A stretch of DNA of 64,000 nucleotides, taken from positions 1,240,001-1,304,000 of the forward strand of contig NZ_CP049887.1 in assembly GCF_011304195.1 (NCBI RefSeq), written 5' to 3'. Source of the DNA: Vagococcus hydrophili. Lineage in GTDB: Bacteria > Bacillota > Bacilli > Lactobacillales > Vagococcaceae. The translations under genes and the position numbers were made by a program. This document shows, one piece after another, positions 1 through 64,000 of this stretch. Position 1 is the stretch's first letter, and each line of letters opens with the position of its first letter. Under the pieces are notes generated by a model that saw only the letters and a list, made by a program, of their open reading frames with translations, was not told the origin of the DNA and searched no databases.

Positions 1-99
1 TCAGTTTTATTATTAAAATTGTGATACATAAAATATTATTTAAATTAGCTATCGCTAGTTGATTTAAATAAACAAAGTCTAACCATTAGGTTAGAAAAA
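1..99 (+). other. 3' part of 16S-23S spacer, unit 1
   Basis: Identical to the end of the complete spacer upstream of the second 23S. It contains no tRNA gene. The matching 16S lies outside the window. Confidence 0.85.
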
Positions 100-3010
<2,911 letters not shown>

Positions 3011-3094
3011 GAAAAACGGTGAAGTAAAAAAGATGTCTAACTAAAACATTCAGTTTTGAGTGAACAATCACTCAATTAAATAAAACGCACGTAA

Positions 3095-3211
3095 GTGTGG
3101 CGATGATGGCAAGAAGGATACACCTGTTCCCATGCCGAACACAGAAGTTAAGTTTCTTAGCGCCGAGGGTAGTGAGGGGTTTCCCCTTGTGAGAGTAGGA
3201 CGTCGCCATGC
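3095..3211 (+). rRNA. 5S ribosomal RNA, copy 1
   Basis: A 117-base segment with paired termini (GTGTGGCGAT with GTCGCCATGC) and the conserved CCATGCCGAACACAGAAGTT loop. It lies 85 bases after the 23S. Confidence 0.95.
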
Positions 3212-3231
3212 TGTACGCGTTTTTTTTATTC

Positions 3232-3304
3232 GGAGGTTTAGCTCAGCTGGGAGAGCACCTGCCTTACAAGCAGGGGGTCAGCGGTTCGATCCCGTTAACC
3301 TCCA
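3232..3304 (+). tRNA. tRNA-Val (UAC), unit 1
   Basis: 73-base cloverleaf with acceptor stem GGAGGTT/AACCTCC and loop CTTACAA, anticodon TAC. CCA is not encoded. U34 of this isoacceptor is an expected substrate for the 5-hydroxyuridine enzymes encoded later in the window. Confidence 0.97.
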
Positions 3305-3317
3305 TTTAAAGAATGAC

Positions 3318-3390
3318 GACTCGTTAGCTCAGTTGGTAGAGCATCTGACTTTTAATCAGAGGGTCACTGGTTCGAGCCCAGTACGGGTCA
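3318..3390 (+). tRNA. tRNA-Lys (UUU), unit 1
   Basis: 73-base cloverleaf with acceptor GACTCGT/ACGGGTC and anticodon loop CTTTTAA. CCA is not encoded. Confidence 0.97.
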
Positions 3391-3409
3391 TTTTTTTTGT
3401 AAAAAATAA

Positions 3410-3482
3410 GCCGGCTTAGCTCAGTTGGTAGAGCATCTGATTTGTAATCAGAGGGTCGAGGGTTCAACTCCTTTAGCCGGCA
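3410..3482 (+). tRNA. tRNA-Thr (UGU), unit 1
   Basis: 73-base cloverleaf with acceptor GCCGGCT/AGCCGGC and anticodon loop TTTGTAA. A U34 tRNA of the class hydroxylated by TrhP/TrhO. Confidence 0.97.
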
Positions 3483-3492
3483 CTTTAAATAA

Positions 3493-3564
3493 GCGGAAGT
3501 AGTTCAGTGGTAGAACATCACCTTGCCAAGGTGGGGGTCGCGAGTTCGAACCTCGTCTTCCGCT
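3493..3564 (+). tRNA. tRNA-Gly (GCC), unit 1
   Basis: 72-base cloverleaf with acceptor GCGGAAG/CTTCCGC, anticodon loop TTGCCAA and discriminator T. Confidence 0.96.
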
Positions 3565-3578
3565 TTTATGAGTTCTTA

Positions 3579-3664
3579 GCCGGGGTGGCGGAACTGGCAG
3601 ACGCACAGGACTTAAAATCCTGCGGTGAGTGATCACCGTACCGGTTCGATTCCGGTCCTCGGCA
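3579..3664 (+). tRNA. tRNA-Leu (UAA), unit 1
   Basis: 86-base class II tRNA with a long variable arm (CGGTGAGTGATCACCG). Anticodon loop CTTAAAA. Confidence 0.97.
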
Positions 3665-3684
3665 TTTTAATAATATTTTTACAA

Positions 3685-3758
3685 GCGCCCATAGCTCAAT
3701 TGGATAGAGTGTCTGACTACGGATCAGAAGGTTAGGGGTTCGACTCCTCTTGGGCGCG
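3685..3758 (+). tRNA. tRNA-Arg (ACG), unit 1
   Basis: 74-base cloverleaf with acceptor GCGCCCA/TGGGCGC and anticodon loop CTACGGA. A34 implies conversion to inosine by TadA. Absent from the third array. Confidence 0.96.
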
Positions 3759-3773
3759 TTTTTAAGAATGATA

Positions 3774-3847
3774 CGGGAAGTAGCTCAGCTTGGTAGAGCA
3801 CTTGGTTTGGGACCAAGGGGTCGCAGGTTCGAATCCTGTCTTCCCGA
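3774..3847 (+). tRNA. tRNA-Pro (UGG), unit 1
   Basis: 74-base cloverleaf with acceptor CGGGAAG/CTTCCCG and anticodon loop TTTGGGA. Last tRNA before the next rRNA promoter. Absent from the third array. Confidence 0.96.
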
Positions 3848-3889
3848 TTTTAAAGAAAAAATTCTTTAAAAAAATATTTTTAAAAAGTG

Positions 3890-3918
3890 TTGACAAAACT
3901 TTGATAACTTGGTATGAT
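3890..3918 (+). promoter_or_regulatory. rRNA operon promoter (unit 2)
   Basis: TTGACA at 3890-3895, a 17-base spacer and TATGAT at 3913-3918. The A/T-only stretch just upstream (3848-3889) could act as an UP element. It includes a small TTTAAAGAA/TTCTTTAAA inverted repeat. Confidence 0.88.
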
Positions 3919-4091
3919 ATAAAAGTTGTTAAAGCAACACAGATTAGACCTTTGAAAACTAAACAAAGTAAGACAAACCAAATGTGATAGGGCGTTTCTA
4001 CTTAGTAGAAACAAACCATATTTAGTGAAATAACATTCGCTAGCAAGTTTTAAAATTAATGAGCTAAACATCGCAAGATGTTAATCAACTT
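3919..4091 (+). promoter_or_regulatory. rRNA leader with boxA-like site and 16S processing arm
   Basis: A boxA-like antitermination site reads GACCTTTGAAAACT at 3947-3960. The 18 bases at 3955-3972 are exactly complementary to 5684-5701 beyond the 16S, so they should form the RNase III stem around pre-16S. A further hairpin is GTTTCTAC/GTAGAAAC near 3995-4012. Confidence 0.75.
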
Positions 4092-8796
<4,705 letters not shown>

Positions 8797-8880
8797 GAAA
8801 AACGGTGAAGTAAAAAAGATGTCTAACTAAAACATTCAGTTTTGAGTGAACAATCACTCAATTAAATAAAACGCACGTAA

Positions 8881-8997
8881 GTGTGGCGATGATGGCAAGA
8901 AGGATACACCTGTTCCCATGCCGAACACAGAAGTTAAGTTTCTTAGCGCCGAGGGTAGTGAGGGGTTTCCCCTTGTGAGAGTAGGACGTCGCCATGC
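8881..8997 (+). rRNA. 5S ribosomal RNA, copy 2
   Basis: Identical to the 5S at 3095-3211. Confidence 0.95.
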
Positions 8998-9017
8998 TGT
9001 ACGCGTTTTTTTTATTC

Positions 9018-9090
9018 GGAGGTTTAGCTCAGCTGGGAGAGCACCTGCCTTACAAGCAGGGGGTCAGCGGTTCGATCCCGTTAACCTCCA
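9018..9090 (+). tRNA. tRNA-Val (UAC), unit 2
   Basis: Identical to 3232-3304. Anticodon loop CTTACAA. Confidence 0.97.
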
Positions 9091-9103
9091 TTTAAAGAAT
9101 GAC

Positions 9104-9176
9104 GACTCGTTAGCTCAGTTGGTAGAGCATCTGACTTTTAATCAGAGGGTCACTGGTTCGAGCCCAGTACGGGTCA
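9104..9176 (+). tRNA. tRNA-Lys (UUU), unit 2
   Basis: Identical to 3318-3390. Anticodon loop CTTTTAA. Confidence 0.97.
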
Positions 9177-9195
9177 TTTTTTTTGTAAAAAATAA

Positions 9196-9268
9196 GCCGG
9201 CTTAGCTCAGTTGGTAGAGCATCTGATTTGTAATCAGAGGGTCGAGGGTTCAACTCCTTTAGCCGGCA
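9196..9268 (+). tRNA. tRNA-Thr (UGU), unit 2
   Basis: Identical to 3410-3482. Anticodon loop TTTGTAA. Confidence 0.97.
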
Positions 9269-9278
9269 CTTTAAATAA

Positions 9279-9350
9279 GCGGAAGTAGTTCAGTGGTAGA
9301 ACATCACCTTGCCAAGGTGGGGGTCGCGAGTTCGAACCTCGTCTTCCGCT
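9279..9350 (+). tRNA. tRNA-Gly (GCC), unit 2
   Basis: Identical to 3493-3564. Anticodon loop TTGCCAA. Confidence 0.96.
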
Positions 9351-9364
9351 TTTATGAGTTCTTA

Positions 9365-9450
9365 GCCGGGGTGGCGGAACTGGCAGACGCACAGGACTTA
9401 AAATCCTGCGGTGAGTGATCACCGTACCGGTTCGATTCCGGTCCTCGGCA
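9365..9450 (+). tRNA. tRNA-Leu (UAA), unit 2
   Basis: Identical to 3579-3664. Long variable arm, anticodon TAA. Confidence 0.97.
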
Positions 9451-9470
9451 TTTTAATAATATTTTTACAA

Positions 9471-9544
9471 GCGCCCATAGCTCAATTGGATAGAGTGTCT
9501 GACTACGGATCAGAAGGTTAGGGGTTCGACTCCTCTTGGGCGCG
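9471..9544 (+). tRNA. tRNA-Arg (ACG), unit 2
   Basis: Identical to 3685-3758. Anticodon loop CTACGGA. Confidence 0.96.
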
Positions 9545-9559
9545 TTTTTAAGAATGATA

Positions 9560-9633
9560 CGGGAAGTAGCTCAGCTTGGTAGAGCACTTGGTTTGGGACC
9601 AAGGGGTCGCAGGTTCGAATCCTGTCTTCCCGA
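9560..9633 (+). tRNA. tRNA-Pro (UGG), unit 2
   Basis: Identical to 3774-3847. Anticodon loop TTTGGGA. Confidence 0.96.
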
Positions 9634-9675
9634 TTTTAAAGAAAAAATTCTTTAAAAAAATATTTTTAAAAAGTG

Positions 9676-9704
9676 TTGACAAAACTTTGATAACTTGGTA
9701 TGAT
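9676..9704 (+). promoter_or_regulatory. rRNA operon promoter (unit 3)
   Basis: Second copy of the TTGACA-17-TATGAT promoter, with the same AT-rich upstream tract and the same leader up to the 16S at 9878. Confidence 0.88.
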
Positions 9705-9877
9705 ATAAAAGTTGTTAAAGCAACACAGATTAGACCTTTGAAAACTAAACAAAGTAAGACAAACCAAATGTGATAGGGCGTTTCTACTTAGTAGAAACAA
9801 ACCATATTTAGTGAAATAACATTCGCTAGCAAGTTTTAAAATTAATGAGCTAAACATCGCAAGATGTTAATCAACTT

Positions 9878-14582
<4,705 letters not shown>

Positions 14583-14666
14583 GAAAAACGGTGAAGTAAA
14601 AAAGATGTCTAACTAAAACATTCAGTTTTGAGTGAACAATCACTCAATTAAATAAAACGCACGTAA

Positions 14667-14783
14667 GTGTGGCGATGATGGCAAGAAGGATACACCTGTT
14701 CCCATGCCGAACACAGAAGTTAAGTTTCTTAGCGCCGAGGGTAGTGAGGGGTTTCCCCTTGTGAGAGTAGGACGTCGCCATGC
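14667..14783 (+). rRNA. 5S ribosomal RNA, copy 3
   Basis: Identical to the other two 5S genes. Confidence 0.95.
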
Positions 14784-14803
14784 TGTACGCGTTTTTTTTA
14801 TTC

Positions 14804-14876
14804 GGAGGTTTAGCTCAGCTGGGAGAGCACCTGCCTTACAAGCAGGGGGTCAGCGGTTCGATCCCGTTAACCTCCA
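14804..14876 (+). tRNA. tRNA-Val (UAC), unit 3
   Basis: Identical to 3232-3304. Confidence 0.97.
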
Positions 14877-14889
14877 TTTAAAGAATGAC

Positions 14890-14962
14890 GACTCGTTAGC
14901 TCAGTTGGTAGAGCATCTGACTTTTAATCAGAGGGTCACTGGTTCGAGCCCAGTACGGGTCA
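14890..14962 (+). tRNA. tRNA-Lys (UUU), unit 3
   Basis: Identical to 3318-3390. Confidence 0.97.
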
Positions 14963-14981
14963 TTTTTTTTGTAAAAAATAA

Positions 14982-15054
14982 GCCGGCTTAGCTCAGTTGG
15001 TAGAGCATCTGATTTGTAATCAGAGGGTCGAGGGTTCAACTCCTTTAGCCGGCA
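14982..15054 (+). tRNA. tRNA-Thr (UGU), unit 3
   Basis: Identical to 3410-3482. Confidence 0.97.
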
Positions 15055-15064
15055 CTTTAAATAA

Positions 15065-15136
15065 GCGGAAGTAGTTCAGTGGTAGAACATCACCTTGCCA
15101 AGGTGGGGGTCGCGAGTTCGAACCTCGTCTTCCGCT
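15065..15136 (+). tRNA. tRNA-Gly (GCC), unit 3
   Basis: Identical to 3493-3564. Confidence 0.96.
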
Positions 15137-15150
15137 TTTATGAGTTCTTA

Positions 15151-15236
15151 GCCGGGGTGGCGGAACTGGCAGACGCACAGGACTTAAAATCCTGCGGTGA
15201 GTGATCACCGTACCGGTTCGATTCCGGTCCTCGGCA
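15151..15236 (+). tRNA. tRNA-Leu (UAA), unit 3, last of array
   Basis: Identical to 3579-3664. The repeat ends eight bases later, so this array lacks tRNA-Arg and tRNA-Pro. Confidence 0.97.
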
Positions 15237-15258
15237 TTTTAATAGTAATTCAGATAAG

Positions 15259-15282
15259 AAAGTCAGAAATGGCTTTTTTTTT
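15259..15282 (+). terminator. Terminator of the rRNA/tRNA array
   Basis: Stem AAAGTC/GGCTTT with loop AGAAAT, followed by a run of nine or more T. It lies just beyond the last tRNA, where the tandem repeat ends. Confidence 0.75.
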
Positions 15283-15332
15283 ATACCAAAAATTTTTGGA
15301 ACCTTTTAATGTATTATTGAGGCATACTTTTG

Positions 15333-15358
15333 TATAATAAAGGTCAGAGATAGTCAAT
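15333..15358 (+). promoter_or_regulatory. ctsR promoter -10 and CtsR box
   Basis: TATAAT at 15333-15338 is followed by GGTCAGA-GAT-AGTCAAT at 15342-15358. That is two heptads three bases apart, matching the CtsR operator pattern (GGTCAAA-NAN-GGTCAAA). A repressor here would cover the transcription start, so the operon should be autoregulated by CtsR and heat-inducible. I saw no clear -35. Confidence 0.8.
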
Positions 15359-15381
15359 TGACGATAAAGGTGGTGTTTCAA

Positions 15382-15849
15382 TTGGATAATCGAAATATGT
15401 CAGATATTATTGAGGCATATTTAAAAGAAATATTGGAAATCAATCAAATGGTTGAAATTCGTCGTTCTGAAATGGCTGATTTGTTTGATTGTGTGCCGTC
15501 ACAAATAAATTATGTGATAAAGACACGTTTCACAGTGCCACAAGGATACCAAGTGGAGAGTAAGCGTGGTGGTGGTGGCTATATTAGAATTGTGAAGGTT
15601 GATTTACTTCAACATGGTGACTATTTGATTCGTGTGTCAGAATCTGTAGGCTCTAGTTTGACAGAAAGTGATGCGTTTGCTATCTTAAAACAATTATACC
15701 TAAACGATGTGATTGAATTGAGGGAAAAGGAAATCATAAGCACGTTATTATGTAATAAACCGTTACTTAGTGTGAGTGATAATAATAAATTAAGAGCACA
15801 TATGATGGTCGAGTTATTAGAACGTTTAACATATGACGAGAAGGAGTGA
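15382..15849 (+). CDS. ctsR: Heat-shock repressor CtsR
   Basis: A 155-residue protein, the normal CtsR length. It represses clp genes by binding direct GGTCAAA repeats and releases them on heating. The N-terminal winged helix (VPSQINYVIKTRF, near residue 35) and the tetraglycine wing (SKRGGGGYIRI, near 60), known as the thermosensing loop in Bacillus CtsR, are visible. I chose the TTG at 15382 because AAAGGTGG lies 8 bases upstream and the homologous proteins begin here; an in-frame TTG at 15358 falls inside the operator. The gene ends 5 bases before clpC starts. No mcsA or mcsB is present, as in other Lactobacillales, so McsB-type arginine phosphorylation is not expected from this operon. 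Confidence 0.93.
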   Translation: MDNRNMSDIIEAYLKEILEINQMVEIRRSEMADLFDCVPSQINYVIKTRFTVPQGYQVESKRGGGGYIRIVKVDLLQHGDYLIRVSESVGSSLTESDAFAILKQLYLNDVIELREKEIISTLLCNKPLLSVSDNNKLRAHMMVELLERLTYDEKE

Positions 15850-15854
15850 ATAGT

Positions 15855-18329
15855 ATGAGTGAATTATTTACAGACAAGGCGAAGCTTGCTTTGGAGATTG
15901 CAGAAATACAAGCTAAATATTTTAGACAGAAGGCTATTTCAACTGAGCATCTGTTATTAGGTTTAATTAATGAACAAAAAGGAATTGCTGGGAAAGTTTT
16001 AAGAAGTTTTAATTTGGATGAAAAAATGGTTTTTGAGGAAGTTGAACATATTACTCAATATGGACAAAAACCTGCGAATGTTTCAGAGCTATTGCCATAT
16101 TCACCTAGGGCAAAACAAGTTTTATCTTTTGCTAGTGCAGAGGCTAAGCGAGTGGGAGCGCCTAGCGTTGGGACTGAACATATTTTACTTGCTTTAATCA
16201 AGGATGAGGAAGTTTTGGCTGCTCGTGTTTTGACTAACTTAGATGTGGATTTAGGAAAGGTTCGTCAGCTGATTTATAAAAAAATTGGCTTGGTAGAACC
16301 GGCTAATAAGCAAAATCAAAGAAAACAACCCAATGCCTCTCGTCAACAGGTGGAAGAAGGAACACCGACGCTTGATTCTTTAGCTCGTGATTTGACTCAA
16401 TCTGCCCGAGATAATCGTTTAGATCCTTTAGTGGGACGTGATAAAGAGGTTCAGCGTTTAATCCAGATTTTAAGTCGTAGAACGAAAAATAATCCTGTTT
16501 TAGTAGGAGAACCTGGTGTGGGGAAAACGGCGATTGCTGAAGGCTTAGCTCAACGCATTATTCAAGGTCGTGTTCCTAAAGAAATGTTGTCTAAACGTTT
16601 GATGATGTTAGATATGGGAGCAGTGGTTGCTGGAACGAAGTATCGTGGTGAGTTTGAGGACCGCATGAAGAAAGTAGTAGATGAAATTTATCGTGACGGT
16701 GAAGTGATTCTCTTTATTGATGAGCTTCATACGTTAATTGGTGCTGGTGGGGCAGAAGGGGCAATTGATGCTTCGAATATTTTAAAGCCGGCTCTTGCTC
16801 GTGGTGAGCTTCAAACAATTGGTGCGACGACTTTAGATGAGTATCAAAAATATATCGAAAAAGATTCGGCTTTAGAACGTCGTTTTGCAAAAATTCAAGT
16901 GGATGAGCCAACAGCTGAGGAAGCGGAGCAGATTTTACTTGGTTTACGTTCTCGTTATGAGGATCATCATAAGGTTCGAATTACGGATGAGGCGGTGTTT
17001 GCGGCGGTGAATTTATCGACACGCTATATTAGTGATCGTCAATTGCCGGACAAAGCCATTGATTTGATTGATGAGTCTGCGGCTCGCGCCAGATTAGAAG
17101 TGGCAGATAAGCGTTCACCAATTGCTTTGCAACGTGAAAAAGTTGAAGAAATTATTCAAGAAAAAGAAGATGCTATTTTAAGACAAGACTTTAAAGATGC
17201 GGCAAATGCTCGTAAAAAAGAAAAAGCGGCTTATAAAAAATTGGATAAATTAATTGAAACTGAAAAGAAGAAAGACACTGTATATAAAACGAAAGTAACA
17301 GAAGAAGCGATTGTTTCGGTTGTGGCGCAGTGGACTGGAATTCCTTTAGAGCAATTAGAGAAAAAAGAGACAGAACGATTGCTAGAGCTTGAAAAAGTGT
17401 TACATGAGCGTGTGGTTGGTCAAGAGGAAGCTGTTGAGTCTGTTTCTCGTGCGATTCGTCGTGCTAGAAGTGGTTTGAAAGATCCGAATCGTCCGATTGG
17501 TTCATTTATGTTCTTAGGACCAACAGGTGTGGGTAAAACTGAGCTTGCTAAAACCTTGGCTTCTGTGATGTTTGGTTCTGAGGATGCCTTGATTCGTGTG
17601 GACATGTCTGAATTTATGGAGAAACATAGTACAAGTCGTTTAGTGGGTTCTCCTCCTGGTTATGTGGGTTATGATGAAGGTGGTCAGTTAACTGAGCGCA
17701 TTCGTCAAAAACCTTATTCAGTGGTTTTACTGGATGAAGTGGAAAAAGCACATCCAGATGTTTTCAATATTTTACTTCAAGTATTAGATGATGGTCATTT
17801 AACAGATTCTAAGGGCCGCAAAGTAGATTTTAAAAATACGATTTTGATCATGACATCAAATATTGGAGCCACAGCTTTACGTGATGAGAAAACAGTTGGT
17901 TTTGGTTCAACTGGTGGGGAAAAAGATTATAAAGCCATGAAATCTCGTATTTTAGAAGAGCTTAAGAAAAGTTTCCGTCCAGAATTCTTAAACCGTGTGG
18001 ATGAATTACTTGTTTTCCATTCATTGGATAAAAAAGAATTAAATCAAATTGTTAAGATTATGAGTCAATCTGTGGTTGAACGATTGAAAGAGCAAAAAAT
18101 TAACTTGAAATTAACACCTTCTGCTATTGAAGTGATTAGTAAGGAAGGGTTTGATCCAGAATACGGAGCAAGACCGATTAGACGAGCGATTCAAAAAGAA
18201 ATCGAAGATCGTTTAAGTGAATTACTCCTTTCTGGTGAGATTACGCCAGGTAGTAAAGTAGTAATGGGAGCTAAAAAAGGTAAAATTAATGTGAAGGTTA
18301 CGAAAGAAAAAGATTTGCAAAAAGTCTAA
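15855..18329 (+). CDS. clpC: ATP-dependent unfoldase ClpC
   Basis: An 824-residue Hsp100 AAA+ protein that unfolds substrates for ClpP in general proteolysis and stress survival. Domains in order: Clp N-domain with two repeats (1-145); first AAA with Walker A GEPGVGKT (near 217) and Walker B VILFIDE; a middle UVR-type coiled segment (near 434-465) that separates ClpC from ClpA and usually binds the adaptor MecA; second AAA with Walker A GPTGVGKT (near 555). The ATG at 15855 is used because AAGGAG sits 8 bases upstream; the earlier GTG at 15846 overlaps that site. Cotranscribed with ctsR and so under the CtsR box. A strong terminator follows. Confidence 0.96.
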
Positions 18330-18337
18330 CAAACTTT

Positions 18338-18367
18338 AGCGCTAGTTTAATAACTAGCGCTTTTTTA
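18338..18367 (+). terminator. Terminator after clpC
   Basis: Perfect 10-bp stem AGCGCTAGTT/AACTAGCGCT with loop TAAT, then seven T. Confidence 0.93.
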
Positions 18368-18379
18368 TTTGTGATAACA

Positions 18380-18409
18380 TTGTCAAAGTTGGGGTGATTG
18401 TGGTAGGAT
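18380..18409 (+). promoter_or_regulatory. Promoter of the U32 gene pair
   Basis: TTGTCA (18380-18385), an 18-base spacer and TAGGAT (18404-18409), with an extended -10 TGG just upstream. Confidence 0.55.
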
Positions 18410-18443
18410 TATGCTGATTACTCACAATTAAGGAGATTAGAAC

Positions 18444-19364
18444 ATGATAGAAATTACAGCAACCGTTGAATCCTTTCAACAAGCTGAAAAATTAGTAGAT
18501 TTAAATATTGATTATTTGTATTTTGGGGATGCGACATTTGGTTTACGCTTGCCAACGCACTTTAATATTGAAGAAATGAAGCAGTTAGTTAACCTGGCAC
18601 ACTCAAAAGGGAAAAAGGTAAGGATAGCAGTCAACGCGATCATGCATCCTGATAAGATGTTACTAATTCCTGATTACTTAGGATTTTTAGAAAATTTATC
18701 AGTCGATGAGATTGTTGTAGGAGACCCTGGCGTGATTCATGTCATTAGACGTGATGGCTACAACCTTCCTTATGTTTACGATGCAGCAACAATGGTGACA
18801 AGCTCTCGTCAGATTAATTTTTGGGGAAACCGTGGCGCGATTGGTGCTGTCTTATCTCGTGAAATTCCGTACTTGGAATTAGTAGATTTATCAGGAAATC
18901 TGGATATTTTCGGAGAGATGCTTGTGTATGGTGCTACATGTATCCATCAATCGAAACGTCCTTTGGTTCAAAATTATTTTAATTTCACCAAGCAAGAGAA
19001 AAATACAGACAAAACAAGTCAATTGTTTATCTCTGAACCTAAAGCCGAAGAAACTCATTATTCGATTTATGAGGATGAACACGGCACACATATTTTTGCG
19101 ACCAATGATGTGAACTTAATGACTGAGTTAGGTGAATTAGAAAAAATTGGTTTAACTCATTGGAAATTAGACGGTATTTACACACAAGGAGAAGCTTACC
19201 TTCAAATTGTTTCTTACTTTGTAGAGGCTAAGGAATTGATTCAAGCCGGAAAATGGAACGAAACAGAAGCTAAACGGTTAACGGAATTAGTGATGGCAGC
19301 TCATCCTAAAGAACGCACGCTTGATGCTGGCTTTTATTACTTTGATCCAGACGATATTAAATAA
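18444..19364 (+). CDS. trhP1: U32-family protein, TrhP1/YrrN-like tRNA hydroxylation factor
   Basis: A 306-residue U32-family protein, matching the short member (about 309 residues) of the Bacillus yrrN-yrrO pair. Although named peptidases, these proteins are required in B. subtilis for prephenate-dependent, O2-independent formation of 5-hydroxyuridine at position 34 of tRNAs. The N-terminal half has TIM-barrel-like strands (DYLYFGDATFGLRLP, KKVRIAVNAIMH, DEIVVGDPGVIHV) typical of the family. It is followed after 14 bases by the longer partner, and the order matches yrrN-yrrO. AAGGAG precedes the ATG. The family call is secure; the exact reaction is inferred from Bacillus. Confidence 0.8.
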   Translation: MIEITATVESFQQAEKLVDLNIDYLYFGDATFGLRLPTHFNIEEMKQLVNLAHSKGKKVRIAVNAIMHPDKMLLIPDYLGFLENLSVDEIVVGDPGVIHVIRRDGYNLPYVYDAATMVTSSRQINFWGNRGAIGAVLSREIPYLELVDLSGNLDIFGEMLVYGATCIHQSKRPLVQNYFNFTKQEKNTDKTSQLFISEPKAEETHYSIYEDEHGTHIFATNDVNLMTELGELEKIGLTHWKLDGIYTQGEAYLQIVSYFVEAKELIQAGKWNETEAKRLTELVMAAHPKERTLDAGFYYFDPDDIK

Positions 19365-19378
19365 GGAGTCCATAGATA

Positions 19379-20617
19379 ATGATGACAAAAGAATTGAAAC
19401 GACCCGAGGTGCTAGCGCCAGCGGGTACCTTAGAAAAATTAAAAACAGCGATTAGTTACGGAGCCGATGCAGTTTATATTGGTGGGAATGCTTATGGTTT
19501 AAGAAGTCGTGCGGGTAACTTTACTTATGAAGAAATGGCAGAAGGTGTGGCATTTGCAAAAGCGCATAATGCCAAAGTTTATGTGGCAGCCAACATGGTG
19601 ACTCATGAGTTTGATGCAAAAGGTGCGGGAGAATTTTTCTGTGAATTACGAGACATTGGGATTAGTGCGGTGATTGTTTCTGATCCGGCTTTGATTGAAA
19701 TTTGTATTACTGAAGCACCTGGTTTACCTGTTCATTTATCAACCCAATCTTCAGCGACGAATTTTGAAACCTTAGAATTTTGGAAAAATGAAGGTTTGGA
19801 GCGTGTGGTATTAGGACGTGAAGTATCGATGGCAGAGGTTAAAGCGATTCGTGAGAATACAGATATTGAAATTGAAGCTTTTATTCACGGGGCGATGTGT
19901 ATTTCTTATTCTGGTCGTTGTACCTTATCGAATCATATGTCACATCGAGATGCTAACCGCGGAGGCTGTTCTCAGTCTTGTCGTTGGAAATATGATTTGT
20001 TTGAGATGAATTTGGATAAAGAGCGTCAATCATTAATTGATGCAGGAGAAGTGGAAGAGCCTTTTTCAATGAGTGCGGTGGATATGTCGATGATCGAGCA
20101 CATTCCTGATTTGGTTCAAAATGGTGTGGACAGTTTAAAAATCGAAGGACGTATGAAGTCGATTCATTATGTTTCAACGGTTTCTAATGTGTATAAAAAA
20201 GCGGTAGATAGTTATATGGAAGATCCTGAGAATTATGTTTGTAAGCAAGAATGGATTGACGAGTTGTGGAAAGTGGCTCAGCGTGAGTTGGCGACTGGTT
20301 TTTATTACGGAGTACCTAGTGACGAGGAGCAGTTATTTGGTAAACGTCGTAAAATCCCTGTCTTTAAATTTATTGGCGAGGTCTTATCCTATGATGAAGA
20401 GACAAAAATTGCTACAATTAGACAACGGAATCATTTTAGAATCAATGATGATATTGAATTTTATGGTCCTGGCTTTACCCATTCCCATCAAATAATTACA
20501 GAAATGTGGAATGAACTGGATGAACCGATTGAAAAGGCACCAAATGCTATGATGATCGTGAAAATGCCAGTAGAAAATCCAGTGAAACCAGGAGATATGA
20601 TCCGAAAACGAAAATAA
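19379..20617 (+). CDS. trhP2: U32-family protein, TrhP2/YrrO-like tRNA hydroxylation factor
   Basis: A 412-residue U32 protein with the family signature around residues 165-205. Four cysteines ([11 protein letters not shown] and GGCSQSC) are spaced as expected for the iron-sulfur cluster known in this family. N-terminal motif [28 protein letters not shown] is split here as [16 protein letters not shown] and [10 protein letters not shown]. It should act with the preceding gene in 5-hydroxylation of wobble uridine using prephenate. The ATG at 19379 has AAGGAG 10 bases upstream; the site overlaps the end of the previous gene, so translation is probably coupled. The reductase gene starts 11 bases after the stop. 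Confidence 0.83.
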
Positions 20618-20628
20618 GGATGGTAGTT

Positions 20629-21975
20629 ATGGAGTCTTTTGATTATATTGTGATCGGTGGCGGTAGTGGCGGGATTGCTTCTGCTAATCGTGCCGGAATG
20701 CGCGGAGCGAAAGTTTTATTAATAGAAGGATCAGACATTGGAGGAACCTGTGTCAATGTTGGCTGTGTGCCTAAAAAGGTGATGTGGTCAGCTTCTGAAA
20801 TGCGTTCGATGATGTTAAAACAAGCCAAAGAATATGGCTTTGATGTAACGCTCGAAGATGTGGATTTCTCTAGATTAGTGGCTAATCGTCAAACGTACAT
20901 TGAGCGTCTTCATGGTTTATATATGAAAGGTTTAGCAAGTAATGGGGTAACGGTTATTCACGGCTTTGCTAAATTTACGGCTGAAAAGACCGTTGAAGTA
21001 GGTGGGGAAAGCTACACAGCTAAACACATTTTAATCGCTACAGGTGGTAAAATTATTAGACCTAATATTCCTGGTTCTGAGTACGGAATTGATTCAAATG
21101 GCTTCTTTGAATTAACAGAGATGCCAAAATCAGTGGCAGTGGTTGGTGCTGGTTATATTGCAGTGGAAATTGCGGGTGTGTTAAATGGTTTAGGATCTGA
21201 CACTCACTTAGCTTTTAGAAAAGAAAGTTTTTTAAGAGAGTTTGATGATTTAGTAATTTCAGGCTTAACCGAAAGTTATGAAAAACAAGGGATTCATTTA
21301 CATGCTCATTCAGTGCCACAAAAAGTGGAGCAGACTGATTCAGGCTATGAGTTATTCTTTGAAAATGGTCAATCTCTTAAAGTGGATGAAATTATTTGGG
21401 CGATTGGAAGAGTTCCTAATCTAGATCAACTTGGTTTAGAAAATACCCAAGTGAAGTTGACTGATAAAAAAGCGATTAAAGTGGATGACTATCAAAATAC
21501 AACTCAAACAGGGATTTATGCTGTGGGGGATGTGATTGATAAAATCAACTTAACGCCAGTGGCAATTGCCGCCGGACGTCGTTTGTCAGAACGATTATTC
21601 AACGGGCAAACCACAGCACGCTTAGATTATGAAACTGTTCCGACAGTTGTTTTCTCTCATCCAACGATCGGTACAGTTGGTTTAACCGAAAAAGAGGCAC
21701 GTGAAATGTATCCTGGTGAAAAAATCACAATTTATACGTCAACCTTTACACCAATGCAGTATGCAATCACGGAAATTAGAGAAAAATGTCACATGAAGCT
21801 AGTTTGTTTAGGAGATGATGAAAAAGTCATTGGATTACACGGACTTGGTCTAGGTGTTGATGAGATGTTACAAGGGTTTGCCGTGGCAATAAAAATGGGC
21901 GCAACTAAAGCCGATTTTGATAACACTGTAGCCATTCACCCGACTGGGGCAGAAGAATTTGTAACCATGCGCTAA
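20629..21975 (+). CDS. gor: Glutathione-disulfide reductase
   Basis: A 448-residue flavoprotein disulfide reductase that uses NADPH to reduce oxidised glutathione in the cytoplasm. Visible: FAD motif GGGSGG (near 11), redox cysteines [11 protein letters not shown](P) motif [11 protein letters not shown] (near 170), FAD segment YAVGDV, and C-terminal catalytic HPTGAEE. The ATG at 20629 is preferred because AAGGATGG lies 8 bases upstream; an in-frame ATG at 20620 overlaps that site. The gene probably belongs to the U32 transcription unit. A related disulfide reductase with another thiol substrate remains possible, but length and motifs fit Gor. Confidence 0.88.
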
Positions 21976-21978
21976 GCT

Positions 21979-22035
21979 TATAAAATGTAATGATTATCAT
22001 TTTATAGACATTCGAAGTTTGCTTTGAATGTCTAT
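21979..22035. promoter_or_regulatory. Overlapping palindromes between gor and cydA
   Basis: Three dyads are packed here: TATAAAATG/CATTTTATA (21979-22006), an inner AATGAT-T-ATCATT (21989-22001), and a 14-bp hairpin with loop TTTG (22004-22035). The last one's right arm contains the cydA -35. The hairpin may end gor transcription; no strong U-run follows, so a role as operator is equally possible. Confidence 0.5.
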
Positions 22036-22052
22036 TAAATATGTTGTATAAT
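22024..22052 (+). promoter_or_regulatory. cydABCD promoter
   Basis: TTGAAT (22024-22029), 17 bases, TATAAT (22047-22052). The -35 lies in the right arm of the upstream hairpin. Confidence 0.7.
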
Positions 22053-22088
22053 ATAGGGTGATAATTATAAATAAGGAGGACAATAAAC

Positions 22089-23501
22089 ATGATGGATTTA
22101 GTTACATTAGCAAGATTCCAATTTGGGATGACAACCGTCTTTCACTTTTTCTTTGTACCATTATCTATTGGTATGGCATTTTCTGTTGCAATTTTAGAAA
22201 CATTATACGTTGTGAAAAAAGATGAAATGTACAAAGATATGGCAAAATTCTGGGGAAATATTTTCTTACTAAGTTTTGCAGTAGGGGTTGTAACAGGGAT
22301 TATCCAAGAATTCCAATTTGGGATGAACTGGTCTGAGTATTCTCGTTTTATGGGGGATATCTTTGGCGCACCACTTGCAGTAGAGGCATTATTAGCATTC
22401 TTTATGGAATCAACATTTATTGGATTATGGATCTTTGGTTGGGACAAATTCAATAAAAAATTACACGCAGCATTTATTTGGTTAGTATCACTAGGTACGA
22501 TTTTATCAGCATTATGGATTTTAGCAGCCAACTCATTTATGCAAAATCCTGTAGCTTATCAAATTAATGAAGCAACAAACAGAGCGGAATTAACAAGTTT
22601 CTTCGGATTACTTAAAAACCACCAATTATGGTTAGAATTCCCACACGTTATTTTCGGAGCATTTGTAACAGGTGGCTTTGTTATCGCCGGTTGTTCAGCT
22701 TGGAAATTAATGAAAAAACAAGACACAAAATTCTTCAAAAAATCAATGCAATTTGGTTTAATTATCGGATTAATTGGTTCAGTCTTAACAATGGGTGCAG
22801 GACATGCGCAAATGAACGCTGTTGCCAATGACCACCCAATGAAATTTGCAGCAATGGAAGGTATCTATGATGACACGACTGGGGACTCAGCGCCTTGGAA
22901 CATCATTGCCGGAATTGACACTAAAAATCAAAAAACAGACTGGGAAATTGCAGTACCAGCGATGTTAAGTATTTTAGGTGGAAAAGATAAATTCCAAGGG
23001 ATGGATTCAGTGAATGCAGACCTACACAAAGAACATGACGAAAAATTCGGTAAAGAAATGGATTACTATTTACCAGTTAAAACATTATTCTGGGGCTTCC
23101 GTTTCATGGCAGGATTTGGAACGTTAATGGCTTTAATGGCTGTTATTGGTCTGTTCTTACTTAGAAATGATAAATTACAAAAAATGAACTGGTTAATGGG
23201 ATTATTTGTGGCAGGTATTGCCTTCCCATTCATTTCAAATTCAACTGGTTGGATTATTACAGAAATGGGACGTGCACCTTGGACTGTTTATGGATTATTT
23301 ACTATCGAAGACAGTGTTTCACCAAGTGTGACTCAAGGATCATTAATCTTCAGTAATATTGTCTATTTCCTTTTATTCTTATTCTTAGGATTTGTGATGG
23401 TTCTTTACTCAAAACGTTACTTGAAAAAAGGTCCTTACTATGTGAGTCCTTCAGAAGCGCGTAAAGAATCAATCGATCCGTTTTCAAAGGAGGCATTCTA
23501 A
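22089..23501 (+). CDS. cydA: Cytochrome bd ubiquinol/menaquinol oxidase subunit I
   Basis: A 470-residue multi-pass membrane protein that holds hemes b558, b595 and d and oxidises quinol while reducing O2. The N-terminal haem-ligand His (TTVFHFFFVPLS), the second His region (LWLEFPHVIFGAFVTGG) and the conserved EMGRAPWTVYG motif are visible. At 470 residues it matches the short Q-loop Firmicutes form, not the longer enterobacterial one. AAGGAGG lies 9 bases before the ATG. First gene of a four-gene operon; 1 base separates it from cydB. The quinone should be menaquinone or demethylmenaquinone, consistent with menA later in the window. Confidence 0.96.
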   Translation: MMDLVTLARFQFGMTTVFHFFFVPLSIGMAFSVAILETLYVVKKDEMYKDMAKFWGNIFLLSFAVGVVTGIIQEFQFGMNWSEYSRFMGDIFGAPLAVEALLAFFMESTFIGLWIFGWDKFNKKLHAAFIWLVSLGTILSALWILAANSFMQNPVAYQINEATNRAELTSFFGLLKNHQLWLEFPHVIFGAFVTGGFVIAGCSAWKLMKKQDTKFFKKSMQFGLIIGLIGSVLTMGAGHAQMNAVANDHPMKFAAMEGIYDDTTGDSAPWNIIAGIDTKNQKTDWEIAVPAMLSILGGKDKFQGMDSVNADLHKEHDEKFGKEMDYYLPVKTLFWGFRFMAGFGTLMALMAVIGLFLLRNDKLQKMNWLMGLFVAGIAFPFISNSTGWIITEMGRAPWTVYGLFTIEDSVSPSVTQGSLIFSNIVYFLLFLFLGFVMVLYSKRYLKKGPYYVSPSEARKESIDPFSKEAF

Positions 23502-23502
23502 T

Positions 23503-24519
23503 ATGAGTAACTTACAATTATTGTGGTTCTTCTTAATTGGTGTTTTATTTACAGGCTTCTTCTTCTTAGAAGGCTTTGACTTAGGTGTTGGGATGTCAGT
23601 TAAAACGTTGGCTAAAAACAAACGCGAACGTGATCAAATTATTCAAACCATTGGACCTGTTTGGGAATCAAACTTGGTTTGGTTAATTACAGCAGGGGGA
23701 GCAATGTTTGCTTCATTCCCAGAATGGTACGCATCATTATTTAGTGGTTTTTATATTTTCTTATTACTTGTTTTAGTTGGGTTGATTATCCGCGGGGTAT
23801 CATTCAAATTTAGATCAAGTTCTGAAAGTGCCAGAGAACGTAATCTTTGGGAATGGACACTATGTATTGGTAGCTTTTTAACAACTTTCTTCTTAGGTAT
23901 GATGTTTGTGGACTTAGTTCGCGGTATGCCTCTTGATGAAACTAAAAACGTGATGAACGCAGGTTTCACTGATTATGTTAACTTGTTCTCTATCGTTGGT
24001 GGTGTGGCAGTAACTTTAATTTCTTACTTACACGGTTTAAACTACTTACGTTTAAAAACTGACGGTAAAGTTAGAGAACGTGCCAACGCTCAAGCTAAAA
24101 AATTATACCCAGTATTATTTGCAGGTTTAGTAGCATTTGCAGTTCTTTCATTTATCGATACTGATTTCTTTAAAGAAAGAATGATTTCTTCATTAATTAT
24201 CTTAGTTTTAATCGTTGTCTTTGCAGCAATGGCAGCATATGGAACTTACAAAGATAAAGAAGGATTCTCATTTATTTCAACTGGTTTGGTGTTTGTTGGG
24301 GTTGTTGTTTTCTTATTCAACGGATTATTCCCACGAGTAATGGTAGCAACCGATTCAAAATTCCACTTACTAATTGAAAATGCTTCAAGTACACCTTATA
24401 CATTAAAAGTAATGACAATCGTTACAGCTTGTTTATTACCAATTGTTTTAATTTACATTATCTGGATGTACAAACAATTTACTAAACGTGTGTCAGTTGA
24501 CGTATTAGATAATTATTAA
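23503..24519 (+). CDS. cydB: Cytochrome bd oxidase subunit II
   Basis: A 338-residue integral membrane protein with the N-terminal signature FLEGFDLGVGM and about eight hydrophobic segments, the standard CydB length. It packs against CydA and is needed for the haem b595/d site. AAAGGAGG lies upstream, inside the end of cydA. The stop is 21 bases before the first ABC gene's start codon. Confidence 0.95.
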   Translation: MSNLQLLWFFLIGVLFTGFFFLEGFDLGVGMSVKTLAKNKRERDQIIQTIGPVWESNLVWLITAGGAMFASFPEWYASLFSGFYIFLLLVLVGLIIRGVSFKFRSSSESARERNLWEWTLCIGSFLTTFFLGMMFVDLVRGMPLDETKNVMNAGFTDYVNLFSIVGGVAVTLISYLHGLNYLRLKTDGKVRERANAQAKKLYPVLFAGLVAFAVLSFIDTDFFKERMISSLIILVLIVVFAAMAAYGTYKDKEGFSFISTGLVFVGVVVFLFNGLFPRVMVATDSKFHLLIENASSTPYTLKVMTIVTACLLPIVLIYIIWMYKQFTKRVSVDVLDNY

Positions 24520-24540
24520 TATGAAGGAGACGTGCCGAGT

Positions 24541-26265
24541 TTGATTGATAAGAATTTATTTCGTATTGATAAAATGAGGTCTGTCTTAATAGGGCTTGCA
24601 GGACTTGGTGTTCTGCAAGCTTTATTAATTATCGGACAGGCTTATTTTTTATCCAGTGCGATTAGTGAGCTTTGGAATGGGGAGAGTGTTTCTTCTCAAA
24701 TCAAGCCAATGAGCATCTTTTTTATTTGTTTCTTATTGAGACAAGTTCTCAATTTCTTTAGGGATCGTTTCTTAGATACCTATGCTTATGAACAAGCCAA
24801 AATCGTTAGACAACAGTTGCTAGATAAAGTGTTTCGCTTAGGTCCTAATTTTGTTCAAAAAGAAGGAACTGGGAACATGGTAACCATGGCGATTGAAGGT
24901 GTGAGTCAAATCGAAAATTATTTGACGCTGATTTTACCTAAAATTACCAATATGATGGTGATTCCTTGGGTTATTTTACTGTTTGTATTTACGCAAGATG
25001 TGCGTTCAGGCGTCATCTTATTGTTAGTTTTTCCAATTATCATTTTATTTATGATTATTTTGGGATATGCCGCTAGAGCCAAAGCTGATCGTCAGTATGA
25101 AGGCTATCAATTACTTAGTAACCATTTCTTAGATTCTTTAAGAGGTCTTGAAACGCTTAATTTTTTAGGATTAAGCAAAAAATATGAAAAAAATGTTTAT
25201 GGCATTAGTGAAGACTACCGAAAAGCAACCATGAGCACGTTAAAAATTGCGATATTATCAACGTTTGCTTTGGATTTCTTTACCACCTTATCGGTAGCGA
25301 TTGTGGCTGTATTCTTAGGCTTTAAATTAATGAATGGGGAGATGTTGTTATTTCCAGCGTTAACAGCACTGGTTTTAGCTCCTGATTTCTTTTTACCTTT
25401 ACGAGATTTTTCAAGTGACTATCACGCAACGCTTGATGGTGGGAACACATTGAAGTCGATTTTTTCAATCTTGGATAAAAAAGAGTTTGAAGAAGTAGAA
25501 GAAGTTTCAGTTGGTAAGTGGAGTGACTCAGATCAAGTGACATTGACTGATCTTTCTCTTAAGTATGATGAGACTTCAGAGCGTCACACCTTAGAGGATA
25601 TTAATTTTTCTTGGCAAGGGTATGGAAAAATTGGGGTGGTTGGTTTATCTGGTTCAGGAAAATCAACCTTGATTAAAACTTTAGGTGGCTTTTTGGAGGC
25701 TGATCAGGCAAGTATCGATATTAATGGTCAGTTAACAAGCCATCTACGAATGAAAGAATGGCAAGATCAATTACTTTACGTGCCTCAAGATCCTTATATT
25801 TTCCATGCAACCTTACGTGAAAATATTAGTTTCTATGACCCAGAAGCAAGTGAGCGTGATATTTTACTTGCTGTGGATCGTGCAGGGCTTTTAGAAGTGG
25901 TTCAAGAGTTGCCGGAAGGATTAGAAACGGTAATTGGAGATGCCGCTCACATGTTGAGTGGGGGACAATTACAACGTGTTGCCTTGGCTCGTGCCTTTCT
26001 GGATAGTGGTCGTCAAGTTTTACTATTTGATGAACCGACTGCTCATTTGGATGTGGAAACAGAAGCTGAGTTAAAAGCAACCATGTTACCTTTATTTGAA
26101 GAAAAGCTAGTCTTTTTTGCCACTCATCGTCTGCACTGGATGAAAGAGATGGATTATATTATTGTCATGAAAGATGGGCAAATTACTGAACAGGGAACTT
26201 ACGAAGAACTACGTCAAAAAAATGGTGCTTACAGTGAATTTGTAGAGCAATTGAAAGGGGAGTAA
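24541..26265 (+). CDS. cydD: CydD-family ABC exporter subunit for cytochrome bd assembly
   Basis: A 574-residue half-transporter with six membrane helices (1-310) and an ATPase domain with Walker A GLSGSGKST, signature LSGGQLQRV, Walker B VLLFDEPT and switch His (FATHRLH). With the next gene it forms the heterodimeric exporter, linked to thiol or haem transport, needed for mature bd oxidase. I chose TTG at 24541 because AAGGAG is 11 bases upstream; the GTG at 24532 is only 2 bases from that site. In the Bacillus and Enterococcus naming order this third gene is often called cydC. Confidence 0.9.
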   Translation: MIDKNLFRIDKMRSVLIGLAGLGVLQALLIIGQAYFLSSAISELWNGESVSSQIKPMSIFFICFLLRQVLNFFRDRFLDTYAYEQAKIVRQQLLDKVFRLGPNFVQKEGTGNMVTMAIEGVSQIENYLTLILPKITNMMVIPWVILLFVFTQDVRSGVILLLVFPIIILFMIILGYAARAKADRQYEGYQLLSNHFLDSLRGLETLNFLGLSKKYEKNVYGISEDYRKATMSTLKIAILSTFALDFFTTLSVAIVAVFLGFKLMNGEMLLFPALTALVLAPDFFLPLRDFSSDYHATLDGGNTLKSIFSILDKKEFEEVEEVSVGKWSDSDQVTLTDLSLKYDETSERHTLEDINFSWQGYGKIGVVGLSGSGKSTLIKTLGGFLEADQASIDINGQLTSHLRMKEWQDQLLYVPQDPYIFHATLRENISFYDPEASERDILLAVDRAGLLEVVQELPEGLETVIGDAAHMLSGGQLQRVALARAFLDSGRQVLLFDEPTAHLDVETEAELKATMLPLFEEKLVFFATHRLHWMKEMDYIIVMKDGQITEQGTYEELRQKNGAYSEFVEQLKGE

Positions 26266-26266
26266 T

Positions 26267-28021
26267 ATGAAGACGAAATATTTATTACTTTCAAAAGAAG
26301 ATCACTGGGTTCGCCCTTTTTTCAAGAAATACAAAGGCTTACTCGCTTTAGTTTTATTTTTAGGTTTTTTAACTTTTTTTGCGGCATCAGCCTTAATGTT
26401 TACCTCTGGTTACTTAATTAGTCGCTCAGCTGCGAAACCTGAAAATATTTTAATGGTGTATGTGCCGATTGTTTTAACCCGTGCTTTTGGGATTGCTAGA
26501 CCGACCTTACGTTATGTGGAACGTCTAGGCAGCCACAATTGGGTTTTAAAAATGACTTCGGATATCCGATTGAAATTGTATCAATCTATGGAAACAAGAG
26601 CAGCAAAATCGAAATCTGAATACCAAACAGGTAATATCTTAGGGATTTTAGCTGAAGATATTGAGCATATTCAAAATCTGTACTTAAGAACGATTTTCCC
26701 TGCGATTGTGGCGATTATTTTATATGTGGCGATTGTGATTGCTTTAGGTGTCTTTTCACTGCCTTTAGCTTTGTTAATGTTTCTTTTAATAGGTGTGATT
26801 TTGATTGTCTTACCTTTAACGTCAGTTCTCGTGAATAACGCTCGTGTTTACCGCCAAAAAGCGAAAAAACACGTGTTGTATAACCAATTAACAGATGCTG
26901 TTTTAGGAGTTGGTGATTGGCAATATAGTGGTCGTTATCAAGAATTTTTAACAGGCTATAATGAAGCAGAAGGAGACGTGCGTAAGGAAGACAAAGTCAT
27001 GAAGCAATATTCAAGACGTGAAAGTCTACTTAAACAAGTCATCTTTGGGTTGATCGTGATCGTTCTATTCGTTTGGGCCGGCAATTACTTTGGTGCAACA
27101 GGGGAGGTGAAATACCTTAACTGGATCGCAGCTTTTGTTTTAGCCTTTTTCCCATTGATTGACGCTTTTGCGCCTGTGAGTGATTCCTTGAAAGAATTGC
27201 CTCTTTATGAAGACACTGTTAGACGCTTGTCTGAATTACCAAGTGTTGAGGTGCAAGAAGAGAACCACGAACCATTAGATATTTTGACTGAAGACATGTC
27301 GATTGAATTTAAGGATGTTGACTTTAGATATGAAGAAAATCAAAAATTGATTTTAGAGTCCTTTAATTTAGTTATTCCAACAGGGAAAGTGACGGCTATT
27401 TTAGGGAAAAGTGGTGTAGGTAAGACAACTCTTTCTAAATTGTTAAGAGGCGATCTTATTCCAGAAAAAGGGCAAGTGTTGATTAATGATTATTTGACTT
27501 CTGAGTTAAAAGAGCAACAATCAGAAATAATTGGCGTTCTAAACCAAAGTCCCCATATTTTTAACACATCGATTAGAAATAATATTCGTTTGGGTAATTT
27601 AGAAGCGACAGAAGAGGAAATTGAGTTAGCAGCAAAACAAGCTGGTTTAGAATCTGTTTACGAAAAATTACCGTTAGGACTAGATACTTTAGTTGAGGAA
27701 AGTGGTAAACGTTTCTCAGGTGGAGAACAGCAACGGATTGCCTTAGCCAGAATTTTACTTCAAGATGCCCCGATTATTATTATTGATGAACCAACGATAG
27801 GATTAGATCCTATTACGGAAAAACAATTATTAGAAACAGTCTTTAATGTGTTAAAAGATAAAACTGTTTTATGGATTACCCATCATTTAGTGGGAACTCA
27901 CTATGCTGACTCAATTGTCTTTTTAGAAAATGGACACATCAGCATGTCAGGCACGCAAAAAGAATTACTAACAACGAACAGTAAATTCAAAGAATTATAC
28001 CAATTAGATTTGTATGAATAA
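26267..28021 (+). CDS. cydC: CydC-family ABC exporter subunit for cytochrome bd assembly
   Basis: A 584-residue half-transporter starting 1 base after its partner. Membrane region 1-330, then an ATPase with Walker A GKSGVGKTT, signature FSGGEQQRI, Walker B IIIIDEPT and switch His (WITHHLV). It pairs with the preceding CydD-like subunit. AAAGGGGAG precedes the ATG. The stop codon lies inside a 30-bp direct repeat, so a repeat element abuts the end of the operon. Some annotations of this clade call it cydD. Confidence 0.9.
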   Translation: MKTKYLLLSKEDHWVRPFFKKYKGLLALVLFLGFLTFFAASALMFTSGYLISRSAAKPENILMVYVPIVLTRAFGIARPTLRYVERLGSHNWVLKMTSDIRLKLYQSMETRAAKSKSEYQTGNILGILAEDIEHIQNLYLRTIFPAIVAIILYVAIVIALGVFSLPLALLMFLLIGVILIVLPLTSVLVNNARVYRQKAKKHVLYNQLTDAVLGVGDWQYSGRYQEFLTGYNEAEGDVRKEDKVMKQYSRRESLLKQVIFGLIVIVLFVWAGNYFGATGEVKYLNWIAAFVLAFFPLIDAFAPVSDSLKELPLYEDTVRRLSELPSVEVQEENHEPLDILTEDMSIEFKDVDFRYEENQKLILESFNLVIPTGKVTAILGKSGVGKTTLSKLLRGDLIPEKGQVLINDYLTSELKEQQSEIIGVLNQSPHIFNTSIRNNIRLGNLEATEEEIELAAKQAGLESVYEKLPLGLDTLVEESGKRFSGGEQQRIALARILLQDAPIIIIDEPTIGLDPITEKQLLETVFNVLKDKTVLWITHHLVGTHYADSIVFLENGHISMSGTQKELLTTNSKFKELYQLDLYE

Positions 28022-28167
28022 AAGGTGTTGTTTTGAGCGATTTGCTCCGAGCTACTGGAATCCTTCTTTTCAAACTGCTTTTTAGTTTGAAGAAGAAGGG
28101 TGAAGTAGCCGAAGGAGCAGCTCAAAAGAACCCGCTAAATAAAGGTGTTGTTTTGAGCGATTTGCTC
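28018..28167. repeat. Palindromic repeat element with 30-bp flanking direct repeats
   Basis: A 30-bp sequence at 28018-28047 recurs at 28138-28167. Between and including the first copy, 28031-28127 folds on itself: TTTTGAGC/GCTCAAAA, GCTCC/GGAGC, CTACT/AGTAG, CCTTCTT/AAGAAGG and TTCAAACT/AGTTTGAA. It sits at the cydC stop codon. The GCTCC...GAGCTACTGGAA part resembles repeats at 46731, 48789, 54886 and 58729. Confidence 0.75.
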
Positions 28168-28189
28168 TGATTGGTTAACGAATACAACT

Positions 28190-28230
28190 AAAATTATCTC
28201 TGCAGCAAGTGCTGTAGGGATAATTTTTTT
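28190..28230 (+). terminator. Terminator after the cyd operon
   Basis: AAAATTATC/GATAATTTT outer stem with CTGCAG/CTGTAG inner stem, then a run of T. The rest of 28168-28324 shows nothing recognisable. Confidence 0.88.
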
Positions 28231-28324
28231 ACCAAAAAAAGATTCTTAAAAAAACAAGCAATGAGAATTCAATTAATTTTAGGTTCCTTGTCCGAGTATT
28301 TTCATCATTTGTGTTTAAAACAGC

Positions 28325-28353
28325 TTTACACAGCTTAATTAAAAGGGTAATAT
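28325..28353 (+). promoter_or_regulatory. Promoter of the coiled-coil protein gene
   Basis: TTTACA (28325-28330), 17 bases, TAATAT (28348-28353), about 70 bases before the start codon. Confidence 0.55.
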
Positions 28354-28424
28354 TAATATGATCAGTATAGAAAAAAACGAAACTATACAGGAGAGAGTTA
28401 ACCATTGAAAGGGGGACAGTATCT

Positions 28425-30836
28425 ATGTTTTCAAATGAATTAAACATAGATGTTCAGATATATCAAGAAGAGGTTAAAAAACCATCAAGTACAAGCCAAG
28501 TTCTTGTACCAGTACAAAATAAAAGTGAAGTAACAAATCAATTATTGTTAAAATGGTCTGACAAAGAACGTAAATTAACAAATAAAAACATTGATGACGT
28601 AACTAGCATCGTATTTAGAGAGTGGGAAACAACATTCCCTCTTTATAAAATCGAACGTGCTTTTTCAGACGTTTCTTCACGTGGATCAATTGAGATTTAT
28701 GTGACATTTGATTCTAAAAATATTTTCTCAAACACACAAATTAGAAACATTAAAAAAACAGTGACTGATATGTTGGTTAAGGAATTAGCAAAAGTATCAG
28801 AAAAAAGTGAAACAGATCGTCCAGAAATAGCAGAGTCACCACGTTTTAGTCAATCAGTGACAGCTAAGTCAACCGATACAGACCGCGTTCAACGTCGTGC
28901 AGAGCTTGATTTAAGAGAACGTTTCAACAACCTTAAAAAAGAGAATAATGAATTACAAATGGCTTTACAACAAAGTAAAGCAGATGAATTAACGCAAAAA
29001 GAAAACATTGGTGAGTTAAAATTACAAATGGAACGCCAACAACGTGTTCTAAATGAAATGAACGACGGTAAAAAATCACACAATGCTGAAGAAAAAGAAC
29101 GTACGCGTCAATTACAAGAGCAATTAGATGATGTGAATTATCGTTTGCGTCAAAGTGGACAAGATTTACTTGAACGCCAACGTGAAATTCAACAATTACA
29201 ATTAGTTGTTAGCGATAATGAAAATTATATTAATGGCTTACAAGCTGATTATGACCAATTAAGATCAGCTAATAACACGCAAATTGAGCAATTATTGCAA
29301 GAAAATGATATGTTGAAAACTGATTTAATTGATTACCGTAACAGTGAACTAGAAGGTAAACAAATCGTTCAAGCGGTTAAGAGTGAATTACATCAATTAA
29401 CATTAGAAAAAGAAACGATTCAAGAAGACTTGAAACAAAAACTACAACGTATGGAATATGAAAATGATGAATTACGTACTGTTCTTAAAGAAAATCAAGT
29501 ATTCGAAGATAAAACACAACAAGATTTAATCGAAACAACCCGTGAACTAAACAAATTCCGTGATGATGTGAAACGTTTAGAAACAGAAAATTCATTGTTA
29601 ACTCGTGAATGGGAAACACGTTTTCAAACATTGTCTTCAGAAAAAGAAGAATTAGCAGTGGCTTATAATACAAGTCGCCAGTTAGAAGTAGAGCGTCAAA
29701 ATGAACTGATTCAATTAAAAAATAGTTTAGTTGTTTTAGAGCAAAACTTACAACAAGCGGGACTTGAACAACAAAGAGCCGTTAGTCAATGGGAAGAACG
29801 TGTTGCTAAAGAAGAACGTGAAACAGCGCGTATCTTACAACAAGCAAGTTTAGATAAAGATCAATTTGCTAGAAACAAAGAGCAAGAAATCAAACGTCTT
29901 TCTGATCGTTTAGAACAACAACAAAACTTAGTTGATAAATTAATGATGTCACAAAAAGACACACAAGAAAATTGGCAAGAAAATTATCAATTACTAGAAA
30001 CTAATTACAAAACAGCAAGAGATCGTTCGGTTCAATTAGAACAAGAAATTTCTCGCTTATTACAAGATAACCAATTGTTAGAAACTAAATTAGCAGGTAT
30101 GGAACAAAGAGAAGCTCACGTTGTGGCGCCGGTTATTCCAGTAGCACCTGTTGTACCAGTAGCAGCACCAAGTTTAGAAGCTGTTTTAGAGCAAACAAGT
30201 AGCACGCAAAACGCACTTCAAGCAGAAATTGACAATGAAGTCGCAAGTTTAGAAGTACCTGTAGTTAAACCAGAACCAAAAGTTGAAAAAGAAATTGCTT
30301 ATGAAGAAGAAGTTGAAGAAACAGCAGATTCTGATTATGACTACGATTACGGTTACGACGGTTATGATGATGAGTATGGCTATGACGACGAATATGATGA
30401 TGAGTATGATGATGACGACGACGATTCAGACGACGTTTTAAGCTATGACGGCGAAACAATCAAAGAAGATGTAGAAGAATTATTAGATAATACGGATGAT
30501 GAAGACATCGAAAAAGTTTCTAAAAAAGATTTTGCAGAAGTTGAAGAACGCGTTGATGGCTTGAAACGTTTATTTGAAAAAACAGAAGATGCTGATTTCA
30601 AAACATTCGTAGCGCCAAAAATGAAAAAATACAACAAACTGAAAAATAAAATCGAAGAAGATGTGAAAAAACCTAAATTATTCTCACCTAAATACAAAAT
30701 TGAAGCAGGTCTCTTCAATGAAATGAAAGCTTATGCTTTAATGAGCCGCCATTTACAAGTTTTATCAGGTGAAGATGAAGACGCTGATTATGACTATGAT
30801 TACGATGGTTATGATTATGAGTACGATTACGAATAG
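28425..30836 (+). CDS. Large coiled-coil protein with Asp/Tyr-rich repeats, function unknown
   Basis: An 803-residue protein I do not recognise. Residues 1-130 look globular. Residues about 155-564 are almost unbroken heptad-like Gln/Glu/Leu-rich coiled coil. A Val/Pro/Ala linker (about 565-590) follows, then an acidic stretch of DYDYGYDGYDDEYG-type repeats (about 635-670). A Lys/Glu-rich helical part (680-780) precedes a tail that is again DYDYDYDGYDYEYDYE. No signal peptide, membrane helix or sorting motif is seen, so it is probably cytoplasmic and may be an elongated scaffold. AAAGGGGG lies 9 bases before the ATG. It appears monocistronic. Any link to division, chromosome or envelope organisation is a guess from architecture alone. 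Confidence 0.85.
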   Translation: MFSNELNIDVQIYQEEVKKPSSTSQVLVPVQNKSEVTNQLLLKWSDKERKLTNKNIDDVTSIVFREWETTFPLYKIERAFSDVSSRGSIEIYVTFDSKNIFSNTQIRNIKKTVTDMLVKELAKVSEKSETDRPEIAESPRFSQSVTAKSTDTDRVQRRAELDLRERFNNLKKENNELQMALQQSKADELTQKENIGELKLQMERQQRVLNEMNDGKKSHNAEEKERTRQLQEQLDDVNYRLRQSGQDLLERQREIQQLQLVVSDNENYINGLQADYDQLRSANNTQIEQLLQENDMLKTDLIDYRNSELEGKQIVQAVKSELHQLTLEKETIQEDLKQKLQRMEYENDELRTVLKENQVFEDKTQQDLIETTRELNKFRDDVKRLETENSLLTREWETRFQTLSSEKEELAVAYNTSRQLEVERQNELIQLKNSLVVLEQNLQQAGLEQQRAVSQWEERVAKEERETARILQQASLDKDQFARNKEQEIKRLSDRLEQQQNLVDKLMMSQKDTQENWQENYQLLETNYKTARDRSVQLEQEISRLLQDNQLLETKLAGMEQREAHVVAPVIPVAPVVPVAAPSLEAVLEQTSSTQNALQAEIDNEVASLEVPVVKPEPKVEKEIAYEEEVEETADSDYDYDYGYDGYDDEYGYDDEYDDEYDDDDDDSDDVLSYDGETIKEDVEELLDNTDDEDIEKVSKKDFAEVEERVDGLKRLFEKTEDADFKTFVAPKMKKYNKLKNKIEEDVKKPKLFSPKYKIEAGLFNEMKAYALMSRHLQVLSGEDEDADYDYDYDGYDYEYDYE

Positions 30837-30911
30837 AGATTAGAAAGTTTAAAGTGAGACATGAAAGTGTTTTGCTTTAAGCTTTTTTTATCAAAGAAAG
30901 GACGTTTTAAA

Positions 30912-31298
30912 ATGAAAAAGACAAGTAATCCATTTACGATTCATCCTCCTGTAGGTCCTTATGTTCATCAAGTAATTAATTCGGGTTATCAACCAAAATG
31001 GCTAACGCTATCTGGTCAAATTGGCATGACTAAAGAGGGAGATATTCCAAGTGAAGTATCCAAACAATTTGAACTTGCTTTAAAGAATATTAAATCTAAT
31101 TTATTGATGGCTGAGATGGATGTTAAAAACTTAGTAAAGTTAACTATTTATTTAGTTGAGGAAATTGATCTAGAAGAAAGAACGAAAGCATTGAAAGAGT
31201 TTTTAAAAGAAGAAGAAACGGCGATGACACTTTTATACGTTAAAGGTTTAGCTAATCCGAAGTTGAAGGTTGAAATCGATGTAGTGGCTTGTAAATAA
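30912..31298 (+). CDS. RidA/YjgF/YER057c-family protein lacking the catalytic arginine
   Basis: A 128-residue single-domain protein of RidA length. Family motifs VGPYVHQVINSG, LTLSGQIG and KLTIYLV are clear. By my alignment, the arginine that binds the imine carboxylate in RidA (in the PARSCVEV segment) is replaced by methionine (TAMTLLYV), so ordinary enamine/imine deaminase activity is doubtful and it may belong to a divergent Rid subfamily. The ATG at 30912 has AAAGGA 9 bases upstream; an upstream in-frame start at 30861 gives an unrelated 17-residue extension. Convergent with the antiporter gene. Confidence 0.82.
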   Translation: MKKTSNPFTIHPPVGPYVHQVINSGYQPKWLTLSGQIGMTKEGDIPSEVSKQFELALKNIKSNLLMAEMDVKNLVKLTIYLVEEIDLEERTKALKEFLKEEETAMTLLYVKGLANPKLKVEIDVVACK

Positions 31299-31301
31299 AG
31301 A

Positions 31302-31339
31302 AAAAAGGAACGCTCTGCTTTAAGCAGTCGTTCCTTTTT
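31302..31339. terminator. Bidirectional terminator between ridA-like gene and antiporter
   Basis: 11-bp stem AAAAAGGAACG/CGTTCCTTTTT, A-rich on the left and T-rich on the right, so it can serve both converging genes. The antiporter stop codon lies in its loop. Confidence 0.9.
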
Positions 31340-32501
31340 CGCCTTTTTCAATGGCATATTTAATTAATAATGGTGAGAAGAGAGTTGTTAGGATAATCGC
31401 AACAACAATGGCAGAATATAAGCCTTCGTTGATTAAGCCTAGGGATTCGCCCATCTTCACAATAATCAACGCCATTTCCCCACGTGATACCATACCAGCA
31501 CCAATAATTAAAGATTGATTTTTATCCAGATGAGTTAAACGCCCACCCACGTAACCACCAATTAATTTAGTTAAAGTTGCTAAAACAGTGAAGACAATAA
31601 TTAGTAAGGCGTACTCTTTGAAAGCTGATAATTCAATATCTAAACCAATAGAGACAAAGAAAACTGGGATAAATAAAGAGTAGCTAATCACAGAAACATT
31701 GTGCTCAATGCGGTGTTTACTTTCATGTTTAGATAATAATAAACCGATGAAGAAAGCCCCAATCACATCACTCATACCTACTTTTTCTGAAAGAACAGCG
31801 AACAAGAAACATAAAACTAAACCGAATGCTGTCTCCACTTCCACAGCAACGATTTTTTTAACTAAAGCTAAAAGTGGGTTCAAAATAAATTTAGCAAATA
31901 GGAATAATCCTAAGAAGAATAAAATTTTGCTTCCCAGTAGGTCCCAAATGAAACCAACACCCATAGAACTACCACCAGAAGAGCCTGAACTTAAAACAGC
32001 GCTAAAGATACTAACAATTAAAACAACGGCGATATCATCCACTACGGCCGCTCCAAGAGTGACAGAACCTTCTGCTGTATCTAAACGGTTGTATTCTTTT
32101 AATACTTGAACGGAAATACTCACCGAAGTGGCACTAAAAATTACCCCTAAGAATAAAGCTTCTTTCCAAGGAATATCAAAGAGATGCGCAGCACCGCTTA
32201 AGAAAAGCATAGGAAGTAAAATCCCAAATAAAGCGACCATAACAGATGGTTTTAGGTATTTTTTGAGTTTTTCCAAATCGCTTTCTAAACCAGCTAAAAA
32301 CATGAGTAGAATCACCCCGATTTCAGCAAAGAGTGAAATAGCTTCAGTATGTAAAACTAAGCCTAAAAGTGCAGGGCCTAAGATCACCCCAGTAAGCAAT
32401 TCACCGATAACAGCAGGAATACCAATTTTTTGGCATAAATGACCAGCTAGTTTTGTTCCGATAATAATTAAGATTAACGAGATTAATAATTCCATTAACA
32501 T
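31320..32501 (-). CDS. CPA2-family cation:proton antiporter (NapA-like)
   Basis: A 393-residue protein with about 12-13 membrane segments. Motifs of the CPA2/NapA family: TGVILGPALLG near the N-terminus, the Asp-Asp pair in AAVVDDIAVVLIVSIF that carries ions in electrogenic Na+/H+ antiporters, and SATSVSISVQVL. It lacks the C-terminal TrkA-N domain of Kef K+ systems, so Na+/H+ exchange is more likely. The start at 32501 has AAAGGGGG 8 bases upstream; an earlier start would read through the leader hairpin. It has a probable promoter of its own and a structured leader (32528-32590), which suggests control by attenuation. Confidence 0.85.
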   Translation of the reverse strand: MLMELLISLILIIIGTKLAGHLCQKIGIPAVIGELLTGVILGPALLGLVLHTEAISLFAEIGVILLMFLAGLESDLEKLKKYLKPSVMVALFGILLPMLFLSGAAHLFDIPWKEALFLGVIFSATSVSISVQVLKEYNRLDTAEGSVTLGAAVVDDIAVVLIVSIFSAVLSSGSSGGSSMGVGFIWDLLGSKILFFLGLFLFAKFILNPLLALVKKIVAVEVETAFGLVLCFLFAVLSEKVGMSDVIGAFFIGLLLSKHESKHRIEHNVSVISYSLFIPVFFVSIGLDIELSAFKEYALLIIVFTVLATLTKLIGGYVGGRLTHLDKNQSLIIGAGMVSRGEMALIIVKMGESLGLINEGLYSAIVVAIILTTLFSPLLIKYAIEKGEKGTTA

Positions 32502-32527
32502 AGTGTTTCCCCCTTTAAAAAATTTCC

Positions 32528-32590
32528 AAAAAAAGACGCATGCCAAGGAACCTCTTCCCGCCCTGAAAGAGATTTCCTTGAAGCATACGC
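32528..32590 (-). terminator. Large hairpin with U-run in the antiporter leader
   Basis: Read on the minus strand, three stacked stems close a C/G-rich loop (GCGTATGC with GCATGCGTC, CAAGGAA with TTCCTTG, TCTT with AAGA), followed by seven T. It lies between a promoter-like sequence (32618-32646) and the antiporter start. It can be either the trhO terminator or a regulated attenuator of the antiporter gene. Confidence 0.7.
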
Positions 32591-32617
32591 CCAACCTTGA
32601 ATTGTTCTATGTCTATT

Positions 32618-32646
32618 ATTCTGACACAGTTTCATGATATTTTCAA
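32618..32646 (-). promoter_or_regulatory. Candidate promoter of the antiporter leader
   Basis: On the minus strand, TTGAAA (32646-32641), 17 bases, CAGAAT (32623-32618). It overlaps the region just after the trhO stop codon. Confidence 0.45.
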
Positions 32647-32654
32647 ATATTTTG

Positions 32655-33620
32655 TTACTTAACGACAAAAATAAATTCTTCACCTAAAGCTTCGATTCGT
32701 GTTTTCCACTCGTCATTTGTTAGATTATTTTCATCAATATAGCGATTTCTGTCGTGAACACGGCATTCATGAGAACAACCACGAACGTATTTGTCTTCAT
32801 TTTCTTCAGAACATAAAATCTGACGGTTACACTCTGGATTTCCACAGTTAACATAACGCTCAGAAGGTGTGCCGTCAAACCAATCACGTCCCACGACAAC
32901 AGGATTTACATGATTAATTGGGACACTAATACGCTCATCAAAGACATACATTGCGCCGTCCCATAGTTCCCCTTGAACTTCAGGGTCGCGACCATAAGTA
33001 GCAATCCCACCGTGAAGTTGTCCTACATCTTTAAAGCCTTCTCGGACTAACCAACCAGAGAATTTCTCACAGCGAATCCCACCTGTACAGTAAGTAACGA
33101 CGCGTTTGTCCATAAATTCTTCTTTGTTATCACGAATCCATTGAGGTAATTCTCTAAATGAACGGATATCTGGACGAACAGCGCCTTTAAAGTGACCTAA
33201 GTCATATTCATAGTCGTTACGAGCGTCAATGACTACTGTGTCTTCATCTAGAATAGCCTCTTTAAATTCAATTGGAGAAAGGTAAGCACCGGTTAACTCT
33301 AAGGGGTTGATATCATCTTCTAATGATAAAGAAACAAGCTCTGGACGTGGTCTAACAAACATTTTTTTAAATGATTGTTCTTCTGCTGGATCCATTTTAA
33401 AGAAAGTATCTTTAAAGCGCTCATCAGCGTGCATGTGTTCCATGTATTTTTGAGTGTCTTCAGTTAATCCAGATAAAGTTCCGTTAATGCCTTCATTGGC
33501 AACTAAAATTCGACCTTTTAAGTTCAGTGATTTACAAAAGGCTAAATGTTCAGCTGCGAATTGTTCTGGATCTTCTATTGGAACGTATAAATAATATAAT
33601 AAAACTTGATATTTTGACAA
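32655..33620 (-). CDS. trhO: Oxygen-dependent tRNA uridine(34) hydroxylase TrhO
   Basis: A 321-residue rhodanese-type protein, closely matching Bacillus YbfQ. It hydroxylates C5 of U34 in tRNA using O2. Visible: N-terminal acylphosphatase-like part with [16 protein letters not shown]; rhodanese domain with [18 protein letters not shown] and active-site loop [16 protein letters not shown] (catalytic Cys); C-terminal cysteine cluster with NCGNPECN and GCSHECR. The TTG at 33620 is preferred because GGAGG is 8 bases upstream; the TTG two codons earlier is only 2 bases from that site. It complements the O2-independent pair at 18444-20617. Confidence 0.93.
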
Positions 33621-33651
33621 AGTCAATTCCTCCTCTAGTTTGTACTAAATT

Positions 33652-33681
33652 ATTATAGTGTAGAGTAACTAAAAATAGCAA
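33652..33681 (-). promoter_or_regulatory. trhO promoter
   Basis: On the minus strand, TTGCTA (33681-33676), 18 bases, TATAAT (33657-33652). Confidence 0.65.
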
Positions 33682-33732
33682 CTTACGTGCTTTATTCACA
33701 AAGTTAAGGTATATTAGAGAGTAATTAAAGAG

Positions 33733-33761
33733 TTGACGATTAGCTAAAATAAAGATATCTT
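33733..33761 (+). promoter_or_regulatory. Candidate promoter of the NusG-II gene
   Basis: TTGACG (33733-33738), 17 bases, TATCTT (33756-33761). Confidence 0.45.
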
Positions 33762-33776
33762 ACATAGAGTAGAAAG

Positions 33777-34235
33777 ATGTTTGACGATAGTGGGGTACAA
33801 AAGAAAATGATATGGAAAGAATTAAAGAAACAATGGCGTTTTATGGACGGTGTTGTTATCCTTTGTTTAGTTGTTTTATCCTTTGTTCCATTGGTGATTT
33901 TTTCGATGAATCAAAAAGATGCAACTGGTAATAAAGAAGGAACAATTGCAGTGATATCGATTGATGGTAAAGAGGTTGATCGGTTTGAATTAAATGAAGA
34001 TACGAAGCATTATGAGAAAACGTATCATCCAGGGAAAGATAAATACAATATTGTGGAGATGGAAGGGACTCGAATTCGTGTAAGAGAAGACAACAGTCCT
34101 GACCAAATTGCCGTAAGAACGAGCTGGATTAGTCGTGTGGGTCAAACAAGTATTTGTTTACCTCATAAACTCGTGATTGAGATTATTTCACAAAATCCAA
34201 GTGACGATGATGAAGATATGATTATTACTTTTTAG
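33777..34235 (+). CDS. NusG domain II-containing membrane-anchored protein
   Basis: A 152-residue protein with one hydrophobic helix near residues 27-45 and then an extracytoplasmic-looking NusG-II fold. The family ending RTSWISRVGQTSICLPHKLV is split here as RTSWISRVGQTS and ICLPHKLVIEI, and is characteristic. Its biochemical role is not established. The start is uncertain: neither ATG 33777 nor in-frame ATG 33807 has a good ribosome site, and the second would give 142 residues. The Eis-like gene follows after 12 bases, so the two are probably cotranscribed. Confidence 0.78.
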   Translation: MFDDSGVQKKMIWKELKKQWRFMDGVVILCLVVLSFVPLVIFSMNQKDATGNKEGTIAVISIDGKEVDRFELNEDTKHYEKTYHPGKDKYNIVEMEGTRIRVREDNSPDQIAVRTSWISRVGQTSICLPHKLVIEIISQNPSDDDEDMIITF

Positions 34236-34247
34236 GAGTGAAGGAAA

Positions 34248-35432
34248 ATGGTCAGAAAAGTAACAGATAGAAAAGACTTAGAACAAATTCATGCTTTAGC
34301 AAGTTATGCCTTTAATAGTCAGCATACAGAGGAGCAAAAAGAGAAATACATTAAAAAGAATCAATTTATTGATAACTATGTAGAAGAAATTGATAACGTT
34401 GTTGCGAGCCAAGTTGTGAGTTATCCTTTCGCTGTGACAATCGGTGGCGTAACCATGGGAATGTCTGGTATTGGAGACGTGGCTAGTTACCCTGAAGCTC
34501 GTGGAACGGGTGGGATTCGTAATATTTTTAAAGCTATTTTCGAAGACTTACATGAAAAAGGAACAGAGCTTTCTTATTTAGCACCTTTTTCTCAAGCTTT
34601 TTACCGTAAATTTGGGTATGAAACAGTCTTTGATTTTGAAGAAATCAGAATTCCAGCAAGTATTATTCAACAAATTAAACCTGAAAAAATAGGAAGTGTG
34701 AAGCGCACAGACTGGTCAGATCAAGACACACAAGACGTGTTAAAAAATTTATATCAAGAAACACTTGGAAAAGAACATGGCACAGTGGTTCGTGAGGATT
34801 ACTGGTGGGAATATACCTTAACAGCAAAGAAAAACCGCCGAATTGCTTTATGTTTTGACGATAACAACGTGGCACAAGGTTACTTAATTTATGAATTAAT
34901 CGGTGCCTCTGAATTTATGATTTATGAAATGAGTTATAAAAATGCCTTTGCGATGCGTAAATTAATGACCTTTGTTTCTTCTCATAGCGGTAGTTTTGCG
35001 GAGTTTGTTTCAACTAATATTAGAGATACGATGCTATTAGAGTTGTTCACTGAGATGAAGGGGATCACTCGTAAAACCTATAGTAGTATGATGGTGCGCA
35101 TTGTTAACTTTAAAAACTTTATTGAAAAATATCCATTTAGAGATAATGGTCAAAAAGAAGTTGTTTATTTAAAGGTTGAGGATTCAACCTGTGAGTGGAA
35201 TAACGGCGTGTTTGAAGTGACGATTGAAAAAGGTCACGCAACCTGTGTCAACGTTTCAGATGAGACTGCTGTGGATTACAGTGGATCAATTCAACGTTTT
35301 ACTCAAGTTTTCATGGGACATCATACACTTGAGCAGGCCCTGTGGTTAGAGTTAATTGAGCAATCAACAGATAACCATGTGTTAGGCGATTTGATTGAGC
35401 ATCGAACACCACAGTTATATGATTATTTTTAA
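34248..35432 (+). CDS. Eis-like GNAT acetyltransferase
   Basis: A 394-residue protein with the Eis architecture: N-terminal GNAT domain (1-150) with acetyl-CoA motif SYPEARGTGGIRNIF, a second GNAT-like domain (about 160-285) and a C-terminal sterol-carrier-protein-2-like domain (about 290-394, ending PQLYDYF). Eis proteins acetylate amines, including aminoglycosides or regulatory lysines. The substrate cannot be told from sequence. Second gene of a probable two-gene operon, followed by a terminator. Confidence 0.85.
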   Translation: MVRKVTDRKDLEQIHALASYAFNSQHTEEQKEKYIKKNQFIDNYVEEIDNVVASQVVSYPFAVTIGGVTMGMSGIGDVASYPEARGTGGIRNIFKAIFEDLHEKGTELSYLAPFSQAFYRKFGYETVFDFEEIRIPASIIQQIKPEKIGSVKRTDWSDQDTQDVLKNLYQETLGKEHGTVVREDYWWEYTLTAKKNRRIALCFDDNNVAQGYLIYELIGASEFMIYEMSYKNAFAMRKLMTFVSSHSGSFAEFVSTNIRDTMLLELFTEMKGITRKTYSSMMVRIVNFKNFIEKYPFRDNGQKEVVYLKVEDSTCEWNNGVFEVTIEKGHATCVNVSDETAVDYSGSIQRFTQVFMGHHTLEQALWLELIEQSTDNHVLGDLIEHRTPQLYDYF

Positions 35433-35451
35433 ATAAAAAAATATAGACGAA

Positions 35452-35483
35452 AAAAAGAGTAGGTACTAGACTACTCTTTTTCT
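35452..35483 (+). terminator. Terminator after the Eis-like gene
   Basis: 11-bp stem AAAAAGAGTAG/CTACTCTTTTT with loop GTACTAGA. The flanking A and T runs allow use in both directions. The stretch from here to 35620 shows no gene. Confidence 0.88.
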
Positions 35484-35620
35484 TCACGTTTAGGGCGCTG
35501 CATTAGCACGACTAAATATAAAACTATTCATCTATTATATTACCATAGTTATGAAAAAAGTCATTATCAAATTTTAAAGTAATGGATGAAAAAAATGATA
35601 ATTAGTAACTTAACGTGATT

Positions 35621-36382
35621 TTACTTGTTTTTTAGTTCTTTTTTATCAATGAATAACCAACTGGTGTCTCTTTGTGATTGATTAGTGGAGAATTTTTCAA
35701 TGTTAAGAATTCTAATTGATTTATCTTTATTAGAAAATGAATAATCAACAGAATTATCAATCGTGGCATCTTGATAAAGACTAGCAGACGCCGCAGGAAT
35801 AGTTAAGGTTTCTTTTTGATTAAAGGAAAAAAGACTTGGAAAAGCTTGGATTTGTACATAGATATTAGGATCATTTGAATCAATTGTTCCGAAAACATGT
35901 GGACTATGGATTTTAGTGAATTTCTTTTTATTTTTTAGCTGAATGGTGTAAGTCACATCTTCTGGAATCATCTGCTCTTTTCTAGTGTCAGAGTTGAAGA
36001 CCTTTTTCTCAGATACTTTATTGGAAGTAATTGAAAACACTTCTAAATCATCAGGAGTTAGTTGAATAGGTTGTTGTGTCCAAAAGAAATAACTAACAAA
36101 AATAGCAATTATGGCTACGCTAGCAGTTAATAACGATAGGAATGTTTTTCTCTTAATATTAACATTTAATTTTGCGGTCATTTTTTTATCTCCTCTCAAC
36201 ATTTCATCAAGGGACAGATTGAAAAAATCACTCAATTTAACTAACTGTTCCAAATCGGGATAGCTTTTTCCGTTCTCCCATTTAGAAATCAATTGACGAC
36301 TGACAAAAAATTCATTAGCTAATTCTTCTTGTGTTAAGTTCTTTTTAGTACGTTCTTCTTTAATAATTTTTCCGATTTCCAT
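35621..36382 (-). CDS. Membrane-anchored XRE-family HTH regulator
   Basis: A 253-residue protein. Residues 1-65 form a Cro/CI-type helix-turn-helix (EELANEFFVSRQLISKWENG). A hydrophobic helix near 83-105 (FLSLLTASVAIIAIFVSYFFW) splits as FLSLLTASVAI and IAIFVSYFFW. A roughly 145-residue extracytoplasmic domain with beta-rich character follows. This layout suggests a one-component sensor, but ligand and targets are unknown. The ATG at 36382 has AAGGAGGTG 6-8 bases upstream, better than the in-frame GTG at 36391. It stands alone between two terminated units. Confidence 0.82.
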   Translation of the reverse strand: MEIGKIIKEERTKKNLTQEELANEFFVSRQLISKWENGKSYPDLEQLVKLSDFFNLSLDEMLRGDKKMTAKLNVNIKRKTFLSLLTASVAIIAIFVSYFFWTQQPIQLTPDDLEVFSITSNKVSEKKVFNSDTRKEQMIPEDVTYTIQLKNKKKFTKIHSPHVFGTIDSNDPNIYVQIQAFPSLFSFNQKETLTIPAASASLYQDATIDNSVDYSFSNKDKSIRILNIEKFSTNQSQRDTSWLFIDKKELKNK

Positions 36383-36494
36383 TATTAGCACCTCCTTGAA
36401 TTAAGCATAGTTGTTAACCGTAAAAATGACTAGCAACGAAATTAAACATTGATAGGTTAGGCATGCTACATATCCTTCCATGATAAAAATTTCC

Positions 36495-37394
36495 TTAATA
36501 ATCAACAATCGTTAAACTTTTTAAGAACTCTTCTTTAAGATGTTGGTCTCGGTAATCTTGAAACTCTTTTTGATGATGTTTGAGAATTTTTCTAACATTC
36601 ATCGGATTGAAACTGGTCATTAAGTCGTTAGTCAGCATAAAATCACGAGTGAGATGCCATTCATAAAAATAGCCCAATGGTTTTGCGGTATAAATAATAT
36701 TCCCAATCTTGGTTTCTTCAAAACGGCGATGGGTGTGACCAAAAATCACTTGTCTGATATTAGGATAGTTGGCAAGCATGTCCCCTAATTTTTGTGTTCC
36801 TAAGAAGGCATTGATTTGATTCCAACGGGCGTATTTCCCTTCGAAGTAACGAATAAACTCTTGATGTGGAACAAAGTGAGTCGCCAAAATAACCTCTTTA
36901 TTTTGATTGATTAAATCATCTAAAAGGATTTCTAGTTGTGAGAGAATCTGCTCAGTTATTTCAATATCACTTTTACCTCGCTCAATCATTCGGTCGTACC
37001 AATATAAATTTTTAGCTGCGAGTATTTTCTTTGGATCATTTTCTAAAGCAAAACTATAATCATACCAACCATTCATTCCAACTAAAACTAAGTCAGATGT
37101 TAATTCTAAATAATCTAAATTAAGAAAGCGATCATCTGGATAGTTTTCCATTTGCACTGGATTGTTTAAGCTTGGCAGTTCATGATTGCCGAAATTGTAA
37201 GTCACAGAATAGGAACTTTTTTCTAAATAAGCGACTGTTTCAAGTAACTGATTGACTGTATTGGCTGTGTCCCCAGCTAGGTGGAGATGGTTTATTTGCT
37301 GTGCCTCTAATAGCTCTATAAGGAGGTCCAAATCCTTTTTGGATAGTTTATTAATGTCTACGTGTAAATCGCTGATAACGGCTAATCTGCCCAT
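36495..37394 (-). CDS. Metallophosphoesterase family protein
   Basis: A 299-residue calcineurin-like phosphoesterase. The metal-binding motifs are in order: SDLHVD (near 9), LAGDTAN, FGNHE, ATHFVPH and GHTHRR. Substrate unknown; similar proteins act on phosphodiesters or nucleotides. The ATG at 37394 is preferred because AGGTGA lies 5-6 bases upstream; the GTG three codons earlier overlaps that site. No obvious partner gene. Confidence 0.88.
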   Translation of the reverse strand: MGRLAVISDLHVDINKLSKKDLDLLIELLEAQQINHLHLAGDTANTVNQLLETVAYLEKSSYSVTYNFGNHELPSLNNPVQMENYPDDRFLNLDYLELTSDLVLVGMNGWYDYSFALENDPKKILAAKNLYWYDRMIERGKSDIEITEQILSQLEILLDDLINQNKEVILATHFVPHQEFIRYFEGKYARWNQINAFLGTQKLGDMLANYPNIRQVIFGHTHRRFEETKIGNIIYTAKPLGYFYEWHLTRDFMLTNDLMTSFNPMNVRKILKHHQKEFQDYRDQHLKEEFLKSLTIVDY

Positions 37395-37475
37395 GTAAGT
37401 CACCTCATAGATAGTATAGCGTAGTCTGTGATAAAACAGTTAGCTTTATTAACATACAATGTAATTAGATTGTGT

Positions 37476-37481
37476 TATAAT
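37476..37481 (+). promoter_or_regulatory. -10 of the par antitoxin RNA
   Basis: TATAAT, placed about 7-8 bases before the predicted 5' end of the antitoxin RNA. The -35 is weak (CATACA at 37453-37458, 17-base spacing). Confidence 0.5.
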
Positions 37482-37487
37482 GGATAT

Positions 37488-37555
37488 GCGAGACGAGATT
37501 AGTAAGCAAACAGAACACCAAAAAACCACCCTATGGCGATAGGGTGGTTTTTCTT
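37488..37555 (+). ncRNA. RNA II-like antitoxin RNA of a par/Fst locus
   Basis: A predicted RNA of about 66 bases from the TATAAT at 37476 to the shared terminator. It carries ACGAGATTA (37493-37501) and CAAACAGAA (37507-37515). Both recur in the toxin leader region (37671-37679 and 37690-37698), in the arrangement of the direct repeats DRa/DRb of plasmid pAD1 par. Convergent with the toxin mRNA and sharing its 3' terminator. Size and layout match RNA II (about 65 bases). Confidence 0.72.
37520..37555. terminator. Shared bidirectional terminator of the par/Fst locus
   Basis: 13-bp stem AAAACCACCCTAT/ATAGGGTGGTTTT with loop GGCG, with A and T runs on the two sides. It ends both the antitoxin RNA (+) and the toxin mRNA (-). 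Confidence 0.92.
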
Positions 37556-37605
37556 TTCACTGGTGCGAATCAGCGTTGGGTTAGTAGCAACTATTTGAAT
37601 ACCGT

Positions 37606-37692
37606 CTAGTCATCTAACTTCTGACTAATCCATAATAATATGAGTCCCACTAAAAGTGGTGCGATAAACAACGAGATTATTTGATCAAACAA
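37606..37692 (-). CDS. Fst-family type I toxin peptide
   Basis: A 28-residue hydrophobic peptide, too short for usual gene calling. The core SLFIAPLLVGLILLWISQKL matches the Fst consensus (LxIAPxxVGLxLxxIS, then acidic residues) and it ends LDD. It should insert in the membrane and be toxic when unpaired from its antitoxin RNA. The start is TTG at 37692, 8 bases after AAAGGGGG. That site can pair with upstream CCCTT to form a 5' stem, as in the Fst mRNA. The mRNA predicted from the extended -10 at 37729-37734 to the shared terminator is about 200 bases, the size of pAD1 RNA I. Confidence 0.85.
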   Translation of the reverse strand: MFDQIISLFIAPLLVGLILLWISQKLDD

Positions 37693-37728
37693 ACAGAATA
37701 CCCCCTTTAAGGGCAGTTGCCAATAATA

Positions 37729-37736
37729 ATTATATC
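37729..37736 (-). promoter_or_regulatory. Extended -10 promoter of the Fst toxin mRNA
   Basis: On the minus strand TGATATAAT, an extended -10 (TATAAT at 37734-37729 plus TGA). No good -35 is seen. Confidence 0.55.
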
Positions 37737-37927
37737 ATGAAAATAATCAGATTTTATGATTTGAGGTTGATCTAATGTGCTTTTTTAGTAAGCATCAAAT
37801 TCTAAAATGAATTAATTAGAAACTATGTCTCCTAATAAGGTGAGATAGTTTGTTTGTGGTACGTTTAATCTTATTTTACAAAAAAATTTATAAAAAATAA
37901 AAAAATGTGCAACAATAAAAGTATTGA

Positions 37928-37960
37928 TTACGAATAAGTAAGTAAAGGAGGCTGATAGAA
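37928..37960 (+). promoter_or_regulatory. Intergenic region before the ECF sigma gene
   Basis: The region 37740-37959 has no gene. TGCAAC about 17 bases before CGAAT (near 37908-37935) resembles an ECF-type promoter and could be autoregulated by the downstream sigma factor. AAAGGAGG precedes the start codon. Confidence 0.35.
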
Positions 37961-38499
37961 TGCCAAGTGATGCTGATTTAATTAAAAAGATAATCAAAAA
38001 AGGCTCTAAAGAAGCCTCTGAGATGTTAATAGAAAGATATTATGATTGTCTTTATTGTTTTTTATATCGTCAACTAGGAAACAAGGAAGATAGTTTAGAT
38101 GTGACCCAGGAAGTTTTCATCTCCGTTTTAAACAGCATTCAAACCTATGATGCAAAAAAAGCCAGTTTTAAAACGTGGTTGTTTCAAATAGGAACCTATA
38201 AGGTAATTGATCGAAGGCGTAAAAAACAAGTGGTGTATGAAGAGTTGGAAGAGTATCACGAAGGTCAAACAGAAGATTTACTCGCTCAATTTGTGGAACT
38301 CGAATTATTAGAATCCGTCAATGATTATGTGATGAGGTTTCACCCAGATATTCAAAAAGTCTTTCGTTTGAAAATATATGGTGATTTTACGTTCAAGGAA
38401 ATCAGTAAATTGTTAAATGAAAGCGAAGAAAAAGTTAAGGCGCAGTACTATCGTTTAGTGAAGAAGATTAGAAAGGAGTTCCAAGAAAATGAAAGATGA
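37960..38499 (+). CDS. ECF-type RNA polymerase sigma factor
   Basis: A 179-residue group 4 sigma factor. Region 2 (LIERYYDCLYCFLYRQLGNKEDSLDVTQEVF is split here as LIERYYDCLYCFLYRQLG and KEDSLDVTQEVF) and region 4 (FKEISKLLNESEEKVKAQYY) are visible, with a WLFQIGTYKVIDRRRK segment between. It should direct transcription of its own operon and perhaps others. AAAGGAGG lies before the ATG. The next gene overlaps it by 11 bases. The order sigma, membrane protein, ABC transporter is like the B. subtilis sigY operon, but I cannot claim orthology. Confidence 0.88.
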   Translation: MPSDADLIKKIIKKGSKEASEMLIERYYDCLYCFLYRQLGNKEDSLDVTQEVFISVLNSIQTYDAKKASFKTWLFQIGTYKVIDRRRKKQVVYEELEEYHEGQTEDLLAQFVELELLESVNDYVMRFHPDIQKVFRLKIYGDFTFKEISKLLNESEEKVKAQYYRLVKKIRKEFQENER

Positions 38500-39283
38500 A
38501 AAAAAGATTGAATTACCTAATGAGTTAGAAAAACAGCAAAGTATCGCGTTTATTTTAGATCAAGTAGATGTAGTACCTCGTACTTTCTTACAGTTTATCC
38601 GAAATTTTTTAAGCGACATTAATATTAAAATTATTTTTGGTGAGTTAAAAGAAGTGTTACTGGTTATTTTTATGACATTGATCTGTGTACTTGTTTTAGG
38701 AATTCAAGTCACTCATGAGCAAATGCTAAAGACAAACTTAGTGATAGGTGAATTACAACAAGATACGGCATTTCTTACTTTTTTATTGTCTCCTTTAGTG
38801 TACGCTTTGTTCCATTATTTAAGTCTTTGGAAAGAGTATCAGCTTAAAACATTCGAATTAAAAATGACTTACCGAATCTCTTTGAAAGAACTGTTAATTA
38901 TTCGGTTATTACTGTTTAGCATGGTTGCTTTGATTGTGTCTGTGACATCTAGCTGTCTATTGTGGCTAGCGTTAGAAAAAAATATCTCCTTAATCAGATT
39001 AATCAGTATTTCAAGTGCTTCTTTATTTATATTTGCAACTGTTCAACTAGTGTTGGATCAAAAAATAAGTTTAAAAAAGAGTTATATTATTAGTCCTATT
39101 TTTTGGCTGATTGTTGGTTTTATTTTATTTGAACTAAGTAATTTTGTTGGTGGCATCTTAATATGGTTACCGAATTTTTTAGTGATAATCATTAGTTTAG
39201 TTGCTATAGCAAGCTATTTGTATTTACTGAGACAAGAATTTTTAAAACAAAGAGAAGGAGGGGAAGCATATGTTAGAGCTTAA
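38489..39283 (+). CDS. Membrane protein, candidate anti-sigma or transporter partner
   Basis: A 264-residue protein with a soluble N-terminus of about 50 residues and about six hydrophobic helices (for example EVLLVIFMTLICVLVLGI near 55 and FLTFLLSPLVYALFHYLSL near 92). It overlaps the sigma gene by 11 bases and the ATPase gene by 14, so expression is tightly coupled. No enzyme motif is visible. Because it sits directly after an ECF sigma gene and has a cytoplasmic N-terminus, a role as membrane anti-sigma factor is plausible, but this is inference. The other option is an accessory transporter subunit. Confidence 0.75.
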   Translation: MKDEKKIELPNELEKQQSIAFILDQVDVVPRTFLQFIRNFLSDINIKIIFGELKEVLLVIFMTLICVLVLGIQVTHEQMLKTNLVIGELQQDTAFLTFLLSPLVYALFHYLSLWKEYQLKTFELKMTYRISLKELLIIRLLLFSMVALIVSVTSSCLLWLALEKNISLIRLISISSASLFIFATVQLVLDQKISLKKSYIISPIFWLIVGFILFELSNFVGGILIWLPNFLVIIISLVAIASYLYLLRQEFLKQREGGEAYVRA

Positions 39284-40118
39284 AAATGTTAGTAAAAAAT
39301 TTAAGGACACACTTGTTTTAGAAGAAATCACCCTTACATTTGAAAACGGAATTTACGGCTTACTGGCTCCAAACGGGGCGGGAAAAACAACGTTAATCAA
39401 GTTGATGACAACCCTGTTATTTCCAACAACGGGAGAAATATTATGGGATGGTCAAGAAATTAATCAATTGGGTGAAAGTTATCGAGGAGAGTTAGGTTAT
39501 CTACCTCAAGACTTTGGCTATTACGGGAATTATAGCCCAGAAAAATTTTTACTTTATGTGTCCGCCTTACAAAAAATGGATAAGAAAATAGCTAAAACAA
39601 AAATATCAGAACTTTTAGAACTAGTTGCTTTAACTGATGTTAAACATAAAAAAATGAAGCATTTTTCAGGTGGAATGATTCAACGTGTGGGAATTGCTCA
39701 AGCCATGCTAAATGATCCTAAATTACTGATTTTAGATGAGCCGACAGCTGGACTAGATCCTAAGGAAAGAGTTCGTTTTAGAAACTTATTACATCGATTG
39801 GCAGAAAATCGAATCATTATTTTATCAACACATATTGTTTCTGATGTAGAGTCTATTGCGAATCAGTTGATTTTATTAAAAGACCACCAAGTGTATTTAT
39901 CTAATACACCAAATGAAATCAGTGAGTTGATGCAAGGAAAAGTCTTTGAAATACCTATGGAAAAAGAGTTGCCTGAGGATTATTTACTACTTAGTGAGAG
40001 ACAGAGTGAACAGGGAGCTGTCTATAGGGTTGCCAGTTCCACCATTCCTAACAATAGTGTGGAGGTTAGACCAACATTAGAAGATGCCTTTTTATATCTG
40101 TTTAGAGATGAGGTGTAA
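39270..40118 (+). CDS. ABC transporter ATP-binding protein
   Basis: A 282-residue ATPase with Walker A APNGAGKTT (near 36), Q-loop GYLPQDFGYY, signature FSGGMIQRV, Walker B LLILDEPTAGLDP and switch His (LSTHIV). It belongs to the drug/lantibiotic/bacitracin export type of ABC-2 systems. It should energise the two membrane proteins encoded downstream. GAAGGAGGGG precedes the ATG. Substrate unknown; defence against membrane-active peptides is a common role of such sigma-linked transporters. Confidence 0.9.
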   Translation: MLELKNVSKKFKDTLVLEEITLTFENGIYGLLAPNGAGKTTLIKLMTTLLFPTTGEILWDGQEINQLGESYRGELGYLPQDFGYYGNYSPEKFLLYVSALQKMDKKIAKTKISELLELVALTDVKHKKMKHFSGGMIQRVGIAQAMLNDPKLLILDEPTAGLDPKERVRFRNLLHRLAENRIIILSTHIVSDVESIANQLILLKDHQVYLSNTPNEISELMQGKVFEIPMEKELPEDYLLLSERQSEQGAVYRVASSTIPNNSVEVRPTLEDAFLYLFRDEV

Positions 40119-40121
40119 CGA

Positions 40122-41264
40122 ATGTTGTGGCTAGAGTTTAAGAAGTTATTAGAGCAACGGATTATTGGTGTTTTTATTCTGTTATGTGTCGTTTTTAATC
40201 TACTGATGATAATCAACATTGGTTTTGATCAGAGCTACCTAAAAGATGTGACAGCATTTAAACATGAGCAGGGTCAATTGATTTCTCCAACAAGTATTGA
40301 AACTGCAGAGAAATTGCCTTTTTCAAAAAATCAGCAGCGTTTAGTTAATGAATTATCTGAAGCAGAGGATGTTTTTAGTCACTTATTTTATCAAGAATTA
40401 GAAGAACAGGTCATTGATCATTATCAAGTGACAGGTAAGATGTCTCAGAATTTAGGGAATAAATACCAACAATTAGAACCAGTTATTAAAAAGCTCTCTC
40501 AAGAAAAAGATGCACTAGATATTGCAGCTGCAGGAGACACTATGAATTACTTTACCTATATTAGAAATGTTTTATTTCGGATGATTTTATTAGAAGGTAT
40601 TATCTTTGCTGTATTAATCGGGCTATATAGTAGTACTTCAGAAAAATTAACCAAAACAGAAGCACTTGTTTTTACCTCAAAGCGGGGGCGGAAAATTCAG
40701 TTTAGTAAATTCTTATCAGGGTTAGGATTAGTCTTACTTTTTTATCTCCTAACTACCTTTATAGTGATGTTTAGTTTTCAAATGACTGAATCACTGGCTG
40801 ATTTATGGCAGAGTAGTGTAAGTACGCAATTTCACGTCAATATTTATATGCCAGATATACTGGAACTGCCATTTATTACGTGGATTCCTTTAACTTTATG
40901 GGGATATATTATGGCTTCTGCTGTTTTAGGATTGTTCATTATAATTTTCATTTATAGTAGTCAGTTTTTAGTTGGCTTGTATTTCAATCACATCTTTAAA
41001 GGATTTGTGTTCACGATTTTTCTGATAGCTTTACATAAATTGGTGAGGTTGTATGCTTTTAGACTAGGATGGTGGACGATTTTTACCGGAGTAAATTTTT
41101 TGCCAATCGCTATTGTCGAAAATCAGAGCTATTGGTTCACCGAGATGGGCATCTTCTCAATTATTCCCTTGCAAGAAACAGTGGTTGTTGTAAGTAGTTG
41201 TCTGATTTTAGGTTTATTAATCCTACCAGTCAGTCGTCTTTATTCAAGAAAGGAGGTCAAGTAA
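40122..41264 (+). CDS. ABC-2-type permease subunit, first of two
   Basis: A 380-residue membrane protein. One N-terminal helix (RIIGVFILLCVVFNLLMII) is followed by a roughly 120-residue extracytoplasmic region and then about five helices from residue 150. It shares the cytoplasmic motif TSKRGRKIQFSKF with the next protein (SSKRGRNIVKSQ), so the two are probably paralogous halves of one transporter. It starts 3 bases after the ATPase stop. Function and substrate unknown. Confidence 0.8.
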   Translation: MLWLEFKKLLEQRIIGVFILLCVVFNLLMIINIGFDQSYLKDVTAFKHEQGQLISPTSIETAEKLPFSKNQQRLVNELSEAEDVFSHLFYQELEEQVIDHYQVTGKMSQNLGNKYQQLEPVIKKLSQEKDALDIAAAGDTMNYFTYIRNVLFRMILLEGIIFAVLIGLYSSTSEKLTKTEALVFTSKRGRKIQFSKFLSGLGLVLLFYLLTTFIVMFSFQMTESLADLWQSSVSTQFHVNIYMPDILELPFITWIPLTLWGYIMASAVLGLFIIIFIYSSQFLVGLYFNHIFKGFVFTIFLIALHKLVRLYAFRLGWWTIFTGVNFLPIAIVENQSYWFTEMGIFSIIPLQETVVVVSSCLILGLLILPVSRLYSRKEVK

Positions 41265-42473
41265 ATGGTAAAAGTGGAATTCAAAAAATTTATCCAACCA
41301 ATCGTCATTGGGGTGGTTTGTTTGATTAGTTTCGTTTCTTATCAATATTATATTAGTTTTATTTATACTTTTTGGCCAAATGGTGGTATCACAGAATTTT
41401 ATAATTTTTCTCATGATTGGCATGACAGGTTTGGTCTCTCTATGTCAGATGCTGATTTTGAGGTCGTGGCAAATGAAAACCAAGAACGGGTAAAAAAAGC
41501 TGATAGTATCATTAAAGAAAGTGAGTATGGAAAACAACGAGGAATTAACACCTATAAAGAGTTTAAAACGTATGAAAGTGAATTGCCAGAAGGAGCAATT
41601 TTGGAATTACCTAAATCGGATCAGAAAGAACGTCAAGAGTTAAGAGAATTTATTCAACCTAATGAAAAAGTATTTTCTCAGATAGAAACTTTTGAAACAA
41701 TTATAAAAGAAAAACAATCTTTTTCCTCACCAGAAGTTTTTGTTAAAGGAAGAGAGATAAATCAAAAAGAACAAGAAAAATTAACCAAAGTGTTGTTTCA
41801 AAATGACAGTTGGCGGAATATATTACCCATGTACTTACCAGATACATTAGCCAGTCGTATTTCTGATATGTTAATAACGATTTTGATTGCTTTAGGACTT
41901 TTGATACCTTCCGTTTTCGTGAAGGATACCATGTTAAAAATCAAAGCGACTCAGTGGAGTAGTAAACGAGGACGTAACATTGTTAAAAGTCAGTACATAG
42001 CGACTCAATTATGGAGTTTAATGACGATTACAGTGATGCTAGGTGTCTTTTTATATCCATTAAAAAACACCGAATTTACGCGCTACTTCTCTAGTGGATT
42101 GAATTCATTTTTAGGTGAAAGCTGGTTTCAAGGTAGAAACTATTCGTTTTTAGAAATCACTTTTGGAAGTTGGTTGTGTCTAGTCATCTTATTAGTATAT
42201 TTGGTGGGAATGAGTTTTAGTCATATTTTATTTTTTATCGGTCAAACCAGCCGTAATTATTTAAACATGTTAATGAAAGTTATTCCCATGTTAACGGTAT
42301 TTATTATTTTGAGTTCGTTAATATTTAACTATGCCTTTTACTTGGAAAATAAAATATATCAATGGACGGGCATTGTTAATAGTGAACTTTACGTGAGTCT
42401 ATTATTGCTTATTGTGAGTGTTGGAATAGGGATTACGCCGATATTTATGAGTAAGAAGAGGGAACTAAAATAA
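41265..42473 (+). CDS. ABC-2-type permease subunit, second of two
   Basis: A 402-residue membrane protein with the same layout as its upstream neighbour: an N-terminal helix, a large external Gln/Glu/Lys-rich region (40-200), the SKRGR motif near 230, and a C-terminal membrane domain. It starts immediately after the previous stop. AAAGGAGGTCA precedes the ATG. With the ATPase it would make a heteromeric exporter. Confidence 0.8.
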   Translation: MVKVEFKKFIQPIVIGVVCLISFVSYQYYISFIYTFWPNGGITEFYNFSHDWHDRFGLSMSDADFEVVANENQERVKKADSIIKESEYGKQRGINTYKEFKTYESELPEGAILELPKSDQKERQELREFIQPNEKVFSQIETFETIIKEKQSFSSPEVFVKGREINQKEQEKLTKVLFQNDSWRNILPMYLPDTLASRISDMLITILIALGLLIPSVFVKDTMLKIKATQWSSKRGRNIVKSQYIATQLWSLMTITVMLGVFLYPLKNTEFTRYFSSGLNSFLGESWFQGRNYSFLEITFGSWLCLVILLVYLVGMSFSHILFFIGQTSRNYLNMLMKVIPMLTVFIILSSLIFNYAFYLENKIYQWTGIVNSELYVSLLLLIVSVGIGITPIFMSKKRELK

Positions 42474-42507
42474 ACCCTATTACTTAATGATTTGAGGAGG
42501 AGTAATT

Positions 42508-43620
42508 ATGAATCTATCAGTGACTATGAAAAAGTATCAAGTGGTAGGTATCATTATTATGGTTAGCTTTATTTTAGTTTTACCTCAGTTAATACTTAAA
42601 AACATGATCATAGGTTCAGATGCTCTATTTCACTTCAATCGTCTGTACGATACATCTCAACAAATCAAGGAAGGGAACTTTCAACCATTCATTTCAATGT
42701 ATGGCTATCAACAATCAGGACGTGTTGTCACGCCTATTTACGCTCTGATACTATCATACATATTGGGTGCGTTACTTTTAATCTGTGGTAATTGGTTTAT
42801 TTTTCAAATGGTTAGTAACTTTTGTCTTTTTTTACTCTCAGGAATATCGATGTATGCACTTTTAAGAAAAATGGAAGTCCAACAAAGAACGTGTGTGGAA
42901 CTAAGTTTGTTTTTCATGACGACCTATTCAATATCTTATTGGGTTATTAGACAAGGTTTTTCTAGTTGGGCAGGAGAATTATTACCACTGTGCCTAATAC
43001 CAGTAGTAACCATGTTTAAAGACAATAAATATCAACCAATTAGCGTGGCATTATCACTAGCGGTGATGTTTCAAACCCATTTTTTGACGAGAATCTTTCT
43101 TTTATTTTTTTATAGTATAGCTTTTATATATCAACTAATTAAGAATAGTCATAGACTAAAATTGATACGACAACTAGTTACTTCAATGGTTATTTTTTTC
43201 TTTTTAACAAGTAATATCTGGTATGCCTTACGGTGGCTTTATGGTAATAATAAAATTCTACCCCCATTTCAAAATACCGCAATGTTTGAACAAACGATAA
43301 CAAAAGCAAGTTGGTATTGGTTAATCAATCCTTTTATTCTTCCGTTAATGATTCTTTTCTTATTATTTACCCTCATTACACGGTTTCGTAAAATGTCAGA
43401 TTTAAACAAATATTTTAGCTTAATGTCTTTGTTCTTCTTTTTTCTATCTTCAAATTTTTTTCCATGGCGCTTTTTATCGACATTAGATATATCTTTAATT
43501 AAAGTCATTCAATTTCCGTTTCGTTTTTTTATACCTGGAACGGTGTGTTTAATCTGTAGTGTTGGATTAACGCTGTTAGAAAAATTATATAGAGTAAAAG
43601 TTAAAAATTTTCAGTTTTGA
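42508..43620 (+). CDS. PTPS-related polytopic membrane protein, N-terminal part (frame ends early)
   Basis: A 370-residue protein with about ten hydrophobic helices. It starts like the large 6-pyruvoyl-tetrahydropterin-synthase-related membrane proteins of Lactobacillales (FILVLPQLILKNMIIGSDALFHFNRLYD), written here in part as NMIIGSDALFHFNRLYD. Those proteins are usually about 530-600 residues. This frame stops at TGA 43618-43620, and the missing C-terminal part follows directly in the -1 frame (43617-44099). It may be a frameshifted gene or a protein made in two pieces. It continues the ECF-sigma operon after a 34-base gap. GAGGAGGAGTAA before the ATG is complementary to the loop of the small RNAs at 44112-45790. 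Confidence 0.72.
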   Translation: MNLSVTMKKYQVVGIIIMVSFILVLPQLILKNMIIGSDALFHFNRLYDTSQQIKEGNFQPFISMYGYQQSGRVVTPIYALILSYILGALLLICGNWFIFQMVSNFCLFLLSGISMYALLRKMEVQQRTCVELSLFFMTTYSISYWVIRQGFSSWAGELLPLCLIPVVTMFKDNKYQPISVALSLAVMFQTHFLTRIFLLFFYSIAFIYQLIKNSHRLKLIRQLVTSMVIFFFLTSNIWYALRWLYGNNKILPPFQNTAMFEQTITKASWYWLINPFILPLMILFLLFTLITRFRKMSDLNKYFSLMSLFFFFLSSNFFPWRFLSTLDISLIKVIQFPFRFFIPGTVCLICSVGLTLLEKLYRVKVKNFQF

Positions 43621-44099
43621 TAGGAGCTTGTATTGTTCATAGTTTATTTTTATATGGAGATGCTTTGAAAGAGTGGGATGATCCAAAGTTATTCATTCAA
43701 TCAGGAAGTCATGTTGTGATTCATTCGGAGGATGTTGATGAAGTGAAACAATCTTTTTATCAGAAAGACTTAAAAAAATCTCTGGTACTCGTTGAAAAAT
43801 CGACTCCCGATTATTTACCAGTATATAGGGATTCTCAGGAAAACAACTATCAACTTTATGAGAAAGTTTTCTTTAATCAAAAAAATAAATTTAGTAAGAC
43901 AGTAAAAAATCACCAATTGGTTGTAGAGTGGCAAGGGAAAGAGAATGAAGAAGTCATTGTTCCAGTCGTTAAGTATGCTCGGACAACAATAATTTATAAT
44001 AATCAAAAACTAGAAAAGCCTAAATTAACAGTGTTAGGTAGTCCAATTGTTAAGAGTAGAAAAGGAGCCAATGAATTGATTTTGTATGGTGATTATTAA
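43617..44099 (+). pseudogene. C-terminal part of the PTPS-related membrane protein, -1 frame
   Basis: A 160-residue frame that opens with TTG overlapping the TGA of the previous gene (TTGA). It begins with a hydrophobic helix (IGACIVHSLFLYG) that reads as the missing last helix of the upstream protein, followed by a soluble beta-rich tail. No ribosome site is seen. The fused product would be about 530 residues, the normal family size. Possible explanations are a recent frameshift, a sequencing error in AATTTTCAGTTTTGA, programmed -1 frameshifting or stop-start reinitiation. Confidence 0.6.
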
Positions 44100-44115
44100 T
44101 AATCACCATACAAAA
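44080..44115. terminator. Perfect 36-bp palindrome at the end of the sigma operon
   Basis: 18-bp arms with no loop (TTTTGTATGGTGATTATT and its exact complement). It contains the stop codon of the frame ending at 44099. It probably ends the operon in the plus direction, though only four A follow in place of a T-run. Confidence 0.6.
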
Positions 44116-44209
44116 ATGCAACCAGCCTAAATGCTGATTGCTAAAAAGGAGTTGTTTATTTACTTTGGAGGAGTAAATAAATGAAAAAGTTTGTTAGGGT
44201 TGTTTTGTT
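44112..44209 (-). ncRNA. Small RNA, family copy A
   Basis: A predicted minus-strand RNA of about 98 bases. Promoter TTAACA (44243-44238), 16 bases, TATATG (44221-44216). The 3' end is a 9-bp hairpin (GCAATCAGC/GCTGGTTGC) followed by ATTTTTG. The body is nearly free of G and holds a hairpin TTTATTTAC-(TCCTCCAAA)-GTAAATAAA whose loop is complementary to Shine-Dalgarno sequences. On the plus strand the same DNA reads as an SD site and a 17-codon frame, which I regard as a by-product. Confidence 0.65.
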
Positions 44210-44234
44210 GGTATACATATATAATAACTTCTAG
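44181..44234 (+). CDS. 17-codon frame opposite small RNA copy A (doubtful)
   Basis: ATG with GGAGGAG 9 bases upstream, encoding MKKFVRVVLLVYIYNNF. The first 13 codons are almost the same in all three copies, and the end varies exactly where the minus-strand promoter spacer lies. That favours conservation for the RNA over coding. A short hydrophobic peptide silenced by the antisense RNA cannot be excluded. Confidence 0.2.
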   Translation: MKKFVRVVLLVYIYNNF

Positions 44235-44237
44235 ATG

Positions 44238-44297
44238 TGTTAAAAGTGTGATGAAATTGTTCTAAAGTAAGAAGTTTTTTTAAAGGAATTCTTAAGA
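44238..44297 (-). promoter_or_regulatory. Conserved upstream control region of small RNA copy A
   Basis: About 55 bases upstream of the -35 are conserved with copies B and C, including TCTTAAGAATTCCTTTAA at the distal end. Such conservation beyond the -35 suggests an activator site, possibly of an OmpR-type regulator. Confidence 0.5.
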
Positions 44298-44390
44298 TGA
44301 ACTCACATGACAAGTTTGTAAGTTTTATCAATGTTAGTCGTAAGTTGGAGTTGGTAAAATGTAACCAACATTAACTAGGAGAGATGAACG

Positions 44391-44786
44391 ATGAAAAAGA
44401 TAATCCCAATTATATTACTGATTGTTGCAGGTTTTATTGGATACAAAGGCTATACTTACTATAACGACACATATAAGGCAACGACAGCTTATGCTCTTGT
44501 GCCTGAAGTACCAGAGAAGAAAGAAGCTCGGGATGACAGTAACAGACCAATCAAAGATGAAGATGGTTCAATTAATTATACTTACGACTATTCTTTTAAC
44601 TTTATCAAAAAAGACGGTACAAAGCAGACACAAGATTTTGGTTTAACTGGATCGAATGCAGAACCTTATGAACCAGGTACTTATGTGACAGCTGAAATAT
44701 CGAATAAACGTGTTGTTAAGGGACCTTATACAGTAAAAGAAGATCAAATCCCTAAAGAGATATTAGCTCAATTAAAAGGAAAATAA
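44391..44786 (+). CDS. YxeA-family (DUF1093) protein
   Basis: A 131-residue protein with an N-terminal hydrophobic signal/anchor (IIPIILLIVAGFIGYKGY) and an external OB-like domain (YDYSFNFIKKDGTKQTQDFGL, given in part). It matches the YxeA family of small exported proteins of unknown function. TAGGAGAG precedes the ATG. It lies between small RNA copies A and B on the opposite strand. A bidirectional hairpin terminator follows at 44866. Confidence 0.8.
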   Translation: MKKIIPIILLIVAGFIGYKGYTYYNDTYKATTAYALVPEVPEKKEARDDSNRPIKDEDGSINYTYDYSFNFIKKDGTKQTQDFGLTGSNAEPYEPGTYVTAEISNKRVVKGPYTVKEDQIPKEILAQLKGK

Positions 44787-44865
44787 CTATTTATAGGTGA
44801 CATTGAGAAAACATTTTTTTGTCAGAAAAAATAAAAAATTACCCAAATAGTGCGATATAAAGAAA

Positions 44866-44915
44866 AAAACCTTCTTTAGATATTCCAAAATGGAATAGCA
44901 AAGAAGGTCTTTTTA
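44866..44915. terminator. Bidirectional terminator after yxeA-like gene
   Basis: Stems CCTTCTTT/AAAGAAGG and TATTCC/TGGAATA with loop AAAA. A-run on the left, TTTTT on the right. Confidence 0.85.
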
Positions 44916-44932
44916 TTGTGTAATCCTTAAAT

Positions 44933-45032
44933 AAAAAAAAGAGGCGGACATTTAAGTCAGCCTCTAAAAAGGAGTTGTTTATTTACTTTGGAGGAGTAAA
45001 TAAATGAAAAAGTTTGTTAGGGTTGTTTTGTT
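44933..45032 (-). ncRNA. Small RNA, family copy B
   Basis: A predicted minus-strand RNA of about 100 bases. Promoter TTGACA (45066-45061), 16 bases, TATATG (45044-45039), the best of the three. It ends with AGAGGCTGA/TCCGCCTCT and eight T. Same G-poor body and TCCTCC loop hairpin as copy A. Confidence 0.7.
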
Positions 45033-45057
45033 GGTATACATATATAATAGCGCGTAG
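45004..45057 (+). CDS. 17-codon frame opposite small RNA copy B (doubtful)
   Basis: ATG with GGAGGAG upstream, encoding MKKFVRVVLLVYIYNSA. See the copy A frame for why coding is doubted. Confidence 0.2.
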   Translation: MKKFVRVVLLVYIYNSA

Positions 45058-45060
45058 ATA

Positions 45061-45121
45061 TGTCAAAAGTGTGATGAAATTGTTTTAAAGTAAGAAGTTT
45101 TCTTAAAGGAATTCTTAAGAT
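45061..45121 (-). promoter_or_regulatory. Conserved upstream control region of small RNA copy B
   Basis: Conserved from the -35 to TCTTAAGAATTCCTTTAAG, close to the stop codon of the VOC gene. Confidence 0.5.
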
Positions 45122-45127
45122 AGAAAC

Positions 45128-45508
45128 TTATTTAACTTCCATCACGGCAAAATAATTATTTTCATTATCAGCAAAGTTAAAGACGCGACCAGTGGGCATA
45201 GGCACGATGTCACCTAAAGTTACTTGCTTATTACCTAGTTCTTGATAGAAGGCGTCAAAATCATCTGAATAAAACATTAACGAGGGTGTACCTAAGTTTA
45301 ATTCAGGAGACATTTTTTCGATTATTTTTTTATCATGTAAAACGATGCTTGTTTCAGACGTTTGAGAAGGGGTGATTTCAAACCATTTCATACCGTGTTC
45401 GTTACTTACTTCTGCTAAAAGTTTAAAACCTAATTTTTCCGTCCAAAAATTTTTTGCTTCTTCTTGATTGTTAACGTATAACATAATTTGTCCAATATTT
45501 TTTATCAT
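45128..45508 (-). CDS. VOC-family protein (glyoxalase/bleomycin-resistance fold)
   Basis: A 126-residue vicinal-oxygen-chelate protein with two beta-alpha-beta-beta-beta modules (IGQIMLYVNNQEEAKNFWTE and SLMFYSDDFDAFYQEL), ending NYFAVMEV. Substrate cannot be inferred; such proteins act as lyases, dioxygenases or antibiotic-binding proteins. AAAGGAG lies 8 bases before the ATG. Small RNA copy B lies just downstream on the same strand with its own promoter. Confidence 0.85.
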   Translation of the reverse strand: MIKNIGQIMLYVNNQEEAKNFWTEKLGFKLLAEVSNEHGMKWFEITPSQTSETSIVLHDKKIIEKMSPELNLGTPSLMFYSDDFDAFYQELGNKQVTLGDIVPMPTGRVFNFADNENNYFAVMEVK

Positions 45509-45620
45509 GGTGGTAACTCCTTTAAGTTGATAATTTTTTATAGTTGAAGTATAACTTTTTTAAGAGATAAAGACATGAATTTAGCTCAAAAATAGTTTGT
45601 TTAATCTATTAAATAAAAAC

Positions 45621-45720
45621 AAAAAAATAGAGGCTGAATTGAGTCAGCCTCTAAAAGGAGTTGTTTTATTTACTTTGGAGGAGTAAATAAAATGAAAAAG
45701 TTTGTTAGGGTTGTTTTGTT
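45621..45720 (-). ncRNA. Small RNA, family copy C
   Basis: A predicted minus-strand RNA of about 100 bases. Promoter TTAACA (45754-45749), 16 bases, TATATA (45732-45727). Terminator AGAGGCTGA/TCAGCCTCT followed by ATTTTTTTG. Its loop stem has 10 pairs (TTTTATTTAC/GTAAATAAAA): one base was added on each arm compared with copies A and B, a compensatory change that supports a real RNA structure. Confidence 0.7.
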
Positions 45721-45745
45721 GGTATGTATATATAATAGCGATTAA
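45692..45745 (+). CDS. 17-codon frame opposite small RNA copy C (doubtful)
   Basis: ATG with GGAGGAG upstream, encoding MKKFVRVVLLVCIYNSD. The Tyr-to-Cys change coincides with the minus-strand -10 changing from TATATG to TATATA. Confidence 0.2.
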   Translation: MKKFVRVVLLVCIYNSD

Positions 45746-45748
45746 ATG

Positions 45749-45810
45749 TGTTAAAAATGTGATGAAATTGTTCTAAAATAAGAATTTTTAATTAAGAAAT
45801 TATTAAGACT
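45749..45810 (-). promoter_or_regulatory. Conserved upstream control region of small RNA copy C
   Basis: On the minus strand it contains TCTTAA-TAATT-TCTTAA, a direct repeat with an 11-base period. This is the spacing used by OmpR-family response regulators. The repeat is less regular in copies A and B. Confidence 0.45.
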
Positions 45811-45816
45811 GTGAAA

Positions 45817-46299
45817 TTACCACGTTCGATCTAGTTTATCAGCGTAAAATTTGATGGCTTCTTGGTACATAGAAACGGAAGAATCAGAGGAAGTATGGGC
45901 AATAATTTCAAGTAAAACAGCCATGGCATGTTGATGTTCCGACAAATTATAGAGTGTCATGGCATAAAAAGTTTGTAGTGCTTGGTTCTCTGGAAACAGA
46001 GCGATTCCTTTAAGAAAAGTTTCCTCAGATTTTTCATACTTTCCAATTGTTCGATAAGTACTACCTAAACCAAGATACGCATTTTCTAAATCTTGAGGGG
46101 ATAAATTACCATTAATTGCTTTCTCGTAGTAGGGAACTGCCCCATTTTCATCGCCTAAAGAATCAAAAGTCCAAGCGCATTGATAGTTAATATAGGCATC
46201 TTCCGGAAATTCTTGAACTAATTCGAGCATTAAATTCTTTGATTCAGTGTAATTTTTGCTATTTCGTAGATCAACAGCTAGTTTTAATTTATCTATCAT
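45817..46299 (-). CDS. Tetratricopeptide-repeat protein
   Basis: A 160-residue soluble protein built of about four TPR-like helix pairs (for example INYQCAWTFDSLGDENGAV, LENAYLGLGSTYRTIGKYEK and LQTFYAMTLYNLSEHQHAM). TPRs mediate protein contacts; no partner can be named. AAAGGAAG precedes the ATG. Small RNA copy C lies just beyond its stop. Confidence 0.85.
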   Translation of the reverse strand: MIDKLKLAVDLRNSKNYTESKNLMLELVQEFPEDAYINYQCAWTFDSLGDENGAVPYYEKAINGNLSPQDLENAYLGLGSTYRTIGKYEKSEETFLKGIALFPENQALQTFYAMTLYNLSEHQHAMAVLLEIIAHTSSDSSVSMYQEAIKFYADKLDRTW

Positions 46300-46390
46300 T
46301 GTAACTTCCTTTCTGATATTTTAATTGTATTTATATAATTAGATAATGATATCATATAAAAATTCATTATATGTATAAATGTACTTAAAA

Positions 46391-46419
46391 TTGTCTAATT
46401 GTTTTGAATATTATATAAT
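46391..46419 (+). promoter_or_regulatory. Promoter of the 76-codon gene
   Basis: TTGTCT (46391-46396), 17 bases, TATAAT (46414-46419). Confidence 0.75.
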
Positions 46420-46449
46420 TAAAATATAAAAATAAGAGGAGGAAGTCAA

Positions 46450-46680
46450 ATGACAGATAAAAAAATGTTGAAATCAGAGAAATTAAGATTGAAAAATGAC
46501 CGACTTCGAGCGCAAGGGAAAGATCCCTTAAAAGGCTCTAATCCAATGGTGAATACAGGAGTAGCTGGTATTAATAAAGTGAATATAGGCATTCGAGATG
46601 ATTCTAATACAACGAGTTTTATGGATAAGACGCAACGTAACTTTAATACAGAAAATGCGTGCAAAGATGATAATCGTTAA
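46450..46680 (+). CDS. Small hydrophilic protein, function unknown
   Basis: A 76-residue basic protein without membrane segments. Contains RLRAQGKDPLKGSNPMVNTG and GINKVNIG. It has its own strong promoter, AGAGGAGG 7-8 bases before the ATG and a terminator after it, so it is very likely expressed. I do not recognise the family. Confidence 0.75.
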   Translation: MTDKKMLKSEKLRLKNDRLRAQGKDPLKGSNPMVNTGVAGINKVNIGIRDDSNTTSFMDKTQRNFNTENACKDDNR

Positions 46681-46685
46681 CTAAA

Positions 46686-46721
46686 AAAACAAGGATAACT
46701 CAAATGAGCGATCCTTGTTTT
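46686..46721. terminator. Bidirectional terminator
   Basis: 11-bp stem AAAACAAGGAT/ATCCTTGTTTT with an inner CTCA/TGAG pairing. Serves the small gene (+) and probably menA (-). Confidence 0.88.
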
Positions 46722-46730
46722 AAATTTATT

Positions 46731-46766
46731 CAGTTACTTGGAGCAAAACGGCTTTTTCATCACTCT
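46731..46766. repeat. Partial palindromic repeat at the menA stop
   Basis: CAGTTACTTGGAGCAAAACG followed by GCTTTTTCATCACTCT matches one arm of the 123-bp repeats at 58729 and 58853. It overlaps the menA stop codon. Confidence 0.7.
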
Positions 46767-47667
46767 AGAACCAAACCCCCACAAAAAACAGTAGAACTTC
46801 ACATGAGACGACCATTGCTAGGTTTTTAATAGCTAGTGGGAAGGTTTTTGTTTTGATTTGTTCTTGGCTGTAAGCTTGGGTGTTTTTCCAAACTTTAGGG
46901 AAGATTCCCCAGATTAAAAGAAGTGTTAATGGCACAATTTTGAAAATCACGGCTAGGGTCACAGCGACAAAGGTTGCGATCACTAAAAATTGAAATAATT
47001 TAACCGCCTTTTTCTTACCAATGTAATAAACAAGGGTATGGCGGTTGTTGAGGGTATCCTCTTCTAAATCACACGTATTATTGGCAAGCATCAAATTAGC
47101 AATTGAAAAAGCGGCTGGAAGTGACATTAGACCAACTTGAGAAATGAGTGTCCAGTCAAAAGGCACTAAATTATAAATGTTGAGATACACACAAATTAAC
47201 GGAATAACAACTCCCATCGTTAAACCAGAAGTGACTTCGCCAACTGGCAAACTAGATAAGGGTTTTGGTCCTGCTGAGTAAAAAATACCCATGGCATAAC
47301 TAAACATGCCTAACCATAAAATAATCCAGCTCGTTTGAGAGGCTAGATAAATTCCCATTAAAGCGGAAATAATAATAAAGACCCACATGATGAACCTAAC
47401 AAGATCTAAGGACAGATTTTCACGCCCAATAATATTGGTTTCGTCTTTGTAGTCGTGGACGTCTGTGGCGTTGTGGTAGTCCATATAGTTGTCCATAATA
47501 TCCACAGCCATATTAAACAGCACCATGGAAATAAAAAAGATGAGCATATTGCCCCAATAAATTTGTTTAAAATGATACCATGAATAGAGGAATCCCATTA
47601 AAAAGGGAAAAATACTCGCTGTTTTAGCTTTTAATTCCACTAATTCAGCAAAAACTTTAAAACTCAT
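46765..47667 (-). CDS. menA: 1,4-dihydroxy-2-naphthoate polyprenyltransferase (MenA)
   Basis: A 300-residue UbiA-superfamily prenyltransferase with about eight to nine helices. It has the two Asp-rich prenyl-diphosphate motifs: NMAVDIMDNYMDY (near 52) and NNTCDLEEDTLNNRHTLVYY (near 193). It attaches the polyprenyl tail to dihydroxynaphthoate, giving demethylmenaquinone for the cytochrome bd oxidase. It diverges from the polyprenyl diphosphate synthase gene that makes its co-substrate. No other men genes are in the window. The stop codon lies within a repeat fragment. Confidence 0.92.
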   Translation of the reverse strand: MSFKVFAELVELKAKTASIFPFLMGFLYSWYHFKQIYWGNMLIFFISMVLFNMAVDIMDNYMDYHNATDVHDYKDETNIIGRENLSLDLVRFIMWVFIIISALMGIYLASQTSWIILWLGMFSYAMGIFYSAGPKPLSSLPVGEVTSGLTMGVVIPLICVYLNIYNLVPFDWTLISQVGLMSLPAAFSIANLMLANNTCDLEEDTLNNRHTLVYYIGKKKAVKLFQFLVIATFVAVTLAVIFKIVPLTLLLIWGIFPKVWKNTQAYSQEQIKTKTFPLAIKNLAMVVSCEVLLFFVGVWF

Positions 47668-47703
47668 TGATTAAAACATCCCTTCACTTTTCGTTCAGTG
47701 TTT

Positions 47704-47731
47704 ATTATACTGTTATAGTAGAATTTTTCAA
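47704..47731 (-). promoter_or_regulatory. menA promoter
   Basis: On the minus strand, TTGAAA (47731-47726), 16 bases, TATAAT (47709-47704). Confidence 0.7.
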
Positions 47732-47741
47732 TTATTTAAAA

Positions 47742-47770
47742 TTGACACAGTTGTTTTAATGCGCTAAATT
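47742..47770 (+). promoter_or_regulatory. Promoter of the polyprenyl diphosphate synthase gene
   Basis: TTGACA (47742-47747), 17 bases, TAAATT (47765-47770). Confidence 0.72.
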
Positions 47771-47801
47771 GAGACTATGATTATTTTGTAGGAGGCCAAT
47801 A

Positions 47802-48785
47802 ATGGCAGTACATCCACTATGGGAAAAGTATCCCGATTTAAAGAAAGATTTAATAGAAACAAAAAAAGTCATGGACAAATCCGTGAAAATTAGAAATAAA
47901 GACATTACCCAAGCTTTGCAATTATTTTTTGAAGCAGGTGGCAAGTTACTTCGCCCCGCTTATTTCTTATTGTTTTCAAAATTTGGAGACGCTGATATGC
48001 CTGAGAAAAAAGCCCATCGTGTGGCAGCTTCTTTAGAGATTTTACATGTAGCGACCCTAGTTCATGATGATATTATCGATGATTCCCCAATGCGCCGTTC
48101 ATTGCCTTCGATTCAAGCAACTTACGGTCAAGACATTGCGGTTTATACAGGTGACTTTTTATTCACAGTCTATTTCCACTTGTTAGCAACATCTACAAGA
48201 AGTTTTAGAACGATTGAGATGAATGCCAATAGTATGAAACGCATCTTAGTTGGTGAACTAGATCAAATGAATTTAAGGTTTAACACAAAGATCACAGTGA
48301 AACAGTATTTTCAACATATTAAAGGGAAAACGGCCCAATTATTTGAATTTGCGTGTTTTGAAGGCGCTCATTTTTCAGACAGTTCTAAGATGGTTCAATT
48401 AACAGCCAAAAGAATCGGCTATAATATCGGAATGGCATTCCAAATTATGGATGATATTTTGGATTATAAAGCCACAGAAAGTGATATGCAGAAACCAGTT
48501 TTTGAGGATTTAAAAAATGGTTACTATACGTTACCACTTATTTTGGCTATGGAAAAACATCATGAAGAATTTGCACCGTATTTAGAGAAAAGAACTGACT
48601 TATCAGATACAGAACTACAAGAAGTCCGTGACCTAATCGCTAAATACGAAGGGATCGAAAAAGCCGAAGCCATTGCAGAACGCTTCACAGACCGCGCCTT
48701 AGCAGGAATCAAAAAGTTACCCGATCGTGAAGAAAAAGAAATCTTATACGACATAACAGCCACATTGTTAAAACGAAATAATTAA
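47802..48785 (+). CDS. Polyprenyl diphosphate synthase (hepta/nonaprenyl type, component II)
   Basis: A 327-residue trans-isoprenyl diphosphate synthase. First Asp-rich motif VHDDIIDDSPMRR (near 86), second MDDILDYKA (near 215), KGKTAQLFEFAC for substrate binding. It elongates FPP or GGPP with IPP to the side chain used by MenA. Chain length and any need for a small subunit cannot be read from sequence. TAGGAGG precedes the ATG. Divergently paired with menA. Confidence 0.9.
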   Translation: MAVHPLWEKYPDLKKDLIETKKVMDKSVKIRNKDITQALQLFFEAGGKLLRPAYFLLFSKFGDADMPEKKAHRVAASLEILHVATLVHDDIIDDSPMRRSLPSIQATYGQDIAVYTGDFLFTVYFHLLATSTRSFRTIEMNANSMKRILVGELDQMNLRFNTKITVKQYFQHIKGKTAQLFEFACFEGAHFSDSSKMVQLTAKRIGYNIGMAFQIMDDILDYKATESDMQKPVFEDLKNGYYTLPLILAMEKHHEEFAPYLEKRTDLSDTELQEVRDLIAKYEGIEKAEAIAERFTDRALAGIKKLPDREEKEILYDITATLLKRNN

Positions 48786-48788
48786 TAT

Positions 48789-48832
48789 AGAGTGGTGAAA
48801 ACGGCGTTAAGCTCCAAGCAACTAAAGTAAAT
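48789..48832. repeat. Partial palindromic repeat after the polyprenyl synthase gene
   Basis: AGAGTGGTGAAAACGGCG followed by TTAAGCTCCAAGCAACT is the reverse complement of the distal arm of the repeats at 58729-58975. It starts 3 bases after the stop codon. Confidence 0.65.
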
Positions 48833-48855
48833 CGCAAACAAGTCACTTGAACAAT

Positions 48856-48889
48856 AAAGAGAGAGGATACTAGGTGTCACTCTCTTTTT
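48856..48889 (+). terminator. Terminator before the lipoprotein gene
   Basis: AAAGAGAG/CTCTCTTT outer stem and GATAC/GTGTC inner stem, then TTTTT. Confidence 0.8.
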
Positions 48890-48913
48890 ATGTACTTAAG
48901 AGGAGATATCAAA

Positions 48914-49306
48914 ATGAAAAAGTTTAAAATATTTATGGTAATTACGTTACTTCTTGTTTTATCTAGTTGTGGAATGAGTAAGGGGAAACAAGGCGAAGAA
49001 ATTCTTAATGCGAGTTTTGATTATGCCAATGAGCGTTATGATGAAAAAAATATGTTTACTAAGAAGAATACAAATGGATATGTGTATCAAGATGAGGACT
49101 ATTATTATGTTCAGTTAATTAATCAACAAGAGGAAGAAGATTCATACGGCAAGAAATCAATGATTGTGATTCATGATTTTTACCGTATAAAAAAACATGA
49201 CAAGTTCTCTGTATCTAAAGAAGATTTTGAAGTATATAACAATCGAGACGAAGTGGAAAGTAAACCATTTATCTATGATGAAGAAAATATAATTATTGAA
49301 GAATAA
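48914..49306 (+). CDS. Small lipoprotein, function unknown
   Basis: A 130-residue protein with a lipoprotein signal peptide: basic MKKFK, hydrophobic IFMVITLLLVL and lipobox LSSC at about residue 18-21. The mature part is charged and Tyr-rich with no known motif. AGAGGAG lies 9 bases before the ATG at 48914; an in-frame ATG at 48890 would place eight residues before the signal and is less likely. It should be anchored to the outer face of the membrane. Confidence 0.85.
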   Translation: MKKFKIFMVITLLLVLSSCGMSKGKQGEEILNASFDYANERYDEKNMFTKKNTNGYVYQDEDYYYVQLINQQEEEDSYGKKSMIVIHDFYRIKKHDKFSVSKEDFEVYNNRDEVESKPFIYDEENIIIEE

Positions 49307-49384
49307 CACCTTTAAAGACTACATGAAAAGTGATATGATATTTTCATGAAACAAAAACACATTAAATAAAAGAAGGTCTTTAAA

Positions 49385-49708
49385 ATGACAAAGAAAAGTG
49401 TCGAAGAAGTTGAAGCAGCTGTTTTAAGAAAAGTGTATGATTTGATTTTGAATCCAGAAACAACAGAAGAAGAAAGAGCCTTACTTGTTTCATTCAAAGA
49501 AAAAGCAACAAGTAATCAAGATATGGAACAACCAATTATGAAGCTATCTACTGAATTAGGTCGGTTGGCACTCGTTAAGTACAACCAAAAAGCCACACTT
49601 AGCGCTGAAGTCGGAGAATTTTATAAAACAATCTCAGACACAGGCTTACTAAAAAAGAATGTAGGCTATGGCCTTTTAGCAACAAGCATAATGCTTCAAA
49701 ATTTATAA
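49385..49708 (+). CDS. Bacteriocin immunity protein-like (EntA_Immun type)
   Basis: A 107-residue, mostly helical soluble protein. Size, helix pattern and segments such as KVYDLILNPETTEEERALL and GYGLLATS resemble the pediocin-like bacteriocin immunity proteins of lactic acid bacteria. These protect against class IIa bacteriocins that target the mannose phosphotransferase. No bacteriocin structural gene is seen next to it, so it would be an orphan immunity gene. AGAAGG precedes the ATG. The assignment is by general resemblance. Confidence 0.6.
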   Translation: MTKKSVEEVEAAVLRKVYDLILNPETTEEERALLVSFKEKATSNQDMEQPIMKLSTELGRLALVKYNQKATLSAEVGEFYKTISDTGLLKKNVGYGLLATSIMLQNL

Positions 49709-49712
49709 AAAT

Positions 49713-49756
49713 AAAGTACGTATGTCCGCAAAAATTTGTAGGCATACGTACTTTTT
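49713..49756. terminator. Bidirectional terminator between immunity-like gene and queT
   Basis: 12-bp stem AAAGTACGTATG/CATACGTACTTT, T-run on the right and A-rich on the left. Confidence 0.9.
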
Positions 49757-49764
49757 ATTTCTTA

Positions 49765-50268
49765 TCATTGTGTTAAATCAATCCGCTGACTCACTCCATA
49801 AATCAAACAACCGGTTAATCCCATTGATAATGCTTCGCCAAGAGCGACAAAACCATAAGTTATCCAAAAAGGCATATGATAAAAAACAGCTAACATGCCT
49901 GCTACAGTGAACATCGACAGAGCAAAAATTAGACTAGTAACAATAATTTTATTTTTTAAAGAAGTCATCTGTTGGGTAACCAATAGAACGATAAGTAACA
50001 CTAAAAACGTGCTTAAGCTGCCGACAATCACATCAATAATGCCCAGTGGTGAGACAAAATTAGCAATCGCAACACCTAAAACAACGCTAGGCACATATCG
50101 TTTATTAAAGAGTGGTAAAAAATTGAAAATCTCCGCTAAACGGAATTGGATGGGCCCGAAACTAATCGCTGAAAAAGCGAAAGTAATCACCACATAAAGT
50201 GTAGTGACAAGAGCTATTTTTGATAGGTCAGAAACAGTGAGTTCCTGTAAGAGGTATTTTTTATTCAT
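49765..50268 (-). CDS. queT: QueT-family queuosine precursor transporter (ECF S-component)
   Basis: A 167-residue protein with five to six helices and the QueT family motifs FGPIQFRLAEIFNFLPLF and GVAIANFVSPLGIIDVIVGS. It is the substrate-binding subunit of an energy-coupling-factor transporter for preQ1 or a related queuosine precursor and needs the shared EcfA/EcfT module encoded elsewhere. CAAAGGAG precedes the ATG and is part of a folded leader (50277-50358), which suggests translational control by the ligand. Confidence 0.85.
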   Translation of the reverse strand: MNKKYLLQELTVSDLSKIALVTTLYVVITFAFSAISFGPIQFRLAEIFNFLPLFNKRYVPSVVLGVAIANFVSPLGIIDVIVGSLSTFLVLLIVLLVTQQMTSLKNKIIVTSLIFALSMFTVAGMLAVFYHMPFWITYGFVALGEALSMGLTGCLIYGVSQRIDLTQ

Positions 50269-50276
50269 ATTGTTTT

Positions 50277-50358
50277 CTCCTTTGCAAGACGAGGTGTCTT
50301 GGTAATAACTGTAACCAAAGGATGGAAAAAGATATTTTTTTCCGTAAGTGTTACAGTT
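50277..50358 (-). promoter_or_regulatory. Structured leader of queT, candidate preQ1 riboswitch
   Basis: On the minus strand an outer stem AACTGTAAC/GTTACAGTT (50358-50350 with 50315-50307) encloses GGAAAAA/TTTTTCC. In the stretch just before its 3' arm, CCTTTG (50321-50316) can pair with CAAAGG of the Shine-Dalgarno site (50284-50279). A second hairpin, AAGAC/GTCTT, lies between. TTGGT...ACCAA and the final CAAAGGAG recall preQ1-II leaders, but it does not fit the preQ1-I consensus and I cannot assign the class. Confidence 0.5.
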
Positions 50359-50364
50359 TGATTC

Positions 50365-51129
50365 TTATTTGAGTAACCAACCACCGTCGATTGGTACAAT
50401 GTTTCCTTGTAAATAGCTAGCTTGTTGACTTGCTAGAAAGAGTGTCAATTGAGCGACTTCATCTGGATTTGCCCAGCGTTTAACAGGTGTTTCACTGGCC
50501 ACCCATTTTGCCATCTCACCGTCACCAACAAAATCCGCCGCATTCATCGGTGTTTCAATCGCACCAGGGGCAATCCCTTTAATACGAATGTTTTTATCTG
50601 CATAATCTAAAGCAAGCTGCTTAGTAAATCCCACGATAGCATGTTTGGCAGAAGTATAAGCAACACCGCCACCACCAGCAACAAGACCTGCAATTGAAGC
50701 CATATTAATGATACAGCCTGTTTGTTTTTCTAAAAAAATTGGCAAGACGAGTTTGGTTAAATTGAATTGACTCGTAACATTGACCGCAAAAACTGTTTCC
50801 CATAAATTATGAGATGTTTCATGAAGTGGTAAGTAGTCATCTAGAATGCCTGCTGTGTTAAGTAAGATATCAATGGTTTCAAACTGTGCTAAACACGTTG
50901 TAACAGCTTCTTCTAAAATAGCCATCTCTCTAATATCACCATGGGTAAACAAGAAATTTTCAGGATATTTTTGTTGAAGTTCAGTCATGCTATCCGCATT
51001 TTTATCTAGTCCAAAGACTTTAGCGCCTTGTTCTAAAAATGCTACAGCCTGTGAATATCCAATCCCTGAATTAGCTCCTGTCACAAAAACGACGCTTCCT
51101 TGATATTCTGGGTAGTGAATGAGCATCAT
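50365..51129 (-). CDS. SDR-family oxidoreductase
   Basis: A 254-residue short-chain dehydrogenase/reductase. Cofactor motif TGANSGIG (near 18), NTAG, catalytic Ser (NMASIAG), Tyr and Lys (AYTSAKHA), and the C-terminal VPIDGGWLLK typical of 3-oxoacyl-ACP reductase-like enzymes. An Asp after the second strand (FGLDKN) suggests NAD(H). Substrate unknown. The ATG overlaps the stop of the DUF2829 gene (ATGATG), so translation is coupled. Confidence 0.87.
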   Translation of the reverse strand: MMLIHYPEYQGSVVFVTGANSGIGYSQAVAFLEQGAKVFGLDKNADSMTELQQKYPENFLFTHGDIREMAILEEAVTTCLAQFETIDILLNTAGILDDYLPLHETSHNLWETVFAVNVTSQFNLTKLVLPIFLEKQTGCIINMASIAGLVAGGGGVAYTSAKHAIVGFTKQLALDYADKNIRIKGIAPGAIETPMNAADFVGDGEMAKWVASETPVKRWANPDEVAQLTLFLASQQASYLQGNIVPIDGGWLLK

Positions 51130-51353
51130 TTGTCAGTAACCACTTTCCAATCTGTTGCTAAAATATCGCAAACAGTTGGGGCAAAACTAGAAAAGCCTTC
51201 GTCACTTGTTTTAATTAAAAAATAAGGTGTCACAGGACAGTTATCGAAGACGTCATCAGTTACAAGTGTCACATAAAGCTCGAATCCTCCCCAACCTTCG
51301 CGAATAATCTTTTCCCCATTTTTTAATTTAGGTAAAATCTCTTCAAATGTCAT
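51126..51353 (-). CDS. DUF2829 (Tad2-like) small protein
   Basis: A 75-residue protein of the DUF2829 family: N-terminal FEEILPKLKNGEKIIREGWGG and C-terminal DILATDWKVV are the family landmarks. Tad2, a phage inhibitor of Thoeris defence that sequesters cyclic ADP-ribose-type signals, has the same fold. Whether this chromosomal copy binds such a ligand is unknown, and the tail between the landmarks is short. First gene of a two-gene unit with the SDR enzyme. No phage genes are nearby. Confidence 0.75.
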   Translation of the reverse strand: MTFEEILPKLKNGEKIIREGWGGFELYVTLVTDDVFDNCPVTPYFLIKTSDEGFSSFAPTVCDILATDWKVVTDK

Positions 51354-51386
51354 TTTAAAATCTCCTTTCGTTTAAAAACTGGTCTC

Positions 51387-51395
51387 ATTATAACA
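51387..51395 (-). promoter_or_regulatory. Extended -10 promoter of the DUF2829-SDR unit
   Basis: On the minus strand TGTTATAAT (TATAAT at 51392-51387). Confidence 0.6.
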
Positions 51396-51484
51396 TGGAG
51401 TAAAACATACTTGTTCATTTTTCGAAAGCTTTTCTCCTTTAAATCCGATACAATAAACTCAAATAGAAACAGGAGGAAAAGCTT

Positions 51485-52543
51485 ATGACGTTAACACAAG
51501 AGAAAAGAGACGAGTATTATCAAGCACTAGTAGAAAAAGATTCCACCTATGATGGTATTTTCTTTGCGGGAATCAAAACGACAGGTATTTTTTGTCATCC
51601 CACATGTACGGCTAGAAAGCCCAAATACGAAAACTGTGAGTTTTATTTAACGGCAGAAGAAGCCCTTCTTGCAGGATACCGACCTTGTAAAATTTGTCAT
51701 CCCTTATCTTTTCCTCATGAAATTCCAGATGAAATTAAACGACTGGTTCAGGCGGTAGAGGAAGAGCCTGAAAAGAGATGGCAAGAACGTGATTTTAGAG
51801 ATCTAGGCTTACATTCGGCAACGGCCAGAAGAAAATTCAAGGAGATTTATGGTATGACTTTTGTGCGCTACGCCAGATCAAGAAGAATGGGCCTTGCGTT
51901 CAAAGAGATTTCAAATGGCAGTAAAGTGATTGATCAACAAGTGGCAACAGGCTACGCCTCTCCTAGTGGGTTTAATGATGCTTTTACGAAAATTATGGGA
52001 AATCCAGCGAAAAGAACAGACATTTCGATTTTATATGCTTATTTTATTACAACGCCAATCGGAAAAATGTTGAGCTTATCTGATGATCATTACTTATATC
52101 TACTGGAATTTACAGATCGTAGGGGATTAGAAAGAGAATTAGAGGGTTTAAGAAAAAGCCAAAATTTCCGAATTATTCCTGGAAAAAATGACATTAATCA
52201 AGAAGTGGAAAGACAAATCCTTTTGTATTTTGACAAGAAGTTAAAAGTTTTTGATTTACCTTTATTTAGAAAAGGAACGCCTTTTCAGAAAGACGTGTGG
52301 GCGTTACTAGAAAAAATACCTATGGGAGAAGTTAGGAGCTATAAAGATTTAGCTCACGACTTGGGAGATGAAAACAAAGTGCGTGCTGTTGGAAATGCTA
52401 ATGGTGCCAATCAGCTTGCCATCGTGATTCCTTGTCACCGAGTTCTTAAAACGAGTGGCGAATTAGGTGGTTACGCGGGTGGTTTAGAGCGTAAACAATA
52501 TTTACTGAATTTAGAGAAAGAGATCAAAGAAGAGCTGTGTTAA
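51485..52543 (+). CDS. ada: Ada: methylphosphotriester/O6-methylguanine methyltransferase and regulator
   Basis: A 352-residue fusion with full Ada architecture. The N-terminal zinc domain has four cysteines (FCHPTCTARKP and YRPCKICHP), one of which accepts methyl from phosphotriesters. An AraC-type HTH follows (about 85-175). The C-terminal methyltransferase has active-site PCHR near residue 316 and ends with an AGGLERKQYLL segment. It repairs alkylated DNA and, once methylated, normally activates its own transcription. AGGAGGAAAA precedes the ATG. The gene stands alone except for a GNAT gene 31 bases downstream. Bacillus splits these functions between AdaA and AdaB. Confidence 0.93.
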   Translation: MTLTQEKRDEYYQALVEKDSTYDGIFFAGIKTTGIFCHPTCTARKPKYENCEFYLTAEEALLAGYRPCKICHPLSFPHEIPDEIKRLVQAVEEEPEKRWQERDFRDLGLHSATARRKFKEIYGMTFVRYARSRRMGLAFKEISNGSKVIDQQVATGYASPSGFNDAFTKIMGNPAKRTDISILYAYFITTPIGKMLSLSDDHYLYLLEFTDRRGLERELEGLRKSQNFRIIPGKNDINQEVERQILLYFDKKLKVFDLPLFRKGTPFQKDVWALLEKIPMGEVRSYKDLAHDLGDENKVRAVGNANGANQLAIVIPCHRVLKTSGELGGYAGGLERKQYLLNLEKEIKEELC

Positions 52544-52574
52544 ACTGAGTTAAAAGGAACAAAGGAGCATGCTC

Positions 52575-53102
52575 ATGAAAATTGAACTCAAAAAAATTAT
52601 GCCAGAAGATTTAGTGGAACTCTGGGAGATTAGCTACGGTCCTGATGCTGATTTAGAATGGATGAACTACAACGGTCCATATTTTCACGATCCGATTTTA
52701 ACAAAAGAGGAATACCTGACAGGTTGGGTGACTCAAGTAATCAATCACCACCGATTTAAACTGATTACGGTGGATGATAAAATTGTGGGCATTGTGACAG
52801 CTTATTGGGAAGATGGTAAATTGAAGCATTGGTTAGAAGTTGGCATGGTTATTTATGATCGTAATATGTGGGGAAAAGGCATTGGAACAAAGGTTTTAAA
52901 GATGTGGTTACCTTATTTATTTACTGAATATCCTGAGTTACCACATCTGAGTTTTACCACTTGGTCAGGAAACTCAGGTATGGAAAAGATTGGTCAAAAA
53001 GCTGGAATGACAAAAGAAGGCGTCATTCGTAAAGTGAGATATTGGCAAGGTAACTATTATGACTCAGTAAAATATGGCATCTTAAGAGAAGAATGTTGTT
53101 AA
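52575..53102 (+). CDS. GNAT-family N-acetyltransferase (RimJ/RimL-like)
   Basis: A 175-residue acetyltransferase with motif A (VIYDRNMWGKGIGTKVLKMW) and the Trp-rich ending YWQGNYYDSVKYGIL common in RimJ/RimL-like proteins. Target unknown. The ATG at 52575 has AAAGGAG 7 bases upstream; the ATG two codons earlier nearly touches that site. It follows ada closely and may be cotranscribed. Confidence 0.85.
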   Translation: MKIELKKIMPEDLVELWEISYGPDADLEWMNYNGPYFHDPILTKEEYLTGWVTQVINHHRFKLITVDDKIVGIVTAYWEDGKLKHWLEVGMVIYDRNMWGKGIGTKVLKMWLPYLFTEYPELPHLSFTTWSGNSGMEKIGQKAGMTKEGVIRKVRYWQGNYYDSVKYGILREECC

Positions 53103-53107
53103 ATAGC

Positions 53108-53137
53108 AAAGGTTGGCGAGGCGCTAACCTTTTTTTA
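53108..53137 (+). terminator. Terminator after the GNAT gene
   Basis: AAAGGTT/AACCTTT stem with inner GCG/CGC, then seven T. Confidence 0.9.
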
Positions 53138-53181
53138 TACAGAAATTTTTTTAAAAACATCAACAAATTGAATAGTATTTA

Positions 53182-53212
53182 TTGACTGTGTGGTAACTTC
53201 ATACTTTATACT
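53182..53212 (+). promoter_or_regulatory. MerR-type promoter with 19-bp spacer
   Basis: TTGACT (53182-53187) and TATACT (53207-53212) are separated by 19 bases, the over-long spacing typical of promoters remodelled by MerR regulators. Located directly before a merR-family gene. Confidence 0.7.
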
Positions 53213-53239
53213 GTAAGTCATAACTAGGAGGCGATACTC

Positions 53240-53968
53240 ATGTCATTACTTTCAACAGGACAATTAGCAAAATTATTTCAACTACCTAAACCCACCATCC
53301 GTCATTATGTGGATGAAAAACTTTTAATCCCTATCGTGAATGAAACGAATGGTTATCAACATTTTACAGAACGTGATGTGTACCGGTTGTATCAAATTAT
53401 TTTTCTTAGAAAGATTGGCTTTTCAATTGAAGAAATCAAGAAAATGTTGAAGGATGATACGATTCTTTCAGGACTTAAAGAGTCAGTGGTTGATTTAGAA
53501 AATCAAATTCAAGAATTAAAAGCCATTCAACACACAGTGAATACAATTATTGAGACAGAAGAAACGGTCAAAATAGGTGAGATACAATTTTTAGAACAAG
53601 ATATTCGTTACTTGAAAGAAGTTCCTGAGAATGTGATTAAAGATGAATCCATTGATTTTGTTGAAGCAGGAAAACAAGGCTTTACTCAATTAGAATTACT
53701 TATAACTATCATCAATAAAGAAGGAGTAGACAATACTTTTTCTCTTAGTTCGGAGTTAGAAAGTGAGCGAATACTGAAAAAAGGAACCTATGCTTGTAAA
53801 AATGTGGCGCTGATAGAAACTAAACAATTGGAAAAAGAGATTGAATTGTTTATGGCAGATCCGATTTTAAATATAAACTCAGATCAAGAAATCATAGTTT
53901 ACGAAAATATCTATAGCTCTTTAGGTTACAGTGAAAAAGAAGTTTGGACGTTAGAAGCGAGAATATAA
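53240..53968 (+). CDS. MerR-family transcriptional regulator with effector domain
   Basis: A 242-residue protein. N-terminal MerR helix-turn-helix and wing (STGQLAKLFQLPKPTIRHYV, then GYQHFTERDVYRL), a dimerisation coiled coil (about 75-115), and a roughly 120-residue C-terminal domain probably for a small molecule. TAGGAGG precedes the ATG. It should act on its own 19-bp-spacer promoter. The following gene starts 14 bases downstream, so both are probably one unit. Confidence 0.87.
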   Translation: MSLLSTGQLAKLFQLPKPTIRHYVDEKLLIPIVNETNGYQHFTERDVYRLYQIIFLRKIGFSIEEIKKMLKDDTILSGLKESVVDLENQIQELKAIQHTVNTIIETEETVKIGEIQFLEQDIRYLKEVPENVIKDESIDFVEAGKQGFTQLELLITIINKEGVDNTFSLSSELESERILKKGTYACKNVALIETKQLEKEIELFMADPILNINSDQEIIVYENIYSSLGYSEKEVWTLEARI

Positions 53969-53982
53969 GGAGGCTTGTTACA

Positions 53983-54696
53983 ATGGAGTACATGGGTGAA
54001 TTGAATATTTTGCAGTGGACGGGTGAGTACTTTATTCAAATTCCAACAGGGTTTAAGGAAAAAGGACTTGAAGAAGATGATATTATGGCAATTGTTCGAG
54101 ATGCAGTTACTTCTGAAGAAATTAAAGATTTAAAAGATATGGAGTCTATCTCTACAAGTCTTCCTTTGAAGAAAAAAACGGCGAAAGAAGTGATAGGTAA
54201 AATCGCCAAAGATGCGGCTGATCAAGGGATGAGCTTTTTAGTCGATACTTTAATCGAAACAACCTTAGATATTGATATGGGAACAGACAACAAGAAAAGT
54301 ATTTTTGGCGAATTATTTACGATGGTTATGGATGAAGAGGAAAGAAGTTACATTGCATCCATTGGAAAATACGAAAAAGACCAACTATTTTTTGAAAGTA
54401 TTATCCCAACTTCTGAAACGGTTCAAAAATTCTTTAAAACAGAGTACGAAGCAGATTTTTTCACAACTCATGTAGCACTCAATACCTTTGAAGCAACTGG
54501 AATATTTGAAATAGAAGAGGTAGCAGAGGCGTTCTTTGAACAAATTGTTAAATCGGATAAAATGGCTGAAGAAGTTGAGTTTGTTATTTTCTCATATAAA
54601 GGATTTGACTATGAGCTAAGTCGTTTGAGTAAACAAGAGTTGAGTTATAATTTATTTACGATGGAGATTGATTTGGAGGGTAAATCAGAGGTGTAA
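53983..54696 (+). CDS. Hypothetical protein cotranscribed with the MerR regulator
   Basis: A 237-residue acidic, soluble protein with no motif I recognise. The ATG at 53983 has AAGGAGG 7-8 bases upstream; earlier in-frame starts lie inside the merR gene. Placement in a MerR unit suggests it is induced by the regulator's ligand. Its C-terminal half (from about 90) alternates helices and charged strands. Confidence 0.75.
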   Translation: MEYMGELNILQWTGEYFIQIPTGFKEKGLEEDDIMAIVRDAVTSEEIKDLKDMESISTSLPLKKKTAKEVIGKIAKDAADQGMSFLVDTLIETTLDIDMGTDNKKSIFGELFTMVMDEEERSYIASIGKYEKDQLFFESIIPTSETVQKFFKTEYEADFFTTHVALNTFEATGIFEIEEVAEAFFEQIVKSDKMAEEVEFVIFSYKGFDYELSRLSKQELSYNLFTMEIDLEGKSEV

Positions 54697-54708
54697 ATTT
54701 ATGGACTA

Positions 54709-54717
54709 TGCTAGAAT
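54709..54717 (+). promoter_or_regulatory. Extended -10 promoter of the leader region
   Basis: TGCTAGAAT, an extended -10 (TAGAAT at 54712-54717), with no clear -35. Confidence 0.4.
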
Positions 54718-54750
54718 GAATTAACTTCAACACATTAGGAGGCTTTGTTT

Positions 54751-54777
54751 ATGTTAAAACTTATTATCGCGGGTTAA
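54751..54777 (+). CDS. Candidate leader peptide, 8 codons
   Basis: AGGAGG stands 7 bases before ATG of a frame encoding MLKLIIAG and stop. The stop codon sits in the perfect palindrome GGGTTAACCC. A strong terminator follows about 200 bases later, before the GNAT gene. This is the layout of attenuation leaders. Confidence 0.4.
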   Translation: MLKLIIAG

Positions 54778-54978
54778 CCCTAACCAATTAAATAGAAAAC
54801 AACATAGAAATTTTTTCAGCTGAGTAGCTGAGGATTATTTAGTGATGTTTTCAAGTGATAATTAAGAAAGCAAAACAAAGCGCAAAAAATGACGTTTAGC
54901 TCTGAGTAACTGGAGGAGTTGTCATAAATTCAAATTAAATAAAAAATGAAGCAGATGATGTAGTCCCTTTTATTTGAT
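54778..54978 (+). other. Untranslated leader region with hairpins and a degenerate repeat
   Basis: Holds TCAGCT/AGCTGA (near 54829-54844) and, at 54886-54921, TGACGTTTAGCTCTGAGTAA plus CTGGAGGAGTTG. The latter resembles the dispersed palindromic repeats. GCAGAT (54951-54956) can pair with ATCTGC (54995-55000) inside the terminator. No gene is seen. Confidence 0.4.
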
Positions 54979-55012
54979 GACAGTGCGAGAGCTTATCTGC
55001 ACTGTCTTTTTT
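54979..55012 (+). terminator. Terminator or attenuator before the GNAT gene
   Basis: GACAGTGC/GCACTGTC with inner AGA/TCT, then six T. Lies 76 bases before the start codon of the next gene. Confidence 0.85.
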
Positions 55013-55088
55013 GCGTGTTGTTGGAGGTGATTCCAGTGAATTAGAAAGATTATGAAGATAAATAACTAAATGATAAGGAGAGAAAAGA

Positions 55089-55967
55089 ATGAAAGATTAT
55101 CAATTAATAACAGACATAAAAAAAGATGAGGGACTAAGAAAGAGTTTTAATTGTCTTGCAGAAATGACCTTTGACATAAATTTTGAAACCTGGTACGAAT
55201 TAGGCTACTGGCAAGATAACTACATCCCCTATTCATATGTAATAGACAACAAAGTAATAGCTAATGTATCGGTCACTAAAAGTGAGCTAGTGATCGATCA
55301 AGAAAAATACCGAATGCTTCAAATTGGAACGGTCATGACTCATAAAGAGTATCAAAAACATGGGTTATCAAGAAAACTAATGGAACATGTCTTGGCAGAA
55401 TACCAAGATCAATATGATTATATTTACTTATTTGCTAATGAAATGGTCCTTGATTTCTACCCTAAATTTGGCTTTAAACGTTTAGGAGAAATGGAAACTG
55501 TTGTTGATGTGAGCAAATCGAAGACGAAAAAATCAGGTCTTGAAAAAACTAGTTTTAGGGAAAAAAAAGTGGATATTGAAAGGCTTATTTCAGAAAGAAA
55601 TCAAGGTAATATCAGAACTTATTACGCTGATAACATCACCTTATCCATGTTTTATTATTCAACCATATTTACTGAAATGACTTACTATATTCAGGAACTT
55701 GATATGTATGTAGTATTTGAAGTTGAAGGAAGCAGGCTTTATTTAATGGATATTTTGACGAAGAGAGATTGGGTGTTGAGTGACATATTAAACTATTTAC
55801 CAATTGAGGAGATTGAAATAATTGAATGTCCTTTTGAGTTAACAGAATGTAGCGAGCTGGAGATGAAGAAAGAGCTAAGGTTTATCGATGATGATGCGTT
55901 GTTTGTTTTAGGAAAAGATTTAACGCCATTTGAGGGAATTAAGATACCGTTGATTGGACATGCGTAA
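55089..55967 (+). CDS. GNAT-family N-acetyltransferase
   Basis: A 292-residue protein. The GNAT core (1-140) has the acetyl-CoA motif GTVMTHKEYQKHGLSRKLM and the FYPKFGFKRLG ending seen in many GNATs. The C-terminal 150 residues are not recognisable. AAGGAGAG precedes the ATG. The upstream leader with a small peptide and terminator suggests expression may be induced, perhaps by translation stress, but that is inference. Confidence 0.83.
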   Translation: MKDYQLITDIKKDEGLRKSFNCLAEMTFDINFETWYELGYWQDNYIPYSYVIDNKVIANVSVTKSELVIDQEKYRMLQIGTVMTHKEYQKHGLSRKLMEHVLAEYQDQYDYIYLFANEMVLDFYPKFGFKRLGEMETVVDVSKSKTKKSGLEKTSFREKKVDIERLISERNQGNIRTYYADNITLSMFYYSTIFTEMTYYIQELDMYVVFEVEGSRLYLMDILTKRDWVLSDILNYLPIEEIEIIECPFELTECSELEMKKELRFIDDDALFVLGKDLTPFEGIKIPLIGHA

Positions 55968-56034
55968 TCTTAAAATGATACATTGTTGCCTTGGAAATAA
56001 AAAAAATATATGATAGAACCTAAGAGGTGAGATC

Positions 56035-56490
56035 ATGAGCAACATAGATAAAATTTTTGAAGATGTCCGACTGATTCACGATAAAATTCTTTTTCTAAAT
56101 ACTGAAAAAATGCAGAAAGCTTTAGCAGGTTATACCGCATCTGAGGTTCATTGTTTGGAATACATTGGAAAAGAAGAAGATGTGAATGTGACAAAATTAG
56201 CTGAGCATTTCTTTATGACTCGAGGAGCTATGAGTAAAATTTCAAAAAAATTGACCACTAAAGGTGCTATCACAAGTTATAAAAAATCAGAAAATAAAAA
56301 AGAAATTTATTTTGAATTAACAGAAGAAGGTAAGAGAATATTTGATATTCACGAAGGACTACACGCCGAATTTAGGAAACGAGATGAACACTTATTTGAA
56401 GCAATTCCTGAGGATGTTTTGGAAAAAGTCGAATCTTTTTTAACTCGTTACAACGAACATTTAAATACTGAAATAGAGAATAAAAAGTAA
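56035..56490 (+). CDS. MarR-family transcriptional regulator
   Basis: A 151-residue winged-helix regulator (VTKLAEHFFMTRGAMSKISK as recognition region, wing near KKSENKKEIYFELT). It probably represses the efflux gene downstream through two 18-bp operators at 56519 and 56552. AAGAGGTGAG precedes the ATG. The stop codon is inside the terminator stem. Confidence 0.88.
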   Translation: MSNIDKIFEDVRLIHDKILFLNTEKMQKALAGYTASEVHCLEYIGKEEDVNVTKLAEHFFMTRGAMSKISKKLTTKGAITSYKKSENKKEIYFELTEEGKRIFDIHEGLHAEFRKRDEHLFEAIPEDVLEKVESFLTRYNEHLNTEIENKK

Positions 56491-56517
56491 TCATCAGAAA
56501 AGGTGGTTACTTTTTTT
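56483..56517 (+). terminator. Terminator after the MarR gene
   Basis: 13-bp stem AAAAGTAATCATC/GGTGGTTACTTTT (two G-U pairs), loop AGAAAA, then T-run. Separates the regulator from the efflux promoter. Confidence 0.85.
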
Positions 56518-56518
56518 A

Positions 56519-56569
56519 TTGTTGACAAGGAAACAATAAAGGTTTATTATTTTGTTTACTAAGAAACAA
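56519..56569 (+). promoter_or_regulatory. Efflux promoter with twin MarR-type operators
   Basis: TTGACA (56522-56527), 17 bases, TATTAT (56545-56550). TTGTTGACAAGGAAACAA (56519-56536) covers the -35 and TTGTTTACTAAGAAACAA (56552-56569) lies at the start point. Both fit TTGTTKACWARGAAACAA and are 33 bases apart, about three helical turns. Confidence 0.8.
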
Positions 56570-56588
56570 TAATGAAAGAGATGATTTT

Positions 56589-57794
56589 ATGTTAACAAAT
56601 GATTTACACGAAACAGTGGCAAAAGATAAATTTATTTTTGGATTAGTCGCCACGTTTTTATGTGGTATGGGATTTAGTATTGTGATGCCTGTGACACCTT
56701 TTTTAGTTCAACAATACACAACAAGTGCGTCTGATCAAGCAACCATGGTAACTCTCTTGATGTCGACTTATGCCTTTTGCATGTTTTTTTCTGCGCCAAT
56801 TTTAGGGACGTTAAGTGACCGTTACGGTAGACGCCCAATCCTTTTGATTTCTTTGGTAGGTTCTTCTATTGGTTTTTTGATTTTTGGATTAGGTGGTTCA
56901 ATAGGAATTTTATTTTTAGGACGAGTGATTGAAGGTCTAACAGGTGGTAGTATCAGCACAATTTTTGCTTATTTTGCAGATATCACACCAGAAAATCAAC
57001 GGACTAAATATTTTGGTTGGATTAGTGCTGTTGCTGGTTTTGGTTCAGCTATCGGTCCTGCTTTAGGCGGTTTTTTAGCAACTTTTGGTTATGCAGTACC
57101 ACTATTTTTTGGAGCTCTCGTATCATTTATTAATTTTTTAGTTGGGTATTTTATTATGAAAGAATCTCATCCACTAGAAAATAGAAGTCAAGAACTGACA
57201 TTCCGTGACATCAATCCTATGCTTAAATTGAAGCAAGTTCTAGCCATCAAAAAAATTCGACACTTACTAATGATTGGTTTCTTTCTGTGGGTACCAAATA
57301 GTGCTTTGCAGTCCATCATGTCTCAGTTTTCTATTGATACGTTTCAACTAAAAGCAGCTGCCATTGGTTTTATTTTTTCAATTATTGGCATACAGGATAT
57401 CTTATCTCAAACGTTTATCATGCCTATTCTTTTAAAAAGATTGAGCGATCAGCAATTAATCAAACTAGGAATTAGCTGTCAGTTGGTGGGATATAGTTTG
57501 ATGACAGTGTCTGCATTACTACCTCAATTAAGCTATTTTATAGTTGGCATGCTTGTTTTTGGTTTTGGTGAATCTATTTTTAGTCCATCATTTAATGGTT
57601 TATTGTCGAAGTCAGCGACTCAAAATAGTCAGGGCACAATCCAAGGTGGTAGTCAGTCTATTCAAGCTTTATCACGAATTGTTGGACCGTTAATGGCTGG
57701 TCAACTGTATGTTACTTTTGGGCATTCTGTACCAATTATATTGGGTGTTGTTCTTAGTTTAGTGGGGTTACTTTTTATGGTGAATACTAAGTGA
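56589..57794 (+). CDS. MFS drug efflux transporter (DHA1 type)
   Basis: A 401-residue, 12-helix major facilitator with the loop 2-3 motif GTLSDRYGRRP and the helix 5 antiporter-type motif (GWISAVAGFGSAIGPALGG), typical of drug:H+ antiporters such as TetA-like and multidrug pumps. The substrate is not readable. Adjacent to a marR gene and behind two matching operators, so it is likely induced by the ligand of that repressor. The ribosome site (AAAGAG) is weak. Confidence 0.87.
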   Translation: MLTNDLHETVAKDKFIFGLVATFLCGMGFSIVMPVTPFLVQQYTTSASDQATMVTLLMSTYAFCMFFSAPILGTLSDRYGRRPILLISLVGSSIGFLIFGLGGSIGILFLGRVIEGLTGGSISTIFAYFADITPENQRTKYFGWISAVAGFGSAIGPALGGFLATFGYAVPLFFGALVSFINFLVGYFIMKESHPLENRSQELTFRDINPMLKLKQVLAIKKIRHLLMIGFFLWVPNSALQSIMSQFSIDTFQLKAAAIGFIFSIIGIQDILSQTFIMPILLKRLSDQQLIKLGISCQLVGYSLMTVSALLPQLSYFIVGMLVFGFGESIFSPSFNGLLSKSATQNSQGTIQGGSQSIQALSRIVGPLMAGQLYVTFGHSVPIILGVVLSLVGLLFMVNTK

Positions 57795-57893
57795 ATTAAT
57801 CTTTTAAAAGTAATTAGTTATCGATAAACGTTAATTAATTGTTGAAATATGATTATTTTAGGTATAGAATAATTGTAAAGAGGAGTGAGTGAG

Positions 57894-58445
57894 ATGAAAG
57901 TGAAAAATTTTAAACGGTTGTCTAGAGTGTTGGAAGCTATTTTTAAAGTGCAAAGTATTATAGTTGGCTTAATGGCTGTTTTCATTGTTATCGGGTTAAT
58001 AACAGGTATGAAACAGGATGTTGTTAAAAGTTTAAATCTGAGTGTTGATGGGATTAATCTTTTTTCTGGCGGTGGAGGTAAAGGTCATTTGGCAAATTCA
58101 GATCATTATCTGGCTTTATGTGTTTCAGGTTTCTTTAAAAGAGGAGTTCAGTCATATATTTTGTGGCAGGCAGGTATTTTCTTTTCGATTATGAGATATG
58201 AAAAACAGCCATTTACTCTAACTGTTTACCGATTACTAAGAAAAATAGGTATCATGTTAATTGCAGTTGATATCATCGCACCACTTATATACTATATAAT
58301 TATCAACGTATTAATGACTAGCGGCTATCAAATTGTAATCGGTACGTTTACAGCTCAATCAGTGATTGGATTAGTGATTTACTTTATGGCAGAGGTCATT
58401 AGATATGGAATAACATTACAAAAATTTACCAATGATGTGGTCTAA
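57894..58445 (+). CDS. DUF2975 membrane protein
   Basis: A 183-residue protein with four membrane helices (for example IIVGLMAVFIVIGLI, and IMLIAVDIIAPLIYYIII). It matches the DUF2975 layout and is paired with a small YozG-type HTH protein as is usual. The ATG at 57894 has AAGAGGAG 8 bases upstream; the GTG at 57885 overlaps that site. Function of the pair is unknown. Confidence 0.8.
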   Translation: MKVKNFKRLSRVLEAIFKVQSIIVGLMAVFIVIGLITGMKQDVVKSLNLSVDGINLFSGGGGKGHLANSDHYLALCVSGFFKRGVQSYILWQAGIFFSIMRYEKQPFTLTVYRLLRKIGIMLIAVDIIAPLIYYIIINVLMTSGYQIVIGTFTAQSVIGLVIYFMAEVIRYGITLQKFTNDVV

Positions 58446-58468
58446 GGAGTAGTAAGGGGAGAAGTAAC

Positions 58469-58687
58469 ATGGCGATTATCGTTCGTTTAGATCGAGTGAT
58501 GGCTGATCGAAAGATTTCCTTAAAAAATTTAGCAGATGAGGTTGGGATTACCAATGTCAATCTGTCTAAATTAAAGACGGGAAAAGCAACAGCGGTTCGC
58601 TTTTCAACTTTAGAGGCGATTTGCCGAGTTTTAAAGTGTCAGCCAGGAGATATTTTAGAGTTTGAAGACGAAGAAGAAATAGAATAA
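58469..58687 (+). CDS. YozG-type Cro/CI-family HTH protein
   Basis: A 72-residue single-domain regulator (LKNLADEVGITNVNLSKLKT) with an acidic C-terminus (GDILEFEDEEE). It follows the DUF2975 gene by 23 bases, the standard pairing, and probably regulates the pair. Confidence 0.87.
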   Translation: MAIIVRLDRVMADRKISLKNLADEVGITNVNLSKLKTGKATAVRFSTLEAICRVLKCQPGDILEFEDEEEIE

Positions 58688-58691
58688 GTAT

Positions 58692-58722
58692 AGAGGCAAA
58701 CTTAAGTGTTTGCCTCTTTTTT
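58692..58722 (+). terminator. Terminator after the yozG-like gene
   Basis: 10-bp stem AGAGGCAAAC/GTTTGCCTCT, loop TTAAGT, then six T. Confidence 0.93.
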
Positions 58723-58728
58723 ATTTGT

Positions 58729-58851
58729 ATCTAGTCTGAGTTCAAAAGGCAGCTCCTGCGGCAACTTCACAAATGAAAATCAATCCGAAGAGCATGGATT
58801 GTTTTTCATTTCCTCCAGTTGCTTGGAGCAAAACGCCTTTTTCACTACTCT
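58729..58851. repeat. Palindromic repeat element, tandem copy 1 (123 bp)
   Basis: Folds as one long imperfect hairpin: AAAAGGC/GCCTTTTT, CTCC/GGAG, GCAAC/GTTGC, AAATGAAAA/TTTTCATTT, CAATCC/GGATTG around GAAGAGCAT. Almost the same as the next copy. Confidence 0.9.
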
Positions 58852-58852
58852 T

Positions 58853-58975
58853 ATCTAGTCTGAGTTCAAAAGGCAGCTCCTGTGGCAACTTCACAAATGA
58901 AAATCAATCCGAAGAGCATGAATTGTTTTTCATTTCCTCCAGCTGCTTGGAGCAAAACGCCTTTTTCACTACTCT
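58853..58975. repeat. Palindromic repeat element, tandem copy 2 (123 bp)
   Basis: Second copy at a 124-base period, differing at a few positions (for example the loop-proximal GAATTG in place of GGATTG). No protein is likely to be encoded here. Confidence 0.9.
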
Positions 58976-59031
58976 ATTTCCTTATTATCTGCTAAACTCA
59001 AACTACATAAATAAGTTAAAGGAGAAAACCA

Positions 59032-59904
59032 ATGTCTTTTGAACATGAATTCATACACTATAAAAATCAAAAAGTCCCGCTTAATTGGATTGTTCATTCG
59101 TGGCAAGAATCAACGACGACGGTTCTTCCTCATTGGCATGCCTCCTTTGAAATTTCCTATACGTATTCTGGAATGATTGAGAATTTTACGATTAATTCAA
59201 AGAATCATTCCACAGAACCAGGCACAGTTTTGCTGATTAATTCGGCGGAAATTCATAGCGCTCATTCGAGTTATTGTTCTGACTTAGAGGCGTTAACGAT
59301 ACAAATTCCTTTTGAATTCTTAAATAAATTATTACCTGATTTTGAATACATGCGTTTTGTTAATGAACCTAAAGAAAACATCAATGAACTCAATCAATTA
59401 AGAGAAATTTTGAGCAAGTTTTATCATTCAGTAAAAAATGAACCAGAAGAATTTTTAGAAGTTCAGCTCATGGCGTTAACTTATGAAATGATTTTTTTAA
59501 TGGCAAAATATTGGATGATCCAAGAAAAAATGCCGATTAATTCAAGTGTTTACAATAAAAAATTAGGACAAATTCAAGAAATTCTGTCTTTTGTTCAAGA
59601 AAATTATGCCCATGATTTATCAGTTGATCAGATTGCCACAGAATTTCATCTATCAACTAACTCACTAAGTAAATTATTCAAACGAAATTTAGGACTTAGT
59701 GTCATGAAATATGTCCAGTTAGTTCGTGTGAACCAAGCACAAAGTCTATTAATACAGGGAGAGAAATCAATTCAAGTTATTTCTGATCAGGTAGGTTTTC
59801 CAAATGAAAAATCTTTTCGAAAAGCTTTTGAAGATATTTTTCATGAAACACCGAAAAAATATCAGTTGTCATACAAAAAAATGATAAAGGATCATAAAAA
59901 ATAG
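59032..59904 (+). CDS. AraC-family transcriptional regulator
   Basis: A 290-residue protein. N-terminal cupin-like sensor (LPHWHASFEISYTYSG, EPGTVLLINSAEIHSAHS) and two C-terminal AraC helix-turn-helices (VDQIATEFHLSTNSLSKLFK and VISDQVGFPNEKSFRKAF). AAAGGAG precedes the ATG. It lies just before an MFS-esterase pair on the same strand and is the likely activator of it. Confidence 0.9.
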   Translation: MSFEHEFIHYKNQKVPLNWIVHSWQESTTTVLPHWHASFEISYTYSGMIENFTINSKNHSTEPGTVLLINSAEIHSAHSSYCSDLEALTIQIPFEFLNKLLPDFEYMRFVNEPKENINELNQLREILSKFYHSVKNEPEEFLEVQLMALTYEMIFLMAKYWMIQEKMPINSSVYNKKLGQIQEILSFVQENYAHDLSVDQIATEFHLSTNSLSKLFKRNLGLSVMKYVQLVRVNQAQSLLIQGEKSIQVISDQVGFPNEKSFRKAFEDIFHETPKKYQLSYKKMIKDHKK

Positions 59905-59931
59905 AAAAGGGCTGAAAATGCCTTTTTTTTT
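59905..59931 (+). terminator. Terminator after the AraC gene
   Basis: AAAAGG/CCTTTT with G-C at the loop, then nine T. Confidence 0.78.
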
Positions 59932-60014
59932 GATTGGATCTGCCGTTTTTAAAAGAAACATTCGTGCTATCCTTCTTTATGTAATCGATTTCAATAATTA
60001 ATTGGAGGATCATC

Positions 60015-61205
60015 ATGAATAAGAATAGTTTTTTATTTAAAGCGTCGTTACTCTCTATTTCTTTAGTATTAGTAGCAGGACCTGTCGTATCATCACTCAT
60101 TCCTTTAATTCAACAGAGCTTTCCAAATCAAAGCACATCGTCTATTGAATTAATCGCAACAGTCCCTAATTTCGGTATTTTAATTTTCGTTTTACTTAGC
60201 AATTTTATAATAAAATTTATTGGCAAGAAAAAGACCGTTTTATTAGGATTATTCGTTGCTTTAATCGCTGGATTAGTTCCAGTCTTTATCGAGAGTTACA
60301 CGATCATTTTAGTTTCTCGTTTCTTCTTTGGTGCAGGAATTGGATTATTTAACGCGCTAGCGGTGAGTTTAATTACTGAACTTTATGAAGGCGAACAACA
60401 AGCCAGTTTAATGGGCTTACAAGCAGCAATGGGCTCAATCGGTAGTACCGTCATGACCTTACTTGTGGGTTACTTTACTCGGTTCGGTTGGCAAAACTCA
60501 TTTTTAGTGTATGCCGTAACAGTGTTACCTTTAATTCTATTTACCCTATTTATCAAACTGCCAGATGATGGCAAAGAAGTTTCTGGGCAAGCAGTTAAAA
60601 AGGAAAAAGAAAGTGTTAATGCTCCAACGATTGTGTTATCAATTTTTGCTTTAATTGTATACGCTTTATTCTTCGTGGTAATGTTAAAAACAGCAACTTT
60701 ATTAGTTGAAACAGGACTTGGAAAACCAGAAACAGCGGCTAGTATTTTAGGGTCAATCACGATTGTTGGCATTGTTGTTGGTGTTTTCTACGGTAAAATT
60801 TTCAAAGTGTTGAAACAAAATGTCTTACCGATTGGACTTTTAGGTATGGGAATTGGCTTTATGTTAATTCTCTCAGCAAGTTCCATCTCAATGGTGACAG
60901 CTGGCGCGATTGTTTCAGGATTATCTTTTAGTTTAGCAGCGCCATTTATGTTTATGTTAGTTGGACAAGTAGCACCGAAAAATTCAGCTAACTTAGCTAC
61001 AGGATTATTATTAGTAGGGATTAATTTAGGGGTGTTTTTATCACCAACAATTAATGGTTTCTTAGGAAAAATGACAGGTATGACGAGTGCAGCGGATAGC
61101 TTTTTAATGAGCGGTATCGGCTTAATCGCTTTAAGTGTTCTATCATTTGTTGTTCTAAGTGCGCAAAAGAAAAAACAAGTGACACCAGACACACAAAAAA
61201 TATAA
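60015..61205 (+). CDS. MFS transporter
   Basis: A 396-residue protein with 12 membrane helices and a central Lys/Glu-rich loop (near 190-205). The helix 4-5 segment VSRFFFGAGIGLFNALAVSL is typical of the superfamily. Substrate unknown. TTGGAGG precedes the ATG. It is followed after 23 bases by an esterase, suggesting uptake of an ester or export of a product under the AraC regulator. Confidence 0.87.
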   Translation: MNKNSFLFKASLLSISLVLVAGPVVSSLIPLIQQSFPNQSTSSIELIATVPNFGILIFVLLSNFIIKFIGKKKTVLLGLFVALIAGLVPVFIESYTIILVSRFFFGAGIGLFNALAVSLITELYEGEQQASLMGLQAAMGSIGSTVMTLLVGYFTRFGWQNSFLVYAVTVLPLILFTLFIKLPDDGKEVSGQAVKKEKESVNAPTIVLSIFALIVYALFFVVMLKTATLLVETGLGKPETAASILGSITIVGIVVGVFYGKIFKVLKQNVLPIGLLGMGIGFMLILSASSISMVTAGAIVSGLSFSLAAPFMFMLVGQVAPKNSANLATGLLLVGINLGVFLSPTINGFLGKMTGMTSAADSFLMSGIGLIALSVLSFVVLSAQKKKQVTPDTQKI

Positions 61206-61228
61206 GTTAAAAGAAAGAGGTTATTCCT

Positions 61229-62062
61229 ATGGCTTTAGTACAAGTAAATTTTATTTCAAAAATGTTATCACGCACAGTGACCTTTAATGCGATTATTCCT
61301 TTAGATAAAATTTCATTTGGGGAAGAAGAACAGAAAGAACAAAAACCGCTTAAAACATTGTATTTATTACATGGCGCTTTTGGAAATTATACAGATTATT
61401 TATCGGGTACTCGAATTCAACGTTGGGCAGAAGAGCATAATTTAGCGGTCATCATGCCTTCAGGAGAAAATCAATTTTACGTGGATAAACCAAGTCGTGG
61501 CGAAAATTATGGTTCTTATGTGGCACAAGAATTAGTAGAATTTACAAGAAATATGTTTCCTTTATCTCATAAAAAAGAAGATACATTTATCGCGGGACTT
61601 TCAATGGGTGGTTACGGTGCTCTAATTAATGGGTTGAAATATCATGATACCTTTAGTCATATCGGCGCGTTTTCACCAGGCTTAATGAATGATCAAATTG
61701 AAGCCAGATCAGAGCTGTTATCTGTCACAGGGTGGAGTTTAGACTTTTACGATAATGCTTTTGGTGGCATCGATACGATTAAAAATAGTGACAAAGATTA
61801 TTGCTATTTAGTGGATCAATTAATTGAATCAGGGGAAGAAATTCCAAAAATCTACTTACCAATTGGAACAGATGATTTCTTGTTAGAAAGTGTGCGAGGA
61901 TTTAAATGGTTTATGGATGATCATCACGTTGAGATGACCTACATTGAGGATGCTGGTGGTCATGAATGGGACTTCTGGGATACTTATGTGAAGAACTTCT
62001 TAGACTGGTTGCCACTTGAAGAAAAAGGCAATTTTTTAAATAGTGGAAACGTGACGGAATAA
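61229..62062 (+). CDS. Alpha/beta-hydrolase esterase (tributyrin esterase/EstA type)
   Basis: A 277-residue cytoplasmic serine esterase of the esterase D/EstA family: oxyanion segment LLHGAFGNYTDYL (near 47), nucleophile GLSMGGYGA (near 128), acid in GTDDFL and catalytic His in AGGHEWDFWD. These enzymes cleave short-chain acyl esters. AAAGAGG precedes the ATG. Cotranscribed with the MFS gene, and a strong terminator follows. Confidence 0.9.
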   Translation: MALVQVNFISKMLSRTVTFNAIIPLDKISFGEEEQKEQKPLKTLYLLHGAFGNYTDYLSGTRIQRWAEEHNLAVIMPSGENQFYVDKPSRGENYGSYVAQELVEFTRNMFPLSHKKEDTFIAGLSMGGYGALINGLKYHDTFSHIGAFSPGLMNDQIEARSELLSVTGWSLDFYDNAFGGIDTIKNSDKDYCYLVDQLIESGEEIPKIYLPIGTDDFLLESVRGFKWFMDDHHVEMTYIEDAGGHEWDFWDTYVKNFLDWLPLEEKGNFLNSGNVTE

Positions 62063-62067
62063 TTAAG

Positions 62068-62103
62068 AAAAGTGATGAACTGAGAAAGTTCATCACTTTT
62101 TTT
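62068..62103. terminator. Bidirectional terminator after the esterase gene
   Basis: 14-bp perfect stem AAAAGTGATGAACT/AGTTCATCACTTTT, loop GAGAA, then T-run. Shared with the converging membrane-protein gene. Confidence 0.93.
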
Positions 62104-62464
62104 AATTATTAAACTCCAAATAATGAATAATCGTCACAAAACTAAAATAAGAAGCACCAATAATCGGAATAATAAAAATAAACAGACCTTCATTGAACCC
62201 AATCCAACCAGAAAAAAACAAGATAAGAAACAAACTATGAACGGTACCTAAAGTTTTAACCATCGTTTTTCTTTTACGGGATAATTTGACTTTAAAGGCA
62301 GACAAGCAGATAAAAAGGGAAATTCCACTTAGTAAATAGGCGACCAACTGATTATCATCAAAGCTGATCCCAATACCTTTCCCGGTGGCAAAAATAAGGG
62401 ATAAAAAGCAAATGACTGTAAAAAGTAAGGTGAGATAAATTGTTTGATGGTAGTCTGATTTCAT
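62102..62464 (-). CDS. Small membrane protein, function unknown
   Basis: A 120-residue protein with four hydrophobic helices (for example TLLFTVICFLSLIFA and LFIFIIPIIGASYFSFV) and a basic internal loop (KLSRKRKTMVK). AGGAGG lies 7-8 bases before the ATG. The next gene upstream ends 16 bases away, so they are likely one unit. Family not recognised. Confidence 0.72.
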   Translation of the reverse strand: MKSDYHQTIYLTLLFTVICFLSLIFATGKGIGISFDDNQLVAYLLSGISLFICLSAFKVKLSRKRKTMVKTLGTVHSLFLILFFSGWIGFNEGLFIFIIPIIGASYFSFVTIIHYLEFNN

Positions 62465-62479
62465 ATATAGTCCTCCTAA

Positions 62480-62905
62480 CTATGGTTTAGGGATGTCGTA
62501 ACCAATAGCCTTTAATTCTTTATTACTTGGTGGAAAGGCAAATTCATTCTTAATAAAATTTATATCTTCTGGTGTATTACCATTATAAACAGGGTAATAG
62601 GAAAAGTCGTGGTGTTTCAGGTTATATCGAATGAAATAATCCCTTCCAGTTTCATTTTTGCTCACGAGAGGATCTGTGTTATCCATTTCTTTATCAGATT
62701 TAGTCGTAAACGTCATCATGTATTCATTACCTGTAAAATTTAAAAAAGTTTTTTCTAAAATAATCAGTTCACTACTGGAAATATTTTTTTCCTTTTTTAA
62801 ATAGTGTTTGATTTTCCAATCTGCCCATTTATTTAAGGCTAATGGTGATAGGCATAAGATTGTTATGATCACGAGAAAGATGAGGCTGATTCTTTTTTTA
62901 GTCAT
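62480..62905 (-). CDS. Membrane-anchored small protein, function unknown
   Basis: A 141-residue protein with an N-terminal signal/anchor helix (ISLIFLVIITILCLSPLAL) and a charged external domain with two aromatic-rich strands (DYFIRYNLKHHDFSYYPVYN). Possibly of the DUF3139 type, but I am not certain. The upstream secreted-protein gene ends 18 bases before it, suggesting a three-gene unit. Confidence 0.7.
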   Translation of the reverse strand: MTKKRISLIFLVIITILCLSPLALNKWADWKIKHYLKKEKNISSSELIILEKTFLNFTGNEYMMTFTTKSDKEMDNTDPLVSKNETGRDYFIRYNLKHHDFSYYPVYNGNTPEDINFIKNEFAFPPSNKELKAIGYDIPKP

Positions 62906-62922
62906 GGTGAGAAGTCCTTTCT

Positions 62923-63981
62923 TTAATAATCTCCAATTTTTCGAGGAGTATAGCCATTTTGAAAAATATCAGGTAATGCAGAAGGATAGATATACTGAAC
63001 GTGTGCATAGTAGTCTTTAACAACTGGCGAGTTACCACTACCATACCAGTAAGAATTAAAAACAAGTTTTGAACAATAATTTGGATTGGTAACTAATGGA
63101 CCGGGAGAGATTAGGTATTTAAGGTTAATATTGCGTGAATAACTACCTGAATAACTAAAATAATGTTTATCTGCATAACTAGCTACTTGATTAGCCATAT
63201 TTTTATTTGGAATTCTCCATATTTGAATTTTATAGTTAATGTTTTGATCAGGGGTCCAACCTTGTTCAGAATAACCGAACAACCAGTTATTAGCTTTAAA
63301 TTGATGATTATTTTTTTCGATACCGCCAGCAAACCATTTTACAGGATTTCTTCCTCCAGTCATTTCTAGAATATAATTATCAGTTGTAGCAATGGCGGCA
63401 TGTCCAGGACCTTTTGAATTAACAACAATAATATCACCTTTTCGTAAATCTTTCTTAAAACGATTTGCACTTCTTTTTTGAGCGTCTGAAAAACCACGTG
63501 TGCTGATATCAGTAATGGAATTTTCTGAATAGGCTTCTCCTTGACCATCAGGTAACGCACCAAAACGTATTTGTTCAAACCATTCATCAAAGCTTTCCTC
63601 TAGCTTAAAGATTTCTTTAGTTTCAGGGTATTCATTTAAGGATATTTTGTAATTATAAATAAAATCTTCCAAAGAATATAGTTCTCTTTTTATTTTACCA
63701 GTTGATATCGCATATTCATAAAATTTTTCTATCTTATCATCTCCGATAATTTGAGTATCTGGTATGTTGTTTTCTAAACTATCAGATATGTTGGTTATAT
63801 CTGATATAGGTGTAACAGCTTCTTTTTTTGCTGATTCTTCTGTAGTAGTTGATAAAATTTCTGAATCAATATCAGTTGAAAATTTAGTGGATGTCGAATT
63901 TTCTGTAGCAGCGATACCGATTGAATTTGAAATTAGTAGAGAAAAAATAAGTAAACTTGAACTTAACAATTTTCTTTTCAT
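62923..63981 (-). CDS. Secreted permuted NlpC/P60 (YiiX/YebB-like) cysteine hydrolase
   Basis: A 352-residue exported protein: basic start MKRK, hydrophobic LLSSSLLIFSLLISNSIG and a likely cleavage after AA near residue 26. A Ser/Thr-rich linker and a helical segment (85-150) follow. The C-terminal domain has KGDIIVVNSKGPGHAAIAT (catalytic His) and later NYCSKLVFNSYW (catalytic Cys). The His-before-Cys order is that of circularly permuted NlpC/P60 proteins, which may cleave peptidoglycan peptides or amide/ester bonds. The ATG at 63981 has AGAAGG upstream. Confidence 0.83.
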   Translation of the reverse strand: MKRKLLSSSLLIFSLLISNSIGIAATENSTSTKFSTDIDSEILSTTTEESAKKEAVTPISDITNISDSLENNIPDTQIIGDDKIEKFYEYAISTGKIKRELYSLEDFIYNYKISLNEYPETKEIFKLEESFDEWFEQIRFGALPDGQGEAYSENSITDISTRGFSDAQKRSANRFKKDLRKGDIIVVNSKGPGHAAIATTDNYILEMTGGRNPVKWFAGGIEKNNHQFKANNWLFGYSEQGWTPDQNINYKIQIWRIPNKNMANQVASYADKHYFSYSGSYSRNINLKYLISPGPLVTNPNYCSKLVFNSYWYGSGNSPVVKDYYAHVQYIYPSALPDIFQNGYTPRKIGDY

Positions 63982-64000
63982 TAATAACAACCTTCTTTCT

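Follow-up and report, generated by a model that had tools for sequence, protein, structure and literature searches.

Three minus-strand elements in the window, the whole stretch of 64,000 nucleotides analysed here (Vagococcus hydrophili, contig NZ_CP049887.1, positions 1,240,001 to 1,304,000), belong to a multicopy family of small RNAs with a covarying structure, a conserved direct repeat in the promoter, complementarity to translation starts and, by sequence comparison, homology to the enterococcal RNA Ref84. We consider it likely that this family acts in trans to block ribosome start sites, under the control of an OmpR-type, envelope-stress promoter. Two of its features appear to be new, namely the direct repeat in the place of a -35 box and a segment complementary to a complete translation start. 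Ref84, catalogued without a function, would be the visible tip of a multicopy family that has a promoter code in common and a pairing logic that can be read. The role of Ref84-type RNAs thereby becomes testable, as does the question of why Gram-positive bacteria retain many near-identical RNA copies.

The elements, referred to as copies A, B and C, constitute a single direct-repeat family of 158 nt, in which copy A shares 95% and 75% identity with the other two in ungapped comparison. Copy A spans 44112-44215 (110.5 bits with our covariance model R1, which calls it at 44111-44215), with a probable 5′ end at about 44213-44215 and a terminator T-run that ends at 44112. Copy B spans 44933-45038 (110.3 bits), and copy C 45621-45726 (106.6 bits, called at 45622-45726). 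The sRNA length is about 104 nt in each case, and the similarity extends upstream to approximately 44298, 45121 and 45809, respectively. The folding energies are -20.3, -20.0 and -23.1 kcal/mol (z-scores of -5.9, -6.7 and -8.7), and for each copy none of 200 shuffled sequences reached the same stability. Repeat identity, R1 matches and folds thus confirm the three minus-strand copies of about 100 nt that a sequence-only reading of this DNA had proposed, along with a nearly G-free body, which has one G per copy within the first 73 nt.

The body of each RNA contains a hairpin, supported by the fold and by covariation across the family. It has 10 pairs in copies A (44155-44181) and B (44978-45004) and 11 pairs in copy C (45664-45692), where one base added to each arm makes one extra pair, as had been noted; the loop is the same in all three. 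In copy A, the motif CUCCUCC is at 44173-44167, with its CCUCC part in the loop. The hairpin therefore folds as claimed, but in the minimum-energy fold the loop is the 7-nt CCUCCAA rather than 9 nt long, and CUCCUCC straddles the top two hairpin pairs. The terminator stem-loops (A, 44118-44141; B, 44940-44965; C, 45628-45653) differ in sequence and, in agreement with the earlier description, all three fold, with support from family covariation. A simple terminator scan listed those of copies A and C, and not the stem of copy B, which has one interruption.

What had been described as a family of three copies is real but larger: the V. hydrophili genome holds at least ten full-length copies by R1, without a further match at E<=1 in the 150 candidates scored, and blastn recovers the same ten. 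Additional copies are found on three V. fluvialis plasmids. The covariance-model search of relatives suggested earlier revealed copies throughout the genus (14/14 genomes) and the family (29/29), as well as in 99 of 295 genomes sampled from the order (70/266 outside the family); the spread covers Vagococcus, Enterococcus, Trichococcus and Carnobacteriaceae-like genomes. Because these searches score only part of the candidates (13 per genome in the order-wide search, about 137-150 in the other whole-genome searches), the numbers of copies and of genomes given here are minima. Members are scattered over unrelated genomic contexts, and some form tandem arrays with a period of about 200 bp. A phage origin was considered and rejected; those of the apparent phage matches that were inspected (L020-L022) proved to be unannotated assembly contigs, one of them (L020) nearly identical to a locus on an E. 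faecalis plasmid record (L019), and the 2-kb region has no near match in phages.

The RNA structure is preserved by compensatory change. Over 104 distinct rows, 98.2% of 1766 cells are paired, versus 73.6% in shuffles, and the covariation score is 0.595, versus at most 0.087 for slid pairings. Two-sided changes occur in 16 of the 18 modelled pairs around a nearly fixed CUCCUCC, and in all eight modelled pairs of the terminator; these compensatory changes span five families. Among the ten V. hydrophili copies, mean identity is 0.96 in the hairpin and following stretch versus 0.42 in the terminator, a value that includes partial MAFFT misalignment. Unconstrained RNAalifold recovered the terminator and not the hairpin. 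The comparative alignment shows strong covariation, and the plus-strand open reading frame is not conserved, the reverse of the codon-type pattern that would speak for a coding sequence.

Although the earlier reading knew of no description of such an element, the family is not wholly undescribed, since a relative, Ref84 (Rfam RF02846), is on record. R1, which was built without training on the E. faecalis Ref84 gene, recovers the Ref84 locus of that species (112.6 bits with the Ref84 model; genome G286), as well as four more loci that exceed the Ref84 cut-off (L105, two in L113, and L106, at 61-80 bits). Conversely, the Ref84 model is matched over its whole length (1-87) by nine of the ten V. 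hydrophili copies and by the three plasmid copies, with library-wide E-values of 0.024-9.4. Scores are 28.3, 26.7 and 29.2 bits for copies A, B and C, below the gathering cut-off of 52, and up to 43.4 for six other copies of this genome; the remaining one, L010, is unlisted at E<=10.

To characterize the promoter, 55 non-redundant family promoters were aligned, with positions counted from the model start. They share TATWAT at -11 to -6 and a pair of TCAYA blocks with a spacing of 11 bp, the first ending at -32 and the second at -21. This direct repeat, whose best form is TTCAYA-N5-TTCAYA, occupies the place of a -35 element; C is found at -35 in 39 and at -24 in 45 of the 55 promoters, 11 bp is the preferred spacing of the half-sites, and the T that opens the first half-site lacks conservation across the family. 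In the window, the probable -10 element of copy A is TATTAT at 44221-44226 (45044-45049 in B, 45732-45737 in C; all minus strand), and a diverged repeat, ATCACA-N5-AACACA, lies at 44236-44252 in copy A, with its equivalents at 45059-45075 in B and 45747-45763 in C. The three copies agree with the best form at only 9 of 12 positions. The promoter proposed earlier, TTRACA and TATATR separated by 16 bp, is readable in all three copies, but its hexamers are only approximately placed and probably mis-assigned; they were absent from the output of a generic sigma-70 scan, and we have replaced them with the family-wide TATWAT and 11-bp direct repeat.

Because two direct half-sites occupy the -35 position at 11-bp spacing, OmpR-type regulation is a candidate mechanism; the layout fits the site of a response regulator of this type, and such a protein may bind there. 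The exact repeat was searched for in seven genomes, and we inspected seven V. hydrophili matches besides that of copy L010 and 30 of the 39 others. It also precedes a gene for a permease-like protein in V. hydrophili, E. faecalis and two Carnobacteriaceae-like genomes (Pfam FtsX in two of the four), and a gene for a secreted protein of beta-lactamase fold. No two-component operon was seen behind any of the inspected matches, with Pfam run for a few of the frames. Of the 30 inspected in the six other genomes, ten fall inside long frames, and in two of these six genomes the counts are not above those of a reversed control (E. faecalis, 2 versus 4; G105, 3 versus 3). Separately, a histidine kinase and an OmpR-type regulator were found tail-to-tail with copy V4, with no tie to the repeat seen.

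The segment CUUUUUCAU...CUCCUCC is complementary to an entire translation start, of the form SD-AUG-AAA-AAG, where SD is the Shine-Dalgarno sequence. The loop had been said to be complementary to ribosome sites; this holds for the SD, and the complementarity is wider, reaching the start codon and first codons. Of 102 distinct rows, 79 have a CAU placed 3-16 nt ahead of their first CUCC-like motif, compared with 30.6 in shuffles (maximum 42), and 14 of the 23 rows that lack it are Trichococcus-like. Predicted targets were sampled as 379 genes, i.e., frames of at least 80 codons that carry an SD-like motif; those lacking it were dropped. Their start regions pair better with the real RNA than with ten shuffled RNAs (class means of -18.5 to -15.5 versus -11.4 to -13.6).

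By duplex energy, the best predicted target of the 379 is a lipoprotein-like gene on the plus strand (MKKFKIFMVITLLLVLSSCG...; 48914-49306), 3 kb from the elements. The predicted pairing covers the SD, the start codon and codons 2-4, at -31.3 kcal/mol with the copy C body, or -30.1, -30.1 and -31.8 kcal/mol when copies A, B and C are each taken in full, and the cofold gain is about -20 kcal/mol. The gene product has no Pfam match, and the gene is matched in only 4 of the 14 genus genomes (V. hydrophili included), closely in one other, in whose start region only part of the pairing appears by eye to be kept. When exported classes are assigned by a simple hydrophobicity rule, a signal-peptide or membrane N-terminus is found in four of the five best targets (p 0.0035) and 8 of the best 20 (p 0.011), against a background of 65/379; five ranking cut-offs were examined and the p values are uncorrected. 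The enrichment is confined to the top of the ranking: it is not significant for the top 40 (p 0.058), for all 379 genes (p 0.059; lipoproteins alone, p 0.12) or for MKK/MKR starts (p 0.083).

Our proposed mechanism is as follows. Each copy would be transcribed from its own promoter, with an OmpR-family response regulator on the direct repeat replacing the -35 box, and the signal would probably be envelope stress. The RNA would consist of an unpaired A/C-rich leader, CUUUUUCAU, the hairpin with the CCUCC loop, a second single-stranded ACUCC and the terminator, in this order. The hairpin loop would make the first contact with the SD of the target; the 5′ arm of the hairpin and the leader would next zip along the spacer, the start codon AUG and the codons that follow it (AAA AAG), and the resulting duplex would block ribosome loading and turn protein production off. 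Pairing is probably Hfq-independent; E. faecalis and E. faecium are described as lacking Hfq (PMC10117718). The mRNAs hardest hit may be those of exported proteins with a Met-Lys-Lys start after a strong SD. If so, the family would provide a simple way to lower the secretory load under envelope stress.

A different reading is that the plus strand encodes a 17-residue peptide (MKKFVRVVLLVYIYN...) behind GGAGG, with the minus-strand features a by-product or a cis-antisense RNA, as in type I toxin-antitoxin systems. Copies A, B and C do have a good SD and ATG on that strand, the encoded peptide is hydrophobic, and related elements reside on small plasmids. However, by the search pattern applied, the SD and ATG are absent from 30 of 104 distinct bodies and the other 74 give frames of 3-63 codons, with frameshifts; the covarying stems, terminators and promoter blocks are all minus-strand, and an apparent ribosome-binding site is the necessary look of an anti-ribosome-site complement. 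We have rejected the 17-codon frame for its lack of conservation over these 104 bodies, and consider this reading very improbable. The unrelated contexts, tandem arrays and plasmid copies might instead denote a mobile repeat, such as a miniature insertion element or a terminator-associated repeat, with no regulatory role; yet body and promoter are kept while flanks and terminators differ from copy to copy, and the compensatory changes across five families and the fixed promoter architecture make a purely mobile element hardly credible. Alternatively, the RNA could act generally on translation, or titrate a protein, rather than act on specific mRNAs. Its complementarity is indeed to generic start regions, and every gene class gains over shuffled RNA. 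Nevertheless, the CUCCUCC loop pairs with the SD of the mRNA and not with the 16S anti-SD, so it cannot capture the 30S subunit directly; the conservation of CAU and CUUUUU likewise speaks for mRNA starts, and the LhrC precedent is mRNA-specific. A general action is therefore unlikely.

A common ancestry with Listeria LhrC, in which our RNAs would be a divergent LhrC run by LisR orthologues, is possible but doubtful. The layouts are collinear, with an A/C-rich leader, UUUUCAUU, a CU-rich hairpin loop, an AACUCC stretch and a terminator, and both families form arrays of about 200-bp period. The 43 best rows of model R2 in 20 Listeria loci are all LhrC (E of 6e-5 to 0.04), although these loci overlap and hold fewer than 43 distinct copies; the best row that is not LhrC scores 17.6 bits, and the three best R2 rows in whole Listeriaceae genomes are LhrC copies. 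The LhrC model, in turn, matches family loci L070 (42.1 bits) and L114 (38.9), as well as loci in genomes G118 and G265 (E of about 0.005). Against this, the E-values of R2 in whole genomes reach a marginal 0.0012 at best and the majority of its rows are something other than LhrC, in a search that scored 150 of about 1,700-2,900 candidates per genome and did not report the 36-bit copies of G035. In G000 and G057 the best matches of the LhrC model (E of about 0.004) fall outside the family loci, the same model has matches at E<=1 in 4 of 14 control genomes, and copies A, C and B score 23.4, 22.7 and 22.4 bits against a cut-off of 110, which is exceeded in none of 12 genomes, V. hydrophili included. 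LhrC has three UCCC motifs, in the loop, the stretch and the terminator loop, and its LisR-responsive element is upstream of -53, according to PMC4132741; the window copies contain CUCCUCC and CUCC and no UCCC, and the conserved motif of the LhrC promoter sits further upstream than ours. The common features could also be convergent. The earlier reading had taken the likeness to LhrC as analogy and not homology; the mutual, weak detection by the two models is suggestive of a relation and no more, and with the bit score and UCCC motif as they are, we do not assign the family to LhrC.

The trans-acting, Ref84-related family proposed here, with its minus-strand genes, anti-SD loop and Rho-independent terminators, resembles LhrC and the streptococcal csRNAs in its multiple copies, as the sequence-only reading had remarked. 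With Listeria LhrC1-5 (RF00616) it shares multiple copies, tandem arrays, a G-poor sequence, a CU-rich loop and single-stranded stretch, and an intrinsic terminator, unlike LhrC in promoter layout, UCCC and score. A precedent for SD blocking is found there: LhrC, which is LisRK-dependent, binds the SD region of lapB with its CU-rich sites (PMC4132741). It is conceivable, tentatively, that Ref84, the Vagococcus RNAs and LhrC constitute one order-wide envelope-stress module that represses the secretome class, its strength set by copy number (1-16, plasmids included). In this view the RNA would be the complement of an idealised start of exported-protein genes (SD, spacer, AUG, AAA AAG) and would act on a class of mRNAs rather than on single genes. 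The csRNAs (RF02379) are likewise small multicopy RNAs, and inhibit translation. The CiaR box has the consensus TTTAAG-N5-TTTAAG, unlike the family repeat TTCAYA-N5-TTCAYA. With the csRNA model copy B scores 22.1 bits against a cut-off of 57 and copies A and C are unlisted; on this score and the lack of a CiaR box at the promoter, csRNA membership was rejected. A published account places the csRNAs in the CiaRH regulon (PMC7602753).

The closest likeness is to Ref84. In open-licence literature we found no account of its function or multiple copies; E. faecalis sRNA_109 and E. faecium sRNA_093 are called similar to it by Michaux 2020 (PMC7724050). The Vagococcus RNAs differ in a longer hairpin with CUCCUCC at the top, in sub-cut-off scores (26.7-43.4 versus 52) and in more numerous copies (10 here). 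They share with Ref84 the leader UACCAAC.., the hairpin, the ACUCCUUUU (ACUCC) stretch and the terminator, in the same order.

The three sRNA genes in the window, copies A (44112-44215), B (44933-45038) and C (45621-45726), all lie on the minus strand. In copy A an A/C-rich leader (TATACCAACAAAACAACCCTAACAAA) is followed by CTTTTTCAT, a hairpin topped by CTCCTCC, then AACTCCTTTT and finally an intrinsic terminator; before the terminator, copies B and C are nearly the same, and upstream of each of the three the likeness extends for about 80 further bases. As the sequence-only reading had it, the body is nearly free of G (one within the first 73 nt), and the hairpin of copy C is lengthened by one pair, with an extra base in each arm. 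All three RNAs are far more stably folded than shuffled sequences, with z-scores of -5.9 (A), -6.7 (B) and -8.7 (C). A perfect 18-nt inverted repeat with no spacer (44080-44115) abuts the terminator of copy A from the opposite side and spans the stop codon of a plus-strand frame, 43617-44099. This frame overlaps another, 42508-43620 (plus); the two read like a single membrane protein gene split in two, and neither was matched in a Pfam search. The window also contains a second enterococcal sRNA family, RefB11 (Rfam RF02848, Enterococcus sRNA B11), matched at 37553-37721 on the minus strand with 89.3 bits (cut-off 54).

The conservation of these elements could reflect an RNA or a plus-strand protein. 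We constructed a covariance model, R1, from the ten copies in the genome, three from V. fluvialis plasmids and one from E. faecalis. The R1-guided alignment, which is biased toward the structure of the model, comprises 129 matches from 93 sources (104 distinct rows) at selected loci, redundant ones included. In this alignment, 98.2% of 1766 pairing cells are paired, versus 73.6% in shuffles; two-sided changes occur in 16 of 18 pairs, and the covariation score is 0.595, whereas shuffles give 0.142 and slid pairings no more than 0.087. ACUCCUCC is near-invariant among rows with the hairpin, and the arms vary jointly, e.g., in locus L096. Unconstrained RNAalifold recovered the terminator and not the hairpin from the gappy 129-match alignment; the evidence for the hairpin consists of pair counts and individual folds. 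A plus-strand reading frame is absent in 30 of the 104 distinct bodies and elsewhere ends anywhere between 3 and 63 codons, and was rejected as the conserved product. Covarying minus-strand pairs and an unconserved plus-strand frame together indicate that the conserved product is the minus-strand RNA; that is, the original interpretation as sRNA genes withstands the comparison.

The family was initially counted as three copies; it is real, but its body is present at ten places in the genome (blastn, copy B as query), the remaining shorter matches being mostly to the terminator. R1 yields the same ten, as full-length matches at E<=1 (150 of 4684 candidates scored). The contexts of the seven copies beyond the window are unrelated. 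Mean identity among the ten is 96% in the hairpin and following stretch, 88% in the leader and 42% in the terminator stem-loops, the last value being rough, as terminators are partly misaligned. With the body kept and the terminators diverged, selection appears to maintain the body and to require only that a terminator be present.

A covariance model search had been suggested with the sequence-only reading; R1 finds matches throughout the genus (14/14 genomes, own included; 2-13 copies each) and the GTDB family (29/29 genomes, 8/8 genera; 1-16 copies), and, at E<=0.001, in 99 of 295 genomes and 32 of 74 genera of the order sample, with 70 of 266 genomes beyond the family. These genome and copy counts are lower bounds, because only part of the candidates were scored. 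Among the sampled groups, we infer that f3 is Enterococcaceae, because locus L093 has the same sequence as the E. faecalis locus L019; that f5 g36 is Trichococcus, from a scan of 19 stretches against named organisms; that f2 is Carnobacteriaceae, from a match to Desemzia in that scan; and that f8 is Listeriaceae, from the presence of LhrC (Rfam RF00616). In at least three genomes (L026 in G007, L030 in G011, and G009:C1:1472379-1473125), three to four sRNA genes are arranged in tandem with periods of 195 or 212-213 bp, recalling the LhrC array in G083, whose period is 203-204 bp. One copy each, near replication genes, is also found on three small plasmids of V. fluvialis, 4.5-10 kb in size (L016:4969-5075, L017:1-106 and L018:4969-5075); each copy adjoins a helix-turn-helix protein gene and lacks annotation in the gene table. 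The aligned row of L028, on a 16-kb contig of genus genome G005, equals that of L017; that contig therefore holds the same element. Copies also occur in unannotated assembly contigs filed as Enterococcus phage Efs 1-1-1 (OR846706, OR846601 and OR846609; L020-L022); these are likely host DNA, since L020 is nearly identical to L019.

For the promoter comparison, we used 55 upstream regions with similarity below 70% across 50 nt. A pair of CAYA blocks stands out at a distance of 11 bp, with C at -35 in 39 and at -24 in 45 of the regions; the second is a full TTCAYA and the first TCAYA, its leading T not conserved. TATWAT follows at -11 to -6 relative to the model start. Block columns hold 0.35-1.7 bits and -10 columns 0.19-0.83, the null 99.9% level being 0.21, which certain other columns also exceed. 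Among 105 distinct regions, TTCAYA-N5-TTCAYA is matched at 11 or more of 12 positions in 48% at spacing 11 and in 15% at the runner-up spacing, 14; in 54 of these regions, the best match terminates 20 nt upstream of the model start. OmpR/PhoB-type regulators use such direct repeats in place of a -35 element. The repeat is weaker in the window copies (ATCACA-N5-AACACA or similar, 9/12) and complete (12/12) in another copy, L010. A further copy, V4, lies tail-to-tail with a histidine kinase and an OmpR-type regulator (L004:1656-3110, minus strand; Pfam HATPase_c, HisKA and Trans_reg_C).

Exact repeats number 8 in the genome versus 3 in the reversed control. One is that of L010, one precedes a secreted beta-lactamase-fold protein gene (PF00144; L165) and one an FtsX-like permease gene (L170); the remaining five are within genes, behind them or far before them. 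The order repeat, short permease-like gene, degenerate ATPase-like gene (as it looks by eye) recurs at L170, in E. faecalis (L207) and in two Carnobacteriaceae-like genomes (L200 and L205). Pfam FtsX was recognized in L205 and L170 and not in L200 or L207, and a Pfam search of the second gene of L170 gave no match. The gene preceding the unit in this genome and in E. faecalis presumably encodes an LtaS-type enzyme. Elsewhere, repeats and controls number 12/1 (G019), 9/2 (G026), 9/2 (G057), 4/2 (G081), 3/3 (G105) and 2/4 (G286); sRNA copies account for some of these matches, and of 30 that were inspected, 10 fall within long frames. The repeat may be tied to an envelope regulon.

The complement of the sRNA reads GGAGGAGUAAAUAAAAUGAAAAAGUUUGUU, i.e., a Shine-Dalgarno sequence, a spacer, AUG and Lys-Lys-Phe codons. 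Of 102 distinct rows, 79 have a CAU located 3-16 nt 5′ of their first CUCC-like motif, versus 30.6 expected and a maximum of 42 in 200 shuffles; 14 of the 23 rows lacking it are Trichococcus-like. Among 379 genes sampled across 464 kb of this genome, the window included, the best predicted duplex (-31.3 kcal/mol) is with a lipoprotein-like gene in the window, 48914-49306, where copies A, B and C are predicted to form 14-15 pairs over AUG and codons 2-4, plus 6-8 pairs over the Shine-Dalgarno sequence. This gene is matched in 4 of 14 genus genomes, closely in one besides its own. Exported or membrane N-termini make up 4 of the 5 best targets (p = 0.0035) and 8 of the 20 best (p = 0.011), versus 65 of 379 overall; the whole distributions of these genes and the rest of the 379 hardly differ (p = 0.059). 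The anatomy points to a probable mechanism in which a response regulator would switch on up to ten promoters simultaneously, and the exposed CCUCC would dock onto the Shine-Dalgarno sequence of a target; the 5′ arm of the hairpin and the leader would extend the duplex across the start codon, and ribosome loading would thereby be prevented.

Taken together, it is well supported that the RNA family is real, and bigger and older than the sequence-only reading saw. That reading knew of no description of the family, but a relative is already catalogued, namely Ref84 (Rfam RF02846, Enterococcus sRNA). The Ref84 model aligns over its full length with nine of the ten copies in the genome (all but L010) and with the three plasmid copies, albeit at 26.7-43.4 bits, below its cut-off of 52 (library-wide E 0.024-9.4); five loci found with R1, in whose construction Ref84 had no part, score above that cut-off, the E. 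faecalis locus reaching 112.6 bits. Because of this full-length alignment and recovery, we take the family to be homologous to Ref84. Michaux et al. 2020 report E. faecalis sRNA_109 and E. faecium sRNA_093 as similar to Ref84 (PMC7724050); these may be among the loci that R1 finds. What is new is the reach of the family, its copy number, the common promoter repeat and the complementarity to a whole start site. The plan also looks like that of LhrC, the Listeria multicopy sRNA, but LhrC has UCCC motifs. With R2, a model of the whole family, LhrC copies rank first within 20 Listeria loci; in whole Listeriaceae genomes (150 candidates scored per genome), a search that left out LhrC copies well scored within those loci, the three best rows are LhrC with marginal E-values and most others are not. 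Shared descent of the two families is possible. For LhrC, a comparable action, including stem opening and LisRK dependence, has been described (PMC4132741).
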